Shown one piece after another: positions 1-64,000 of a stretch of 64,000 bases of DNA (positions are counted from its first letter, which is position 1; each line of letters opens with the position of its first letter). The DNA is from Desulfosporosinus acididurans (lineage in GTDB: Bacteria > Bacillota > Desulfitobacteriia > Desulfitobacteriales > Desulfitobacteriaceae). The stretch is from positions 1-64,000 of the forward strand of contig NZ_LDZY01000011.1 in NCBI RefSeq assembly GCF_001029285.1, read 5' to 3'. The position numbers and the translations under genes are program-made. The notes under the pieces were generated by a model, which saw only the letters and a program-made list of their open reading frames with translations, was not told the DNA's origin and searched no databases.

Positions 1-692
<692 letters not shown>

Positions 693-834
693 GTTATTTC
701 AACTTCCTTAAAGAAGATGATGACTTGCTCATGATTCCATGATTCTTTTGAAACTCTTCCGAGTTTCTCTCATTGGCTGTCCTTGTTGTTTAGTTTTCAA
801 AGACCATCTTGTCAGCCATCTTGGCCGGAATTAC

Positions 835-863
835 ATATTAGCATTTTCAACCCATGTTGTCAA
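835..863 (-). promoter_or_regulatory. rRNA operon proximal promoter and leader
   Basis: On the minus strand TTGACA (858-863), a 17-base spacer and TAATAT (835-840) form a strong sigma-A promoter reading towards the 16S gene. Downstream, in the leader at about 785-804, is GTCTTTGAAAACTAAACAAC, a box typical of Firmicutes rRNA leaders. Confidence 0.85.
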
Positions 864-928
864 TGGCTAATTTTCAACTCCTTAGATCCAAGTTACCGAA
901 TTCTCTCAGCTGTTTTGGCTGGATTTAA

Positions 929-957
929 ATCCTAACACCTTTAACTTACGTTGTCAA
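929..957 (-). promoter_or_regulatory. rRNA operon distal promoter
   Basis: A second TTGACA (952-957), a 17-base spacer and TAGGAT (929-934) stand about 94 bases upstream of the first promoter in the same orientation. Tandem promoters are normal for rRNA operons. From here to the kinase gene at 1214 the DNA is AT-rich and I see no gene. Confidence 0.8.
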
Positions 958-1213
958 CTGTTAATTGTGATCTTTGTCTCTCCGTGATAAGCCCTGATGG
1001 CTGATTTGTTCGATATTATATTATGGAACGTATCAAAAAAATTCACTGCTATCCCATCTTCTTTACTTTTCTAGTCATTTCACAAGGGAAAGTTTAATTA
1101 ATACAAAAAGTTATTTTATTTGATTTTAAAGCTTAATCAAAATAATAATACGGCATAACATTCCGACAACATTTTTTCGAAATTAGGAATATAATTTTAA
1201 TCGTTGGCAAAAT

Positions 1214-3925
1214 TTGCAAAATGGGAAGTGGTTTATTTTGTACTACGACTTCTTATCAAATGTACTTAATGTCTTGTTTCTCTGCGCTGCCGTCATATGG
1301 ATCAACCTATCTTTGAACAAAAAATACTCTCCTTACTTCTTAGGCGTAATGTTTGGACTCATTACTATCCTTACAATGGATGGTAAAATCACTGTCGTTC
1401 CAGGTCGCTTCTATGATTTCCGACACATTACCATGACCATGGCAGGTTTTGTAGGCGGACCTGTGACAGCAGCAATAGCCGCCAGCATAAGCTCACTTTA
1501 TCGTTACAGTGTTGGGGGAAGCGGTTCAATGGGCGGTATAACAAGTATTATCGTTTTTGCCTGTTTTGGAACCTTCCTAAAAAGATACATTAAGAGCGCC
1601 CAAACAGGCAGGAAACTCTTTTTCTGGTGTATCATAGGCATGTTTATGGCATGTATCTTTCTATTTATCATCGGATTCATCCCCCCCTGGAAAGGCGATA
1701 CTGCAAAAGTCCTTAGAATTGTTACTGCTCCATACTTAATCATTACTCCATTAGCAACAACGGTTATTTTTAACTTCTATTTCTGGACTTACGATTTTTT
1801 GGGTAAAGCCTCCATCCTCCATACAATCTTAACGAATAGTCCTCTAAACTTAATAGTCTTTAATAACCATGGGCCACTTTTGCTTAGTAAAAATATAACG
1901 GAAAAATGCTCTCTAAAGTCCTTCACTGAAACTCCGACTCTTCTATTAAACCGTTATAAATCAGTGTCGGATACTACAAAACAACTTCATCAAGAAATTT
2001 CAACAGAGAATAACCGATATTTTATTGCCGATTTGGCAAGATTTCAAATGCCTAGTAGTGAAGAAGCATATGTTGCCATCATTAACGATATTACTGATCA
2101 GAAAAAGGAACAAAAAAAACTTAGAGGGGCAACAGATCGATTTCGAAAAGCGTTTCAGTTGAGTCCTAACATGATGGCTATTCTAAGAAAATCCGATTAT
2201 CAATATATCGATGTCAACGATCATTTCCTAGAAGAAAGAGGCTTCTCTCGTGAGGACGTAATTGGTAAGACCCCCATTGAAATTGGGGTTCCTAAACATG
2301 AATTCAAACTCATTACCGAAATTATCAACAATCAAGGGTCAGTACATAACATTGAAAGTACACTCATTACGAAATTTGGTTCAATTGGAACGGCCATCCT
2401 TTCCGCTGAAACAATTACTATGGATGACCAAGAATGTATTTTGATAGCGTATAATGACGTGACAGAAATGAAACGAATGCAACAAGAACAAGTGGAGCAA
2501 CTTACTAAATACCTTTCATTAGAGGCCGAACTATCCCGGAGTAACCAGCTTATTGCAGATATTATTAATCATATGCCTGATGGATTTTACGTACTTGACC
2601 ATCAATGGCGTTTTACCTTCGTCAATAATAAAGCTGAGGAGTTATTACGCAAATCAAGAGATAAACTTTTAGGTAATGTTCTCTGGAAAGAAATCCCGCA
2701 GTCACAAGGAACGCTGCTTCACTTGAATTATCAAAAGGCCATGGCCCATCGTGAACCTATTGCCTTTGAATATCATAGCTTTTTAGAGAAAGGCATCTGG
2801 TATCAAGTAAAAGTATATCCTTCCGAAAACGGATTATCGGTTTATTATCAAGATATAACCGAGCAGAAATTAACCTGTGAAAATTTAACAAAATCGCAGC
2901 AAGAAATAGTCTCAATCCTTGAAAGTATGACTGATTGTTTTCTTGCTGTAGATAGAAACACGCGATTGACATATATCAATCGTGCAGGTGAAATCGCCTT
3001 CGGAAGATCTCGTGATGAATTGTTAGGTAAAAAAATGACGGAAGAATGCACCATTATGAGCACTGCCCTATTACACTCTCAAGACGTCCTCACCGAAAAC
3101 AAATCTATATCCTTTGAAGTTTTCTCTGAGGCGTTAGGCAACAAATGGTTTGAAGTTAGTACTTACCCTACAGAGACTGGTCTAAGCTCATATTTCCGAG
3201 ACATTACAGACCGAAAGGTAGCTCAAGATGAAATGGCTAGACTAGACCGTCTAAACCTTGTAGGGCAAATGGCTGCTGGAATCGGACACGAAATACGAAA
3301 TCCAATGACAACCGTACGCGGTTACCTGCAACTGATGGAGGTAAAACCCGATTATGCTGCCCAAAAACCTACCTTCGAATTGATGATTTCAGAACTCGAT
3401 CGAGCAAACGAAATTATTACAGAATTTTTATCCCTCGCTCAAACAAAGCAAACTGAGCTGAAACCTCAAAGTCTCAACGACATTCTTACACATCTTTACC
3501 CGCTTTTAGAAGCTGACGCGTTTACCCAAAACAAGAGAATTCAATATATCCCGGAGAAAATCCCAAATCTAGAATTGAATAGAAAGGAAATTACACAACT
3601 AATTTTAAATATAGCTCGAAACGGGCTTGAAGCTATGGAAGAAGACGGTGGCCTAACTCTTAAAACTTATTTGCATAATAACCAAGTAGTGCTTGCCATT
3701 AAGGATGAGGGTTGCGGGATCCCTCCCGAGAATATGAATAAACTTGGAATTCCATTCTACACAACGAAAGATAATGGAACGGGATTAGGGTTAGCTACCA
3801 GTTACAAGATTGTAGAATCGCATAACGCCAAAATTAAGGTTGAGTCCAATTCTGGCGGAACTACCTTTTACATAACCTTCTCGATACCAAGCTTAGGGAA
3901 AGTGCAGGAAGGTAAGATCGCCTAA
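1214..3925 (+). CDS. PAS-domain sensor histidine kinase with LytS-type membrane sensor
   Basis: A 903-residue membrane sensor kinase that would autophosphorylate on histidine and pass phosphate to an unidentified response regulator. Residues 1-205 contain several hydrophobic segments with GRFYDFRH and GGPVTAAIAA motifs, matching the 5TM-5TMR_LYT sensor. Three PAS-like segments follow (about 310-430, 450-560, 570-680), each ending in a DIT motif. The H-box GIGHEIRNP has its phosphorylatable His near 692, the N-box NIARNGLEAM near 800, the G1 box DEGCGIPP near 831 and the G2 box GTGLGLA near 856. The start is TTG with no clear ribosome binding site, so the exact start is uncertain. No response regulator gene is adjacent. 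Organisation resembles sporulation or starvation kinases, but the signal is unknown. Confidence 0.9.
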   Translation: MQNGKWFILYYDFLSNVLNVLFLCAAVIWINLSLNKKYSPYFLGVMFGLITILTMDGKITVVPGRFYDFRHITMTMAGFVGGPVTAAIAASISSLYRYSVGGSGSMGGITSIIVFACFGTFLKRYIKSAQTGRKLFFWCIIGMFMACIFLFIIGFIPPWKGDTAKVLRIVTAPYLIITPLATTVIFNFYFWTYDFLGKASILHTILTNSPLNLIVFNNHGPLLLSKNITEKCSLKSFTETPTLLLNRYKSVSDTTKQLHQEISTENNRYFIADLARFQMPSSEEAYVAIINDITDQKKEQKKLRGATDRFRKAFQLSPNMMAILRKSDYQYIDVNDHFLEERGFSREDVIGKTPIEIGVPKHEFKLITEIINNQGSVHNIESTLITKFGSIGTAILSAETITMDDQECILIAYNDVTEMKRMQQEQVEQLTKYLSLEAELSRSNQLIADIINHMPDGFYVLDHQWRFTFVNNKAEELLRKSRDKLLGNVLWKEIPQSQGTLLHLNYQKAMAHREPIAFEYHSFLEKGIWYQVKVYPSENGLSVYYQDITEQKLTCENLTKSQQEIVSILESMTDCFLAVDRNTRLTYINRAGEIAFGRSRDELLGKKMTEECTIMSTALLHSQDVLTENKSISFEVFSEALGNKWFEVSTYPTETGLSSYFRDITDRKVAQDEMARLDRLNLVGQMAAGIGHEIRNPMTTVRGYLQLMEVKPDYAAQKPTFELMISELDRANEIITEFLSLAQTKQTELKPQSLNDILTHLYPLLEADAFTQNKRIQYIPEKIPNLELNRKEITQLILNIARNGLEAMEEDGGLTLKTYLHNNQVVLAIKDEGCGIPPENMNKLGIPFYTTKDNGTGLGLATSYKIVESHNAKIKVESNSGGTTFYITFSIPSLGKVQEGKIA

Positions 3926-4056
3926 TTCATTTATTTTTATCACATTCTTAGGACAAGTTTCATACTATGTATTAGAAACAGCCCAATCCAACATCTCCTT
4001 TCTCATCTTATCTTGGCTCAATAGCCAAAAATCAAAATCGAGAGGAGATAATATTT

Positions 4057-4323
4057 ATGGCAGGTTTTGGATTCCCTCCTTTTGGCGTACCCCCTTTTGG
4101 TGCCCCCCCATTTAATGCTATTCTGTTTGACACTCTGCCGATAGGAGCCCGTATAGTAATTGGTACTGATTCAAGCACTTGGGTTGGAAATTACGGCGGA
4201 GTTATTGACGGTGTGGCATTTGTAACTAACGCTCGGTTATTCTCAAATATCGGAAACCAAATTGATGGAATTCAATCAGTAGTGAGAATCCCTGTCCGAC
4301 AAATAACCTATGTTAGTTATTAA
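4057..4323 (+). CDS. Small Pro/Phe-rich protein of unknown function
   Basis: An 88-residue protein with a good ribosome binding site (GAGAGGAGATAA) before its ATG and a strong intrinsic terminator right after its stop, so it is almost certainly expressed as a single gene. Residues 1-22 are a low-complexity stretch of repeated PPFG/PPFN units. The rest (about 25-88) is rich in Gly, Val and Ile, with alternating hydrophobic residues that suggest a small beta-barrel or sheet. There is no signal peptide and no cysteine. I do not recognise the family. A spore-coat-associated or RNA-binding small barrel role is possible, but nothing in the sequence proves it. Confidence 0.75.
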   Translation: MAGFGFPPFGVPPFGAPPFNAILFDTLPIGARIVIGTDSSTWVGNYGGVIDGVAFVTNARLFSNIGNQIDGIQSVVRIPVRQITYVSY

Positions 4324-4331
4324 ACTCAACG

Positions 4332-4357
4332 GCCCCGGTTAACCGGGGCTCCTTTTA
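4332..4357 (+). terminator. Intrinsic terminator of the small Pro/Phe-rich gene
   Basis: A perfect GCCCCGGTT/AACCGGGGC stem (4332-4349) is followed by CTCCTTTTACTT. It sits nine bases after the stop codon of the preceding gene. Confidence 0.85.
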
Positions 4358-4438
4358 CTTAAGAATTAAGTTCTAAAATTGATACTTTTAAGTGCAGAAG
4401 AGCATTCATTAAGTCAAGACAATATTAATTGTCTTAAC

Positions 4439-6418
4439 TTAAAGCTTGAAAATAGCCACGGCTTTATCCAGGTCTTCTCCCAAGATTACTAAAGTTCTGG
4501 CTGCAGCGGCAATTTGCTCTGTTGCAGCGCTCAATTCCTCAGTGCTAGCGGACACTTCCTCTGCTCCAGCTGCATTTTCTTGAGCAACAGACACAATGGA
4601 TTCAATACTCTCTGAAATGTCGCTGACATGGCATCCAATCTGTTCTGAGGAATTCTTAACATTTTCCATTTGTTCGCCCATGGACCTTACGATCTCGGAG
4701 ATGCTTTCAAAGGAATGATTCGTATAGTCTACGGCTTGTTCTTGAGCTTCAACTACGGTTTTTGCCTTATTCATTTGCTCCGATGCTTCTTGAGCGCGAC
4801 TTTGAATGTTACCAACAATTTCGGCGATTTCTTCAGTTGCTTTTCGAGATCCTTCTGCTAATTTCCTTACCTCATCGGCTACCACAGCAAATCCACGTCC
4901 ATGTTCCCCAGCACGTGCTGCTTCGATGGCCGCATTGAGAGCAAGCAAATTCGTCTGTTCAGCAATGTTGGAGATGGTACTTAAAATGGCTCCGACCTCT
5001 TGAGATTGTTGGGCTAAATGGTCAATAGCCAAAGCCACTTGACGGCTTACTTCCAAGTTTTCCTTCATTTTGATTGTTTGATTTGAAACTGCTCGCATTC
5101 CCTCGTCTATGGACGCCTTTGCTAAACTTGCATCGTCAACCGTTTTATTAATCATATCATTTACATGATCAACTGCGCGAACGATTTGATTGACCATTTC
5201 AACAATTTGCTGTGAGCTCTCTGCTTGATGACTTGCTCCTCCCGCCATTTCTTCTATCGCACGAGCAACCTGTTCAACGGAGGACGAAGACTCATCAGTC
5301 GACGTGCTCAATTCCTGAGCTGAAGCCACTAATTGGCTTGAACTTTGATGCACTTCGGAGACGGTATTTCGCAAATTTTCCGTCATAGTTTTTAACGATC
5401 GTCCAAGAACACCTAGTTCTCCCATAAAACCGTCACTAATCATTACATCTAATCGACCTGTCGCTAAAATATCGGTTTGTTCTGCTAATGCTACAATTGG
5501 TTTAGAAATCCTTTTACTAATAAACCAAGCTAAAACAGCAATAAGTAACGCTACCCCTAAACCCGCTCCCAAACTCATGTACAGAAGCTTCGTGGCAAAG
5601 CTATAGAATTCATTGATCGGTGCAGTAAGAACCAGATGCCAATCAGTATTGGGAATCGTCGTATAAACTACCTCTTTGTCAATATTTTCAAAGACATATT
5701 CTCCAGATCCTTGTTGATTTTTTAACATTTGGGAGCCAATCTGATTAAGGCTTGCAGAATTTGATTTTATAACATTGAGTTTAAGAACTTGTGAATTTTC
5801 CGGATGGGCAATGACGAGTCCTGTACTGTCAAACAAATATGAATACCCTGTATTTCCGTATTTTGCCTTATTCACAATCGCTTGGATAGCATCGCCTTTA
5901 AGGCTCATAACAAGTACGGAAGATCCATTGTTACCGTGTAAAGGTATTGCAATAGGAACAATATCATTTTGCGTACTCTTGGATACGACCATCGAGGAAA
6001 TAGTAGGCTCCCCTTTGAGGGCAGATTGAAAATAAGTACGATCGCTAATCGTTAACGTTTTTCCTGAAGAAGTAACGGCTTGTCCGCTCTCATCCGCCCA
6101 AAGAAGCTCCTCAGCATAAGGAGTAGCTTCGGATTCACGTTTAAGATAAGCCATGATCTGTGCTTTATCACCTGTGGCGAACACGGGATTTTTGCCGATT
6201 GTATTAAGAACGTCCATTTTTTCTTTTAACCAATCGTTTAAAGAACCTGCAGTTAAGGTGACGGTTTGATTCATATTATGAATGGCATCCTGTGTCATAT
6301 TATTTTTACTTGTATAATAATTGAAGACACTTATACCAAAAAGGGGTATTAAGGAAAGAACAAGAAACCACAGGATTAAGGTTCCAGCAATTGATTTAAA
6401 AAAACTCGTCTTGACCAT
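4439..6418 (-). CDS. Methyl-accepting chemotaxis protein (dCache sensor)
   Basis: A transmembrane chemoreceptor that senses small ligands outside the cell and controls a CheA-CheW kinase complex. It has an N-terminal membrane segment (about residues 13-35), an extracellular Cache-type sensor of about 240 residues, a second membrane segment (about 278-301), a HAMP linker, and a cytoplasmic methyl-accepting domain whose hairpin tip reads [20 protein letters not shown] place the start at the ATG at 6416-6418 (MVKTSFF) because GAGAGG stands nine bases before it. An upstream TTG start would add seven residues. The 659-residue length is typical. It is not part of a chemotaxis operon here, so it probably acts as an orphan receptor. 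Confidence 0.93.
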
Positions 6419-6635
6419 TTTTCTCATCCTCTCAGCCAATTAATAATCATAGACACCTAGGGTTAATTCAGCTCTTATTAAGAACTATTCTTTTGTTGTT
6501 ATCTATATAATAGATATTTAATTTCGACATATTCCCAGAAATTCCTTTAATATAAATTATGTAATCGGATTTTTTTTGCATTCAAAGCATTGGCCGCGCT
6601 TTGAGCTTAATTTATCGGATCGATAAGGTGTTCAT

Positions 6636-6735
6636 TATGGCTGCAACAATGAAAATCAGTGAACTAGGACGTGGCTCAAACACGTATAGTTCACTGATTC
6701 ATCAATTTTCGGGCTTTAAACACTATAGAAAGCTA
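6636..6735 (+). pseudogene. 100-bp relic of an HTH regulator gene (copy of 44907-45005)
   Basis: This stretch, just 3' of jetC, matches the region around 44907-45005 almost base for base, with scattered substitutions and a short indel. The shared part includes AATGAAAATCAGTGAACTAG and TAGTTCACTGATTCAT-like text. The longer relative is the middle of a frameshifted regulator gene, so this is a coding relic and not a regulatory repeat. The rest of 6440-6739 shows no gene. Confidence 0.65.
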
Positions 6736-6739
6736 TGTC

Positions 6740-9700
6740 TTAGTCAAATAAATTAATCTGTTTATGCTCAGAAACCCTAAATATCGCTTTTTCCAGTTTT
6801 TCATCGTTATGAATATCACTGTCATCTCGAATTATTTCTTCGAACTTCAAATACTCATTGCTGCCGATGGCACTGGCTCTAACTTTGAGCATGTAGATCA
6901 GGTTAAAACAATTCAGGATGGAGTTTTGTTTCAGATCAGAAAGACAGATCAGCTGGGTGCGATGTTTTTTGGCGATTTCAAAAAGCGGATTGAGCAGGTG
7001 TTCCGAAGAAATAGGGCCAAAGGGATTATCCATCACTAAAACGCTGGAATCTTTATCTTCCTCTGCTCCAGCGGCCTCTAATGTCCGTGATCTGGTATAG
7101 GCCATTAAAGCTGAGAGCACGGAGAAATAGACAACAAACTTCTCCCCGCCGGAGTTCTCGCGCATAGCGTCTTCCCAGGTCTTAAGACTGCTGTTTTGCA
7201 TGTTCAGATCGATCTTAAAGACACGGACCGGAATATTGGAATTACCCAAATAAATATTCAATAACTCCCGGTTATACATCAGTTTGGCTATAGCCTTTTT
7301 AACCTCTTCCTCACTTTTTTCCTGTCTGGTTTCCTCGCGCACCTTGGCAATACACGCTTCGATATAGTCCTTCATCCGCAGACCTGCAGCATCATGGGAA
7401 TCTAAGGCCAGTTCAATCTTAAGCATTTGCACCGGCCTGCTTCTGCCTTGTAAGCGCACCTTGGAGTGATCGGATATCCATTCTATCTCTTCATAGAATC
7501 TCATTCCCTGGAGCAGACTCTGCTGGACCATATCCTTCTTGTTCCGTTCTAAATTAAAGAGCTGGTTTTCATGCAGTTTGATTAATTCACGGAGTTTGTC
7601 TTGATGCAGGCTCAGGCGTTCATAAAGATAATAAAAATCGTCATAACCCATCTCCGCTTTATCCCAGAGCTGGTCAAGACCCTTAAAGATATTGCCGATA
7701 TTCGTATTTTTGTCCCGGTATTCCGCTTTCAATCCGGAATATTTCTGGCGAAGGCCATCCCCTTGGGTTCTGTTCTTTGCTTCAATGGTGCGATATCTTT
7801 CCACCAATAGTCCTGTTTGACTCTTGACATCTTGTTCTGGCCGGAAGCCTTTTTCCGGTTCAACCTTTAATTTATTAATATGGGAAGTAATTTGCTCCAT
7901 CAGTTTGTTGTAGTCGGTAATTTTACGGGATATTTGCGTGATCTCCTCAGTCAGTTTGGCCTGTTGCTCAGCCAGTTTATGTCGGCGCCCTGGAAAATCC
8001 CCTTTGATATCTTCCTGACCTAAGGGGCTTTCTGCACCAAGCTTGCGCACTTCTTCCTCCGCAATACGACAGGCTTCCTTAGCGGCGGACTCAATTCCTG
8101 TAGCCGCGAATCTTTTATTTTGCAGCTTCTTGTTAAACTCTTCCAGGACGCTGATTTCCAAGTTAATCTCGTCTAGTTTTCCTTCATCATAAACAACCTC
8201 AATATAGTCGCCTTCTGATAGTCCTAGTTTGGAAAGTTCCTTTTCCTTTTTCACGCCTTCAGACTGCAGCTCAGTTTTACGTTTTTCCAAGAGCTCAATT
8301 TCTCCGCTGTACTGAGCTTTCAGGGCTTGCAGCCTTTCTTCCAGCTCTTCGACAGTCCCTGCGATGAATTCTGCTTCCTGAGCATCTTGATAGGTATTGT
8401 ACTTTTTTCGAATATCTCTGACTTCTATTTTTTTCTGCTCGATTTCCAAGGTAAATCCTTCGATCTTCTTCTGAAAGCTTACTAAGCTTGCTTCTAGTTC
8501 GGATTTTCTCCTTTCCGCACCTGCTATCGCCTCGTTTACTTCCGTAAGCCTTTGCCGGCAAGTCTGGTAATCATTCTCTTGTTCGATCCAGGCTTCAAAG
8601 AGCTCAACGGCTTTTTGGGCTTTTTGCTGAGACTCAATAACTGTTTGGATTTTTTGCTTAAGATTCTGCAACGTTATACGCAGATTCTCTTTCTCCTGGC
8701 GCAGAAAATCCCTTCTATCTGCCAGCGTTTGGAGCTTAATTTCTGACGCTGTTTTTTTCTTTGCTAAATCATAGCGATAATCTGCTTTAAAGGCAAAGCG
8801 ACTACAGATCGTTTGTTTAGCGACGACTTCATTTCGTTCCTCAGTATAATGCCGATATTGTTCCAAGGAGTCTTTTTGCTTACGCTTCAGTTCTTCCTCC
8901 AGTTTTTCCAGACCGCTATGGTCAAAAATCCGGCCTTCATACAAACAAACCAAAAAAATTCCTTCAGCGGTCTGAACCCATCTGTCAGCAAGTAATGACA
9001 TGCTAAGACTTAAATCCTCGTAGGCCATAATAGGAATAGCACGGCGCAGGGTCAGATTCTTTATGGCTTGAGCCAGGAGTTCGATATCTTGCCTAGCCAG
9101 AATCAGAGCATACGGCAATACAGGATTTGCAGCTAAGAGCTTTTGCCGAATTTCCGGGGATTGATTGCGCAAATAAGCTTCGCCGGTCTCATAAGAAATA
9201 TCCTTATCGGCCAGAAGAGAAATTATCTCTTCTGGAATATGCAGTCTCCCATTGTTGAGGGAAAATAGTGACTCCTTAGCATCGTCACGCATCCGTACGG
9301 CTTCTTCCAGGGAATGATTAAGGTCTTTGAGCAGTTGGTCAAAGGCTGCCTGAAGCCGCACCCGGTCAAACCTAAGTTCAAAATTAAACCCAAATTTCTG
9401 CAGAATCCCTTGAATCTCCCGTTCCTGTTGTTCATAAACTTCAATATCTCGCTCCAGGTCGTGAAGAACATTTTTTTCTCTGGACGTTTCTTCCCCTACC
9501 CCTTGAATCTCTTGATCTGCCTCCAGCTGCCTTTGTTCCTTGCCAGCTCTTTCTTCAGTCAGTTGCTGCCCCTCATTTTTCAAATCTTCCAGCTTCTTCT
9601 TGAGTTCAAATCTGGCCTTTTCAATCTCATCCGCAGCCAATTCACCCAGCAGATTTCTACTCAAGCTAAGTTTTAGCTTAGATCTAACGTCCCGTTCATG

Positions 9701-11149
9701 TGACTCATATTGTAACTTTTGCTGCTGGAGACTCCCTTTCTCTCCCTCAAATTTCCTTAAATTATTTCCGAGATCACTAACATCTTTATCAGCCTGAACC
9801 CTTAATGTCTCCTGTTCGCCTTTTTCTTCCTTTAAGCGCGTCAAAACAGACTCAAGGGATTGTAAGATTTCCTGAGTTGCCATTTTGAGCGAATACTCCA
9901 GATTACGCATCCGATTATCCGTATCAAATTGGGACTTAGAAACTTTTAATTTCTCATCAATTCCCGAAAGGTCAGCTCGTTTTACTCTTAGTTCATCCCT
10001 TAATCCGGCAGCCTGCAGAATCTTTAACGATCGTTTGGTTATTTCAAGTTTCTCCTCATTTTCCCGGCTTTTCTCTTCCGACTCAGCCAACCGCGAGGCT
10101 GCCAGCAAATACTCGTCCCTTCTTAACCAATACGCATGAGAGCGGTCTTCCAGATTGATCCGCTTTCGTTCCAGTTCGATATTGTCTAGCGTAATCTTAT
10201 TATCCTCATTTTTTTCATTAAGTTTAACCGTCTCAGAATCTAAATAGCTATACATAGCCGCCAGTTTAGCGCCATAGTTTTTTTGCTCTTCCAATCCATT
10301 AAGCAGTTCAACGAGAGACACAACCTGCTCTCCATAGACCTTCAAAAACTCGTCCAGCACTTCTTTTTCTAAAATGAAGCGCTCATTCTCAATGACCTCC
10401 CGTACAAGGCCCTCCAGCATTTCCTCCAGCCGGTGGGCTTCGGCACGGTCTTTGAAGATCACTTTTTCAATGGTTTTAATAATCCACTCATTTAACAATT
10501 GACTGGAGTTTTTGTGCTTTTGGAAAATCTCATCTAAACCGCCTTCGTGATCATTGATTTTGGCGATAATATTGCGCCACTCATCTTGAGCTATCCCGAA
10601 TTCAGCCAGACGTTTGCGGTAGCGATCTCCATCATCATCATAAAAACAGCCAAAATTATAAGGATCTTTCTTTTCCCTCTCAGCTATCATCTCCCGGGCT
10701 TCTTTAAAAGGCTTGATCTCCAAAATATTTCCGCTTTGCTTGATGAGCTCAATATTGGCCAGATCAAAATCATTGGAACCCGTATATCTCGAAGTGAAGG
10801 TAAAATACTTCACCCGGTTTCTCTCATCTTCGACCCCGGAAACTTCAGCAGCCACCATCCCAATACCGGTCAGCAAATAGCCTCCGGCAGCGTCTAGTTT
10901 CCATTCGATTAAGACATAAGCAGGCAATCGTTTTTTGCGAAAAAAAGCGTTAATGCGCCGGCCCTGAATTCTAATTTCCGGGACAATCGGCTGAAAGCAT
11001 AACTGGACGAGAACACTTTTTCCCCCTCCGTTCGCTAAGCTGAGCAGGGCATTTTCACCGCCGTGAAAATTAAACGTTTCATCCTGAATATGCCGCGAAT
11101 CATTATTGTAGGAAAAGTTAATAATGCGAATACGGTTGATCCTAGGCAT
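6740..11149 (-). CDS. jetC: Wadjet protein JetC (SMC/MukB-like ATPase)
   Basis: The motor of a Wadjet defence complex. Wadjet complexes extrude DNA loops and lead to cleavage of small circular DNA such as plasmids. The 1,469-residue protein has a Walker A motif ANGGGKSVL near residues 38-46, more than 1,100 residues of charged coiled coil interrupted by a globular hinge-like part, an ABC signature NSGGEKFVV and a Walker B VLVMDNPFGPI about 100 residues from the C-terminus. I choose the ATG at 11147-11149 (MPRINRIR): AAGGAG precedes it and it overlaps the jetB stop by eight bases, whereas a longer reading would add 17 residues. Last gene of the jetD-A-B-C operon. Confidence 0.9.
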   Translation of the reverse strand: MPRINRIRIINFSYNNDSRHIQDETFNFHGGENALLSLANGGGKSVLVQLCFQPIVPEIRIQGRRINAFFRKKRLPAYVLIEWKLDAAGGYLLTGIGMVAAEVSGVEDERNRVKYFTFTSRYTGSNDFDLANIELIKQSGNILEIKPFKEAREMIAEREKKDPYNFGCFYDDDGDRYRKRLAEFGIAQDEWRNIIAKINDHEGGLDEIFQKHKNSSQLLNEWIIKTIEKVIFKDRAEAHRLEEMLEGLVREVIENERFILEKEVLDEFLKVYGEQVVSLVELLNGLEEQKNYGAKLAAMYSYLDSETVKLNEKNEDNKITLDNIELERKRINLEDRSHAYWLRRDEYLLAASRLAESEEKSRENEEKLEITKRSLKILQAAGLRDELRVKRADLSGIDEKLKVSKSQFDTDNRMRNLEYSLKMATQEILQSLESVLTRLKEEKGEQETLRVQADKDVSDLGNNLRKFEGEKGSLQQQKLQYESHERDVRSKLKLSLSRNLLGELAADEIEKARFELKKKLEDLKNEGQQLTEERAGKEQRQLEADQEIQGVGEETSREKNVLHDLERDIEVYEQQEREIQGILQKFGFNFELRFDRVRLQAAFDQLLKDLNHSLEEAVRMRDDAKESLFSLNNGRLHIPEEIISLLADKDISYETGEAYLRNQSPEIRQKLLAANPVLPYALILARQDIELLAQAIKNLTLRRAIPIMAYEDLSLSMSLLADRWVQTAEGIFLVCLYEGRIFDHSGLEKLEEELKRKQKDSLEQYRHYTEERNEVVAKQTICSRFAFKADYRYDLAKKKTASEIKLQTLADRRDFLRQEKENLRITLQNLKQKIQTVIESQQKAQKAVELFEAWIEQENDYQTCRQRLTEVNEAIAGAERRKSELEASLVSFQKKIEGFTLEIEQKKIEVRDIRKKYNTYQDAQEAEFIAGTVEELEERLQALKAQYSGEIELLEKRKTELQSEGVKKEKELSKLGLSEGDYIEVVYDEGKLDEINLEISVLEEFNKKLQNKRFAATGIESAAKEACRIAEEEVRKLGAESPLGQEDIKGDFPGRRHKLAEQQAKLTEEITQISRKITDYNKLMEQITSHINKLKVEPEKGFRPEQDVKSQTGLLVERYRTIEAKNRTQGDGLRQKYSGLKAEYRDKNTNIGNIFKGLDQLWDKAEMGYDDFYYLYERLSLHQDKLRELIKLHENQLFNLERNKKDMVQQSLLQGMRFYEEIEWISDHSKVRLQGRSRPVQMLKIELALDSHDAAGLRMKDYIEACIAKVREETRQEKSEEEVKKAIAKLMYNRELLNIYLGNSNIPVRVFKIDLNMQNSSLKTWEDAMRENSGGEKFVVYFSVLSALMAYTRSRTLEAAGAEEDKDSSVLVMDNPFGPISSEHLLNPLFEIAKKHRTQLICLSDLKQNSILNCFNLIYMLKVRASAIGSNEYLKFEEIIRDDSDIHNDEKLEKAIFRVSEHKQINLFD

Positions 11150-11843
11150 CCTGCCCAACTCCTTCGAAAAACCCTTTAATTTCTTCCACGCGGCTGTCAT
11201 CTAAGTAATAATTGAGCATTAAGTCATCCAGTTTTTTGGTGGGACGTATTTCCCGGTCATCATCTACAAGTCTCAGAAGATTTTCCCGCTCTAAAAGCCG
11301 GCAAGTATTTAAAATCGTGCCGGTTTTCGTTTTACGTCCTCTTTCCTCGAAATCCTGTTTGCTTTCCCAGAGTTCGGCAATGCGCATAAAATTGAGGGCG
11401 TAGTTTTCTTCCATAAGCTTCGTCTCTTCTTGATCCGCTAAAGCCATACTAAAACGCTTATCCAGTTCCTCGACCAGCTTACTGATCCTTAAAAATTCCC
11501 GCTGTTTGGGATTTCGATTCCGTCCGCCGTAAAATAAGTACAAAATAAACATCGAAATATAACTAAGCAGATAACCATCGACTAACCGGGCATCTGTTGC
11601 TACCGCTTCTCGAATATCCTTCGTTGTAAAACCTAAGACTCCGTTTCCGCTGTTCGGCAGCAAATAGAGGCTCCCCGCTGTTTCAATAACTTTAAAATCG
11701 AGCTCCTCTTCAAATTCTGCGAGGATTGCTCTGACCTCAACATTGCGAAACTCAAGGAACAGATCTCCCTCAGTTTCCCGATCAAGCTGTCCCTTGTCCA
11801 GCAATTTGCGATAAATCTTCAGGGCAGTTTTTATATCGCTCAC
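11142..11843 (-). CDS. jetB: Wadjet protein JetB (kleisin-interacting subunit, MukE-like)
   Basis: A 233-residue subunit with predicted winged-helix character, in the position of the MukE-like subunit of Wadjet. It starts with GTG in a four-base GTGA overlap with the jetA stop and has GAGGTGA eight bases upstream. It ends by overlapping jetC, so the three genes are translationally coupled. There is no membrane segment. The sequence is rich in Glu, Arg and Leu, with GGRNRNPKQREFLRISKLVEE-type helices. Assignment rests mainly on gene order, size and tight coupling, because JetB sequences diverge strongly between Wadjet types. Confidence 0.8.
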   Translation of the reverse strand: MSDIKTALKIYRKLLDKGQLDRETEGDLFLEFRNVEVRAILAEFEEELDFKVIETAGSLYLLPNSGNGVLGFTTKDIREAVATDARLVDGYLLSYISMFILYLFYGGRNRNPKQREFLRISKLVEELDKRFSMALADQEETKLMEENYALNFMRIAELWESKQDFEERGRKTKTGTILNTCRLLERENLLRLVDDDREIRPTKKLDDLMLNYYLDDSRVEEIKGFFEGVGQDA

Positions 11844-13444
11844 TCAAAGCTCACCTCAATCATAAAATCACTGATGACAATACGCCTGCTAAACATCTCT
11901 TTTCCAATATACGTTGCAATTTCCTGTTCCCATAATTGTTCGTCCGGTTTGGTGATCTCCAATTTTTTAATCCCATATAAATCGGGCTGGGAATATTCAA
12001 TTTGGTATAGACAATAGCTGACATCCAGTTCCCCTGTGGCATTAGCCACAACGTCCTCCTGCTGAGACTTCCACTTATTTATATCGATCATCTGCAAATC
12101 ATACAGCTTAAGCATAGTTTTAAAAATCAAGTCATCCGCCGTTAATTCTTGCAATACTCGTTCCCTGCTCTGCAGATCCTGCAAAAACTCGCCGAACCTA
12201 AAGGATCCCCTTTGTTGCTGGGCAAACTCTAGGATGCTCCGAATAATCTCAATATTACTCTCATTTATTCGCTTAATTTTCTGCAGCTCCAGGTCTTCGC
12301 CCAGCTCCTCCAGGACAATACTGGGGAGAACCTCTTCCTCCTGCTTAAGCCGCGCTTGTCTTTCGTAAAGTGTCAGCAGGTTCAAGCTGCGGTCGGGATT
12401 AGGCCGCAATAAAGGATTTAATAATTGCCAGAGAGAGGAAATGTTTTCTTCTTCACAATTTTCCAAAGGCTTTAAGATTACCTGTTCAAAATCATAATAA
12501 CGGGCTCTGGAAAGGGCAAAAGAATCAGCGATCGTTTCCTTATAAATCCGCGCCAAACTGAGCCGTTCCAGAATCAGTTCTTTCTGTTCGCTGATTGTCA
12601 GATTGATATTTCTACGAATGACAGCAATTTCCGAGCGTGCTTTAGCCATCTGCTCATCCAAAGCTCCCCGGGTATCTTCCTCCTCTCTGAGGCGGTCTTC
12701 CGAGAGCACGATCATCTCCCGAATTTCGTTCATCATGCTGTATTCTTCTTCCAGTAAAGTATAAGTACTGGAAACCAAGCGTTCGAATTCCTCAATATTA
12801 ACCTCGTAAATATTTTCCCGCACCTTCTGCACAAACTGCCTGATGTCATTTTTCTTTTGCCTGATCATCTGGACAAGGTTGGCACTTTGGCCGATGGCTT
12901 TTTTGTAGTTTTTACGTTTGATCAGTTCGCGCAGTTTTAACTCCTCAATCGTAAAACTAATTTCCTGCTCGACTTCTTTAGTGCGAAACAGTAAATCATA
13001 ACCTTGATCAGTCAGTTGGTAATTCAGGACATAGCCGCGCGGATCATCGATAAGCTTGTCATCAATCAGCCTGATGCGCAGCTGCTCCATGCCCTGCCCG
13101 TACTTCATAACCGGAAAGTACCTGGCCTCACCACCGTTTTGCAGAATATCTTTAATGATGTACTCTGTCAGTTTGCGAATGACCTCCGCGGTCAAGCTGA
13201 CAGAATAAGCAGAGATAAGCTGGGCCACAAAGTCTGCGATGCTCTCCATGGTACAATCTTCGTCCTCAGTCAAGGTCTTCTCCATAATAAAGACAAGGAC
13301 TGAAAAAATGATATTATCCAGCTGCCCGGACTCAAACAACTTTTCGAACTCCATCTTACGATTGGTACGGTTAATAATGGAATCAATCGCCGCGACAAGC
13401 TTCATCCTCTGTTCAAAGCCTTCAAGAAACTCAAATTTCGCCAT
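11840..13444 (-). CDS. jetA: Wadjet protein JetA (kleisin-like subunit)
   Basis: A 534-residue soluble protein in the MukF-like kleisin position of Wadjet, expected to bridge the JetC heads. The N-terminus (MAKFEFLEGFEQRMKLVAAI) resembles the JetA family found in clostridial Wadjet loci. The central part (about 180-300) is a long charged coiled coil and the C-terminal third looks globular. The start is an ATG with GGGGGTTA upstream; a GTG one codon earlier is possible. It overlaps jetB by four bases. I cannot settle the Wadjet subtype from sequence alone, but order and sizes fit the clostridial type II/III loci better than the DUF3375-based type I. Confidence 0.82.
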   Translation of the reverse strand: MAKFEFLEGFEQRMKLVAAIDSIINRTNRKMEFEKLFESGQLDNIIFSVLVFIMEKTLTEDEDCTMESIADFVAQLISAYSVSLTAEVIRKLTEYIIKDILQNGGEARYFPVMKYGQGMEQLRIRLIDDKLIDDPRGYVLNYQLTDQGYDLLFRTKEVEQEISFTIEELKLRELIKRKNYKKAIGQSANLVQMIRQKKNDIRQFVQKVRENIYEVNIEEFERLVSSTYTLLEEEYSMMNEIREMIVLSEDRLREEEDTRGALDEQMAKARSEIAVIRRNINLTISEQKELILERLSLARIYKETIADSFALSRARYYDFEQVILKPLENCEEENISSLWQLLNPLLRPNPDRSLNLLTLYERQARLKQEEEVLPSIVLEELGEDLELQKIKRINESNIEIIRSILEFAQQQRGSFRFGEFLQDLQSRERVLQELTADDLIFKTMLKLYDLQMIDINKWKSQQEDVVANATGELDVSYCLYQIEYSQPDLYGIKKLEITKPDEQLWEQEIATYIGKEMFSRRIVISDFMIEVSFE

Positions 13445-13465
13445 CACAAATAACCCCCGCTTTAA

Positions 13466-14659
13466 CTACTTGAGAATTTTAGCTGCCACTTGATAATTGA
13501 CAATTTCTTGCGGTATATACCTGCCCTCAGCCAGTATCGAACTGAGGCTTGACTCTTCAGTTAGCCCTATTAGAGAAAGAAACTCAGAGAGCGGGCCGCT
13601 AACCCCTCTTTGATCCAGAGATCTCGGCAATTCGACCGACTCTGCAAGTTCCAGCATTAGGCGGTACAAATAGGAAAATGGTTTGATATCCAGGGAGGGG
13701 TTGGCATCTCTGGTACGAAAAAACAAACGAATACCTTCCCAGTCCAGATCACCAAAATACAGAAACCTTGGCTGGCACTGGCCGACGACGAGGGCACTGC
13801 CTTCGCACGAGTTGCCCTTCTTATCAGCCTCAACAGAGATTGCAGGCCGAATGCTGACGCCGTCCTTCGCACATTCGTCACAAGACGCGCCCTCTGTCGT
13901 CGGTTTAGCTGCGCTAATGCCGGCAGAAATTTTTTTCTTCTGCCCGCCCAACATGGTAACCTTGTATTCTTCCAAGGCACCTTTCTTGGTAATCTTGTTT
14001 CCTTCTCCATAGAGAAGAACATTGACTTCCGTTCCTGCAATGTTACTTTTTCCGCTTGTTTGCATGAGCTTGCGCAAGGTAAACCAAGTGTCTTTATTCT
14101 CGATCACTAATACAGTTGTTAACTCACCCGGCTGATGATGATATTCAAAAAAAGGTTCCGGAGTATCATAAAAGTTTAGAAATGTCTCTTCTAAGCGATT
14201 AAACTTAAGCACTTCTTTTACTAAGGCCAAATGTTCATCTAATAACTTTTCCCGGCCCCAGACCGAAAATGATCGTTCCTTGCGGGACATAGGCTGTTCT
14301 AATAATTCCCGGGCAAACCACAAATACCTGCTGAGACCCTCAACGATCTCCAGGTGTTTTTTATATAATTCCGGGCGTTGCAAATAACCAGCAATGTTTA
14401 AAAGCGGATTAAGACGACGAACCGACTCCAGGTAAGCAGAAAAATCTTCTTGCGGTTTGATAATTCGATATCTATTAAAAAGCGGCGGTATACGTCCATT
14501 TGTTTTCGAGGATTTCACCGCAACCAGAACGCCGCTCTCGACGAACTTTTCGACTTGAGTATGGAATAATTCGTAATCCGATTCTTGAGCTATCCGCTGC
14601 AATTCCTGATCAGAAATCGTTTGCTTGGAATGCAGAAATATTTTTTCGAGCAATTCCAT
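13466..14659 (-). CDS. jetD: Wadjet protein JetD (Toprim-fold nuclease subunit)
   Basis: The DNA-cleaving subunit of Wadjet. Residues 1-170 form an N-terminal DNA-binding-like part, including a helical segment. The Toprim-type core shows VLVIENKDTW with the metal-binding Glu near 187, a GEG loop near 218-220 and FGDLDWEG with acidic residues near 304 and 306. Between these motifs is an insertion of about 55 residues (roughly 241-297), low in complexity and with four cysteines (about 260, 263, 285, 295). It is the first gene of the operon, 18 bases before jetA's reading frame opens, with AAGAGGT as ribosome binding site. Having jetD first differs from the textbook A-B-C-D order. Confidence 0.87.
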   Translation of the reverse strand: MELLEKIFLHSKQTISDQELQRIAQESDYELFHTQVEKFVESGVLVAVKSSKTNGRIPPLFNRYRIIKPQEDFSAYLESVRRLNPLLNIAGYLQRPELYKKHLEIVEGLSRYLWFARELLEQPMSRKERSFSVWGREKLLDEHLALVKEVLKFNRLEETFLNFYDTPEPFFEYHHQPGELTTVLVIENKDTWFTLRKLMQTSGKSNIAGTEVNVLLYGEGNKITKKGALEEYKVTMLGGQKKKISAGISAAKPTTEGASCDECAKDGVSIRPAISVEADKKGNSCEGSALVVGQCQPRFLYFGDLDWEGIRLFFRTRDANPSLDIKPFSYLYRLMLELAESVELPRSLDQRGVSGPLSEFLSLIGLTEESSLSSILAEGRYIPQEIVNYQVAAKILK

Positions 14660-14713
14660 AATTTAACCTCTTAGCGTGTTCAGATCTGCTAGATTCTTTT
14701 CTTTACCAAGATA

Positions 14714-14742
14714 AATATACCTTTTTCCTCTAGCATTGACAA
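14714..14742 (-). promoter_or_regulatory. Promoter of the Wadjet operon
   Basis: On the minus strand TTGTCA (14737-14742), a 17-base spacer and TATATT (14714-14719) lie about 55 bases upstream of the jetD start. This is the only good sigma-A match before the operon. The stretch from here to 15117 shows no convincing gene. Confidence 0.7.
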
Positions 14743-15117
14743 TGACAAAGCCGTTGAAAACCGGATAAAAAACTAGGACTTACCCACTCCTAGAAAGCAG
14801 ATAAGCCCTTTGTTTTTATCCAGTCAGAAAGGGATTTATGTTAAGGAAAAGCCCATTTCTCCTGAAGAAGAATGTATGTTGTGTTTTACCAGTTAATAAT
14901 CCTCGACAAGAAGCCTCTTTCACTCTAATTAGTTTTTACTTCGTCTAGAAAATTCCCTCGGTGGATCGTTACAATATAGAAATTTTATATGGCAGCTTTC
15001 CGTAACGAACATGTATTCCTTATATAAGTATAACCATTATTTTGTATACTATACATTTTTCTCGCCTCATGAGGTTAATATAACTGGTTGGGATACTTGT
15101 CCTGGAAATAAATTATC

Positions 15118-15146
15118 TTGTCAAATCAGATATTCTGTGATAGAAT
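15118..15146 (+). promoter_or_regulatory. Promoter of the 34-residue peptide gene
   Basis: TTGTCA (15118-15123), a 17-base spacer and TAGAAT (15141-15146) lie 25 bases before the TTG start of the peptide gene, which leaves a very short leader holding the ribosome binding site. Confidence 0.75.
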
Positions 15147-15171
15147 TATTTTTTTAAAGGAGGTGTGTTAT

Positions 15172-15276
15172 TTGAGTAAGAAACAAATTAATATGATTCA
15201 AGAAATTCTTGCTTCAGTAGGGCTTGAATCTTTAAAAGCTTCTGAGCCAAAAAGTGCCCGCAAAAAAATCTCCTAA
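15172..15276 (+). CDS. Small 34-residue basic peptide
   Basis: A short gene starting with TTG, preceded by an almost perfect AAAGGAGGTG ribosome binding site and a consensus-like promoter, and followed 57 bases later by an intrinsic terminator. The peptide begins MSKKQINMIQEILASVGLES and ends in a lysine/arginine-rich tail (ARKKIS). It has a predicted amphipathic helix and no cysteine or signal peptide. I do not recognise it. The complete transcription unit around it argues that it is real. It could be a small regulatory or nucleic-acid-binding peptide. Confidence 0.6.
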   Translation: MSKKQINMIQEILASVGLESLKASEPKSARKKIS

Positions 15277-15333
15277 AAAGGGGCGTAATGAAAAATGATG
15301 CTAATTTCATATAACCAAACCTTAAGTGAGTGA

Positions 15334-15374
15334 AAACGAGTTCCTGATTAAAAATTAGGAGCTCGTTTTTTATT
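15334..15374 (+). terminator. Intrinsic terminator after the small peptide gene
   Basis: AAACGAGTTCCTGAT and ATTAGGAGCTCGTTT form a stem with one or two mismatches, followed by a run TTTTTTATTT. It ends the 15118-15276 transcription unit. Confidence 0.8.
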
Positions 15375-15382
15375 TATAGGGC

Positions 15383-15409
15383 GTGTCAGGGGGACGGTCC
15401 TTTTGACAC
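15383..15409. repeat. REP-like palindromic element
   Basis: GTGTCA and TGACAC bracket GGGGGACGGTCCTTT. Elements of the form GTGTCA-GGGGGACGG-...-TGACAC occur as dispersed intergenic palindromes in many Firmicutes, often linked to REP-associated transposases. Only this copy was seen in the window. Confidence 0.5.
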
Positions 15410-15470
15410 AAATATTAAATCGTTAATCTGAACTCACTGAGCATTTTGATTCCATCCCAGTTTGCATTAA

Positions 15471-15557
15471 TTAACCCGCCAAGTTGCGACGCAATTCTTC
15501 TTCTATTACTTTATTCAACACTGGATCTTGCATAGCAATCTCCTTCTAGGTCTTGAA
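15471..15557 (-). pseudogene. Relic of Rpn/PD-(D/E)XK transposase-like nuclease gene
   Basis: A short reading frame (KEIAMQDPVLNKVIEEELRR) matches the C-terminal part of the Rpn relic at 22120-22326 (EEIAVQDPVLNKAIEEWERS). Only this C-terminal segment survives. Rpn-family proteins are recombination-promoting nucleases that spread like transposons in Firmicutes. Confidence 0.65.
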
Positions 15558-15571
15558 ATAATCAAGGGTCT

Positions 15572-16381
15572 CTAGATGACGCTGATTTCTTGAACCATCT
15601 TACTTTGCTTTTCAGATACTTCTCGATAGATCTCTAACACGGCTTTATTCATAACTGCTCCAAAATAGGCCGTGATCATTGAACCGAGCACGATACCGTT
15701 AAAACCCGACCGTGTTAAAAAGCATATAAATATCCCTGCAATAGAAAATAGAAAGCCAAAAGAAAAACCCATCCTAAAGCTTAATCCTAAATTATTTAAT
15801 AAGAAACTTATTCCAAGTTTGAAATTGTCTTTTAGGCTTACATGATCGACAACGATAGAGTACTGAACATAAACAAAAACAACAGTGACCAGACTAAAAT
15901 ATGCAAATTCCTTTTTTATCAAGGCCAAGAGAGTGGGAATAACCTTCAAGAGAGCGAGGATAAAGAACTTGAACCATAAGCGGTTGCCCTCAATGAAAAA
16001 GTCTTTGCAGTTTACCCTTTTGCGACCGGCTTGGCTAATAACGGCTAAATAACCACTATCCAAAAAGCTTGTGACAAGAACAACCGATAGAAGAAGCAAC
16101 ATGTTTGTCAGGTTGATTTGAGTGATAACTCCTCGAAAAGTACCTGTATTATACTGAAAGATTAGGGAAGGAAAGTCTTCCAAGATATACCTAATACTTG
16201 GCGGGGCTGATATAAACCCCAACTTCAGGCTGAATAGTTTGGTAACCGGCATATATTCCCAATGAAAAATTCTTTCAAAAAAATAAAGTTCTCCAATATC
16301 TAAAATGACGGGCAGCAAAATAATCCAGATGACCTTGTGAATAGCATTAAACTGTTCCCCTAGTTTCTCAGTAATAGCCAT
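15572..16381 (-). CDS. Integral membrane protein of unknown function
   Basis: A 269-residue protein with about five or six predicted membrane segments (for example near 17-38, 92-112, 131-150, 157-175, 190-215 and 225-245) and short polar loops. AAGGAG stands before the ATG. It is transcribed divergently from the secreted protein gene at 16458, with only 76 bases between them holding overlapping AT-rich promoters. I do not recognise a family motif. It resembles the uncharacterised polytopic proteins common in spore-forming Clostridia. Confidence 0.75.
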   Translation of the reverse strand: MAITEKLGEQFNAIHKVIWIILLPVILDIGELYFFERIFHWEYMPVTKLFSLKLGFISAPPSIRYILEDFPSLIFQYNTGTFRGVITQINLTNMLLLLSVVLVTSFLDSGYLAVISQAGRKRVNCKDFFIEGNRLWFKFFILALLKVIPTLLALIKKEFAYFSLVTVVFVYVQYSIVVDHVSLKDNFKLGISFLLNNLGLSFRMGFSFGFLFSIAGIFICFLTRSGFNGIVLGSMITAYFGAVMNKAVLEIYREVSEKQSKMVQEISVI

Positions 16382-16457
16382 TACTCTGCTCCTTTAAACA
16401 ACCTAATTTGTGATATAATTAATTATACCAGATTTTGGAGGGAGCATCAGTCAGCAT

Positions 16458-17693
16458 ATGAAGAAATACTTGATGGCCTTATTTACACTGATCGTCTTAT
16501 TGGCTACTGTAATTACGCAAATTTCCGAATATAAGGCACTTCCCAAGCCCACCTTTCGGGAACCTTTTCTGGAATTTACTTCTGCAAAATTCGGTCAAAT
16601 TAAAAACATTGTTTGGCTTAATAATTACGTTGCAGCGGATAACGCACTCTTAGTATTAGCAACAAAACTGAAAGATAACATCAGCTATTCTTATTTATCC
16701 TATTTAAATGCAGCTACGGGTGAGAGTACACTCTTGGCAGAATTCCCCACTCATCGGTACCTTGGAAACGTTATTTTATTCACCAACTCTTTCTCGGGTT
16801 ATAGCATCATTACAGCATCCAGAGACGGCATTGTTAAAACAACTCTTACCAAAGATAATAACCGTAATTTGCATGCCGATCAGGGGTTCATACCTATTAA
16901 AGATTTTGACGAAGCCACTAGTATGGATTTCAAAGGTAATCTATATTACTCTAAAGCAAATGATAATTTATTGTATGTGAAAATTTTTGAGCAAGAGACC
17001 TTCCCCTTTTTTACACCAACTGATCAACCGGACCGTGATATGACTTTCCTCCGAAAACCCTATCAAATAGTCAATGCTAACACCTTAGACCATACCCTTA
17101 CCTATACCTCACTGACTCCAAAAGGGCTTGACCTTTACTCCATGGGTTTTGCCGGTGTGCCCTTAACCTTCAATAATCAACCTCTTATTCGCAATGTTGT
17201 TGAGGCACAAGGGATCGAGGATGGATATGGTTTTATAGGTATGAAACTTAACCCTAACCCTTCTAGGTCCTCTGATAAGCGAACCTTAAATATTTTTATG
17301 GTTAGAAGAAATAATTCCATTAACCATCATCCACTTGAAATGGACACTATTCCTTTAAACACCGATCCTTTAGGCGCTCTGCCTGCTATATCCTCAACGA
17401 CCTTCAATGAGGATTATTCATTAGTCTATACCAGTTACGATGAAGGCCATAAAGGAAAGCTTACCATATGCAATTATCAACAGAAACCCAAAGTTATCCT
17501 TGAAGATGAGAATCTTTTTGGTCCGGTCAGCATTACCAGAAAAAGCATCTCTGATCCCGCAATTCCTTCAGCAAAGGGTCAAAGCAGAAACAAATATATA
17601 CTTTACTTCACCTCAGAGAGAAATTTAGTGCATGTAAAGATCTGTGACGAACAAGGGAAGCTTGTTAAGGATCTTACGGATTCCTTCGAGTAA
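16458..17693 (+). CDS. Secreted/membrane-anchored protein, beta-propeller-like
   Basis: A 411-residue protein with an N-terminal signal or anchor segment (about residues 4-20, MALFTLIVLLATVIT) and a long extracytoplasmic part rich in beta strands, with repeated strand-turn units such as YSYLSYLNAATGE and LYYSKANDNLLYV. This suggests a WD40/YVTN-like propeller, but I cannot name a family. There is no lipobox cysteine, so it is either anchored by the N-terminal helix or released. It is divergent from the membrane protein at 15572-16381, and co-regulation is plausible. Confidence 0.75.
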   Translation: MKKYLMALFTLIVLLATVITQISEYKALPKPTFREPFLEFTSAKFGQIKNIVWLNNYVAADNALLVLATKLKDNISYSYLSYLNAATGESTLLAEFPTHRYLGNVILFTNSFSGYSIITASRDGIVKTTLTKDNNRNLHADQGFIPIKDFDEATSMDFKGNLYYSKANDNLLYVKIFEQETFPFFTPTDQPDRDMTFLRKPYQIVNANTLDHTLTYTSLTPKGLDLYSMGFAGVPLTFNNQPLIRNVVEAQGIEDGYGFIGMKLNPNPSRSSDKRTLNIFMVRRNNSINHHPLEMDTIPLNTDPLGALPAISSTTFNEDYSLVYTSYDEGHKGKLTICNYQQKPKVILEDENLFGPVSITRKSISDPAIPSAKGQSRNKYILYFTSERNLVHVKICDEQGKLVKDLTDSFE

Positions 17694-17762
17694 CTCCCCA
17701 TTCGTCCCATCACCCGACAATTGTTCAGAACTCTGAAAAATGACGCGGTGTTTTTGACCTCT

Positions 17763-19043
17763 TTACGCAATCCCAAAATATTCAGCGGCGACCTGGGCGG
17801 CACATCCGCTTCCGCAGACAGCACAACCGTGATCACCATTATCCGTTACCGCTGCAGCTTTCAGTGGTTCAGGATAAAGAGATGCCTTAATCTGCCTGTC
17901 CATATTCAAGGCCACACGAGCCTTAGCCATTTCCAAATCCCTGGCCCAGGCCTGTTTATTGCCCTTGGCGATATCAGCAATATGAGCCGCCATTCTGGTC
18001 GTGATTACACCGGTTCTGACATCTTCTTCAGTCGGCAGTCCCAGGTGTTCGGCGGGAGTCAGATAACATAGGAAATCAGCACCGCAGGCCCCGATGAGTG
18101 CTCCCCCGATCGCCCCGCTGATATGATCATAACCGGGAGTCACATCGGTCGCCAAAGTGCCCAAAATATAATAGGGAGCGTTATTACACAGCCTTTTCTG
18201 CACGCGCATCGTTGCGTCGACATGGTTAAGCGGAACATGGCCCGGTCCTTCCACCATAACCTGAACACCGGCTTCCTGGGCCCGCCTGGTAAGTTCCCCT
18301 TGAATAATCATGCCCTGAAGCTGCGCACCGTCCAGCGAATCAGCAAGACAGCCGGGACGGATGGCATCGCCAAGGCTTAAGGTAACGTCATAGGCCTTCA
18401 AAATTTCCAGCACCCGGTCGAATTTTTCATACAGAGGATTTTCTTTCTGATTATGCAGCATCCAGCCAGTAAGGAAAGCGCCGCCCCGGCTGACCACGTC
18501 GGTTACCCGTCCGGTCGTCCTCATTCTTTTGATGACATCCATATTCAGAGCACAATGAATTGCCATAAAATCCAGGCCATCTGCCGCTTGTCTTTCAATG
18601 ACCTCAAAAATATCTTCCTCTCTCATGTTAACAACACTGCCGTATTTTTCAATCGCTTCAATGCCTGCCTGATAAATCATTGTGCTGCCCACAGCGACAT
18701 GAGCCAGAGACAAAGACTGTTTCCTCATGCCATCAATATCTTTTCCCGTACTCAAGTCCATAAAACTGTCACAGCCGGCCTCTTCGGCAATCGCCAGCTT
18801 GCGGGCTTCCATTTCCATGTCATCCAAAGAGCTGGAGGTACCAATCAGGGCATTCACCTTAATCCGTAAACCTTCTCCAATCCCGCAATATTTAAATTCC
18901 TTCCGATTTTTATTTCTGGGAATGACGATTCTCCCCTCTGCAACTCCCAGTCGGATAAACTCCACATCAAGATTCTCATCAGCTGCTACGGCTTCCATTT
19001 CCTCAGTAATGATTCCTGCGCGTGCTTTTAAAACCTGAGTCAT
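17763..19043 (-). CDS. ThiC-family radical SAM protein, second copy (BzaA/BzaB-like)
   Basis: ThiC-family enzymes rearrange 5-aminoimidazole ribotide using a [4Fe-4S] cluster and SAM. ThiC makes the thiamine pyrimidine; BzaA/BzaB/BzaF make 5-hydroxybenzimidazole, a cobamide lower ligand. The 426-residue protein has MVEGPGHVPLNHV and GYDHISGAIGGA, typical of the family, and the C-terminal cluster motif CAVCGSGC (CX2CX3C). The ATG at 19041-19043 follows AGGTG at good spacing; a GTG three codons earlier is less likely. It lies 19 bases after the first ThiC-like gene, under a cobalamin riboswitch and not a TPP riboswitch, so I favour a benzimidazole role. Which of BzaA and BzaB it is cannot be decided here. 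Confidence 0.75.
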   Translation of the reverse strand: MTQVLKARAGIITEEMEAVAADENLDVEFIRLGVAEGRIVIPRNKNRKEFKYCGIGEGLRIKVNALIGTSSSLDDMEMEARKLAIAEEAGCDSFMDLSTGKDIDGMRKQSLSLAHVAVGSTMIYQAGIEAIEKYGSVVNMREEDIFEVIERQAADGLDFMAIHCALNMDVIKRMRTTGRVTDVVSRGGAFLTGWMLHNQKENPLYEKFDRVLEILKAYDVTLSLGDAIRPGCLADSLDGAQLQGMIIQGELTRRAQEAGVQVMVEGPGHVPLNHVDATMRVQKRLCNNAPYYILGTLATDVTPGYDHISGAIGGALIGACGADFLCYLTPAEHLGLPTEEDVRTGVITTRMAAHIADIAKGNKQAWARDLEMAKARVALNMDRQIKASLYPEPLKAAAVTDNGDHGCAVCGSGCAAQVAAEYFGIA

Positions 19044-19062
19044 CATATTCACCTTTCCCTTC

Positions 19063-20364
19063 TTAACAGCTCTGTTTAGCTGTGTTCAGATACTTCGCAA
19101 CGATTTCCATAGCACAATACTTTCCGCACATGGCACAAGCCGTAGACTTCTCCCGATTGCGAGTGTTTCTGATCTCTTCGGCTCTATGGGGATCAAGGGC
19201 CAGTTCCATCTGCCTCTTCCAGTCCAGTTTCTTTCGGGCCATAGACATTTCCAAATCCCATTGATTGGCTCCTTTCAACCCTTTGCCTAAGTCACCGGCA
19301 TGAGCTGCAATCCGGGCAGCGATGACTCCCTCCCGCACCTGAGCAACACTGGGCACGCCAATATGTTCAGCTGGGGTAACATAACAAAGAAATTCCGCCC
19401 CGGCCCAGGCACTAAGAGCTCCCCCGATAGCCGCATTAATATGGTCATAACCGGCAGCAATATCCGTCAGCAACGGTCCAAACACAAAATACGGTGCTCC
19501 CTTGCAAAGGCTCTTTTGTAACGTAACCGTCGCCTTCACATGATCAAGAGGCATATGCCCAGGTCCTTTAATCATGATTTGGACCCCTGCTTCCCTGGCC
19601 CTCCTGACCAGTTCTCCTAAAATAACCAATTCATGAACCTGGGCTCCATCCAAAGAATCAGCCAGACAACCAGGTCGCATCCCATCAGCCAGACTGAGAG
19701 TTACGTTATATTTCCTGGCAATTTCCAATACCCGATCAAATTGTTCATAAAGAGGATTTTCACATTGATTGGCAATCATCCAGCCGATTAAGTGAGTACC
19801 TCCGTAACTTACCAAGGGATCAAGGCGTCCTTCTTTCTTAGCCCGTTCCACAACCTCCATAGTCGTTGCACAGTGCAAAGCCAGGAAATCAACACCATCG
19901 GCTGCATGTCTCTCAATGACCTCAAACATTTCCTCGACATCCATTTTTACAGTCGAACCGTACTTTTTCCCAGCTTCGGCTATTGCCTGATAAACAGGCA
20001 GTGTTCCAACCGGCACGAAAGCAGAATTTAAGGTTTCTTTACGCATGGTATCAATATCGCCGCTGACACTCAGATCCATGAGAGCATTCGTACCTGCTGC
20101 CAATGCCGTTTTGACCTTTTCAATTTCTTCGCTTATGATAGCTTCACTGCCGTAAAGACCGATACTGGCACTGACCTTAGTCCGCAGTCCCTTCCCAATA
20201 CCTACAGGAACAAGAGTCTTGTGGTTGATATTACCAGGGATGACAATAGTTCCTTCAGCAACTCCCTGCCTGATAAATTCCGGTGCAACGTTCTCGCAAG
20301 CCGCCACCTGCTTCATTTCAGGTGTTATTATTCCTTCACGCGCTTTTGTTAATAAACTCATCAT
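19063..20364 (-). CDS. ThiC-family radical SAM protein, first copy (BzaA/BzaB-like)
   Basis: A 433-residue paralogue of the next gene, roughly half identical to it, with MIKGPGHMPLDHV, GYDHINAAIGGA and the C-terminal cluster motif CAMCGKYC. The MIKGPGH variant (Lys where the usual ThiC and the second copy have Glu, in EGPGH) suggests a divergent substrate pocket. The start is the ATG at 20362-20364, behind GAGG; ATGs one codon later or four codons earlier are possible. It lies 57 bases after the purF-type gene in one operon. Tandem ThiC paralogues are the hallmark of bzaA-bzaB loci, and the B12 riboswitch upstream supports this over thiamine synthesis. Confidence 0.77.
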   Translation of the reverse strand: MMSLLTKAREGIITPEMKQVAACENVAPEFIRQGVAEGTIVIPGNINHKTLVPVGIGKGLRTKVSASIGLYGSEAIISEEIEKVKTALAAGTNALMDLSVSGDIDTMRKETLNSAFVPVGTLPVYQAIAEAGKKYGSTVKMDVEEMFEVIERHAADGVDFLALHCATTMEVVERAKKEGRLDPLVSYGGTHLIGWMIANQCENPLYEQFDRVLEIARKYNVTLSLADGMRPGCLADSLDGAQVHELVILGELVRRAREAGVQIMIKGPGHMPLDHVKATVTLQKSLCKGAPYFVFGPLLTDIAAGYDHINAAIGGALSAWAGAEFLCYVTPAEHIGVPSVAQVREGVIAARIAAHAGDLGKGLKGANQWDLEMSMARKKLDWKRQMELALDPHRAEEIRNTRNREKSTACAMCGKYCAMEIVAKYLNTAKQSC

Positions 20365-20421
20365 TATCTTCCTCATCCTCCCGATAATATATAATGATTT
20401 TCTTTGAATCCCGTTGCATCT

Positions 20422-21822
20422 CTAACCAGTTTCCTGTTTAAAAACAGGAACGTGATATACCCCATCAAAACACGCCGTGCAAAGCTCTTCAGACCGCTGC
20501 AGGACTTGAAGCATTCCTGGCAGACTAAGGTAATGAAGGCTGTCCGCTCCAATCTGAAGCCTAACTTCTTCAACAGTCCGCTGCGCAGCTGCAAGCTCAT
20601 CAACGGACGGAATATCGATACCGTAATAACAAGGAAAGCGTAAGGGCGGAGACGCTGCCAGAAAATGCACTTCTTTAGCGCCTGCTTCTCTGAACATTTG
20701 GATAATTTGGCGGCTGGTGGTTCCCCGAACAAGGGAATCGTCCACAATAACTACCCTTTGCCCTCGAATCACATCGCCAAGAACATTAAATTTCAGCTTG
20801 ACAGCCAGTTCTCGTTCCGTTTGTTCAGGTTTAATAAACGTCCTTCCCATGTACCTGTTTCTAATCAAACCTTCTCGGAAAGGCAGGCCAAGCTGCTCGG
20901 AGTATCCCATAGCCATTGCCGTACCAGACTCGGGAATGGCTATGACTTCGTCCCCAGCCACCGGATGCTCTCTGGCCAACTCTCTGCCAAGATCTCTGCG
21001 GACTGAATTCACAGTTCTGCCATCCAGTACACTGTCCGAACGTGCTAAATAAATGTATTCAAACACGCAAAAGCATTGGCGTCGTCTCGAACAGTTTTGG
21101 ATAAACTCAATCCCCGCTTCGTTGATTATCACACCCTCGCCGGGATTAATCTCCCGAATCACTTCGCCGTTTGCAGCCTCAATAGCGCACGTTTCCGAAG
21201 CTATCATATAACCAACTTCGGAATTTTTCATTTTACCCAAGCATAAGGGGCGCATCCCATGGGGGTCTCGCAAGCCGATTAGACTGTTTTCTGTCAGCAT
21301 GATCAGTGAGTAGGAACCTGATATGTCATTCAGATAGCGTTCCAAGAGTTTCTTAAGCGGGAGATTCCTGTAATGTTCTATAAAACTCAAAAAAACTGCA
21401 CTGTCTAACTTGAGTGATTTAGTTGCTCCCGCTGGTGCCAACCTCTTGTTTAATTGACTTGCATTGGTTATGTTGCCATTATGAGCTACTGCGATACTGC
21501 CCCGTTCATCCTTATAAACCAAAGGTTGAGCGTTTGCTTCCGAACTATCACAGCTGGTTGAATATCTCACATGTCCAATGGCGGCATTTCCCTTTAAGTT
21601 TTCAATAAGATCCTTATTAAAAACTTCTGTAACCAAGCCCATTTTCTTATGTAATCTAAGTTCCTTCCCATCGGAAACGGCTATCCCTGCGCTTTCCTCT
21701 CCTCGATGCTGCAGTGCAATAAGTCCATAATAAGTTTTCAGAGCAACACTCTTACCTGGAGCGTAAATACCGAAAACACCACACTCGTCACGGGGTTTGT
21801 CATGAAGTTCCCACGGAAACAT
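20422..21822 (-). CDS. purF: Amidophosphoribosyltransferase (PurF family)
   Basis: Makes 5-phosphoribosylamine from PRPP and glutamine, the first step towards 5-aminoimidazole ribotide. The 466-residue protein has a 13-residue propeptide before the catalytic Cys14 (DECGVFGIY), an N-terminal Ntn glutaminase domain (HRGEESAG, HNGNITN) and a PRPP-binding loop VVIVDDSLVRGTTS in the phosphoribosyltransferase domain. Cysteines in QCFCVFEYIY, PCYYGID and LCTACFDG match the structural [4Fe-4S] ligands of Bacillus-type PurF. Start supported by GGGAGG. It is the first gene behind a cobalamin riboswitch and not in a purine operon, so it probably feeds AIR to the two ThiC-like enzymes. Whether it is the cell's only PurF is unknown. 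Confidence 0.92.
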   Translation of the reverse strand: MFPWELHDKPRDECGVFGIYAPGKSVALKTYYGLIALQHRGEESAGIAVSDGKELRLHKKMGLVTEVFNKDLIENLKGNAAIGHVRYSTSCDSSEANAQPLVYKDERGSIAVAHNGNITNASQLNKRLAPAGATKSLKLDSAVFLSFIEHYRNLPLKKLLERYLNDISGSYSLIMLTENSLIGLRDPHGMRPLCLGKMKNSEVGYMIASETCAIEAANGEVIREINPGEGVIINEAGIEFIQNCSRRRQCFCVFEYIYLARSDSVLDGRTVNSVRRDLGRELAREHPVAGDEVIAIPESGTAMAMGYSEQLGLPFREGLIRNRYMGRTFIKPEQTERELAVKLKFNVLGDVIRGQRVVIVDDSLVRGTTSRQIIQMFREAGAKEVHFLAASPPLRFPCYYGIDIPSVDELAAAQRTVEEVRLQIGADSLHYLSLPGMLQVLQRSEELCTACFDGVYHVPVFKQETG

Positions 21823-21874
21823 TCTTTTCGCCTCCCTCGAAATCAGTCACCCTTCAAATTAGCAGCGTTTAAAA

Positions 21875-21911
21875 CAAAAAATCCGCAACTCACTAAGAGC
21901 GCGGATTTTTC
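21875..21911 (-). terminator. Riboswitch-controlled intrinsic terminator before purF
   Basis: On the minus strand AAAAATCCGC (21901-21910) pairs with GCGGATTTTTT (21875-21885), and the T run is contiguous with the second arm. It lies between the cobalamin riboswitch and the purF start, as expected for a transcriptional off-switch. Confidence 0.88.
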
Positions 21912-21957
21912 CATCATCCTCACCTAAATCGACTTAAACACGAAGCCGACAGATAGA

Positions 21958-22106
21958 ATTTACAGGCAGGTCTCCTGACTCTGGTTCATAGCTTCCTTGC
22001 CCCCTTCCTCCCTATAGAGTGGTTGCGGCAATAGCTCCCCATTACAGTGGCGGGTCCGTCCGGGACTTACACCCGGTTCCCTATTCTCCCTCATTGGGCA
22101 CCTGTA
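21958..22106 (-). promoter_or_regulatory. Cobalamin (adenosylcobalamin) riboswitch
   Basis: Read on the minus strand, the segment begins ACAGGTGCCC and contains GAATAGGGAACCGGGTG, GTCCCGGACGGACCCGCC followed by ACTGTAAT, and ends AGTCAGGAGACCTGCCTGT. These are the conserved core blocks of the cobalamin riboswitch in the right order, with P1 closed by ACAGG/CCTGT. A terminator follows 47 bases later and then purF, so B12 should turn the operon off. Confidence 0.95.
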
Positions 22107-22119
22107 AAAATATGTTTAT

Positions 22120-22665
22120 TTACAGTTGATAATACTTAAGAAAACAGAATCTGTCAAGTACAAACTTACACCGAGCTAAATATTCTTCACGGATTTTGGG
22201 GTCATCGCTTGATCTTTCCCACTCTTCTATTGCCTTATTCAACACTGGGTCTTGCACAGCAATCTCCTCCAAAGTATTAAATATTTCCTCGTCCTCGGAA
22301 CCTTCTAACAAAAATAACCATCTCACTAATCCGTCTTCCCTTGGGCTTATAAGTTATTCTCTCCATTTTACAAGAAGTTTAGGCAGTTCCATGAAATGGA
22401 TTTCCAGAGCATCGGAAAGTTCAAATCCCTCATCCTTTTCGAAAAGGCGAAATACGCTATGATAATTTCTAGTCTCTCTTACAAAGTTAAAATCCAAAAT
22501 ATTGATCGTTATTGTTTTAGCTAACTCCTTATAACCCATCCCTTCCTGCATTTGGAGGGCGTACATTTTGGCCCAGTAATATAGTGTCCTCCGTTCCATG
22601 TCATGTTTGTTTGCCAGCTGAATTTCGATATTAATTTGAATTCCTTCGTCGGTAACGGCATAAAC
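22120..22665 (-). pseudogene. Broken Rpn/PD-(D/E)XK transposase-like nuclease gene
   Basis: Two fragments in different frames make the middle and C-terminal parts of one protein. The first (22354-22665) reads VYAVTDEGIQINIEIQLANK, then LYYWAKMYALQMQEGMGYKEL and IHFMELPKL, typical of Rpn nucleases with the IEIQ catalytic motif. The second (22120-22326) reads LEEIAVQDPVLNKAIEEW. A frameshift near 22330-22350 separates them, and an in-frame stop lies just upstream of 22660, so the N-terminus is missing. It is beside the riboswitch but unrelated to it. Confidence 0.75.
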
Positions 22666-22719
22666 TTAGCCGTACTATAGCTGATTTTGAATTAGATTCC
22701 TGAAAAACGATTTATGAAG

Positions 22720-24198
22720 CTATTTTATATACTCCGCCCATTTATTTTCATCAATGTCCATGAATTTTGCTCTCGTAAAATGCTGCTTCTGATCAAAAGG
22801 AACAGTACAGTCAAAGATTGCCTTGCAGGCGATGCCAACATCGCGGATGCTTGATGAAAATTCAGGTGTACTTGAAGGATCTAATGGATGACAGCGAACC
22901 CCTGGAATAAAGATGGCATCTTCATTGCCCTGAAATCTCGTGGTCATTGCCCACATGACGTCATTCATATCAAATATATCAACATCTTCATCAACCAAAA
23001 AGACATGTTTAAGTTCACTAAAGGCTGAGAAAGCGAGGAGAGCAGCCTGTCTCTGACGTCCTTCATCACTTTGAACGCTCTTTTTAAACTGGATAATAAT
23101 AACGTATTTACCATTTCCGCAGGGCGGAGCATAGACATTCTGTAATCTGCCAGGCATCGCACGGTCAATCATTTGAAAGATACTTGCTTCCGTAGGAATG
23201 CCTGCCATAGATCGATGTTCCTCGCTCGGTCCGATACAAGATTGCATTATTGGATTAACACGATGAGTCACTGCTTTAACTTTAATGACAGGAACATCCT
23301 TGGCCTCACCTGTATATCCTGGGAATTCCGGCATCGCCTTTCCTGTATTGGTGTTTTGGTCCTCTCTCACCGTAACATTAGGAAGCAGTTCACCTTCAAT
23401 GACATATTCTGCATTGGCAATACAATTTTCATTAATTGTAAGACATTTTGTCAATTCCACGGGGCTATTACGCAGTGCTCCAGCAATATCCAGTTCATTA
23501 AAACCAAGAGGTGTTGTAGGCGGCTCAAAGCAGGAAGCGATTTCAATAGCCGGATCTACACCAATGCTTATGGAGATTGGCAGTGGTTTGCCCATCGCTT
23601 CTGCTTTTTCACGAAAAACACCTAAATGGCGGGCACCGGGAGTAAAGAACATGCTTATTTCATCTTTAGACTGTATGCAAAGGCGATGAATTGTAATATC
23701 GCTATCCCCATTCTCAGGATCGCTTGCATAACACATACCCAAGGTAATATAAGGGCCGGCATCCTCTTCAGTATTAGTAGGTGCAGGCACTAACTTTCTC
23801 AAATCAAAACCCGGCTCATCAGCATAATGAATAACTTCTTGACACTTTGCATCGTTTTTGTCAATGACAATCGGCGGTATAGGATTTTTTACTGCCATCA
23901 TCAAATGATAGCCTAATTTTTTCGGGTCCGCATCCAGAAGCAATCCAACACGTTTTCTGCTGGCTAATAGGCCAATAGCTACTCGAGCATTATCGAACCC
24001 CTTGATGTTATTAAAAATCATCGCAGGGCCTTCTTTTGTGGGTCTCATTACAGTTCCACCTGAACCTACATGGCGATAAACTCCTGATAACTCAGCATGG
24101 GGATCAACTTCGATATCTGTCTCAATGAGCTGTCCGGGAACGGTCTCCAATAGTTCTAAAGCCGATCTTAAATCATTAACCTGTTTTTTCCTCGACAT
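22720..24198 (-). CDS. UbiD-family decarboxylase (prenylated-FMN dependent)
   Basis: A 492-residue UbiD-family enzyme, which reversibly decarboxylates aromatic or unsaturated acids using prenylated FMN made by UbiX. Family features include VGSGGTVMRPTKEGPAMIF, the TITIHRL segment, an EFPGYTGEAK segment with Glu/Arg near the cofactor site, and MWAMTTRF before a C-terminal LDPSS motif. The ATG at 24196-24198 follows GGGAGG; a longer reading of 26 extra residues lacks a ribosome binding site. It is divergent in sequence from the shdC copy at 25978-27411 and is not its duplicate. The substrate is unknown. The nearby ubiX gene could supply its cofactor. Confidence 0.9.
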   Translation of the reverse strand: MSRKKQVNDLRSALELLETVPGQLIETDIEVDPHAELSGVYRHVGSGGTVMRPTKEGPAMIFNNIKGFDNARVAIGLLASRKRVGLLLDADPKKLGYHLMMAVKNPIPPIVIDKNDAKCQEVIHYADEPGFDLRKLVPAPTNTEEDAGPYITLGMCYASDPENGDSDITIHRLCIQSKDEISMFFTPGARHLGVFREKAEAMGKPLPISISIGVDPAIEIASCFEPPTTPLGFNELDIAGALRNSPVELTKCLTINENCIANAEYVIEGELLPNVTVREDQNTNTGKAMPEFPGYTGEAKDVPVIKVKAVTHRVNPIMQSCIGPSEEHRSMAGIPTEASIFQMIDRAMPGRLQNVYAPPCGNGKYVIIIQFKKSVQSDEGRQRQAALLAFSAFSELKHVFLVDEDVDIFDMNDVMWAMTTRFQGNEDAIFIPGVRCHPLDPSSTPEFSSSIRDVGIACKAIFDCTVPFDQKQHFTRAKFMDIDENKWAEYIK

Positions 24199-24444
24199 TG
24201 ATATTCCTCCCTTGTTATTTCTATTATATACCGCTTTTAAGTTCATTAAGAAAATAGCCCAATATCTGCAACTCAAAAATGTCTCTTCAAAAGATCAGAG
24301 CAAAGTATCCAGGATATGTAGATATATATAAATTCGAAAACGAAAGGTTTCACTTCCTTTCTCATATGACAAACCAGCTTCGTTTGCTTTCAAATGCTAT
24401 TTTCTCGTCTCTGAGTCGACTTTGGAGAAGTGATGAACTGTACT

Positions 24445-24512
24445 GCTAAGTGAACTCGTTCAGCTAAAACTAACATCGGGGCTTCAGATACGATAATGTC
24501 CAGTGGACATTA
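24445..24512. repeat. Copy 1 of a dispersed element, next to a palindrome
   Basis: 24449-24469 carries AGTGAACTCGTTCAGCTAAA, identical to 34841-34860, and the similarity continues weakly through GGGGCTTCAG. It runs into a perfect 21-base palindrome (ATAATGTCC-AGT-GGACATTAT, 24492-24512). The rest of 24199-24509 shows no gene. Confidence 0.55.
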
Positions 24513-24770
24513 TTGCCGAGCCGCTTTTATCACCATTTTATATATTTTATTGTAATCCTCACCTATATTCTGTGGCAAAAGCGAGAACAAAAGCACTTTT
24601 AGCTCCGTTAGATTATTGGCTCTACATTTTTCGTACTGTTGTATCTCTTTCAACTCGTCATCAATATCCTCAATCAGTTCAGAACTATAGTTTGCACAAC
24701 TTTCATTTTTCGGTTCTAAATTTCCTAATAATTCTTCCCGTCGCATTATAAGAATTTCCGAACGAGTCAT
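24510..24770 (-). CDS. Hypothetical 86-residue acidic protein
   Basis: A small soluble protein with AAGGAAGT before its ATG. It is rich in Glu, Leu and Asn, mostly helical by appearance (SSELIEDIDDELKEIQQYEK), with two cysteines and no membrane segment. The stop codon overlaps a perfect palindrome that may end its transcript. I do not recognise it. It is transcribed towards the UbiD gene, on the same strand, with 311 bases between them. Confidence 0.5.
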   Translation of the reverse strand: MTRSEILIMRREELLGNLEPKNESCANYSSELIEDIDDELKEIQQYEKCRANNLTELKVLLFSLLPQNIGEDYNKIYKMVIKAARQ

Positions 24771-25058
24771 TCAAATACTTCCTTTCTATACCTTGTTAAA
24801 CTTAAGCAGTGATAACCTGTTCAAAAATTGTTTTTTTCAAAGATTAAATTTCAAATTTAATCTTTCTGCCATTCAATTTACGACACGTAAAATCCAAACT
24901 TTGTAATATTCGAATTAACTTAGCTTTCATAATAAAGAAAAGTATCTTAGACATTGCGTTCGTAGATACTTTTCTTCTATACGAATTGCGACACCAATGT
25001 TTTGAAATGAACTTTAATAAAATTGGTCGTAAACCGCGTAATCTGTCTGCAGGTTGAT

Positions 25059-25625
25059 TTATTTTCCCTCGCCGGCCCAAGGCTTAAAACCACTGTGTTC
25101 AAGCCCAAACTGCCTTAATATCTTGCCAGTTATATGATTTATCTGATCGTGGATCGTCTGGGGATAATTGTAGAACGTCAAGACCGGTGGAATAATTGTA
25201 CATCCCAAATCAGCTGCTGCAAGGAGGTTTTTTAAATGAATCCTGTTAAAAGGAGCTTCTCTTGGGACGAGAACAATACGACGGTTCTCCTTAAGGCATA
25301 CATCGGCCGCCCTGACAAGTAAATTATCTGCATACCCCTGGACAACAGCGGACAGGGTCTTCATGCTGCAAGGAATAATAATCATGCCGTCAGTCGTAAA
25401 GGAACCACTGGCAATTGATGCTGCCATGTTTTTAACGTCATAATAATAATCGGCCATTGCTATTAACTCTTCCATTTTCCAATCAGTTTCAAGGCTTAAC
25501 GTCTTCTGAGCTCCGTCCGATATTACCAAATGAGTCTCACACTCGGGTTGAGACTGAAGTGCCCTTAATAATTCAACCCCCAGTATAGCCCCGCTGGCTC
25601 CAGATATCCCAACGATTATCTTCAT
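25059..25625 (-). CDS. ubiX: Flavin prenyltransferase UbiX
   Basis: Attaches a dimethylallyl group to FMN, making the prenylated FMN that UbiD-family decarboxylases need. The 188-residue protein opens with the flavoprotein signature MKIIVGISGASGAILGVELL and has the GSFTTDGMIIIPCSMKTLS and VPREAPFNRIHLKNLL segments of the family. The ATG at 25623-25625 follows AAGGGAGGTAATTATA; an upstream reading that adds 38 residues has no support. It follows shdD by about 120 bases in the same orientation. With shdC and shdD it forms the B, C, D set of non-oxidative hydroxyaryl acid decarboxylases, though in the order C-D-B. Confidence 0.93.
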   Translation of the reverse strand: MKIIVGISGASGAILGVELLRALQSQPECETHLVISDGAQKTLSLETDWKMEELIAMADYYYDVKNMAASIASGSFTTDGMIIIPCSMKTLSAVVQGYADNLLVRAADVCLKENRRIVLVPREAPFNRIHLKNLLAAADLGCTIIPPVLTFYNYPQTIHDQINHITGKILRQFGLEHSGFKPWAGEGK

Positions 25626-25748
25626 TATAATTACCTCCCTTCTCGGTTGATCTGGTTCCATAAGAAATATATCTATTTTAACCATCTTGTTTAGTAGTGG
25701 GGATACCTCTTCAACATTAACTAATAATGCTTCAAACAAACTATCAAG

Positions 25749-25973
25749 CTACTTCTTAAGGTTTGGTATAGGGGGTATTATCTCAAGTGACGGTATTTCC
25801 TCAGGTTTAATTTTAAATCTCTTATCATACTTAACAGGGTCTGTTATGTCCTCACTTTCAGTCGATCTCCAGGAGAAGTTGCATGTGTTGCAGCTATAGA
25901 CTTCCCATACATTACCGACTGGAGATTGGACCATTAAGTCGACCGTGTCCGAATCACATCTTGGACAAATCAT
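25749..25973 (-). CDS. shdD: Hydroxyaryl acid decarboxylase subunit D (zinc-ribbon)
   Basis: A 74-residue small subunit of the VdcD/BsdD/ShdD family that accompanies UbiD-type phenolic acid decarboxylases. It has two CXXC motifs (ICPRCDS near residues 3-6 and CNTCNFSWRSTE near 28-31), which should bind one zinc, and the family's WEVYSC and FKIKPEEI segments. It starts four bases after the shdC stop region and precedes ubiX. A truncated copy lies at 58394-58590. Confidence 0.9.
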   Translation of the reverse strand: MICPRCDSDTVDLMVQSPVGNVWEVYSCNTCNFSWRSTESEDITDPVKYDKRFKIKPEEIPSLEIIPPIPNLKK

Positions 25974-25977
25974 GTCA

Positions 25978-26460
25978 TTACCTCCCTCCCATATTTCTGA
26001 CAGTGTTTTTCAGATAGTTGGTCCAATAGTCAGTTTTTACGGGCACATCCAAAAGTTCGGTTTCTCTTCCTACATCTGGGGCAACCGGGGTAGTGGCATC
26101 GATTATAAGCTTGGTGTGCATCCCGGCCGGTTCTGATGATGGATCCAGCGGCATGCCAGGTGCCCATGGTATGAGGATCACGTCTTTGGAAGGCCGAACT
26201 CTGGTAGTTAAGGCCCACATGACCTGCGGCAGGTTAAATGGGTCAACAAATTCGTCCACAATGATGACTATTTTGGAATAGGGCATACCGTGGGGCGTTG
26301 ACAAGAGCCTCATGGCCACGGCCTTGCCATATCCGCCTAACCGTGATTTAGTGGAGACAATTACCCCAATTCCGTGCGTGTACATGGCATTAACAGCTAC
26401 TACTTCGGGAAAATACCCTTTTTGAGCTGCCTGTATAGGTGGAAATACTTGGATTGGCAT
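25978..26460 (-). CDS. shdC: UbiD-family decarboxylase ShdC, C-terminal part of split gene
   Basis: The 160-residue C-terminal third of a ShdC/BsdC-type decarboxylase, with FPEVVAVNAMYTHGIGV, GGYGKAVAMRLLST and MWALTTRVRPSKDV. It begins with an ATG that follows the UAA of the N-terminal part immediately, in the same frame. The first 20 residues (MPIQVFPPIQAAQKGY) do not match the intact relative, where the stretch reads NTSIPLYRQLKRD. A LYRQLKK reading lies in another frame here, so two compensating indels probably scrambled this segment. It could be translated by reinitiation, or the gene may be dead. Confidence 0.8.
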   Translation of the reverse strand: MPIQVFPPIQAAQKGYFPEVVAVNAMYTHGIGVIVSTKSRLGGYGKAVAMRLLSTPHGMPYSKIVIIVDEFVDPFNLPQVMWALTTRVRPSKDVILIPWAPGMPLDPSSEPAGMHTKLIIDATTPVAPDVGRETELLDVPVKTDYWTNYLKNTVRNMGGR

Positions 26461-27411
26461 TTAAAGGGCCATTAGATAATCAATCTCTGTCCAGGGCATG
26501 CCCAGATAGAGATTTTCAAATATGGGATTGGCTCTATGGGTAATGGTATGAATTTTGATCTCTGGCTGGAGTCTGGCTCCGGAATAACTACCCGGGAACT
26601 CGCCAAAAGGTCCTTCAATATGTCTTTCTCTGGGTATGATGTACCCTTCCAGGATTATTTCGCTGCGGGCAGGGATATCAAGGCCAGCCGCTTCACTTTT
26701 GGTAAGCTCGATTGGTTCTCCTTTCAGTGCTCCAGCAAAGGCATATTCCGATTGAACGTATTCAATTGGAGTACTGGCCATAAAGCTGAGAACGGGATCA
26801 TTGCCCAGGCAAATCGCAATAGGCAGCGGTTGATTCAGTTCTTCCGCCTTCCTTAAATGAATTGCGATGTCATGGAAAGGCAACGGTTGAATACTCAGCC
26901 GGTCTTTTCCTTGGACTTGAATTCTGTATATCCCTACATTTTCTTTATCAACGTTGTCAGGCTCATCCAGATCTTTGCTGACGACTAAGGCTTTGGATAG
27001 ATAGAACCCGCCATCAAATTTGTTAATACGAAACAGGGGAAGCAATTCAAAAAGGTTGATCCCCTCCGTGATTTTGATTTCTTTGCAGGGAGCATCCTTA
27101 ACCCATACGGGTTTTACCGGATAGTCAGACCATAATTTATCGAGAGTAAAAAATTGATCCTGTATGGAGGTATTCTTAGGCAAGCCGAGCATGAGTGCAT
27201 GGTTCTGCCACGAACCATGCACATTTAAAACCACACTGTTTTTATATCCAGTTACCTTTTCCACCAGCACAGCTGGGCCGTTATCCAAATTGGGAGCAGC
27301 CCTTCCTATGGCGCTTAAATCTGGTTCCGGCATAAGCTCTTCTTCTATTCTTACTAACTGGTTTTCTTGCTCCAAGAGGGCTAGAAATTCACGTAAATCT
27401 TTATAAGCCAC
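26461..27411 (-). CDS. shdC: UbiD-family decarboxylase ShdC, N-terminal part of split gene
   Basis: The N-terminal 316 residues of a ShdC/BsdC-type non-oxidative hydroxyaryl acid decarboxylase (normally about 475). The GTG start at 27411 gives the family N-terminus (AYKDLREFLALLEQ). It contains the prenylated-FMN site region (VGIYRIQVQGKDRL, ERHIEGPFGEFPGSYSGA) and stops with UAA after DYLMAL. The rest continues directly as a separate frame. A second partial copy at 58587-59207 covers the break without a stop. Upstream, 252 bases separate it from the transporter gene; these hold a perfect hairpin but no gene. Confidence 0.85.
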   Translation of the reverse strand: MAYKDLREFLALLEQENQLVRIEEELMPEPDLSAIGRAAPNLDNGPAVLVEKVTGYKNSVVLNVHGSWQNHALMLGLPKNTSIQDQFFTLDKLWSDYPVKPVWVKDAPCKEIKITEGINLFELLPLFRINKFDGGFYLSKALVVSKDLDEPDNVDKENVGIYRIQVQGKDRLSIQPLPFHDIAIHLRKAEELNQPLPIAICLGNDPVLSFMASTPIEYVQSEYAFAGALKGEPIELTKSEAAGLDIPARSEIILEGYIIPRERHIEGPFGEFPGSYSGARLQPEIKIHTITHRANPIFENLYLGMPWTEIDYLMAL

Positions 27412-27486
27412 ACTATCACTTCTTTCAAGATCGATTATGAAATCAGTTTTCCCAAGAAACAAATCTTGAATATTAATTCAGAAATG

Positions 27487-27514
27487 CCGGGCAACGGGTT
27501 TCTACCCGTTGCCC
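27487..27514. other. Perfect hairpin upstream of shdC
   Basis: GGGCAACGGGT and ACCCGTTGCCC form an 11-base-pair perfect stem with a four-base loop. No T run follows on either strand, so it is not an ordinary intrinsic terminator. It could be an mRNA-stabilising or regulatory hairpin ahead of shdC. Confidence 0.6.
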
Positions 27515-27663
27515 CAAGCATAAGGGGGATTAAGGTTTTTGAGTTCGAACATTATACCGTGCGCATTAAAACAAACCTTTCTTATCACACATGTATTATT
27601 TACTCTGTGATCTGGAGAGGTACCCATTACCTTCCCGGTAACATCTTTAAGGGAACAAAGAAA

Positions 27664-28308
27664 TTAGGCTCTCGGGACTCCAGTATTCCCTCTTTGCGTA
27701 CTACCACTCAGAATTGGACCTGGATTAGGTATCACTTCCCTTTCAAAAGCCCAGTTTATACAAATGACACCAGACCACCAGAGGCCTAAACAACCGGCTA
27801 TAAGAGATAGCCAGGCGGCAATAGGGGCACAAATAGCTGGAGAAACCCAATCTAATTTCATTAGAGTAATGAAAATCGATGAGGTAATCATAGCCATCAT
27901 AATCAGATTCAAGTATAAAGGAGTGCGTTTGAAAAACGCCGGCGACCATAGTATTTGAGCAAGGGTCAGGCCAATCCATCCCCAGCCTTCAATTGTACCG
28001 TCAAATTTCAAACCAGCATGCCCGCCGAAATATTCCATCAGCATGGCAAGACCCGTTGCCAACATAAAATAGCCACTAAACCAGGTAAACAGGTTCCCTC
28101 CCAAAATATTATTAATGCGCAATTCAATGATTCCTACCACTATCTGAATAACAAAACCACCTAACAGCCACATGGCGAATATTGGCAGGCAGGTTGGTGC
28201 CACTCTTCCAGAAAGAAGGGCAAAAAACATGATTAAAGTTGTTCCTAACGCAACTAAACCGGCTGGACTAGGGTTGGCAAATGCTGAATCTTGGTGTTCG
28301 CCTGACAT
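27664..28308 (-). CDS. GPR1/FUN34/YaaH-family acetate/carboxylate transporter
   Basis: A 214-residue inner-membrane protein of the acetate uptake family (SatP/YaaH). The family signature NP-x-P-x-GL appears near the N-terminus (ANPSPAGLVALG) and six membrane helices follow. The ATG at 28306-28308 has GGAGGAGAG upstream; a longer reading of 51 extra residues is unsupported. It lies 197 bases after the acyl-CoA dehydrogenase gene in the same direction, and may import the short or aromatic acid that the operon degrades. The substrate is an inference. Confidence 0.9.
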   Translation of the reverse strand: MSGEHQDSAFANPSPAGLVALGTTLIMFFALLSGRVAPTCLPIFAMWLLGGFVIQIVVGIIELRINNILGGNLFTWFSGYFMLATGLAMLMEYFGGHAGLKFDGTIEGWGWIGLTLAQILWSPAFFKRTPLYLNLIMMAMITSSIFITLMKLDWVSPAICAPIAAWLSLIAGCLGLWWSGVICINWAFEREVIPNPGPILSGSTQRGNTGVPRA

Positions 28309-28505
28309 AAAATCTCTCCTCCCAATAATAACGTTTGGCCTAAAATTAACTAGTAGTCGTCTGAGGGCATCACTTGACTCTGTTCCCTCTAAGCGCTGCT
28401 TATTTTTTAAGGCAATACCACTCAATCCCCCAAGATATGCCAGTTGTTGCGAGCAATCCACCTTTATCCAGCCAAGTATCGATAAGACATCGCTTCAATC
28501 CCCTA

Positions 28506-30257
28506 TTAAACTACATACTTACCCGCTTCCGAAACAGCTGAAGCGATCTCTTGTCTCAGCGCTATAATATTCCGAGGAATATAGCGGTGTAACTTCGAAA
28601 GATTATCCAGATCGTTTGCTAGTTCTTGACCATCAGTCAATGTTGACAATACTTCTTTTGCAGACTTAACCAACATCTCTATGTTGGAATAAATATAGAC
28701 TGTGGCCATAATCCGTTTTAGTCTGGCGCCGGCTTCACCATCCGCAGCTATAGCTTTTTGGGCTCGCAGCCAGGCGCTTTCCATGGCAAACGTATACATG
28801 GCGATATCAGCTAAGCGGCCAATAATTTCTTGGTGCTTCAGTATTCCTGCCTCATATTTTTCAATACCCACTCCCAGAGTAAATAACAGAATATCCTTGG
28901 CAGCCTGAATCATCTGCTCTTCGTCTTTTCGAATTAAAACTCCATTGGCAACAAGCGCCTTAACCTTTTCTATAGCGGGCTGTAAGAGAATATCGCCTTT
29001 CAGGCCCCGACGAACCAGGGTATTTAAGGTCACAGTTCGGTTAACTTCATTGGTTCCCTCGAAAATACGGTAAATACGACAGTCCCGGTAAAGCCTTTCA
29101 ATCGGATATTCTGAAGTGAAACCGTATCCTCCGTGGATTTGGACTCCTTCATCCATCACAAAGCCTTGGATTTCAGTAGCTAGAACCTTATTTATAGAAC
29201 ATTCCATGGCATACTCTTCGATGCCTTTGGCCGCAACCTGCCCCCCGTTCGGACCAGAAAGATCTAAGCTATGAAGGATATTGCTCAACAGACCTCCAGT
29301 ACGATAAACCATGCTTTCCACAACATAAGTTCTAATGTTCATTTCCGCCAATTTCTCTTTAATCATTCCCATTTCGGCAATAGGTTTGTTAAACTGTCGG
29401 CGATCATTGGCGTAAGTGGCAGAAAGTTCCAGGGCATACTTATTATTACCCACCACATTAGCAGCCGTTTTATAGCGTCCCATGTTTAGGATATTAAACG
29501 CAATGACATGCCCTTTTCCGATTTCATAGAGTACATTTTCAACCGGAACCTTTACGTCCTCCAAAATAAGGCTGCTGGTATTTGAACTCTTAATGCCCAT
29601 CTTGTGTTCTTCAGGTCCCGTTGACAGGCCTTCCGAATCTCTTTCGACAATAAAACAAGTAAATTTTTCCCGGTCAATCTTGGCAAAAACCATGAATAGG
29701 TCGGCAATAGGTGCGTTGGTGATGAACTGTTTCGTGCCGTTCAGGATATAATGTTTGCCATCAGGACTTAATACCGCCCAAGTCTTGGCCGCCAGGGCAT
29801 CTGATCCTGCACCAGGCTCAGTCAAGGCATAGGCTGAGACCGTTTCACCGGCTGCAATGCCTGGCAGATACTTCATCTTTTGTTCCTGAGTGCCAAAGAA
29901 GACAATTGGCAGACTGCCAATGCCCGTTTGAGCTCCATGAGTCATGGCAAAACCGCCAGACCAACCCATACACTCGGCTACAACGCTGGTGCTGATTTTA
30001 TCCATCTCAAATCCGCCGTACTCTTCAGGAATATCGATTCCCAGCAGCCCTAACTCACCCGCTTCCAAAAGCAGCTGCTTGTTTAACCCTTCCTTTTTTG
30101 CTTCCATATCTTCGATAGTTGTCAGAATTCTATCTTTAACGAATCCTAGGGCGGTTCGAAAAATCATTTTATGCTCTTCAGCAAAATCCTCAGGAGTGAA
30201 AATATTGTTAGGGTCTGTTGGACCCAGGAGATAGCTCCCTCCTTTAGGCAGCTCCGA
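28506..30257 (-). CDS. Acyl-CoA dehydrogenase (long form, about 580 residues)
   Basis: FAD-dependent introduction of the alpha,beta double bond in an acyl-CoA, passing electrons to an ETF. The 583-residue protein has YALTEPGAGSDALA and GTKQFITNAPIADLF in the middle domain, and VQIHGGYGFTSEYPIERLYRDCR with IFEGTNEVNR in the C-terminal helical domain. About 180 extra C-terminal residues are present, as in the YusJ/VLCAD-like long form. GAGGTGGAG precedes the ATG at 30255-30257. It is the fifth gene of the sigma-54 operon, 32 bases after the enoyl-CoA hydratase gene. No etfAB genes are in the window. Confidence 0.93.
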   Translation of the reverse strand, partial: SELPKGGSYLLGPTDPNNIFTPEDFAEEHKMIFRTALGFVKDRILTTIEDMEAKKEGLNKQLLLEAGELGLLGIDIPEEYGGFEMDKISTSVVAECMGWSGGFAMTHGAQTGIGSLPIVFFGTQEQKMKYLPGIAAGETVSAYALTEPGAGSDALAAKTWAVLSPDGKHYILNGTKQFITNAPIADLFMVFAKIDREKFTCFIVERDSEGLSTGPEEHKMGIKSSNTSSLILEDVKVPVENVLYEIGKGHVIAFNILNMGRYKTAANVVGNNKYALELSATYANDRRQFNKPIAEMGMIKEKLAEMNIRTYVVESMVYRTGGLLSNILHSLDLSGPNGGQVAAKGIEEYAMECSINKVLATEIQGFVMDEGVQIHGGYGFTSEYPIERLYRDCRIYRIFEGTNEVNRTVTLNTLVRRGLKGDILLQPAIEKVKALVANGVLIRKDEEQMIQAAKDILLFTLGVGIEKYEAGILKHQEIIGRLADIAMYTFAMESAWLRAQKAIAADGEAGARLKRIMATVYIYSNIEMLVKSAKEVLSTLTDGQELANDLDNLSKLHRYIPRNIIALRQEIASAVSEAGKYVV

Positions 30258-30289
30258 CATAAATCTCCACCTCATTTTCCTTGAAATTT

Positions 30290-31069
30290 CTATTTGCCCG
30301 TATAGTTTGGCTTACGTTTTTCCAAAAATGCTCCCAGGCCTTCTTTGGCATCTTCACTAGCAAATGCAGTGATGAAGCATTGATTTTCATAATTTAAGGC
30401 CGAGCTGCTATCCAGATTAACCCCTGCCTGGATGGATTCCTTGGCCATCTTCATAGCTACAGAAGGTCTTACAGCCAATTTGGCGGCATAGTTCTGTGCC
30501 TCTTCCATTAAAACATCCACAGCGACTACTTTAGTAACAATGCCGAGTTTTTCTGCAGTCACCGCATCAATCATCTCGCCTCCATAAATCAATTCCTTGG
30601 CCCTGCCAACGCCGATTAGCCTCGGAAGACGTACGGTACCACCGCCGCCCGGTATGATCCCCAAACCGGTCTCGGGAAAAGCGATCTTTACGTTTTCAGC
30701 CGCAAAACGGAAGTCGCAAGCCAGTGCCAGCTCACATCCACCGCCAAAGGTTATCCCTGCAATCGCGGCTATAACCGGTTTTCCCAGGTTCTCTATTTTA
30801 TCAAAAGTCTTTCTGGAGCCCATATTAAAGTTATAGACTTCCACCGGACTCAGATAAGCCATTTCTGAAACATCAGCACCGGCCGCAAAGGCCTTGGAGC
30901 CCGATCCGGTGATAATAAGGACTTTTATAGAATTGTCTTCCGCAATTTCGTCTACAGCATGGCCTAGTTCCTTGAAAAGTTGACTATTTAAAGGATTCAT
31001 GGGCGGGCGGTTCAAAGTGATGGTAGCCACTCCATTTTCCTTAGCAAGCAGAATGGTCTCATAAGTCAT
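30290..31069 (-). CDS. Enoyl-CoA hydratase/isomerase (crotonase family)
   Basis: Adds water across the 2,3 double bond of enoyl-CoA. The 259-residue protein has the oxyanion-hole segments FAAGADVSEM and ITFGGGCELALACD and the catalytic Glu segment PETGLGIIPGGGGTVRLPRLIG, with both acidic residues in place. The ATG at 31067-31069 follows AAAGGGGAAAGA; a longer reading of 13 residues is less likely. It sits 49 bases after the 3-hydroxyacyl-CoA dehydrogenase gene in the same operon. Confidence 0.93.
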   Translation of the reverse strand: MTYETILLAKENGVATITLNRPPMNPLNSQLFKELGHAVDEIAEDNSIKVLIITGSGSKAFAAGADVSEMAYLSPVEVYNFNMGSRKTFDKIENLGKPVIAAIAGITFGGGCELALACDFRFAAENVKIAFPETGLGIIPGGGGTVRLPRLIGVGRAKELIYGGEMIDAVTAEKLGIVTKVVAVDVLMEEAQNYAAKLAVRPSVAMKMAKESIQAGVNLDSSSALNYENQCFITAFASEDAKEGLGAFLEKRKPNYTGK

Positions 31070-31118
31070 GGGTCTTTCCCCTTTCAAATTGTGAGTTTCA
31101 CTAGCCATTACGGCCAGA

Positions 31119-31982
31119 TTATTTCTTTACTCTATCCGTATACCAGCCAGCGCCGGTTTTGTCTCCCAGGCGTCCGGCTCTTATCATACTCTTCAAAGCA
31201 TGGGGAGCTTTCCATAGTTCTCTCCCGGTTTCAGCGTAGAAATAGTCCGTAACAAAGGCTGCAATATCAATTCCCGTCAAATCCATAAGTTCGAAGGGAC
31301 CCATGGGATAATTCAGACCCATCTTCACTGCGGTGTCGATGTCTTGGGGTGTCGCAACGCCTTCATCCACTAAACGAATAGCCTCCAGGAACTGGGGCAT
31401 CATACACCGATTTACGATAAAACCAGGAGTGTCTTTCTTTACTTCAACTGAGGTTTTACCTAAAGCCGATGCGAGATCAGCTGCTCTTTGCATCGTTTCA
31501 TCACTAGTCATAGCTCCCCGGATAAGTTCACAAAGGCGCATTACCTGAGCCGGATTAAAGAAATGTGTTCCCAGGAATTTGTCAGGACGGCTGGTGGAAG
31601 CTGCAAGAGCAGTAATCGACATAGATGATGTATTTGATCCCATAATGACTTCTGGTCTCAGAATCTTGTCAACTTTGGCAAGGGCTGTTTTTTTGATATC
31701 TAGGTCTTCAATGATTGCTTCAATAAAGAAATCAACCTCAGCAAAGTCCTCCAGATTCGTGGTTTTAGTAATCCTGGCTAATATGGCCTCTTTATCTTCA
31801 GCCGTGATTTTGCCTTTCGTAATACTTTTGTCCATGAGTTTTGTCATTTTAGCAACCCCGGCTTCAACAAATTTCATGTCGACATCACACAAGACCACTT
31901 CAAATCCCTTTTGAGCGGCCAGGTGGGCTATTCCCCCGCCCATTGCTCCTGCTCCTAATACTCCAATTTTCTTTATAGTCAT
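31119..31982 (-). CDS. 3-hydroxyacyl-CoA (3-hydroxybutyryl-CoA) dehydrogenase
   Basis: NAD(P)-dependent oxidation of 3-hydroxyacyl-CoA to 3-ketoacyl-CoA. The 287-residue protein has the Rossmann motif GVLGAGAMGGGIAHLAA at its N-terminus, the catalytic segment GTHFFNPAQVMRLCELI with its His, and FIVNRCMMPQF with NYPMGPFELMDLTGID in the C-terminal domain. Length and motifs match the Hbd/FadB2 type. It stands 60 bases after the CoA-transferase gene, and AGGAGGTAATTATAA supports the start. Confidence 0.94.
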   Translation of the reverse strand: MTIKKIGVLGAGAMGGGIAHLAAQKGFEVVLCDVDMKFVEAGVAKMTKLMDKSITKGKITAEDKEAILARITKTTNLEDFAEVDFFIEAIIEDLDIKKTALAKVDKILRPEVIMGSNTSSMSITALAASTSRPDKFLGTHFFNPAQVMRLCELIRGAMTSDETMQRAADLASALGKTSVEVKKDTPGFIVNRCMMPQFLEAIRLVDEGVATPQDIDTAVKMGLNYPMGPFELMDLTGIDIAAFVTDYFYAETGRELWKAPHALKSMIRAGRLGDKTGAGWYTDRVKK

Positions 31983-32042
31983 TTATAATTACCTCCTAAT
32001 TTAAGCCTTTGCTCTGTTTTCAACTTATAACGTTTTAGAACG

Positions 32043-33359
32043 TTAAACCACGATGCCCTTTTCTTTTAAAACTGCAAGTTCACTATCGTTAAGGCCGGCC
32101 AAAGATTTTAAGATGACGTCACTATCTTGTCCTATACTAGGGCCTCCCCTCCAGATCTTCTGCGGAGTACCGCCCATTTTAGGAGCAAACCCAAAACCGG
32201 TTACTTCTTTACCCAAAGTTTCATCAACATAATTGACAAAATTGCCCCGAGCTTGGTAGTGTGCGCTATTTGCAAGATCCTGTACAGTCCTCGGAAGAGC
32301 ACAGGCCACATTGAACTTACGTAAATGCTGGAATCCTTCTTCGGCTGTTCGCGCACCTACCCAATCCTCAATATATTTTTTAAATTCCTGTCCCTTAGGA
32401 GACTCAACTGCTTCCCGGGTGGCAGCGCAGACATGGTAAGGAAATCTCTTGGTATCAGTATCAATCGCTTGGACAAATTTATTGTAGGCAGGTTCTCCAT
32501 AGCTGCCGATATAGAGATAATTGTCTTTTGCCTTATACAAGTCTCCGGGCTGGAATATACCGGTTGCATTACCGCGCCGCCCTCTGATCATTCCCAACAA
32601 GAAGTAATTTACGAAGGTGTCATTCAGGCCTTTACTCATAGCTTCGATTTGAGCGACGTCAATAACCTGGCCCTTGCCAGTTGCTTTTGCACTGATATAG
32701 GCCATTAAAATTCCATAAGTTGCCTGGTAGGCGGTTATATAATCATTGATAAAGACAGAACCGTAGATAGGAGGTCCATCGGGAAATCCGTTTAAATTCA
32801 TCCACCCGCCTTCCAACTGGCCAATGGGGTCATAAGAACGCCGTGTGCTCCAGCCTTCAGCTTCGCCAAATTCCTTACGTCCAAAGCCGCTTATATGGCA
32901 TATAACCAGCGATGGATTGACTTTAAGCAGTTCTTCATCGTTTATTCCTAACTTTTCAGTCCAGACAATATTCTCCAAATAGACATCAACTTGCTTAATC
33001 AAAGCAAGGAATGCTTCTTTCGCCTCTGGAACTCTCAAGTCCCAATTAAACGTTAAGCTTAGTTTGTTTCTCCCCTCTTGAATCCAGCCTGTGCTTATTT
33101 TCTTATCTAAAGGTACTTCCGAGTCAGCAACTGCGATTTTATCCTCTTTCAGCGTAACCACCGGTGATTGGAGGCGGTAGGGGTCTCCGCCGGGACGTTC
33201 GACATGAATAACTTCTGCCCCATTCTCTGCCAATAACGTCGCAGCAAACGGTGCAGCGACTATTGTTCCAGTCATTAAAACGCGCATCCCCGACAGTGCG
33301 CCAAACTTTGGAATAAAGGCCGGTGCTGGAATTCTCTCCATAGTCTCCCATTCAGCCAT
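32043..33359 (-). CDS. Family III CoA-transferase (CaiB/BaiF)
   Basis: Moves CoA between carboxylic acids, here probably to activate the substrate of the pathway. The 438-residue protein has the N-terminal nucleotide-fold segment GMRVLMTGTIVAAPFAATLLAE, the VYLENI/LGINDEEL segment and SYDPIGQLEGG with the likely catalytic Asp. GGGGAGGATTATAAA precedes the ATG. No acyl-CoA ligase gene is present, so activation by CoA transfer fits. Single-gene family III transferases also occur in carnitine and bile acid pathways; the substrate is unknown. Confidence 0.9.
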   Translation of the reverse strand: MAEWETMERIPAPAFIPKFGALSGMRVLMTGTIVAAPFAATLLAENGAEVIHVERPGGDPYRLQSPVVTLKEDKIAVADSEVPLDKKISTGWIQEGRNKLSLTFNWDLRVPEAKEAFLALIKQVDVYLENIVWTEKLGINDEELLKVNPSLVICHISGFGRKEFGEAEGWSTRRSYDPIGQLEGGWMNLNGFPDGPPIYGSVFINDYITAYQATYGILMAYISAKATGKGQVIDVAQIEAMSKGLNDTFVNYFLLGMIRGRRGNATGIFQPGDLYKAKDNYLYIGSYGEPAYNKFVQAIDTDTKRFPYHVCAATREAVESPKGQEFKKYIEDWVGARTAEEGFQHLRKFNVACALPRTVQDLANSAHYQARGNFVNYVDETLGKEVTGFGFAPKMGGTPQKIWRGGPSIGQDSDVILKSLAGLNDSELAVLKEKGIVV

Positions 33360-33419
33360 TTTATAATCCTCCCCACAACGTATTTCGCATCAACTCGCCT
33401 GGAGCTGCCTAAGCTATAT

Positions 33420-34622
33420 TTAGTTCACTTTTACTACCAGAGATGCTCCTATATCACCTGCAGCACATCCGGTAAACGCGCCATAACCGCCCCCCTGTAC
33501 GGCTAGAGCTTCAATAAGTTCTATAACCGCTCTGCCTGCGGTTGGTCCCTGAGGATGTCCATAAATCATGGAAGATCCATAGTTATTAACAATTTTCTGG
33601 TTTACACCAAGTTTCTTGGATAGGTTTACATCATTGACCACAAATGGGTTATGAGTCTTAATCTGTGATAGGTCGGCTGCTTTGAGCCCAGCATCTTTTA
33701 AGGCTAGTTCCAAAGCCGGAACTGGGGCAGCTGCCATACGACCTGCTCCTACCCTCGTTATGGCATAGGATAAGATCTGCACCGTTATATTCGGATCTTT
33801 GCTTATTTCTTGGGCTCTTTCTTTAGTTGTTACAATCGTGCCGCAGTTTCCATCGGCGGGATGAGTTTGACTGCCGAAAGTAAGTACCCCATTAGGCGTC
33901 ACCGGTTTAAGCTTGGCCATCCCCTCTTTGGTGCTGGGCGTTACTCCCTCGTCTTCAGCAATTATTTGAATTTTTTTCTTGTTAAGGTGAGCTTCTAGAG
34001 GGAACATATAACGTTTTTGGAAGGCTCGGTCATTGGCCAGAGCATCCAGGTATTGTTCATATCTTAAAACTGCTATTTCATCACATTCTTCTCTAGTTAT
34101 GCCTGCTTCTTTAGCGACTGCTTCGGCTGTTTGAAACATTGCCAATCCAGCGCCTGGTGATGGATCACGTTCAAAATTATCCAGAACAATGTTTTCTGTA
34201 GACACCGCACCGGTGAGAGGATCAGGGCAAACTAATAAGGGTGTACTCGAAGTGCGGTCAACCGAAAGAGCAAAAATTTCTCCATGGGAGTCTGTCTCAA
34301 TATCCTTGGCTGCCAGCCCCAACGTCGTACATGAGGTCGCACATACTTGATTTATTTGCAAAGCCGGTATGTCTTTGCCCTGACGATCAAGAATAACTGC
34401 GGCGGAATAGGCATGTCCGTAAAAAGACAAAGGCTGAGCTGTCGTTATACCATAATAGAGAAAGTCTAATCCATTGGGGTCAATCTGTTTTTCGACAAAC
34501 CAGCGTCTGGCGGTAGAAGCCCCCAAAATAACGGAATTATCGCCTTTTAACGAACCGTTCCAGCGAACAAATGGTGAAGAGAAGTATCCCCCATAAGGAA
34601 TGTAAGCTTTCGTAAATTTCAA
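33420..34622 (-). CDS. Thiolase-family acyl-CoA acyltransferase
   Basis: Cleaves 3-ketoacyl-CoA with CoA, or runs the reverse condensation. The 400-residue protein has the nucleophile segment NQVCATSCTTLGLAA (Cys near 94), the NNYGSSMIYGHPQGPTAGR His motif and the C-terminal FTGCAAGDIGAS Cys motif. Two features differ from common thiolases: SS where GG/GA is usual in the His motif, and the CATSC context. It starts with TTG behind AAGGAGGTTATC. It is the first gene of the operon, about 150 bases downstream of a -24/-12 promoter. Confidence 0.9.
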   Translation of the reverse strand: MKFTKAYIPYGGYFSSPFVRWNGSLKGDNSVILGASTARRWFVEKQIDPNGLDFLYYGITTAQPLSFYGHAYSAAVILDRQGKDIPALQINQVCATSCTTLGLAAKDIETDSHGEIFALSVDRTSSTPLLVCPDPLTGAVSTENIVLDNFERDPSPGAGLAMFQTAEAVAKEAGITREECDEIAVLRYEQYLDALANDRAFQKRYMFPLEAHLNKKKIQIIAEDEGVTPSTKEGMAKLKPVTPNGVLTFGSQTHPADGNCGTIVTTKERAQEISKDPNITVQILSYAITRVGAGRMAAAPVPALELALKDAGLKAADLSQIKTHNPFVVNDVNLSKKLGVNQKIVNNYGSSMIYGHPQGPTAGRAVIELIEALAVQGGGYGAFTGCAAGDIGASLVVKVN

Positions 34623-34773
34623 TTTGATAACCTCCTTGTTTCATATTTTGTAAACCTGATGTTGAAATAAACCTCCTTCCATAAGCAACCTAGTCCCAAG
34701 TCCCCACTAAGCTGCTTACCATAGTTCATGAAATCAATCGGAATCGAACTATAATCAGGTTGATCAGTTATTA

Positions 34774-34790
34774 ATGCAACAAAGATGCCA
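34774..34790 (-). promoter_or_regulatory. Sigma-54 (-24/-12) promoter of the beta-oxidation operon
   Basis: On the minus strand TGGCATCTTTGTTGCAT matches the TGGCAC-N5-TTGCA consensus with the obligatory spacing. It reads towards the thiolase gene, and the adjacent upstream gene encodes a sigma-54 activator. The short palindromes CTTACAGTAAG (35055-35065) and GGTTC-N6-GAACC (35080-35095) could be activator sites. Confidence 0.88.
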
Positions 34791-34839
34791 AAACTGAACT
34801 TTATAAATTTTCAATAATTTCAGCCTGCTATAAGGCTTG

Positions 34840-34960
34840 TTCAGTGAACTCGTTCAGCTAAAGCCGAACATTTGGGCTTCAGGCGGAGACTCTAGCCCAC
34901 CTGAAGTTAACGAAGGACTCACCCCACTTACAAGAAAGTGAGGGTTATAAAAACTGGACA
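34840..34960. repeat. Copy 2 of a dispersed element with hairpins
   Basis: Begins with AGTGAACTCGTTCAGCTAAA, shared with 24449-24469. It then forms two hairpins: CTTCAGGC...CACCTGAAG (about 34881-34905) and CCCCACTT...AAGTGAGG (about 34922-34945). It lies just upstream of the sigma-54 promoter. The structure resembles a transposon end or a structured RNA; no transposase gene remains. Confidence 0.5.
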
Positions 34961-35121
34961 AAAATAAGGAAGAAATGACAAGAGCCATTCCTTCCTCCTG
35001 GTGCCGAAAATCACCGTTATAGTATTCTTTATTAATCAATTAACGACCAAATTACTTACAGTAAGCCCATTCAACTTGCGGTTCCATTTAGAACCAATTG
35101 GTGAATATCGTCACCATTTAT

Positions 35122-37236
35122 CTATCTTTTCTGATTATTTACTGAATTCTGTTTTGATATTCCATACTTTGCAGCTTTTTTAACAATGGTGGAATGATCA
35201 ACTTGGAGCAATTTTGCCATCTGCCTGGTTGTAAGATTCCCGCTATACGCTTTCTGTAGAAGCTGTTTCTCTAAACTTTCTATGGCATCCTGCAACGGAA
35301 CAATTCCTGAAACAAGGACTCCTGATGGTTTTACTGAAGTTTGGTTAAAATAAGAAGGCAAATCTCTCCTGTTAATTAAATATCCAGTACTAGTCACCAT
35401 TAGTCTCTCAATCAAGTTTTCTAATTCTCGAACATTTCCCAGCCAGTTATAATCCATTAATCTATCTATTACTTCCGAGGACACTCTTTTATTTTGGTCG
35501 TACTTTTTATTAAAAAGGTTGATGAAATGATTTATCAGAATCGGAATATCTTCCTTCCTTTCCCTTAAGGGAGGAACATGTATTGGCACTACATTTAGGC
35601 GATAATACAAATCTTCTCGAAATTCCTTTTTTCCCACTAAGTCCAAAAGGTTGCGATTGGTCCCAGCGATAAAGCGAACATCTATGGGGATAGATTTTTC
35701 ACTGCCAACACGAGTAATTTCCTTATTCTGTATGACGCGCAAGAGTTTGACCTGCATATTAAACGGCAAATCTCCTATTTCATCAAGGAAAATAGTCCCC
35801 CCATTAGCCAATTGAAACTGGCCTGCCTTTCCCTGTTTTTTAGCACCGGTAAACGCCCCGTAGTCATATCCAAATAATTCTGATTCCAACAGGTTCTCTG
35901 GTATAGCGCCACAATTCACTTTAATGTAGGGCTCATTACAGCGGCTGCTGTTTTTATGAATAGTCTCAGCAATTAGTTCTTTTCCTGTACCTGTCTCCCC
36001 TGTGATCAGAATAGTAGAATCGTAATGTGCTAGTTTTACCACCATACCTAGAAGACTCTTCATCTTTTCTGATTTAAAAATAATTTTATCAGAACCGCTA
36101 TACTGCAAGCGTAATGCGCGCAACTCACTTTCATAGTGTTGACTTAGGCCCTTAATTTCTTCAATTCTCTGTCGCAATTCATTTAATTCGGTTATATCCC
36201 GGACATTACATACTACTCGGTAAATATTCCCATGATCGTCAAAGCATAAATTGGCAGTTGTTAGATGAAGTCTGCCACTTTTATTGGTTTGGTGGGATAT
36301 GGTAACCGATTCTTTCCTCTCCAGCGCAAGCTTAACTGCAGATTCCGAGACCAATCCTTCTTTCTCAAAATCAATCATGCTTCGTTCAAGTATGTCCTCT
36401 CTCTTAACGCCAGTAACTTTCTCGAAGGCTTCATTTGTTCGAAGCACTATTCCATTGCCATCAGCAACTAGTATTCCATCAAAGGAAGAATTTATAATCA
36501 TATCCAGCTCGTTATTCAGGCTTTTATAGTGTTCTAATTCTTCGGCTATGTTATCCAATTCTGTCATATCCTGCAGAACCGCTACCGCCCCTATTATCTT
36601 ACCATCTTTTTTAATGGGGAAACGATTCGTTAAAAACCAACGATTGAAAACCATAATCTTTTGGGCGAGTTCCACTTTACCCGATTTAACTACCTCTTCT
36701 AATCCGCTTTCGGGAGCAATATTTTTAACATGAAGCCTCTTTAACTCTTCGGCTGTCATACCCAGAAATCTTTGAAAGGCGTCGTTTGTAACTTCAACAA
36801 AACCGTTTCGATCCACAGCTATTATTAAATTGTGAATGGAATTAATAATTGCTTCAAGTTCATAGGAGATTTTCGTATAAGATCTGAAAAATTTGTTGCC
36901 AAGATCCTTATGAGTGATTATACCCATAATTTTCTTTTCATCCACAACCAATAAATATTCTAAAGCGGGATTAAGATAATCTTCAATCGTATCATCTGGA
37001 TGCCCAATTACAACCCGATTGCTCATTATATCAGTTATCAAAGTAGATAAATTGCCTTTTTGGCTTACTAAATTTAAGATATGCCTATTGGTTAAAAGGC
37101 CTTCTATATTGCCTTTTTTATCGATCACCGGTGCGCAGTCCACATTTTTTTGTAACAATATAGCTGCCGCTTCTTGTACTGTAAGGTTGGTTTGTAATAT
37201 TACAGGATCATGCATTTTTATTTCCCTAAGCTTCAT
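35122..37236 (-). CDS. Sigma-54-dependent transcriptional activator (CBS-PAS-AAA+-Fis)
   Basis: A 704-residue enhancer-binding activator. The N-terminus (1-115) is a pair of CBS domains, which usually bind adenosyl ligands. Two PAS domains follow (about 120-230 and 240-350). The AAA+ domain has Walker A GETGTGKE (Lys near 418), the sigma-54 contact loop GAFTGA (near 457-462) and Walker B-like GGTIFLDEIGDLP. A Fis-type helix-turn-helix (RQMAKLLQVDHSTIVKKAAKYG) ends the protein. It is encoded immediately upstream of, and in the same direction as, a -24/-12 promoter, so it most likely activates the thiolase-to-transporter operon in response to a CoA-ester or redox signal. Confidence 0.95.
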   Translation of the reverse strand: MKLREIKMHDPVILQTNLTVQEAAAILLQKNVDCAPVIDKKGNIEGLLTNRHILNLVSQKGNLSTLITDIMSNRVVIGHPDDTIEDYLNPALEYLLVVDEKKIMGIITHKDLGNKFFRSYTKISYELEAIINSIHNLIIAVDRNGFVEVTNDAFQRFLGMTAEELKRLHVKNIAPESGLEEVVKSGKVELAQKIMVFNRWFLTNRFPIKKDGKIIGAVAVLQDMTELDNIAEELEHYKSLNNELDMIINSSFDGILVADGNGIVLRTNEAFEKVTGVKREDILERSMIDFEKEGLVSESAVKLALERKESVTISHQTNKSGRLHLTTANLCFDDHGNIYRVVCNVRDITELNELRQRIEEIKGLSQHYESELRALRLQYSGSDKIIFKSEKMKSLLGMVVKLAHYDSTILITGETGTGKELIAETIHKNSSRCNEPYIKVNCGAIPENLLESELFGYDYGAFTGAKKQGKAGQFQLANGGTIFLDEIGDLPFNMQVKLLRVIQNKEITRVGSEKSIPIDVRFIAGTNRNLLDLVGKKEFREDLYYRLNVVPIHVPPLRERKEDIPILINHFINLFNKKYDQNKRVSSEVIDRLMDYNWLGNVRELENLIERLMVTSTGYLINRRDLPSYFNQTSVKPSGVLVSGIVPLQDAIESLEKQLLQKAYSGNLTTRQMAKLLQVDHSTIVKKAAKYGISKQNSVNNQKR

Positions 37237-37256
37237 AACACTACCTCACATTTAAA

Positions 37257-37652
37257 TCAGACATACTAGATAAATTATATTCTTTGGAATCTTACATTAA
37301 TATTTTACACTAGTATCTTTGTATTAGGTATAGGAGCTACTACATTCAATGAATGCCGGCCATTAGCGGCGTTACCTCCAAACTGTTGCAGCATAAACAT
37401 TTATTGCTAATAATACTGTATTGTTATAAAGTTTTATCACCCTCATCGACAAAAAATTGATCAGGGATTCTCTCTCAATCAGCGAATTCGTTGCCCTATA
37501 TTTGGATGAAATGGAATAATAATTGATCTTTTTACATTATAATACTATTATGATTATGTATCAGTTTATCGTTATGAATAAGGAGGGATACAAACGATTC
37601 AAGAATCAACATTTACATTCTAAACTCTGATTTTATGAAAGGAGGACAAATA
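37257..37652. other. Intergenic region between divergent activator and yedE operon
   Basis: AT-rich DNA between two divergent genes. I see no gene and no -24/-12 promoter. Several AT-rich hexamers could serve as sigma-A elements for either side, but none has a convincing 17-base spacing. AAAGGAGGACAAATA at its right end is the yedE ribosome binding site. Confidence 0.5.
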
Positions 37653-38741
37653 TTGGATAGTAAAAAAGGCATTATTTTTACAGGAGCAGTTATTGGGATA
37701 CTGGCAGTTGTCCTGGTCCGTTTTGGTAATCCTGTGAACATGGGAATCTGCATTGCTTGCTTTATAAGAGACACTACGGGGGCTTTGGGCTTACATCGCG
37801 CAGCAGTTGTTCAATATATACGTCCGGAAATTATCGGGATTGTTTTAGGAGCTTTTCTGATCTCACTTGGAAAAAAGGAATTTGCTGTGCGCGGCGGCTC
37901 ATCCCCGTTCATTCGCTTCATGCTTGGGTTTATCGTTATGATTGGAGCTTTGATGTTTTTAGGCTGTCCTCTCCGCATGGTCTTAAGACTGGGAGGCGGC
38001 GACCTCAATGCCTTGTTTGGTCTGGCCGGATTTGCAGCTGGAATTATTGTCGGCATTATTTTCTTGAAAAATGGCTTTAGTCTTAAACGAACATACAAAC
38101 TCTCCCCACTGGAAGGCTTTCTATTTCCCCTGCTTAATGTCGGACTCTTTATCCTTCTTTTAACAGCACCTGCTTTTATCTTCTTTAGTACCAAAGGTCC
38201 AGGTGCCGGTCATGCCCCAGTATGGATTGCTCTTGCTGCAGGAGTAATTGTCGGAGTCTTAGTACAAAGAACCAGGTTATGCATGGTAGGCGGTATTCGA
38301 GATGCTATCCTTTTTAAAGATACTTATTTGATTTTGGGATTTATCTCCATCCTTGTTTTTGCCAGCTTGGGAAATTTATACTTCGGCTTTTACAAGCTCA
38401 GTTTTGCCGGTCAGTCAGTAGCCCATACTGATGGGCTGTGGAATTTTCTAGGCATGGCTCTGGCAGGCTGGGGTTCTGTTCTTCTGGGAGGATGCCCATT
38501 AAGGCAGCTTATCCTGGCTTCCGAAGGAAATATTGATTCCGTGATTACCGTTTTAGGGATGTCTGCCGGAGCGGCCTTTGCTCATAACTTTTCCCTTGCC
38601 GCCAGCGCTCAAGGCCCTTCCCCTAACGGAAAAATTGCGGTACTCATTGGTTTCGTTCTCTTACTTGTGATTGCTTCTTTCAACCTGGAAAGAGAGACCA
38701 AAGCAACTGTCCAAGGAGGTGTTAAGATTGGCGCAAGTTGA
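37653..38741 (+). CDS. yedE: YedE-family (putative selenium) transporter
   Basis: A 362-residue polytopic membrane protein of the YeeE/YedE family, with about ten hydrophobic segments, duplicated GCPLR motifs (FLGCPLRMV near 110, LGGCPLRQL near 287) and cysteine motifs (GICIACF, RLCMVGG) thought to guide sulfur or selenium. The start is TTG at 37653, eight bases after AAAGGAGGACAAATA. An ATG at 37635 lies upstream of that ribosome binding site and is not used in this model. It overlaps the next gene by 14 bases. With YedF, DUF3343 and a cysteine desulfurase-like gene it matches the selenium-linked YedE group; selenium as substrate is inferred from such neighbourhoods. Confidence 0.88.
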   Translation: MDSKKGIIFTGAVIGILAVVLVRFGNPVNMGICIACFIRDTTGALGLHRAAVVQYIRPEIIGIVLGAFLISLGKKEFAVRGGSSPFIRFMLGFIVMIGALMFLGCPLRMVLRLGGGDLNALFGLAGFAAGIIVGIIFLKNGFSLKRTYKLSPLEGFLFPLLNVGLFILLLTAPAFIFFSTKGPGAGHAPVWIALAAGVIVGVLVQRTRLCMVGGIRDAILFKDTYLILGFISILVFASLGNLYFGFYKLSFAGQSVAHTDGLWNFLGMALAGWGSVLLGGCPLRQLILASEGNIDSVITVLGMSAGAAFAHNFSLAASAQGPSPNGKIAVLIGFVLLLVIASFNLERETKATVQGGVKIGAS

Positions 38742-38946
38742 TACAAGAGGAATGTCCTGTCCCCAACCGGTTCTAATGACCAAAAAGGCACTGGACATTA
38801 ACTCAGCTGAAGTCACAGTTCTGGTTGATAGTAAAACAGCAAAATCAAATGTAGAACGATACTTGAATTTAACCGGCTACACAATTAATACTATCGAACT
38901 GGACAGCAAAACCCATACCTTTGAAATCTCGGCAAAGAAGCAATGA
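38728..38946 (+). CDS. yedF: TusA/YedF-type sulfur (selenium) carrier protein
   Basis: A 72-residue TusA-fold carrier with the motif MSCPQPVLMTKKAL, whose cysteine near residue 10 should bind persulfide or perselenide. It starts with TTG, six bases after AAGGAGGTG. The full YedF in many Clostridia carries a C-terminal DsrE-like domain of about 100 residues; here only the TusA part is present. It overlaps yedE by 14 bases and is followed directly by the DUF3343 gene. Confidence 0.85.
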   Translation: MAQVDTRGMSCPQPVLMTKKALDINSAEVTVLVDSKTAKSNVERYLNLTGYTINTIELDSKTHTFEISAKKQ

Positions 38947-38950
38947 GCCT

Positions 38951-39190
38951 ATGACTTACATTGTGCTCTTCTACACGAACTCTTCCGCCCTCAAATTTGC
39001 TAAATTCATACAAAGATTGAACTTTCAGGGGGAATTGATCCCTTTACCCCGTAAGCTGACTTCCAGTTGCGGCCTGGGAGTAAAATTCGAATTCACCCTG
39101 AATCTTGCCGAAATTATTTCTGACGAAATCGAGAAAATTTATGCTGTTGAAGGGAACCAATACCAATTGGTTTATCATGCTCAGGAGTGA
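38951..39190 (+). CDS. DUF3343 family protein (putative Se/S carrier-like)
   Basis: A 79-residue protein of the DUF3343 type, which commonly accompanies YedE/YedF genes. It starts TYIVLFYTNSSALKFAKF after the Met and contains LPRKLTSSCGLGVKFE with a conserved Cys in an SSCG context, likely a carrier site. Start at the ATG at 38951. Its stop overlaps no other gene; a hairpin follows at 39203-39231. Confidence 0.82.
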   Translation: MTYIVLFYTNSSALKFAKFIQRLNFQGELIPLPRKLTSSCGLGVKFEFTLNLAEIISDEIEKIYAVEGNQYQLVYHAQE

Positions 39191-39202
39191 ACTTAATAAC
39201 AA

Positions 39203-39231
39203 TAAGGGCTTCGTACAATGGCGAAGCCCTT
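39203..39231. other. Inverted repeat between DUF3343 and cysteine desulfurase genes
   Basis: AAGGGCTTCG (39203-39212) and CGAAGCCCTT (39222-39231) form a perfect ten-base-pair stem with a nine-base loop. No T run follows, so it may be a processing or attenuation hairpin inside the operon and not a terminator. Confidence 0.65.
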
Positions 39232-39249
39232 ACTAAAGGAAATGGTGTC

Positions 39250-40446
39250 ATGAACGGATTATACTTAGATAATGCAGCCACTTCTTTCCCTAAAGCTCCC
39301 GGGGTAGCTGATGCTGTAGCCGGATTCTTATGCAATTGCGGCTGTAATATTAACCGAGGACTTTATACCGCATCCTTTGAAGCTGCCAATATTGTCTATG
39401 AAACACGGGAACTACTATGTAACTTGTTTAATTTTCCTAAACCGGAAAACGTAATTTTTACCAAAAATATTACGGAAAGTCTTAATGTTATCCTGAAAGG
39501 ATTGTTGAAACCCGGAGATCACGTGCTTGTTTCTTCTCTGGAACATAACGCAGTCATGCGGCCTCTGGCTTCACTGGCCAAACAAGGCGTCGAAGTAACT
39601 GCAGTTCTCTGCAATCAAAAAGGGGAACTTTCCAGCGGCGACTTACGCCCGCAAATTAAGTCAACTACAAAAGCTGTTATTATGACTCATGCTTCCAATG
39701 TTAGTGGTACAATACTGCCTCTCGAAGAAGTCGGCCGACTATGCCGGGAGTATGACTTGTTTTTCATTGTTGACAGTGCTCAAACAGCCGGTTTCTTAAC
39801 TATAGATTTTGATAAACTAGGTGCCGATGCCCTAGCCTTTACAGGCCATAAAGGTCTCTTAGGCCCGCAAGGAATCGGTGGTTTTTACCTTAATGAAAAA
39901 TTAACCTCACTGGTTGAACCCCTAATCGAAGGGGGAACCGGAAGCGCATCCGATAGTGTTCTCCAGCCCCGCTGTCTGCCTGATCGTTTTGAAGCAGGCA
40001 CCTTAAACTTGCCGGGGATCTACGGCCTCCATGCTGCACTTAAATACATAGCCGCAGAAGGAATTTCTGCCATCAAAGAAAAAGAGCTGGCTCTTGTGCA
40101 GAGGTTTATGGAAAATGTTCAAACCCTGCCGGGCATTCAGCTCCTCGGTCCCGACCCAAATCAAGACCGGACCGGGATCGCTTCTCTTAACTTTTTCAAC
40201 CACGATAATGCAGACATCAGTTATCGACTATTTAAGAACTTTGGGATTATGACCCGCTGCGGACTTCATTGTGCTCCAGCAGCCCACCGGACCCTTGGTA
40301 CTTATCCCCAGGGGACCGTACGCTTTAGTTTCAGTCATTTTAACTCCATGAAGGATGTAGACTTTACGATTCAGGCCTTAAGCTACCTGACTTCTCATGA
40401 TGAAATTATAACATTACGGCCCCACCACCAGTCGCCCACCCCATAG
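39250..40446 (+). CDS. Class V aminotransferase, cysteine desulfurase family
   Basis: A 398-residue PLP enzyme of the cysteine desulfurase/selenocysteine lyase group. It has YLDNAATSFPK at the N-terminus, the PLP-lysine segment FTGHKGLLGPQGIGG and the catalytic loop RCGLHCAPAAHRTLGTYPQG with the sulfur-accepting Cys. The ATG at 39250 follows AAAGGAAATGG; a longer reading of 21 residues runs through the inverted repeat and is not favoured. As last gene of the yedE operon it should release sulfide or selenide onto the YedF carrier. It is not of the IscS/NifS type used for general Fe-S assembly. Confidence 0.9.
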   Translation: MNGLYLDNAATSFPKAPGVADAVAGFLCNCGCNINRGLYTASFEAANIVYETRELLCNLFNFPKPENVIFTKNITESLNVILKGLLKPGDHVLVSSLEHNAVMRPLASLAKQGVEVTAVLCNQKGELSSGDLRPQIKSTTKAVIMTHASNVSGTILPLEEVGRLCREYDLFFIVDSAQTAGFLTIDFDKLGADALAFTGHKGLLGPQGIGGFYLNEKLTSLVEPLIEGGTGSASDSVLQPRCLPDRFEAGTLNLPGIYGLHAALKYIAAEGISAIKEKELALVQRFMENVQTLPGIQLLGPDPNQDRTGIASLNFFNHDNADISYRLFKNFGIMTRCGLHCAPAAHRTLGTYPQGTVRFSFSHFNSMKDVDFTIQALSYLTSHDEIITLRPHHQSPTP

Positions 40447-40461
40447 AGAGGAAGGCAGCTA

Positions 40462-40557
40462 ATGCAAAATCGCACGATGCCAAGCTATAGAATGCTCTTC
40501 CATTTAATATCCTATGTGCAAATTTCAGATAAAACTTATCGTCCATACAACGAATAG
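40462..40557 (+). CDS. Possible 31-residue peptide after the selenium operon
   Basis: A short frame starting at ATG 40462 with GAGGAAGGCAG as a good ribosome binding site, 15 bases after the desulfurase gene. It begins MQNRTMPSYRMLFHLI. It may be the broken start of a lost gene. The following stretch to 40618 shows nothing else. Confidence 0.3.
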   Translation: MQNRTMPSYRMLFHLISYVQISDKTYRPYNE

Positions 40558-40618
40558 CAGAAAAATAGCAGTTTTGAGTATTGACAATTTTCTGTTCACT
40601 TCACAACTCCAATTAAGC

Positions 40619-40816
40619 TTACTCCCTAAATCCAATATCCCCTTCACGTTTTTCTAAGGAAAATACTTCAGCAAAAATAATATCTGAAATTTTATCCATC
40701 GCACCGTCAGAGATCTCATCTGCTATGGCCTTAAGTTGTGAGTATTCAGCCTTAGTGAGTTTAGGATACTTATTTAAGAGTATTTTCATTGCTGATACTG
40801 CTTCATCAAGATTCAT
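40619..40816 (-). CDS. Hypothetical 65-residue protein
   Basis: A small acidic protein with GGGAGGAATTATA before its ATG. It is all-helical by appearance (MNLDEAVSAMKILLNKYPK, YSQLKAIADEISDGAM) and has no membrane segment or cysteine. It is transcribed opposite to the selenium operon. I do not recognise it. Confidence 0.5.
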   Translation of the reverse strand: MNLDEAVSAMKILLNKYPKLTKAEYSQLKAIADEISDGAMDKISDIIFAEVFSLEKREGDIGFRE

Positions 40817-41529
40817 TATAATTCCTCCCTCTATAATCCGAAAATTCCTCCCTCATATTATACCAATATAATATCAAACAGGTGTATCTCACTTTGTTTT
40901 ATCATTTGGCTTTGGCGGGAAATTTCAATTAAAGGTAACGTTGCTGTGATTTCAAACATTGTTTTCTTCTCCTTCACTTAGCGTCTAGAGTTGAAACCCA
41001 TTTCAGGAACAACAAGGTTAAGGTCTCCACTAAATCACTCCTTTTCGGAACAGATTTAGCTTCCCTCCACATAACATTATAATGATCATTTGTTGCTATT
41101 TGTAGGGCCATTTTTAATGAACTCTTCAGTTTCCCAACATACCTCATCGGTATCCGATAATTCCTATTGCTTAGCACACGATTTTTGGTAGATCAAGTAA
41201 AACTTGATTCAAGTAGAATTAGACTTCTTGCAGTATACAACGAAGTTATGCTTTCCGATAGTCTAAGAAAATTGGAACAGGATCATTTATTTCATGTAGA
41301 AATAATGTTTCAAAGCGCAGAGGGCAAGTTTCAAAGAATTGTCTTTCTCAGCTGTTATACTGAATTTTGTGAACTTTGATAAAGGAAAGGTGATCAAAGT
41401 GAAATTTGCGTCTATTCTGTTTCCTTTTTGACAATCTTAACCTGCAGTGATTTAAGAAGCGGGAAACCATCAATAGGATCATTGATCACAAAATCGTCAT
41501 CCCGCATCATGTTAAAAATAATTATCACA
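40817..41529. other. Degraded intergenic region with gene fragments
   Basis: Contains several short frames without supported starts, on both strands near 40974-41379. On the minus strand at about 41415-41520 is a fragment DDDFVINDPIDGFPLLKS that resembles the C-terminal end of a molybdopterin oxidoreductase, but this is weak. No intact gene is visible. Confidence 0.4.
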
Positions 41530-41584
41530 GCCTAAAAAACAAACGAGTCCTTTCATCCAGCAAATACTAGATTAAGGACTCGTT
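41530..41584 (-). terminator. Intrinsic terminator
   Basis: AACGAGTCCTT (41542-41552) and AAGGACTCGTT (41574-41584) form a perfect 11-base-pair stem. On the minus strand it is followed by TTGTTTTTTAGG, so it ends transcription coming from the 41681-42046 gene. Confidence 0.8.
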
Positions 41585-41680
41585 CTGGTAAACTTATAAA
41601 AAGTTATACTCTATATTTCATTAACAGACACGCCTAAAGTCAACAGATAAAAGGACAATACGCTGTTCATACCCTTTGTC

Positions 41681-42046
41681 CTAAATTGTTTTTTCAAGCG
41701 CAAGCAGAGGGTCAAAGTCTGACAGTTTGCAAATCTCTTTGAAATAGACGAGTAAAATGAAGATTTCGCGGGGTTCTTCAAATTCATCGACATGCTCGAT
41801 ATTAATACCCTTCTCTTTAAAGAAACTTATCAGGCTTAACTCTTGGCGTTCTTCCTCGTTAAGTAAATTATACTGCTCTACTAGCTTCAGAAGCTTCGCC
41901 TGATTTTCTTCGTTAACTTCTATATTCGGGAAACGACAGTTGCTTGAGTTTTCTCCGAAGTATACCATCTCTTTGAAGGATGATTCCGGAAATTTCGTAA
42001 CATCCCCCTGCTCCTCGGAATTCCAGATTACATATTTTTTTTGCAT
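41681..42046 (-). CDS. Hypothetical 121-residue acidic protein
   Basis: A soluble, acidic protein with AAAGGAGATTTTT before its ATG and a terminator about 100 bases after its stop. It is rich in Glu, Phe and Leu and probably helical (FPNIEVNEENQAKLLKLVEQ, LSLISFFKEKGINIEHV). I do not recognise the family. It stands next to a toxin-antitoxin pair but on a separate transcript, and could belong to a plasmid- or phage-derived segment. Confidence 0.6.
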   Translation of the reverse strand: MQKKYVIWNSEEQGDVTKFPESSFKEMVYFGENSSNCRFPNIEVNEENQAKLLKLVEQYNLLNEEERQELSLISFFKEKGINIEHVDEFEEPREIFILLVYFKEICKLSDFDPLLALEKTI

Positions 42047-42137
42047 AGTTTAAAAATCTCCTTTAATGAATGTCAAAATCTTTTCCCTATAACTTCATAG
42101 CTTATAAAGCATATATTTATCAGGATCATTTAATTGG

Positions 42138-42326
42138 CTACAGAGCCAAGCCCGAGCACGTTAGAGCGAAGGTCTTAATTCTATAATTTTTGGAACTTCT
42201 TAGTTTCTTGATATCAACACGTTGTCCAGCGACAAAATGTTCCAGAGTTAAATACACTCGGTTTCGAGTATCTCTATCAAGTTTCTCCAGATCTTTCTTG
42301 GCACGTGTAGTAATGACTATATTCAC
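42138..42326 (-). pseudogene. RelE/ParE-family toxin, truncated
   Basis: The frame opens like a RelE/StbE mRNA-interferase toxin (MNIVITTRAKKDLEKLDRDTRNRVYL, KKLRSSKNYRIK), but the expected C-terminal strand region with catalytic residues (YRVLYEI and RKDAY-type motifs) is replaced by an unrelated tail (TFALTCSGLAL) after residue 51. The gene overlaps the antitoxin gene by four bases. A deletion or frameshift probably inactivated it; 62 residues compare with about 85-90 in the family. Confidence 0.7.
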
Positions 42327-42580
42327 AAGTCACCCAACTGCCTTTTAATTTCATCTAGACTATGGAGCCTACCAGCAGCAACGTCTTCTTCACCCTGGGC
42401 AATGGAAATCTCATCCTCCTCTGTCAAGTCTTCATCATCGTACAAAGGGTCGCTTAAGGCTTCCTCCATTGTTTGTCCAACAATTGATCTCAAATATTTA
42501 ATTGCCTTTTGTAGTTCCTTAGCATTCATGTTTTTAGTCAGGAACCCAACTTCTTCACGCAATTTGTCTTCTGATAACAC
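42323..42580 (-). CDS. Antitoxin of a RelE/ParE-type toxin-antitoxin pair
   Basis: An 85-residue acidic protein with a helical N-terminus (LREEVGFLTKNMNAKELQKAIKYL) and an acidic C-terminal part (DEDLTEEDEISIAQGEEDVAAGRL), typical of an unstructured toxin-binding tail. It is upstream of, and overlaps by four bases, the truncated toxin frame. A second, frameshifted copy of this gene lies beside the CRISPR array at 45525-45780. Its own upstream region contains an Rpn relic. Confidence 0.7.
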   Translation of the reverse strand: MLSEDKLREEVGFLTKNMNAKELQKAIKYLRSIVGQTMEEALSDPLYDDEDLTEEDEISIAQGEEDVAAGRLHSLDEIKRQLGDL

Positions 42581-42599
42581 ATTATTACCTCCCAGTCGA

Positions 42600-42990
42600 C
42601 AAAAATATTAATACCCGTTGCCAAAACTTTATAAAAGTCTATAAAAGCCTTGTTTACTTCCCTATTCATCATGTCTGATTTTGTCCAAGGACTACTTTCA
42701 TTTGGTGTAACACTCCAAGGGCTTAAATTCCGATGCAACTTAGCTGTGGATTGACCGATTGTTTTTTGTTCCCAAATGTTAAGAATGTATTTCAACAGTT
42801 GGAGGGCTCTCTTAGGAGATGGGTAACTTTTATGCTCAAAAAGAAGGTAAAGGTAACCGTCTTTAATATGAAGCTGTTTGAACGTAATATTTACAGGAGT
42901 AAAAACTCGTCTCCGGGCGGTGTAGCGATCTTAATTTAGCTTGCCCATTATAACGACTGCCTTACCTTAAGTATAGCATGGATGTTTATG
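42600..42990 (-). pseudogene. Rpn/YhgA-like nuclease-transposase relic (N-terminal part)
   Basis: On the minus strand the frame reads VNITFKQLHIKDGYLYLLFEHKSYPSP followed by QLLKYILNIWEQKT, the hallmark core of Rpn/YhgA-like PD-(D/E)XK proteins. It then degenerates into unrelated sequence that overlaps the antitoxin start. No complete reading frame is left. Confidence 0.7.
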
Positions 42991-43140
42991 AAATGAGAAA
43001 AGATTGGTTTAGATCACTGTAAAGCTTAACGCTATATAATACACTTTTCATGCCATGAAATCAATCAATTTGGTTACAGCAACCCCAATTCTCCTCGCAC
43101 GACTTCATCGGCAAAAGACCCTTCTTCATCGTGGGCTGAA

Positions 43141-43750
43141 TTATATCGATAACATTCTTTTCTTCTCCTTCACCTTCCCTACCTTCAATCCTTGGGTATT
43201 GATAAAAAAGTCGATTTCCTCATCATCACCTAAAACCGGGATACCTAGCTTCTCGGACCAGTACTTTTCCATTTCATACGAAGTTTCATCATCATATTGG
43301 GTTGGATCAATTAGGTATTCACTTTCATCTACACCGCCGTTATAGATATCGTTGGCACTGGTGATTCTTTCAAAACCATCTTTAGTCATGACTTTAATAA
43401 TAATGCGTTTGTCAAAAATACTACTATCAATCGTCATAATATTGTCATCCTGATTCGAAACTTTATGATTGGACAGATCCGCTGGTACGTTCGACATGTA
43501 ATACTGAAAAATATCAAATACAGGCCGCTTGAATTTCTTTTCTCGCCTCTCTAGTCTTCTCAATGCTTCCTGACCAGTGAGCTTGTTTCTGTTTACCTTC
43601 ACTATTTTGAAAACTTGCTGAAGTCGTCAATTCCATGGGGATCTGGGCAAGAAACCCAATATAGTTATTGTCAATCTGCCAATCCACATAAATTCCAAAA
43701 AGATTATATTGTGCGGGGTAATTATTTTTAAGAATTAGTTCTTGATCCAC
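43141..43750 (-). pseudogene. Hypothetical gene, probably frameshifted
   Basis: Two overlapping frames, 43514-43750 (78 residues, MDQELILKNNYPAQYNLFGI) and 43141-43602 (153 residues, ending KVGKVKEKKRMLSI), look like the two parts of one protein of about 220 residues, with a frame change near 43600. The second frame has only a GTG and no ribosome binding site, whereas the first has AGGGAGTGGATTAAAGTG upstream. The content is hydrophilic with no membrane segment. The family is not recognised. Confidence 0.5.
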
Positions 43751-43803
43751 TTTAATCCACTCCCTTTAAATCGTTAAGCGATGTTTTTCAATGGTTAAAC
43801 AGC

Positions 43804-44226
43804 TTAGATAGCCATTGGATAGGCGAAACTGCGGTTACCTTGAACCTGATAAATTCTCGTCACAGTTCCCTCAGAAATCTCTAAAGCGCTTAACCATCCG
43901 TCGTATACACAACCTGTATCGAGGGCAATATTATTATGCAGTCTAACAGGCCGTGACTCCTGCGTGAGATATACCGTTGGAGTGTGACCAAAGACGACCG
44001 TTTTCCCTAAAGTATTGGGATACTTATAAAACTCTTCACGAATCCAAAGCATATCCCCTTCGCTTTGCTTCTCTAAAGCGACTCCAGGCCGAACTCCGGC
44101 GTGAACGAAAAGATAATCACCTAACAGAATCAAACGATCCTTTTGTAAATTAGGTTCCATTTTTGATAGTAGCCGTTGAAATTCGTCATAGCAGCCGTGT
44201 AAATCACCGATAACATAGATTTTCAT
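43804..44226 (-). pseudogene. Ser/Thr phosphatase-like metallophosphoesterase with internal deletion
   Basis: The N-terminal end matches bacterial PrpA-type metallophosphatases (MKIYVIGDLHGCYDEFQRLL), and the C-terminal half matches too (LFVHAGVRPG, VFGHTPTVYLT, LDTGCVYDGWLSAL). At LILLGDYLFVHAG, about 85 residues are missing in frame, including the DRG and GNHE metal and catalytic motifs. The product would lack key active-site residues. GGGGAGGACAGACC precedes the ATG at 44224-44226. The in-frame loss is clean, so a protein may still be made, but it should be inactive. Confidence 0.75.
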
Positions 44227-44381
44227 GGTCTGTCCTCCCCTAAGATGTTGTTTTGCTTGAATCCATTGTCCCATATCCCTATGTCTAAAAGAATGAAGCA
44301 CTGCTTCATTCTTTTTCGGATTGATTGAACTGCAAAGGTTAACTGCTAAATAAAATAACGGAGAATGTTAAAACTATCTGC

Positions 44382-45414
44382 TTGGAGGTCAAGTATCAAG
44401 TGAATGATATGAATATTACCCTGCAATACCTCATCAACGAAGCCTTTACGAAAGGAGCCGGGAAAGAAATCTTCGGCAAAAATAAAAAGAACCGGGAAGA
44501 AGCGGCAGAAAAGCTTACAGCCTGGTTCTCGAGCTATTATGGAGGAACACATGATGAAGCAGCCAAAGAAAACATTTTAAGTCTATCTATTTCATTGCTG
44601 AAAGAGAACAAGGATGAATTCACCGCGAATATCTCGCAGGGCATTCGGATTTATACCCGTGATAAATACCCTGTTGTAAGGAGAATTGAACACCTCGTGA
44701 AACACTTAAACAGCAAATATGAGTTTGGTTTGGATCTTACATTCCTCGAACAATTAAAAGCGAGAGACGGCTATGACCGTCTCCTTAAAATTTTAAAATA
44801 TCTTCATTCCGGCAGCCATACTCGCGAAGAACTCTCTAAAACCTTCGGCATAAGTGAGCGGGCTTTAAGCGATGATCTTAACACTCTGAAAGATGGCTTT
44901 AAATTTATGGGCACAACAATGAAAATCAGTGAACTAGAACGTGGCCAAACACGTACAGTTCACTGATTCATCCAATTTTCTTAGCTTTAAACACTGCAGA
45001 AATCTATGCCCTCACCATAGGCCTAAAGTTGTTAGCTAAAGAACCCTATTCAACGACGAACTGAATCGAATCGGCGACCATATCTATGGACAACTTTCAG
45101 ATTTTGCCCGAAGTGTGGTCGACAAACATGCTGAAACGGAGGAACTAAGATTTGGTAAAGAATCCGAACGCAAATTCCTGAACTCTGATGTGGTCATAAG
45201 TCAAGACAGGCCCTTTAGTTATTATTTAAAAGATGCAACTCCCTGTAAAGTTGTTTTCCTCTCCGACAGCATACAAAAGGAACTGTCAGGCACCTTAAGC
45301 CTGGCACCTGAAGGATTAGACCGTTTAAGGAAGGTAACTTTAGTGACAGATGAAGAAGAGTTTGTCCTTGATATTGAGCAAATATTAGGTATCCATAAGA
45401 TTGAAAACGATTAA
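44382..45414 (+). pseudogene. Frameshifted HTH (WYL-like) transcriptional regulator
   Basis: Three consecutive fragments in different frames make one regulator. The first (44382-44966) has a helical N-terminal part and an HTH segment YLHSGSHTREELSKTFGISERAL. The second (about 44960-45050) reads HPIFLALNTAEIYALTIGLKLLAKEPYS. The third (about 45055-45414) reads RIGDHIYGQLSDFARSVVDKH and ends QILGIHKIEND. Frameshifts lie near 44960 and 45050. The architecture (HTH then a ligand-binding-like part) resembles WYL-domain regulators, several of which control defence systems. Part of this gene is duplicated at 6636-6735. Confidence 0.7.
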
Positions 45415-45456
45415 GCACCTTTGGCAACCCGTTGCATTCTTAATGTTACCCCTCTA

Positions 45457-45802
45457 AGTATCTCTATCAAGTTTCTATAGATCTTTCTTGGCACGTGTAG
45501 TAATGACTATATTCATAAGTCACCCAACTGTCTTTTAATTTCATCTAGACTATGGAACCTACCAGCGGCAACGTCTTCTTCACCCTGGGCAATGGAAATC
45601 TCATCCTCCTCTGTCAAGTCTTCATCATCGTACAAAGGGTCACTTAAGGCTTCCTCCATTGTTTGTCCAACATTTGATTTTAAATATTTAATTGCTTTTC
45701 TAATTCCTTAGCATTCATGTTTTTGGTTAGAAATCCAACTTCTTCATGCAATTTGTCTTCTGATAACACATTATTACCTCCCAGTCGACAAAAATATTAA
45801 TG
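45457..45802 (-). repeat. Degenerate second copy of the antitoxin/toxin-start segment
   Basis: About 346 bases are nearly identical to 42267-42613, covering the start of the toxin gene and the whole antitoxin gene on the minus strand. In this copy a small deletion in the antitoxin coding region breaks its frame. The copy ends 48 bases before the CRISPR array. Confidence 0.8.
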
Positions 45803-45849
45803 CCCCTCTTCTATGCTGGCTAATGTAGCCTATTGGCCCAGAAGATCAA

Positions 45850-48800
45850 TTTCAATCCACGCTCCCGTGTAGGGAGCGACTTTACCGTCAAAGCCCGTGT
45901 CTGTCGCCATATTGGTATTTCAATCCACGCTCCCGTGTAGGGAGCGACTATAAAAGTCAACGCTGGGTAAAACCAGATATAATTATTTCAATCCACGCTC
46001 CCGTGTAGGGAGCGACATTATGACATACTTCACCCATACACTATTACAGAGATTTCAATCCACGCTCCCGTGTAGGGAGCGACGGATTTAATGTTGGGTT
46101 AAGCATGAACGGTGTTATTTCAATCCACGCTCCCGTGTAGGGAGCGACACCATGACACTAACGAAAACAAAATTAATGAAACAATTTCAATCCACGCTCC
46201 CGTGTAGGGAGCGACGTCCTATTTTCATCTCTCTCACCTCCCCCTCAATATTTCAATCCACGCTCCCGTGTAGGGAGCGACGTCTTATTAACAATATAAT
46301 TTCCAGCAGGAATAAATTTCAATCCACGCTCCCGTGTAGGGAGCGACTTACTTAGAAAACTTGTTGAAACTGACGATCAAATTTCAATCCACGCTCCCGT
46401 GTAGGGAGCGACAAAATGAAATTAACGGCTATTTATAGGATCGATAATTTCAATCCACGCTCCCGTGTAGGGAGCGACTTTCATCCGAAAGAGAGAATTT
46501 GCTCTTATTCATATTTCAATCCACGCTCCCGTGTAGGGAGCGACGTCAAGATAGATATTTAGGCTGTCATGATAAATGTATTTCAATCCACGCTCCCGTG
46601 TAGGGAGCGACGTATAGTAGGAATGTAGTATGCAAATAAGTTGTATTTCAATCCACGCTCCCGTGTAGGGAGCGACGAGCGAACCATCGACATAAATGTG
46701 CACGCCCAAAATTTCAATCCACGCTCCCGTGTAGGGAGCGACCTAAACACAACAGATACTTTACACAAGACGCAAATTTCAATCCACGCTCCCGTGTAGG
46801 GAGCGACCTTCGTAGCTGATTTCGAAACCACTACCATAGCTATTTCAATCCACGCTCCCGTGTAGGGAGCGACTAATTTTTAATGATTATTGGTGTGATT
46901 AGTGAGATTTCAATCCACGCTCCCGTGTAGGGAGCGACCTGAGTGTTTTGGTTACAATTTCATCAAAATCATTATTTCAATCCACGCTCCCGTGTAGGGA
47001 GCGACGTAATCACTTTGCGCTGGCACCCCAATAAGTCCAATTTCAATCCACGCTCCCGTGTAGGGAGCGACTCCGCATTGCTTCCAACTGCCTTTGACGG
47101 ATTCAAATTTCAATCCACGCTCCCGTGTAGGGAGCGACGCTTCTCTTCTTTAGGGCGGTGATATTATGCCAATTTCAATCCACGCTCCCGTGTAGGGAGC
47201 GACGCTTCTCTTCTTTAGGGCGGTGATATTATGCCAATTTCAATCCACGCTCCCGTGTAGGGAGCGACGTATATAATTCCAGTTTAATCGTGAATGAATC
47301 TCTGATTTCAATCCACGCTCCCGTGTAGGGAGCGACAGTACGTCTTTTAAGACTTTGCTAATCCATCCCGATTTCAATCCACGCTCCCGTGTAGGGAGCG
47401 ACGGGCTTCCACATGGGATTTTTCAACGCCCACATGAATTTCAATCCACGCTCCCGTGTAGGGAGCGACCTCATTCCGAGTCTGCGAATATTGCATAATT
47501 GCAATTTCAATCCACGCTCCCGTGTAGGGAGCGACTGTGCTGGAAACTATTAAACATACTTTATAGGAGATTTCAATCCACGCTCCCGTGTAGGGAGCGA
47601 CAACCCTTTTAGGAGACTAGTTTTTCCGTAGCCAGATTTCAATCCACGCTCCCGTGTAGGGAGCGACATTGGGATGTGGCAAAATTCAAATAAGGGGGTT
47701 GTATTTCAATCCACGCTCCCGTGTAGGGAGCGACCAACGTTGTTGCGGTTATCTTTCTTGACAAGACATTTCAATCCACGCTCCCGTGTAGGGAGCGACT
47801 TGCTAATCAGTTTCACAGAGTTGGCGAGTGCGATTTCAATCCACGCTCCCGTGTAGGGAGCGACTTCCGGCGAAAAAACCTTGCAAATTGTGCATCAATT
47901 TCAATCCACGCTCCCGTGTAGGGAGCGACACACAAGAAACCACTTAGAAAGACTCCTGAGTATATATTTCAATCCACGCTCCCGTGTAGGGAGCGACATG
48001 GCTCGGACGCGGGGTTATCGTACTGGAACCTATTTCAATCCACGCTCCCGTGTAGGGAGCGACTAGGGTGCGTGCTTGCCCTCTTCGGTGGTAACTGATT
48101 TCAATCCACGCTCCCGTGTAGGGAGCGACGATAAAACACCTGTTGTAGTGTCCATGACAAATGATTTCAATCCACGCTCCCGTGTAGGGAGCGACAAAAA
48201 GGTACTGAAGGTAATATTAACTTGGTAGAGATTTCAATCCACGCTCCCGTGTAGGGAGCGACCGATGGATTAAGATTGTAAATTACTACCTGATTATTTC
48301 AATCCACGCTCCCGTGTAGGGAGCGACGCTCCGATGCTCTTGCAATATCACGATAGCCAAATTTCAATCCACGCTCCCGTGTAGGGAGCGACGATCTTAC
48401 AGAGATAGTTAAAGTAAATGACATGGATTTCAATCCACGCTCCCGTGTAGGGAGCGACTAACCTGAGTATATCTAGATGGTCTACTGGGATAATTTCAAT
48501 CCACGCTCCCGTGTAGGGAGCGACAGTCCCTAAGTCATCAGCTAAACTAGATAGACTAATTTCAATCCACGCTCCCGTGTAGGGAGCGACTGAAATGCGA
48601 ACCGAGCTGCAGATGCGTCATTTAATTTCAATCCACGCTCCCGTGTAGGGAGCGACGCTGAAGATGCGGTGGACGTTGGCGGCGAGAGTATTTCAATCCA
48701 CGCTCCCGTGTAGGGAGCGACAAGGGGGCGATTATCATGTAACGCTCTGATTCGGTATTTCAATCCACGCTCCCGTGTAGGGAGCGACAAGTCGATGTTG

Positions 48801-49253
48801 TTAAGACAGCGCCCAGGGGATTATTTCAATCCACGCTCCCGTGTAGGGAGCGACAACCGATTGTGGCGATTGCTGGCGGGATGCTTTAATTTCAATCCAC
48901 GCTCCCGTGTAGGGAGCGACAAATGACGCATCTGCAGCTCGGTTCGCATTTCATAATTTCAATCCACGCTCCCGTGTAGGGAGCGACATGCGCTGGATTA
49001 TGGCGTTCTTTGGTGTTGAGACGATTTCAATCCACGCTCCCGTGTAGGGAGCGACGCGCGGATCCGTTGATCGGGCATTACCCAAAAGGTATTTCAATCC
49101 ACGCTCCCGTGTAGGGAGCGACCGAATGATCATATCTGATGGAAAGGGCGGATGGATTTCAATCCACGCTCCCGTGTAGGGAGCGACATAAATCCAGCGC
49201 AACAGTAGCTTGTGACGTCTGATTTCAATCCACGCTCCCGTGTAGGGAGCGAC
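45850..49253 (-). CRISPR. Type I-C CRISPR array, 52 repeats, 51 spacers
   Basis: By hand count there are 52 copies of a 32-base repeat. On the minus strand it begins GTCGCTCCC and ends GGATTGAAAT, with the CGCTCCC/GGGAGCG hairpin stem typical of type I-C. Spacers are 33-36 bases long. Transcription runs leftwards from the leader beside cas2, so the spacers near 49220 are newest. All repeats look identical, including the distal one. One repeat-spacer unit is tandemly duplicated (47139-47236), and two spacers are reverse complements of one another (48591-48624 and 48921-48955). Confidence 0.99.
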
Positions 49254-49419
49254 GCAAAAATTAACAAAAACTATCTCCTACAAAGCAATTTTTGTCATTA
49301 AACCCCATATAATTACTAATCAAACTTTCTCTCTTCCATATCTCTACATATTTCAACAGATTACTTCTTATCTCGCGGTGCGAATCCCCCAGGGATTTTA
49401 TGTTCGCTTCACATTCGCA
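49254..49419 (-). promoter_or_regulatory. CRISPR leader
   Basis: AT-rich stretch between cas2 and the first repeat on the transcription side of the array, the normal place for the leader and array promoter. GTGCGAAT (49379-49386) and ATTCGCAC (49413-49420) form an inverted repeat directly after the cas2 stop and may terminate the cas transcript or fold in the leader. Confidence 0.75.
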
Positions 49420-49704
49420 CTAAATAATCAAAGTGTCCTCAACATCAAAAGAAGCCTTTACTCCGATATGCTCAACCTTATCCTTGTAATTATTTCCTAG
49501 AAAATAAAACCTCAAGCTATCTTTCTCGATATCAATAATTTTCTCCAATTTGTGCTGTACTTCGCGGAACTTAGCCATCTCCAGCACGCATTCAAAAACC
49601 GAATTTTGAACGCGCTGTCCGTAATTCACACATTGCTTGGCAACCTGACGCAGCCGTTTTCTCCCTGCCGCTGATTGCGTATTTACGTCATACGTGATAA
49701 GCAC
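49420..49704 (-). CDS. cas2: CRISPR-associated protein Cas2
   Basis: A 94-residue ferredoxin-fold protein that pairs with Cas1 to integrate new spacers. It begins LITYDVNT with the conserved Asp near residue 6, continues RLRQVAKQCVNYGQRVQNSVFE and ends in a short beta strand. The start is GTG with AGGTGAG upstream. It is the last cas gene, next to the leader, 16 bases after cas1. Confidence 0.95.
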   Translation of the reverse strand: MLITYDVNTQSAAGRKRLRQVAKQCVNYGQRVQNSVFECVLEMAKFREVQHKLEKIIDIEKDSLRFYFLGNNYKDKVEHIGVKASFDVEDTLII

Positions 49705-49720
49705 TAAAATATTATCTCAC

Positions 49721-50752
49721 CTACTTCCACATAAACGCTGGGTACCCGTCCAAATCCCCCCGGATAAACCGGGCAAGCAACATAGCCTGGGCATAAGGAA
49801 CCAGTCCCCATTCTATTTTTTCCTGCAGAAAGGGATGCCTGATCTCCTCTTGCTTTCTGCTTTGCCATGCTTTAAGAATAGCTTTTCTCGTATCATCGTC
49901 CATAATAACCGCTCCGTTTTCCATCCGGGTAAAGCCCTTGCCATTGATTTCTCTTTTATTGACTAAAGAAATAACAAACCGGTCTGCATAAACTGCCCTC
50001 AGCTCTTCCATCAAATCCAACGCCAAAGAAATCCTTCCTGGCCTGTCCCGGTGTAAAAATCCCACATAGGGGTCTAAACCAACCGTTTCTAAGGCCGCTG
50101 CAGCATCATGGGCCAAAAGGGTATAGACAAAAGACAGCATAGCGTTGACGTTGTCCAGGGGCGGACGTTTATTCCGGGCTTTAAAATAAAAATCATCCTT
50201 TTGCTGAAGAATCAAATCGTCCATTACCCGAAAGTATTGGGCCGCGGCTTCTCCTTCAAATCCCCGCAGCTGCTCTAAATCCTGACTTTTTTCAACCAGC
50301 TTCAAAGCGTTAGCTAGGGTTTGGCAAACTCCTTTTAATTTGTCCACATCCAGCCGAGCCCCATGATCCCTGGTTGCCCGCTCCAATACCCAGCGGGCAT
50401 TGTATATTTTTCCCAGTATAAAGGATTGAGCAATTTTATGGCTCTCCGCCGCATCCTCCGATAATCTGTATTGAGTTTTTCGCAAGGTAACATTGCCTTT
50501 AACTTCGCCAACCACTCTGCCTAGGAATTTTCCGCTGGACTTCATAAAACTCAAGGCGATATTGCGCTGGGCGCAGGCACCCATCAGAGCCGGACTGGCG
50601 CCGGTGTAGCCAAAAGCAATAATACTCTCCAGATTATGCAAGGGAACTCTCAGCGCCTCTGCCTCATCCTTTAAAATGACAATATTTTCACCATCAAGAG
50701 ATAAATACGTATTGGTCGACGTCACATAAAGTGTATTCAATAATTTTCTCAT
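49721..50752 (-). CDS. cas1: CRISPR-associated integrase Cas1 (type I-C)
   Basis: The 343-residue spacer integrase. It has an N-terminal beta domain (NTLYVTSTNTYLSLDGENIVI) and a C-terminal helical catalytic domain with Glu in RGFEGEAAAQYF (near 166), His in VGFLHRDRPGR (near 234) and acidic residues in LALDLMEELR, the metal-binding triad of Cas1. It overlaps the cas4 stop by four bases (ATGA), so both are translated together. Confidence 0.97.
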   Translation of the reverse strand: MRKLLNTLYVTSTNTYLSLDGENIVILKDEAEALRVPLHNLESIIAFGYTGASPALMGACAQRNIALSFMKSSGKFLGRVVGEVKGNVTLRKTQYRLSEDAAESHKIAQSFILGKIYNARWVLERATRDHGARLDVDKLKGVCQTLANALKLVEKSQDLEQLRGFEGEAAAQYFRVMDDLILQQKDDFYFKARNKRPPLDNVNAMLSFVYTLLAHDAAAALETVGLDPYVGFLHRDRPGRISLALDLMEELRAVYADRFVISLVNKREINGKGFTRMENGAVIMDDDTRKAILKAWQSRKQEEIRHPFLQEKIEWGLVPYAQAMLLARFIRGDLDGYPAFMWK

Positions 50753-51420
50753 TGATCAACCTCAATTTCCGCAATAGACTTCTTCATATAAGCCAGAGCC
50801 GAGGGATTTTTATATAGCTTAGGCAGGCAAAGCTCACTGAGGGAACAAGCTTTGCAGCCTTTGGTCGGCTTTACTTTAGGCGTATACCGTCGATCGTACA
50901 ATTCATGCATCTCTCTGCAAATAGTCGTTACCTGTTCCCGGATCTCCTCGTCAAGCAGCACTTTAAGCCTACGTTTAGGTTCCTCATAGAACAGAAACCC
51001 TTCGGGAATTGTACACAAAAGCATTTCTTCCAGGCACATAGCCTGAGCGCATAATTGCAGGACGTCTACATTATTCTGCTTGGGCTTGCCTCGTTTATAC
51101 TCTACAGGAATCGGCTTGTACCTTACCTCTCGACCAAAAAGAGTGACTCCGTCCCGGGCCTTGTGGAACTCCACCACATCACAAGCCCCGGTAATCCCTA
51201 AGGTACGTGAAAAGATTCCCATGCCCCGGGATATGATCAAATCTCCCCTCTTTTCCTTGATGGTATTGTCATGAGTTTTCTCGTGCAGGATTTCGCCCTC
51301 AACTGTGCGCAAATTCTCCTGCCACTGCTGTTCGATATGGATTAAAGCCCACTGTCGTTTGCAGAAAGCGAAATGCTGTATTCCGGACAGAAGCAGGAAA
51401 TCTTCTTCATCATACTCCAT
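50749..51420 (-). CDS. cas4: CRISPR-associated exonuclease Cas4
   Basis: A 223-residue PD-(D/E)XK nuclease with a [4Fe-4S] cluster that selects PAM-flanked prespacers. It has the N-terminal Cys in FAFCKRQWAL, catalytic GDLIISRGM/GACDVVEF and PVEYKRGKPK segments, and the C-terminal cysteines in GCKACSLSELCLP. GGAGGTTTTTA precedes the ATG. It starts a cas4-cas1-cas2 adaptation block separated from cas3 by 257 non-coding bases, in which I see no gene but which may hold a separate promoter. Confidence 0.96.
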   Translation of the reverse strand: MEYDEEDFLLLSGIQHFAFCKRQWALIHIEQQWQENLRTVEGEILHEKTHDNTIKEKRGDLIISRGMGIFSRTLGITGACDVVEFHKARDGVTLFGREVRYKPIPVEYKRGKPKQNNVDVLQLCAQAMCLEEMLLCTIPEGFLFYEEPKRRLKVLLDEEIREQVTTICREMHELYDRRYTPKVKPTKGCKACSLSELCLPKLYKNPSALAYMKKSIAEIEVDQ

Positions 51421-51677
51421 TAAAAACCTCCAGACTCAATCCTTCTGAGAATTCTTCAGATATTTTATAACTACCAATATTTCAGAGTGATTCCAGCAAC
51501 AGTAGATCCTGTAAGGTTCTATATACCTTTGTAGAGGAATACTAACCCATCGATATATGATTTCCAACCAAGCACCTTACAAACCTCCAACTACTCTCAA
51601 GACGAACAGGGAAACAATCATTTCAAAAAGAGCCGCGCTCGGTATTGCAGTTTTTACCACTATTAATCTATAGCTAA

Positions 51678-53870
51678 TCAAATGATGATTGCTTCTCCTT
51701 TATACTTTTTTAATTTCACGATGCCGGCCATATAACCAAGAAAACAGTCGTATTCGAGATTCCACCTGTATATATAATCCATGATCATGGGCGTTCTCAA
51801 TTCGTCCAACTTATATTTGGCAATTTGAACTGAGACTTTCTGCAATTCTTTCCAATCGACTTTTCCATATTGCAAGCGCTTTGCCACAGCCGGATCAACA
51901 ACGACGAGACGGGTATTGCTGTCAATCACCTTGAAATCCTGTTCCACCTGAGGAAATCTTTTCAATTTCTCAGCGGTGACTAAATTTTCATGTTTTTTAG
52001 ATAACCCATATAAAGCAATTTCATCAGCAAGGGATTGGGTACTCAATTCAGGCATAATGGTTTTGTTCTCTTCAAAATACCCTTTGAGAACAGCAGCAGC
52101 CTCCTTTAAACCTGGATTGAGCCTTAACAATCCGTCTTCCAAAATACAAAATGTCCACATTCCCGCATCATCAAGGAGGCCCTCCCGATTAACACGCCCC
52201 GAAACTTGCAGCAGCGATACCAGCGATCCAAGTTCGCGGAATCCATTTCTGAAAGACAGATCTACTCCGGCTTCAATACACGACGTTGCAATCAGAATCC
52301 AATTAGTGTCCTCTTTATCAGCCAAGCGTTCTTTAACTCGTTTAAGGGTGTTTTCCCGATCGTTTACGATCAATGCCGTAGACAAATGCTCGACATACTC
52401 TCGGCCAAAGTGTTCTGAAAAATAGTCCGCTAATACGGCAGCGCTTTGAACCGTGTTCAAGATAACCAGTCTCGGACCCGGAAACTTGTTGATCCACTCA
52501 GCAAGCTCCGCTATGCCTTTAGGAGATAAATCGCTATGATAAGAAATTCGGTTGTTTTCATAGACCGCAAGGCGCTTGCGCAGTTCGTTAGAGATGATTT
52601 CCGGTACAGAGTGGGAATTTTCGGTGCCGGCAATTTCCGGGATTGTCCAGTATCGATTCAGTGAACCGGAGGCCAGAACCCAGTAGCAACTCCATTCCGC
52701 AGCATAAATGTTAATCCACTTCCAGGCAATAGGCAGAAGTTTAGCCGGCAAAGCAGCATGGGATTCATCCACAAAAACGGCACTGCCGGGCAATTCATGC
52801 AATCGGCGCAGAGTTGAGGTAGAATTCGAGGCCAGCGTTTCAAAAAAAGCAACTGCCGTTGTGACAATAATTGGTGCCCGCCAAAGTGCGGTCATATGTC
52901 TGGCATCTTCGGATTCAAAGTCCGCCCGATGGTGCATCTCCGCTACAACCTCATCAGCCTTTTCCCCCGGCAAAACGAGAGCCTTCCGATAGATATCAAC
53001 GGATTGTTTAATGATATTCGTAAAGGGCAATACAACAAAGATGCGCCGTAGTCTGCGCTTTTCCGCTTGGGCAAGCAAATGAGCCATAACCGCCGTCGTC
53101 TTTCCAGAGCCAACCGGACTGTCACAGGAGGTTATGTCGACGTTAATGTCGGCATCTCGACAAGCAAAATACATCTCATTGCGCAGAGCGTTCCGATCAT
53201 CGTCGGTTCCTTTCTTCTTTAGCCCTGCAATATGCCGGTCTAATTGGTCAAGCCGTTCGGCGGCGCGCAATTTAACCGGACTCATTTCGGCTGGATACTG
53301 CTGATAATGAATCGCTGTATCGGTGTGATCAGCATCAGCGAGGCAGGATAAGAGCATCCGCAAGAAAACCGAAGGATCTCCTTTGATTTCCTCCCCACCG
53401 TAGTCAAAATGGCTATCAATGAGGTCGTTGTGGATTGCCTGCAATTCCGGCAGCTCTCTATCTACATCCAAAGCAATGGAACTATCCCGAAAAATCGCCT
53501 TATCACCCTTATCCATTTCGACAGTAAAATCAGGAAAGCCAATGTGGTGAGCCTGGATTACAGCGGCGGAATAAGCCGAAAAGTGTTTGTTATTCAAAAA
53601 ATAAGCGACTCCTGCATCTACGTGATTATACGGAAGAGATTTTGATGATGTTTTCCCGGCAAGTACATCCTGATTTTCGTGGTTCAGTTTGCCTAAATCA
53701 TGAAACGTGGAGGCTTTTTCCGTTATCCCTGATAGCAGTGTTTTGTCACAATTTGCATAACAGCTTATATCCTGGACATATTCCTGGGTAAGCGACCTGA
53801 CACCACGAATATGTGCCAAGTACTCCTGCTCAGGAATATCATTTTTTTTACTGTGCGCGTAATAAATCAT
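51678..53870 (-). CDS. cas3: CRISPR-associated helicase-nuclease Cas3
   Basis: The 730-residue effector nuclease that degrades DNA bound by Cascade. The N-terminal HD nuclease domain shows KASTFHDLGKLNHE and AVIQAHHIGFPDF. The helicase part has Walker A SPVGSGKTTAVMAHL, the DEAH-type VFVDESHAALP and motif VI-like VSGRVNREG. It overlaps cas7 by four bases. In most type I-C loci cas3 is the first gene, before cas5; here it follows cas7. Length is normal and both active sites appear intact. Confidence 0.95.
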   Translation of the reverse strand: MIYYAHSKKNDIPEQEYLAHIRGVRSLTQEYVQDISCYANCDKTLLSGITEKASTFHDLGKLNHENQDVLAGKTSSKSLPYNHVDAGVAYFLNNKHFSAYSAAVIQAHHIGFPDFTVEMDKGDKAIFRDSSIALDVDRELPELQAIHNDLIDSHFDYGGEEIKGDPSVFLRMLLSCLADADHTDTAIHYQQYPAEMSPVKLRAAERLDQLDRHIAGLKKKGTDDDRNALRNEMYFACRDADINVDITSCDSPVGSGKTTAVMAHLLAQAEKRRLRRIFVVLPFTNIIKQSVDIYRKALVLPGEKADEVVAEMHHRADFESEDARHMTALWRAPIIVTTAVAFFETLASNSTSTLRRLHELPGSAVFVDESHAALPAKLLPIAWKWINIYAAEWSCYWVLASGSLNRYWTIPEIAGTENSHSVPEIISNELRKRLAVYENNRISYHSDLSPKGIAELAEWINKFPGPRLVILNTVQSAAVLADYFSEHFGREYVEHLSTALIVNDRENTLKRVKERLADKEDTNWILIATSCIEAGVDLSFRNGFRELGSLVSLLQVSGRVNREGLLDDAGMWTFCILEDGLLRLNPGLKEAAAVLKGYFEENKTIMPELSTQSLADEIALYGLSKKHENLVTAEKLKRFPQVEQDFKVIDSNTRLVVVDPAVAKRLQYGKVDWKELQKVSVQIAKYKLDELRTPMIMDYIYRWNLEYDCFLGYMAGIVKLKKYKGEAIII

Positions 53871-54751
53871 ACCAACATCAGGTCGCTTACAGAACTCACC
53901 TTAGCCTGCAATTCTTCCGGCAGAGCAGTCTTATCCTCATAATCATCCCAGTTCATGGACGCAATGGTTGCCTCGCCAATACGCTTTGGCGTAAGCGTTT
54001 CTAAAAGAAGATAATCTGGACAACTGCCAAGGGCGTTCAGATGCTCAATATACCAAGCATGACGAATGCGCACATCAGTGCGAATGGCGGAACGATTCAA
54101 ATCATAAGCCCTAGGAATTAAAAGTTTAAGCAAGTCAATATCTTCCTGCATGCAGCCGGTTTTGGCAGCATAATTGGGATTCACAAAAAACGGCATACAG
54201 TAAACGCCGTGTTCCACGATTCGGAAAGCCAAAGGAGCCATCCCCCCTTGTTTATCCTCTTGTACGCCGGCTTTTTTGGTATTTGTATGACGTATAACAT
54301 TGACTGGCGAAATAGATACCCCCACACCAAATTGAACAACCCCCGTTTTGATAAATCCTTTATTAGCCCCTTTTTCTAAAAAAGTATTGCCAAAGACCCG
54401 AGCATCCCAATATTTTTGTACAAAAGTACTTTCTAAGAATTTCTTCTGATCAAAGTTTTTTACATCATTAGACATCTCACCTGTAATAGACTTCAAGTCA
54501 CGGCCGCGGGACTCCAATATGCTGTATCGCTCTGAATTGTTTACATAGGTCTCTGGAAGGCTTTGAAAAAATAAGCTGTCGTGATCCTCCACTAAATCGC
54601 GCAGCTTACGTTTAAAGGAAACAGGTGAAATTTCACCCAGACCATTGGGACGCTGGCGAGGATCGCTCTCTCTGTCTGGATCGCCGTTCGCATTTGAGTT
54701 TACAACTTCAATGACCAAAAGACCGGTTGCGCGCCTAATTTCAGTGTTCAT
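53867..54751 (-). CDS. cas7: CRISPR-associated protein Cas7 (type I-C, Csd2)
   Basis: The 294-residue backbone subunit of the type I-C Cascade that coats crRNA. It starts with the RAMP-like segment RATGLLVIEVVNSNANGDPDRESDPRQR, followed by SPVSFKRKLRDLVED, and contains VQFGVGVSISPVNVIRHTNT typical of Csd2. It overlaps cas8c by 11 bases and cas3 by four, so the effector genes form one transcript. Several copies are expected per Cascade complex. Confidence 0.96.
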   Translation of the reverse strand: MNTEIRRATGLLVIEVVNSNANGDPDRESDPRQRPNGLGEISPVSFKRKLRDLVEDHDSLFFQSLPETYVNNSERYSILESRGRDLKSITGEMSNDVKNFDQKKFLESTFVQKYWDARVFGNTFLEKGANKGFIKTGVVQFGVGVSISPVNVIRHTNTKKAGVQEDKQGGMAPLAFRIVEHGVYCMPFFVNPNYAAKTGCMQEDIDLLKLLIPRAYDLNRSAIRTDVRIRHAWYIEHLNALGSCPDYLLLETLTPKRIGEATIASMNWDDYEDKTALPEELQAKVSSVSDLMLV

Positions 54752-56870
54752 GCTTGACTCCTCCTATACTATTATCATTAACGTTGTCGTCAGCGCTTGC
54801 TGTTACTGAAGACTCTCTTTTGGGAAACGATGCCAGATAACCAATAAAAAGCTGTGCTTTATCAAAATCATTGAAACGTGTTACATCCCCCATCGCAGGA
54901 TACAATTTGTTTGCCACATCTTCATATAAACGAAGAAGCCAGCCGGCTATCCTAGTCCCCTCATTTTTTGTTTTGTCCTTAAAGCGATATTGTTTGGCCC
55001 AGGTTATATAGGGATTCATACGAAGAGACAATTGAGCCATGGCCTGATAGGGCGTTTCCCCGGCTGTAGCAAACAACGCACTGCCCACCAGCTGTGGAGG
55101 AACATCCCCGCGTACAACGTTACAGTACAAGGTATGCAGTTCGTCGGAGATTTTCAAAAGCTGTCCGACTAAATAAGCCATACTTTCCATGTAATTCTCC
55201 TTTCTAGCACCCCGTTTATAAAGTAGCAGCCCAAGAACAGACAACAGAAAAACCGTTTCATTCTTTAATTTATCTAGAGCTCTTTCCTCTGTCTTGTCCT
55301 TGCATTTTGAACCGCCATGCACCCAGTTACCAACATAGCTTACCAGCCCGGATGAATGGGTAAGTACGATATGTAGGTAATTGCCTATCATACTTTCCTG
55401 CATAAGATCAAGAAGCAATTCCATTCCCTGATAATATTTCATTCGTTCAACGGCAGTCTTGCCTTGCGCCAATTCCCCGTTTTGTTTCCAGACATTGTTG
55501 ACGATTTTTGCCACTTGTAGCGGGAAAGGACTTTTTCTCTCACCTAGATCTGTTTCTGGCGCGTTACGGCAGCCGGCCATCCATTCCTCCGCCGCTTGAA
55601 TCAGCTGGTCCGGCGAACAATTTCGAGTAAAGATCACCTTTGAACGAGCTTTGTCCAGTTTGCGGATTGTGAATATCTGAATAAAATCCGACTTCTCCTT
55701 CGTCGGAAGACCTTTGAGCGTCCTAATAAAATCTTTGGCATTGTTTTCAAAACGTGCTTCCGACTGGGCGGAGCTTTCAGCTTGACTGGTACCAAAAATT
55801 GAAGCAAATCTTGGCGAAGTTTCCGACAACTTGGAAGGGTAAACAAATATGATTTCGTTCTTATCGATTTTTCGCCAAGTAATACCCTCCCGCTCCAAGC
55901 CTGCAACCCATTCCAATGATTTTTTGGCGAAAGAACGATTTTCCAGGGCAATTGGATAGGAAGCATCATCTATCTGCTCATAACGATACTGACAAGGCTG
56001 TCCACTGAACATTGAACGCAAGATTACATCAAAGCCATTGAGTTTCACGCTTGGCATAGGTTCATTTGGGTTAACAAAGGGAAGCCCAAATGCGTCAATG
56101 CCAACAACCTCGGACTGTTTAGATATAGTCAGCAAGCTGGATTCCAACAGCCTATCGTTAATCCATTCGGTGGCGTGTTGGCTTGTTACGGGATAGCCAT
56201 ACTGTTGCCATTCAAACAAATCCAAAACAACTGAAATTGATACACCAGTATCAGCGTTATGATTTTTCTGTGGGTTACCTTTATGGAATAGCATAGCAAG
56301 CAGAATGCCTATGTCCTCTTGTTTTTGAAGCTTCGCGAAAACGCATTTTTCCAGTGCGGACTTGAAACTTCTATTAGGCTCGTTTGTGAAACCATCCGCT
56401 AAACGAATTAATTCTGAAACGAGAGTTCGTTCAGGTTGTTCTTGATTTCCAATTAAATCTGAAAGGGTCTGGGAAATATTATGCAAGCTTCTATCAACTT
56501 TTTTGACAATACTTTCTTTCCAATTGTCATTAACACACCATGATTTAATTTTGTCTAAATCGGGGGGGATACTACCCTTTTCAATTTGTTCCAACTCGGA
56601 AAGTTGTTCTTTTTCGGTGATACGGTATAGGGGAACAATATTGAAAGCAGGAAAGGTTCCTTGATTGTTCCCGTATTTTCTCAGTAACTGGGCAAGCTCT
56701 GCACTTATGCTCTCAATTCCACGAACCGAGCCGTCCCGGGCAAGCCATATTCGTATACAGGGTGCTTTGGCAGTAACCTTGGGTAAGGGTTTATATTCTC
56801 TATGCCATTCCCTGGTGCTAATTCCTTTATTCTTTAAAGCAGCAGACAAACTATACAATTCATTGAGCAT
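54741..56870 (-). CDS. cas8c: CRISPR-associated protein Cas8c (Csd1)
   Basis: The 709-residue large subunit of type I-C Cascade, which recognises the PAM. In this family an internal start also gives a small Cas11-like subunit from the C-terminus. Typical segments are CIRIWLARDGSVRGIESI near the N-terminus and LAQLSLRMNPYITWAKQYRF and GWLLRLYEDVANKLYP near the end. The ATG at 56868-56870 overlaps cas5 by 11 bases and follows AAAGGGAGTGAAAACT; an upstream reading of 28 residues inside cas5 is a shadow. I cannot pick the internal start with certainty. Confidence 0.94.
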   Translation of the reverse strand: MLNELYSLSAALKNKGISTREWHREYKPLPKVTAKAPCIRIWLARDGSVRGIESISAELAQLLRKYGNNQGTFPAFNIVPLYRITEKEQLSELEQIEKGSIPPDLDKIKSWCVNDNWKESIVKKVDRSLHNISQTLSDLIGNQEQPERTLVSELIRLADGFTNEPNRSFKSALEKCVFAKLQKQEDIGILLAMLFHKGNPQKNHNADTGVSISVVLDLFEWQQYGYPVTSQHATEWINDRLLESSLLTISKQSEVVGIDAFGLPFVNPNEPMPSVKLNGFDVILRSMFSGQPCQYRYEQIDDASYPIALENRSFAKKSLEWVAGLEREGITWRKIDKNEIIFVYPSKLSETSPRFASIFGTSQAESSAQSEARFENNAKDFIRTLKGLPTKEKSDFIQIFTIRKLDKARSKVIFTRNCSPDQLIQAAEEWMAGCRNAPETDLGERKSPFPLQVAKIVNNVWKQNGELAQGKTAVERMKYYQGMELLLDLMQESMIGNYLHIVLTHSSGLVSYVGNWVHGGSKCKDKTEERALDKLKNETVFLLSVLGLLLYKRGARKENYMESMAYLVGQLLKISDELHTLYCNVVRGDVPPQLVGSALFATAGETPYQAMAQLSLRMNPYITWAKQYRFKDKTKNEGTRIAGWLLRLYEDVANKLYPAMGDVTRFNDFDKAQLFIGYLASFPKRESSVTASADDNVNDNSIGGVKHEH

Positions 56871-57540
56871 AGTTTTCACTCCCTTTAGGGTACTCCAGCA
56901 CGCCGTTTTGAATGACAAGGTTATTGTCGTACACATAGGAAACCGGAGAAGCATATCCTTTGGAAAAAACCTGTCTTAACATGGATGGTATAATTACGGG
57001 GAGCGCATCGGACATCACCTGTGTTGTGTCCCGAAATTCGCCAAAATAGGAGGGCGTAAATTCTCTCCACCCCAATGAGGGAATGGAATAGCACTGACCT
57101 CGTTTAAGTCTTCTTTCAAAAATACTTTGATAAGCATGGCCGGGTGAGGTCGTTTTTTTATCCCATTGCACGGCTCTTTCCGGCAATCTGCTTTTTTCTT
57201 TATTGGGAATAACTTCTGCATACAGTCTATAACAGACATCAATTAACACGGTGGCATACAACTGATAATTATTTCCGTCTTTAATTGATTTAGGATTTCG
57301 CAAAGGTCCTCCATAGTTAGTGCAATAAGAGTGGTATTGTATGGGAGCACACAACTCCACTTTTGCAGGGATTATTTCTACATCCGGCCCCCATAAGACG
57401 GATTCAAAAATAGCCTTGGCTGCAGAATATGTTGGTGCTGGATAGCTGACCGGACAGTCACCGCAATCCGGTCTTGTCCACATTGCGTTGTTGCCGGCTA
57501 TCTCCATTGCAATAGGATAAGACAATCGTACCACGAACAT
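56860..57540 (-). CDS. cas5c: CRISPR-associated protein Cas5c (crRNA-processing)
   Basis: A 226-residue RAMP-fold protein that in type I-C takes the place of Cas6, cutting pre-crRNA and holding the 5' handle. It has the family segments SYPAPTYSAAKAIFESVLWGPDVEIIP and CTNYGGPLRNP, and IPSLGWREFTPSYFGEFRD near the C-terminus. GAGGATGTTCG precedes the start. It is the first gene of the cas operon here. A near-perfect palindrome lies upstream (57636-57677). Confidence 0.94.
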   Translation of the reverse strand: MFVVRLSYPIAMEIAGNNAMWTRPDCGDCPVSYPAPTYSAAKAIFESVLWGPDVEIIPAKVELCAPIQYHSYCTNYGGPLRNPKSIKDGNNYQLYATVLIDVCYRLYAEVIPNKEKSRLPERAVQWDKKTTSPGHAYQSIFERRLKRGQCYSIPSLGWREFTPSYFGEFRDTTQVMSDALPVIIPSMLRQVFSKGYASPVSYVYDNNLVIQNGVLEYPKGSENYAQ

Positions 57541-57635
57541 CCTCCTCTCTGATAAATTTATGCCTGTCTTCTTAATTATAGCTCTTCCTTTGCCATATTT
57601 TGTGTTGTATTTTGTCGTTATTGAGCTTAATACAT

Positions 57636-57677
57636 AAAAAGAATGTCTTAACCAAGTTCTTGGAAGACATTCTTTTT
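57636..57677. terminator. Bidirectional terminator-like palindrome upstream of the cas operon
   Basis: AAAAAGAATGTCTT and AAGACATTCTTTTT form a perfect 14-base-pair stem, extended by CCAAG/CTTGG around a two-base loop. With A and T runs at both ends it can terminate transcription from either side, separating the cas operon from the relics to the right. Confidence 0.8.
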
Positions 57678-57791
57678 ACACAAAAAAACATATATTTTTT
57701 TAATCATTGTTAAAAAGAAAAGTCGATCAAAATCCTTTAATAGAATTGCCCTGAACTTCCTAGTGCAGCCCAGAGCAATCTAATCCGATGG

Positions 57792-58325
57792 TCAATTCAT
57801 AATCTTCCTGATTTCCTCTTCACTCAGTCCTGTAGCCCTTACAATCATGTCAATTCCCATACCTAGATTCAGCAAATTTTCCGCTACTTCCGGTTACCCT
57901 TTTCTATACCTTTCTCCATGCCTTCTGTGATCAATTTTTCGGCAATAGTCATGACGATTTCACTCCTTTCTAAAGAAATCTCTTTAGCTAACTCAAGCTA
58001 ACTCATAGACCGTCTGAAATTCTAAATCGTTCCTGGCATTCATGATATAGCGAATAAAAGTCTCGAAGTATTCTAGCCCATTCCAGCTGACTAAATACCT
58101 GGAGCGATTCTTCTAGAGTTTTCAGAAATACCATGTAATCCTGTTCAAAAACATCTGAAGTTTGACGCTGCCTTTGATGTCCGCGTTACTATAGCGAGAA
58201 ATATTATAGAGCAAGTAAGAAAAATCCGGAAGACAACCGGCAATGGCAAGAAGAAGTTGATCATAATCTTCGATCAGGCCTGAGAGTTTCAGCGAATTGG
58301 TCCAGCGGGCTTGGCCATGATTATC
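57792..58325 (-). pseudogene. Rpn/PD-(D/E)XK transposase-like nuclease relic
   Basis: Fragments in different frames read SLKLSGLIEDYDQLL and AIAGCLPDFSYLLYNISRYS (about 58180-58310), LEYFETFIRYIMNARNDLEF (about 58020-58090), AEKLITEGMEKGIEKGNR (about 57895-57950) and ENLLNLGMGIDMIVRATGLS (about 57792-57880), ending in TGA. These are the C-terminal parts of Rpn-family proteins. Frameshifts and stops interrupt it and the N-terminal half is absent. Confidence 0.75.
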
Positions 58326-58393
58326 TAGGTTTGCTTTTTAAAATGGAAGATTTTAAAAATATTAAGCATCATATTCATACCTGCCGCCAGCGG

Positions 58394-58590
58394 TCAGGCC
58401 TTTAATAAATTGGAAATTGGAGGTATAACTTCAAGCGCAGAAATTTTTTCCGGATTAATCTTAAATTTGCTATCATACTTTTCCGGATTAGTAATATCTT
58501 CGCTTTCAGTAGACCGCCAAGTAAAATCACAGGTTTTACATATATAGACTTCCCAGGCATTGTCAACAGGTGCCTTTGTAAACAATTCAG
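58394..58590 (-). pseudogene. Truncated copy of shdD
   Basis: The sequence from about 58590 leftwards encodes TKAPVDNAWEVYICKTCDFTWRSTESED and ends FKINPEKISALEVIPPISNL, close to the intact shdD at 25749-25973. Its first CXXC and the start codon are missing, deleted together with the end of the ubiD copy just upstream. Confidence 0.8.
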
Positions 58591-59207
58591 CCGTTTTTGA
58601 GATAATCCATCCAATAATCAGTTTTCTCTGGCACTTCCAACAGTTCAGTTTCCCGGGCAACATCCGGAACAACCGAAGTTGTTGCATCGATAATCATCTT
58701 GGTATGCATTCCTGCAGGCTCTGATGATAGATTTAACAGCATTCCAGGAGCATTCGGAATAATGACCACATCCTTATCTGGACGTACTCTTGTTGTTAAC
58801 GACCACATAACTTGGGGTAAATTGAACGGATCGACGAAATCATCAACCACGATGATAATTTTTGAATTGGGCATCCCATGGAGGGTTGAGAGAAGTCTCA
58901 TGGCTACAGCTTTGCCGTACCCGCCAAATCTGCATTTAGTAGAAATTATAACGCCGATTCCATGAGTATACATAGCATTAACAGCTACAACTTCTGGAAA
59001 ATCCCTCTTTAACTGCCTATACAAAGGAATACTGGTATTGAGAGCCATCAAATAATCAATTTCAGTCCACGGAATACCCAGATACAAATTTTCAAAGATA
59101 GGATTTAGGCGGTGGGTAATCGTGTGGATTTTAACTTCAGGTTGAAGCCTGGCTCCAGAATAACTTCCCGGAAACTCACCAAACGGCCCTTCGATTTTTC
59201 GTTCTCT
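58587..59207 (-). pseudogene. C-terminal fragment of a second shdC-type UbiD decarboxylase
   Basis: About 205 residues from RERKIEGPFGEFPGSYSGA to DYWMDYLKNG match the C-terminal part of shdC at 25978-27411 closely. Here the stretch DYLMALNTSIPLYRQLKRDFPE is continuous, without the stop found in the other copy. The N-terminal two thirds are missing; instead the frame continues into a recombinase-like segment (59211-59333). A large deletion or recombination removed the rest. Confidence 0.85.
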
Positions 59208-59210
59208 TGA

Positions 59211-59539
59211 TAATTTGGTTCGTTCCTTAACCAATATTTTTTCAATTATCTTCCTGTCTGAAATATCCTCAAACTCTGTAATGCTACCGCTCTGAAATTC
59301 CAGAATTGATTCAAGTTCCAGGATCCTCGCCATTCGGTCATCTCTCTTGTTAACTTCATCTATTCAACCGGATCGTTACGCCTAAGGCTGGGTCAAGGTT
59401 TTGACAGTTCTCTGTGTTCTGCCTTCACAAGATTGCGGTCTACATAGCCCTTTTCTTCAATCAAAAAAAGCGCTCGTTCCTGTTTGATGAGTCTCTTAAT
59501 CTCCTCTTCTAACTTCGCGATGCGCTCAATATCTATCAT
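59211..59539 (-). pseudogene. Relic of a serine recombinase coiled-coil region
   Basis: Two fragments match the C-terminal coiled coil of large serine recombinases in style: a 48-residue frame at 59393-59539 (IERIAKLEEEIKRLIKQERA, EEKGYVDRNLVKAEHREL) and 59211-59333 (RILELESILEFQSGSITEFE, DISDRKIIEKILV). The second runs straight into the ubiD fragment. No catalytic domain is present. The assignment is by pattern and moderate in certainty. Confidence 0.5.
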
Positions 59540-59597
59540 CGCATAAACAAACAACAATTTAATGCCATATATAATCTCAACAATTTGTGAAATTATT

Positions 59598-62018
59598 CTA
59601 ACCTTCTGCTCCCTGCCAGTCCACCTTCACAACCCGACTCGCCTTATCCACATACTCGTCATCCAACTCCACATGAATTTCACCTAACCGTCGTTTCTCC
59701 CGCCACTCCTTTAACTCTTCTTCCGTCTCAAGCTTGAGCTCGGCAATGAACTGAGCACGCTCGAGTATGTAGGTTGAGGTGAACAGATAGGTTTGAATTC
59801 CATAACCACCTGGCTTAATGGGGAAAGTGCGTTTTGCCCAGGAGTTAATTTCAAATAGAACGTAGAGCTCATTTTCTTTTCCAGGAAGGGGCTTGCGAAC
59901 CGTAATTTCCTTACGACGTACGACGCTCCAGGTTTTGATTTGACCGATCCACCAGACTCCACTTTCTTTGGGCCCGAAAGCGCGGTTAGATTGGTATAGT
60001 CCAATGTACTCCAGTTGGGTTAAGATCGACTGTTCTTGGTACAACCCCTTAAGCGGAATCCAGTATTGCTTGCGGTCTAAGCAAAGGGAAAGTTGCTGCT
60101 TATCCCGCATTGAGCCGATGAGTACATTTTTCCCGTTAAGCTTATCCTCGTAGTACTGTTTCGTTCCACGGGGCTGTGTGGTGCGTTCGAAGGCTTTTTC
60201 CGGGCTATCCAAAATCAGTTCATCCAGGAATTCTTCCATCAGCTTTGTTGCTCCCGGTAAAAATGGAAAGGCACCGACGTTAACTTTATTGATACTTTTA
60301 TAAAAGCGATGTTCGCGAAATCTTTCTTCATCATCATAAGGAAACAGGATATAGGCCCCAAACATACTCCGCTGATACTCCTTCGTCTTGGGATCCTCAT
60401 AAACGATCGCATCCCGGTAACGATGCATTGTATTAATATCCTCTTCTTCCGGGCCAGGGCTTCTATACTTTGAGCCGTACGGTGTCCCTTCATAGGCAGG
60501 GTTTATACGGTATTTGGCATCAAAAATATACTTGTATTCTACAGCAGAATGTTCCTTCTTCAGGGCTAACACATTATCCGGCCGTTGAGCTAAGGTCGGA
60601 ATATTTTTATCCTCTGTGGGCAAAGCGTTATAGAAAAGTGTAAACAACTCATCATTTAACGGATTGCGATACGTCACACTGGCTTTTTGCGAACGGTCTA
60701 AAATCACAAACAACCCCTGCTGGTTTACGCGGATAATATCTTGCCGAACCAGTTCATACTTTTGCTTAAGTAAACTATGAATCTTGAGGAAACACCAATA
60801 CTCATAGAGTTGGGCCAAATCCTTAAGCGAGAGGCGGAAAAGATCTCCTTGAATCGTCAATCCTTTCATTAATAAGAGATAGAATCGGTAAACATCCCGA
60901 TAGCCCGGTGCCATTTGCAAGACTAAGGTGACCGAGATTTGTTTAATCTCCCCGACGTCTCTCAAAAACTCCATCTCAGAAAACCGATCCAATTGCCGAA
61001 GCATTTCGTCCATCTGCTTTAACAAAACAGGATCGGTAATTCTTTCCATCACCAAAACGCGGCGGCGCAGCTCTTTTAGTTTTATAGTAATCCGTGAGAA
61101 CATCCATTTTAGGAAGCGATTTTCCTGGGTATCATAATTGATCTGCCGTCTTGCTTCCCATAAATGAGTCGGACGAAAGTATTTTCCTTGTATCAGAATT
61201 AAGCCATAAACAGGATCCTCAACGAGTCGCTGAGGATGCTTGGCTAAATAGGATGAATTCGACTTATCCACTCGTTTGACCTGCTCCGCACGCCTCACTT
61301 CACGTATGGCCGTTAAGCGATGATGCGGTGCAGCCTGGATCCGTTCAATCGCTCGACCGAGTTGACCAAAGACACTTCTTAGAATAGTAAAAAACTCGGT
61401 AAGACTTTGGTTATGTGTATCCCTCAGCCCTGTTAACTGATAAGTGCGACGAAGGAAATCGAAGGCCAGGTTATAGATTTGCTCATTCACTTCGAAGAGT
61501 ATTCTCTGGTAATCCCTTTGATAGTCCATCTTCGCCGGAAAGATCTCCAAGCGAAGGCTTAACAGAGTATTCCCCTGGGAGCGAATCTCCAAATCCGTAT
61601 ACCCTACTTCATTACGGAAGTTTAAAATCCCTACCAATAAATCCTTCCCCAGGGACTTTACGGCTTGCCGTAAATGAAGGTTCTCATGAAAAAAGCTCAA
61701 GGGTTCAGTCTGTTTATTCTGAAGGACGATTTCGTATTCCTGATTTTCAAAAAAGATGGGAAAGGATGCATTCTCCTCAAAGGGAAGTAATTCCATGGCT
61801 TGGGGTGAAAAAAGTTTTATCGTCTCCATCGTTAAAGTCGGAGCTGGAACAATCTGTAGGGTTGAAGCCACCCATTCCTCTTCATCTCTCCGATGTAACT
61901 GCAGAGCTTCAACACTAGGGTGAAAGGGCTTTCCCTGGATATAAAGGTCAAACCGATCCGTCTCAATGTGCAAAAGCTCCCGACTTTCTTTAAGTGAGCC
62001 AGAATGAGGTAAAGCCAT
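59598..62018 (-). CDS. DUF2357/PD-(D/E)XK nuclease, McrC-like subunit of a type IV restriction system
   Basis: An 806-residue protein that should cut DNA as partner of the McrB-like ATPase encoded just upstream. The N-terminal half (1-300) is a beta-rich domain followed by helices, typical of DUF2357 proteins. The C-terminal half contains RPDNVLALKKEHSAVEYKYIFDAKYRIN, a PD-(D/E)XK nuclease core with a DAKY motif. The ATG at 62016-62018 follows GGAGGATGGAAGAAG and overlaps the partner gene by 29 bases; an upstream reading adds 36 residues without support. This pairing is seen in McrBC-like modification-dependent restriction. The recognised modification is unknown. Confidence 0.85.
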   Translation of the reverse strand: MALPHSGSLKESRELLHIETDRFDLYIQGKPFHPSVEALQLHRRDEEEWVASTLQIVPAPTLTMETIKLFSPQAMELLPFEENASFPIFFENQEYEIVLQNKQTEPLSFFHENLHLRQAVKSLGKDLLVGILNFRNEVGYTDLEIRSQGNTLLSLRLEIFPAKMDYQRDYQRILFEVNEQIYNLAFDFLRRTYQLTGLRDTHNQSLTEFFTILRSVFGQLGRAIERIQAAPHHRLTAIREVRRAEQVKRVDKSNSSYLAKHPQRLVEDPVYGLILIQGKYFRPTHLWEARRQINYDTQENRFLKWMFSRITIKLKELRRRVLVMERITDPVLLKQMDEMLRQLDRFSEMEFLRDVGEIKQISVTLVLQMAPGYRDVYRFYLLLMKGLTIQGDLFRLSLKDLAQLYEYWCFLKIHSLLKQKYELVRQDIIRVNQQGLFVILDRSQKASVTYRNPLNDELFTLFYNALPTEDKNIPTLAQRPDNVLALKKEHSAVEYKYIFDAKYRINPAYEGTPYGSKYRSPGPEEEDINTMHRYRDAIVYEDPKTKEYQRSMFGAYILFPYDDEERFREHRFYKSINKVNVGAFPFLPGATKLMEEFLDELILDSPEKAFERTTQPRGTKQYYEDKLNGKNVLIGSMRDKQQLSLCLDRKQYWIPLKGLYQEQSILTQLEYIGLYQSNRAFGPKESGVWWIGQIKTWSVVRRKEITVRKPLPGKENELYVLFEINSWAKRTFPIKPGGYGIQTYLFTSTYILERAQFIAELKLETEEELKEWREKRRLGEIHVELDDEYVDKASRVVKVDWQGAEG

Positions 62019-63990
62019 CTTCTTCCATCCTCCGCAGCATATAGGCAATTTTCCGCGCACTCTTGGCAAAACATGCTGCCGGTTGGTCGGATCGACTCCG
62101 CCAACGTAAATAAAGCTCCGAAGCATCCTCCATCAGTTCCTCAACATTTAACCGTTGCCCTACCGCAAAAGCCATCAATTGGATGAGCACACGCTTTAAG
62201 GAGGAATGGCTCCCTTGCAAACGTGGGAGAATCTTTTGTAAAAGCTGAAGGTCAAAGGCTTCATCTTCGGCCAAAAGTCCAAATCGCTGATCATAGACCA
62301 TATAGATACAAATGGCATCACGTACGCGAAAACCAATATTCGCATGAACCTCTGCCAAGATCTCGTTAATCTCCACTAAACGTTCCGTCGTCCGTTGGAT
62401 CAACGCTTCATTACCAGGAAAGGCATCCTTTAGAATCAAATAATCGCTTGCTAAAAAGGATTGGGCTAAAGTTAGTCCATCAAACTCTAAAGCTTCATCC
62501 TCCTCAAAAGGAAGCTGGTTCAGGTCGATCTCATTAAACTCAAGGGTTTGCGCCCGATCGAGAACTTTCTTGCTAAAGGGATACGTCGTTTCATCCATAT
62601 TCACAGTGCCAATAATGTACACGTTATCGGGAATACCCACGGAAGTAGGCTCTTGCCTCGGCCCCTCTATCCTATCTGCAGAATCCTTAATAACTTGAAG
62701 CTCCTCTTCCCCGACAAGGATATCCGTTATGATCCGACCGTCTTGCCAGCGCCGAGTTTCCATGACACTTAACAGATCACTAAAATAATGCTCTACCCGT
62801 GCTAAATTCATTTCATCAAGACAAACGAAATAAGGCTTGTCCTTATTCTCGGGTTGTGAAGCTGTCAAAAAAACTTGCGTCAATCTGCCGGGTTTAAATC
62901 GGCCTGTCAGATCCAGGTAGCCAATCAAATCCGAGGGATCACTCCAATCGGGCCGAACCGGGATAAGGTTAAATTGATGATTGCTTTCCGTAGCCCCTAG
63001 TGCTTCAGCAAAAAGTTGGACGAGTTTAGTCTTTCCGGTTCCTGATATGCCCGCCAGGATGAGAAACGGCTTAGTGCGCAGTGAAAGGTAATAATTCTCG
63101 ATCAAGTGCTCCGGAAATGTAAACCCTTTCCTTGTGATATAGCTTTTGATCTGTTCGAGAATACTTTGGACATCTCGATCGCTCACTTTGTTCACGTCTT
63201 CTTCCCCATCCTCACCATCAACCTCTATTTGGGATTGGACATAGCACTCATAGTTCTCCATCATGTTTTTTAAATCTTTGATTAAGATATCATCGTTAGG
63301 CAAGTGATCCCGTTCATAGCGGATATAAGCAATCGTGGAAACTTGATAATCCTTACCTAAACCACTGGATGTTAAAAAAATGTTCTGATCTTTTTGCATT
63401 CCTTCTAATGGCAATTTAGCTCGAATCTCTTTGACCCTCTTTTCAAGATATTCATAGCCTAAACGTCGCCCCTGCTTTAATGGAACTGTAACCCCTTGAT
63501 TCAAGGTAAGATAAACGGACTCCATGTTTTCCGAAAAGAGATAGACAATATATTCTCCGTGTTGAGTTGTATCCGTAATCCGTTTATCCATAATGGCGAT
63601 CCAAGGCACGTTTGCCCAGTTACCCATGCCTACCGACCCCTGGACCTTGTACCGCTCATCGATAAAGGGGAGGTTCTGTAATTCTTGGGGAAGCGTTTGC
63701 CGCAATAAGGTTCCCAGAGGATGAGCACTAAACGGTTCAGCTTTTGACTTAAGATAGTTATTCATAAGTTGTGAGATCAACGAGGTAATTCTATCTGGGG
63801 CCGGCTGGTTTTGGTTTTGGTAGTACTCCTCTATCTCTTGAAGGGCAAGTGCTCGAAGTTCCTTAACAACAGAAGGATTAAGCAAAGAAAGTACATTTGA
63901 ATGGAATCCAATCATATCTTTGGAAAAGTCAGCCCAGACAATACGCGGCCGAGAAAGTGCTTCGATGGGATTAGTAATCACACTTCTCAT
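61990..63990 (-). CDS. McrB-like AAA+ ATPase with DUF3578 N-terminal domain
   Basis: The NTP-driven translocation subunit of a two-gene McrBC-like type IV restriction system. The N-terminal part (about 60-210) contains YIVYLFSENMESVYLTLNQG and LKQGRRLGYEYLE, the DUF3578/MrcB_N sensor domain thought to read modified bases. The AAA+ part has Walker A GISGTGKT (near 320), VCLDEMNLARVEHYFSD as Walker B and IIGTVNMDETTYPFSKKVLDRA as sensor/arginine-finger region, all McrB hallmarks. The 666-residue frame opens at 63990 without a ribosome binding site and stays open to the window edge, so the true start may lie outside. Confidence 0.88.
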   Translation of the reverse strand: MRSVITNPIEALSRPRIVWADFSKDMIGFHSNVLSLLNPSVVKELRALALQEIEEYYQNQNQPAPDRITSLISQLMNNYLKSKAEPFSAHPLGTLLRQTLPQELQNLPFIDERYKVQGSVGMGNWANVPWIAIMDKRITDTTQHGEYIVYLFSENMESVYLTLNQGVTVPLKQGRRLGYEYLEKRVKEIRAKLPLEGMQKDQNIFLTSSGLGKDYQVSTIAYIRYERDHLPNDDILIKDLKNMMENYECYVQSQIEVDGEDGEEDVNKVSDRDVQSILEQIKSYITRKGFTFPEHLIENYYLSLRTKPFLILAGISGTGKTKLVQLFAEALGATESNHQFNLIPVRPDWSDPSDLIGYLDLTGRFKPGRLTQVFLTASQPENKDKPYFVCLDEMNLARVEHYFSDLLSVMETRRWQDGRIITDILVGEEELQVIKDSADRIEGPRQEPTSVGIPDNVYIIGTVNMDETTYPFSKKVLDRAQTLEFNEIDLNQLPFEEDEALEFDGLTLAQSFLASDYLILKDAFPGNEALIQRTTERLVEINEILAEVHANIGFRVRDAICIYMVYDQRFGLLAEDEAFDLQLLQKILPRLQGSHSSLKRVLIQLMAFAVGQRLNVEELMEDASELYLRWRSRSDQPAACFAKSARKIAYMLRRMEEDGFTSFWLT

Positions 63991-64000
63991 CTGTTGAAGT

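Follow-up and report, generated by a model that had tools for sequence, protein, structure and literature searches.

An inverted spacer pair in a type I-C CRISPR array of Desulfosporosinus acididurans and its probable origin from a site with two PAMs

Two spacers in the type I-C CRISPR array of Desulfosporosinus acididurans, S5 and S10, are exact reverse complements of each other over 33 nucleotides. Our analysis indicates that they probably represent two independent acquisitions, each in the correct orientation, from the two strands of a single site with a PAM on each side; the two PAMs and the shared element are what we infer from the sequences, the order and the end geometry of the spacers. 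The array and its cas genes are located in a window of 64,000 nucleotides, the whole stretch of DNA that was analysed (contig NZ_LDZY01000011.1, positions 1 to 64,000), and their coordinates are listed in Table 1.

Table 1. Coordinates of the array, the leader region, the mirrored spacers and the cas genes in the window.
Feature	Positions	Strand	Description
Type I-C CRISPR array	45849..49253	minus	52 identical 32-nt repeats, 51 spacers
Spacer S10 (older)	48591..48624	minus	34 nt, TAAATGACGCATCTGCAGCTCGGTTCGCATTTCA in transcript sense
Spacer S5 (younger)	48921..48955	minus	35 nt, TATGAAATGCGAACCGAGCTGCAGATGCGTCATTT in transcript sense
Leader region	49254..49419	minus	between first repeat and cas2
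cas2	49420..49704	minus	TIGR01573, 1.8e-18
cas1, type I-C	49721..50752	minus	TIGR03640, 3.8e-149
cas4	50749..51420	minus	TIGR00372, 7.4e-34
cas3 (HD + helicase)	51678..53870	minus	PADLOC Cas3c, 2.6e-99
cas7	53867..54751	minus	Pfam Cas_Cas7, 4.4e-53; TIGR02589 Csd2 under cut-off
cas8c, divergent	54741..56954	minus	PADLOC PDLC01562 Cas8c, 2.7e-245
cas5c	56860..57540	minus	PADLOC Cas5c, 2.6e-25; TIGR01876 under cut-off

The array, its leader and the cas operon

The repeat, GTCGCTCCCTACACGGGAGCGTGGATTGAAAT in transcript sense, is a type I-C repeat and ends with GTGGATTGAAAY, as expected of this subtype. The spacers are 33 to 36 nt long (n = 51), and no second array with the same repeat was found elsewhere in the genome. 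Because the gap between cas2 and the array resembles the leaders of most of the related arrays compared (75–87% identity), we placed the leader at the high-coordinate end and numbered the spacers from there. S5 is thereby the younger, leader-proximal copy, in agreement with the first-pass annotation.

All seven type I-C genes are present and are co-oriented with the array transcript in the order cas5-cas8c-cas7-cas3-cas4-cas1-cas2, from position 57540 to 49420. The usual gene order in type I-C systems is cas3-5-8c-7-4-1-2, which is typical but not obligatory, and the operon departs from it in that cas3 is placed between cas7 and cas4 (51678-57540). Furthermore, the Cas8c protein had no match in the Pfam or NCBIfam profile searches. 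The subtype nevertheless stands despite the variant gene order because of the Cas8c signature gene and the match to type I-C Cas1, and the earlier assignment to type I-C is correct.

Some other features of the array and its surroundings were also recorded. The adjacent spacers S31 (47204-47236) and S32 (47139-47171) are identical and represent a duplication of the repeat-spacer unit. Spacers of the index array hardly ever start with a G (1/51; 27/248 in arrays of the same variant; p = 1e-5), so that the PAM end has a base preference. S1-S10 have a mean GC content of 0.51, and S11-S51 have one of 0.39 (uncorrected Mann-Whitney p = 4e-4). We considered a single GC-richer invader starting at S10, for which there is only a hint; since the change point that fits the array best is at spacer 34, a single element behind the spacers around S5 and S10 is not established. 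Finally, two copies of a block of about 350 bp are located 3.19 kb apart at 42267-42616 and 45457-45805 (93–95% identity), and only about 45 bp separate the end of the second copy from the leader-distal end of the array.

Spacer geometry and the survey of type I-C arrays

The complementary block, which covers positions 48591-48623 in S10 and 48921-48953 in S5, is 100% reverse complementary, and the ends of the pair differ by 2 nt on one side and by 1 nt on the other. This confirms the coordinates and the offsets of one to two bases reported in the first-pass annotation, and its proposal that one protospacer was recorded in both orientations holds at the sequence level. The next-longest match in opposite orientation between any two spacers of the array is 11 nt, and about 1e-16 matches of 33 nt are expected by chance; a chance origin of the complementarity is excluded.

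The PAM end of a type I-C spacer is its 5' end. Both S5 and S10, with the common lengths of 35 and 34 nt, fit into one union of 36 bp, TATGAAATGCGAACCGAGCTGCAGATGCGTCATTTA. S5 ends one base before the far end of this union, and S10, on the other strand, ends two bases before the opposite end. It is the 5' ends of the two spacers that are outermost, and the pair is ragged at the 3' (distal) ends only, with offsets of 2 and 1.

We surveyed 110 I-C arrays with 2290 spacers (index array included), gathered by the repeat pattern in public genomes and by fetching related loci. Non-identical spacers that derive in the same orientation from one site, or nearly so, were identified in 22 pairs, one of which has an offset of 6 and is better read as a neighbouring site. 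Among the 21 near-complete pairs, the 5' (PAM) end has an offset of 0 in 19, while the remaining two, both of which contain one same spacer, are shifted by one base; the 3' ends of the 21 pairs are spread from -3 to +3. Thus, when a spacer is re-acquired in an I-C array, its PAM end is fixed to the base, and only its distal end is variable. This rule was derived from arrays without any target, and it agrees with in vitro work in which purified I-C Cas4-Cas1-Cas2 was found to cut exactly at the PAM (PMC6519985).

The first-pass annotation had proposed a survey of I-C arrays for pairs in opposite orientation. Two partial pairs were identified, one in an Omnitrophota MAG (L137, 28 nt) and one in Marinobacter (L040, 19 nt), with the PAM (5') ends facing outwards in both, but there was no other near-complete pair in the 110 arrays and 2290 spacers. 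The same-orientation re-captures number about 27 if the 21 pairs are taken together with 6 identical pairs of non-adjacent spacers, part of which could have arisen by block duplication. We estimate that a GAA occurs by chance at any of the 4-6 allowed spacings at about 6–9% of TTC sites and that about 2 opposite pairs are expected, with which the finding of zero outside the index case is compatible; the index array was left out of the rate because it was selected for having the pair.

Candidate PAM, target and origin of the pair

The canonical PAM of type I-C systems is TTC, as found for 20/22 new spacers (PMC5071653) and as also given in PMC8406640, and PAMs differ among I-C systems (PMC8482600). 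Two overlaps between spacers bear on the PAM used here. In a genome with the same Cas8c variant (G016, L200/L201), TTC is located before the inner of two overlapping spacers, in a single overlap with 20/22 matched, and TTC likewise precedes an overlapping spacer in L122. Four matches that resemble diverged targets, with 3 to 6 mismatches, give a mixed picture: they have TGC, TCA, TCT and TCC at positions -3 to -1, and in two of these TTC is found one base farther out. Overall, TTC is the likely PAM of this system, with some doubt about the exact PAM because the Cas8c effector is divergent. In another array (L082), a same-strand overlap between spacers 24 and 32 (0-based) places TTT before the inner spacer and TTC one base on, a pattern like that left when a TTC PAM is missed by one base. 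S22 of the index array matches the chromosome of a relative (L159, G035:C1:5445000-5459000) at 30/33 bases; the match is preceded by TGC and may represent a prophage target that has diverged.

With TTC as the PAM, the target is predicted to read 5'-TTC-TATGAAATGCGAACCGAGCTGCAGATGCGTCATTTA-GAA-3', i.e. TTC-36 bp-GAA, such that TTC would stand before TATGAAATG and GAA after CATTTA. Exact and coding-degenerate patterns of S5 and S10 recovered no protospacer from viral contigs, nor did the degenerate patterns from genome contigs, and no match with up to 3 mismatches was found when 73 genomes from the order and 398 from the phylum were searched. Likewise, a search of the whole array against phages, plasmids and 29 genomes of the genus gave no protospacer for the pair, the 36-nt union had chance-level matches only in phages and plasmids, and the sequence of S5 and S10 is absent elsewhere in its own genome. 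The coding-degenerate patterns of S4, S3, S9 and S2 gave nothing in viral contigs, and no targets were found for the partial pairs in L137 and L040. The first-pass annotation had argued that, if the I-C PAM TTC applies, the target must carry a PAM on both sides; since no protospacer was found in the viral, phage, plasmid and genome collections, the word “must” is too strong and the dual PAM stays a prediction.

We favor the hypothesis that S5 and S10 were acquired independently, each in its correct orientation, from the two strands of one site with two PAMs, and consider this to be the probable origin of the pair. Only if there was a PAM on both sides do S5 and S10 both obey the rule of the exact PAM end. 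The host would have met a mobile element and stored S10 first, and S5 would have been stored later from the opposite strand, five integration events apart and with four other spacers in between. In both cases, Cas4-Cas1-Cas2 would have fixed the PAM end of the spacer exactly, and the spacer would have been integrated in its normal, functional orientation, so that the crRNAs of S5 and S10 would target opposite strands of the 36 bp. In type I systems, pieces of the target are set free during both interference and priming, and interference or priming guided by S10 may have helped to bring in S5. That S10 caused the acquisition of S5 is nevertheless only something we infer, since in an earlier study (PMC5071653) new spacers were not enriched around the site of priming. 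S5 matches positions 2-34 of S10 exactly, and the target thus had no seed escape from S10 at these positions; any escape could have been located only in the PAM or at position 1. One argument against an origin from a site with two PAMs is the expected rarity of such sites, only about 1 in 64 for a mirrored PAM at a given spacing.

The differences of 1-2 nt between the ends of S5 and S10 could also have arisen by flipped integration, in which there was a single PAM and one prespacer was inserted backwards, resulting in a spacer unable to guide interference. In E. coli type I-E, flipped spacers were reportedly documented by Shmakov in 2014, as cited in PMC5059440. Flipping is documented in type I-F as well, where it becomes more frequent with slips of 2 nt or more (PMC5059440), and the positional base composition of S10 leans weakly in this direction (-0.93 nats, within the spread). 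Scoring of the end composition did not separate the forward from the flipped orientation. However, flipped integration makes up less than 0.5% of the acquisitions in wild-type I-F (PMC5059440), and a flipped spacer is non-functional and hence without selective support. With the PAM at the S5 side it would furthermore require a slip of 2 nt, and with the PAM at the S10 side one of 1 nt, although 19/21 of the re-acquired I-C pairs have no offset at this end. Flip and slip are two rarer steps, although partly coupled, and while flipping is possible, we consider it an unlikely source of this pair.

One spacer could alternatively have been derived from the other inside the array, by recombination, inversion or self-acquisition from the locus. 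Unit duplication does happen here, as exemplified by S31 and S32, but all 52 repeats keep one single orientation, and both spacers have bases past the shared block that differ from the repeat beside the other copy. These bases are TA in S5, with AC beside S10 in the array, and T in S10, with C beside S5. Simple copying within the array is disfavoured by these mismatches, and an origin inside the array is very improbable. An artefact of the assembly, a draft of 47 contigs with a repeat-rich region at this locus, is scarcely credible, since a misjoin would not explain how an exact reverse complement came to lie between intact repeats with new bases at its ends, and the array, the leader and the cas genes are contiguous on one contig of 181.6 kb.

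Precedents and possible consequences

Given the precedents in E. coli, in type I-F and in the type I-C system of Legionella, S5 and S10 provide an uncommon natural example rather than a new phenomenon. Spacers in the opposite (“flipped”) orientation have been described for I-F adaptation in P. atrosepticum (Staals 2016, PMC5059440), and both there and in E. coli I-E, one protospacer region gives rise to both orientations, as for S5 and S10. However, the flips in these systems are mainly single-PAM errors in deep-sequenced pools, whereas S5 and S10 are two fixed spacers in a natural I-C array with an end geometry that fits two PAMs. In Legionella pneumophila I-C, overlapping spacers against LME-1 were attributed to natural priming (Rao 2016, PMC5071653), and these resemble S5 and S10 in that an older and a younger spacer in an I-C array fall on overlapping sites. 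In Legionella the element is known (LME-1) and there are mismatches to the older spacer in the PAM or the seed, whereas S5 and S10 overlap almost completely and in inverted orientation, with no mutation at positions 2-8 of the seed of S10.

The pair represents a natural I-C case in which the fidelity of orientation can be read from the end geometry alone. It is most likely an ordinary trace of repeated infection, and we find it quite improbable that it was retained as useful, or is costly through annealing between the crRNAs. The two crRNAs have their seeds at opposite ends of one 36-bp site and would, as expected from type I systems, launch Cas3 outwards in both directions; if the pair is useful, it would be in that no single PAM or seed mutation evades both. 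If there is a cost, it might lie in annealing between the complementary crRNAs of S5 and S10. When the fold of the pre-crRNA is predicted, S5 and S10 pair in a single stem of about 34 bp that spans five repeats, with z = -9.75, to which the repeat hairpins contribute in that they alone already lower the energy.

Within the family, at least six further genomes carry the same Cas8c variant (69–86% identity; G016, G021, G035, G040, G041 and G003), with similar leaders and repeats where these were compared. No mirrored pair was found in the surveyed arrays of five of these genomes, and no array was found in the stretch fetched from G003. The Cas8c homologue in G003 (L166, G003:C6:73097-75289) is open but for one in-frame TAG, which perhaps marks a pseudogene or a read-through codon.
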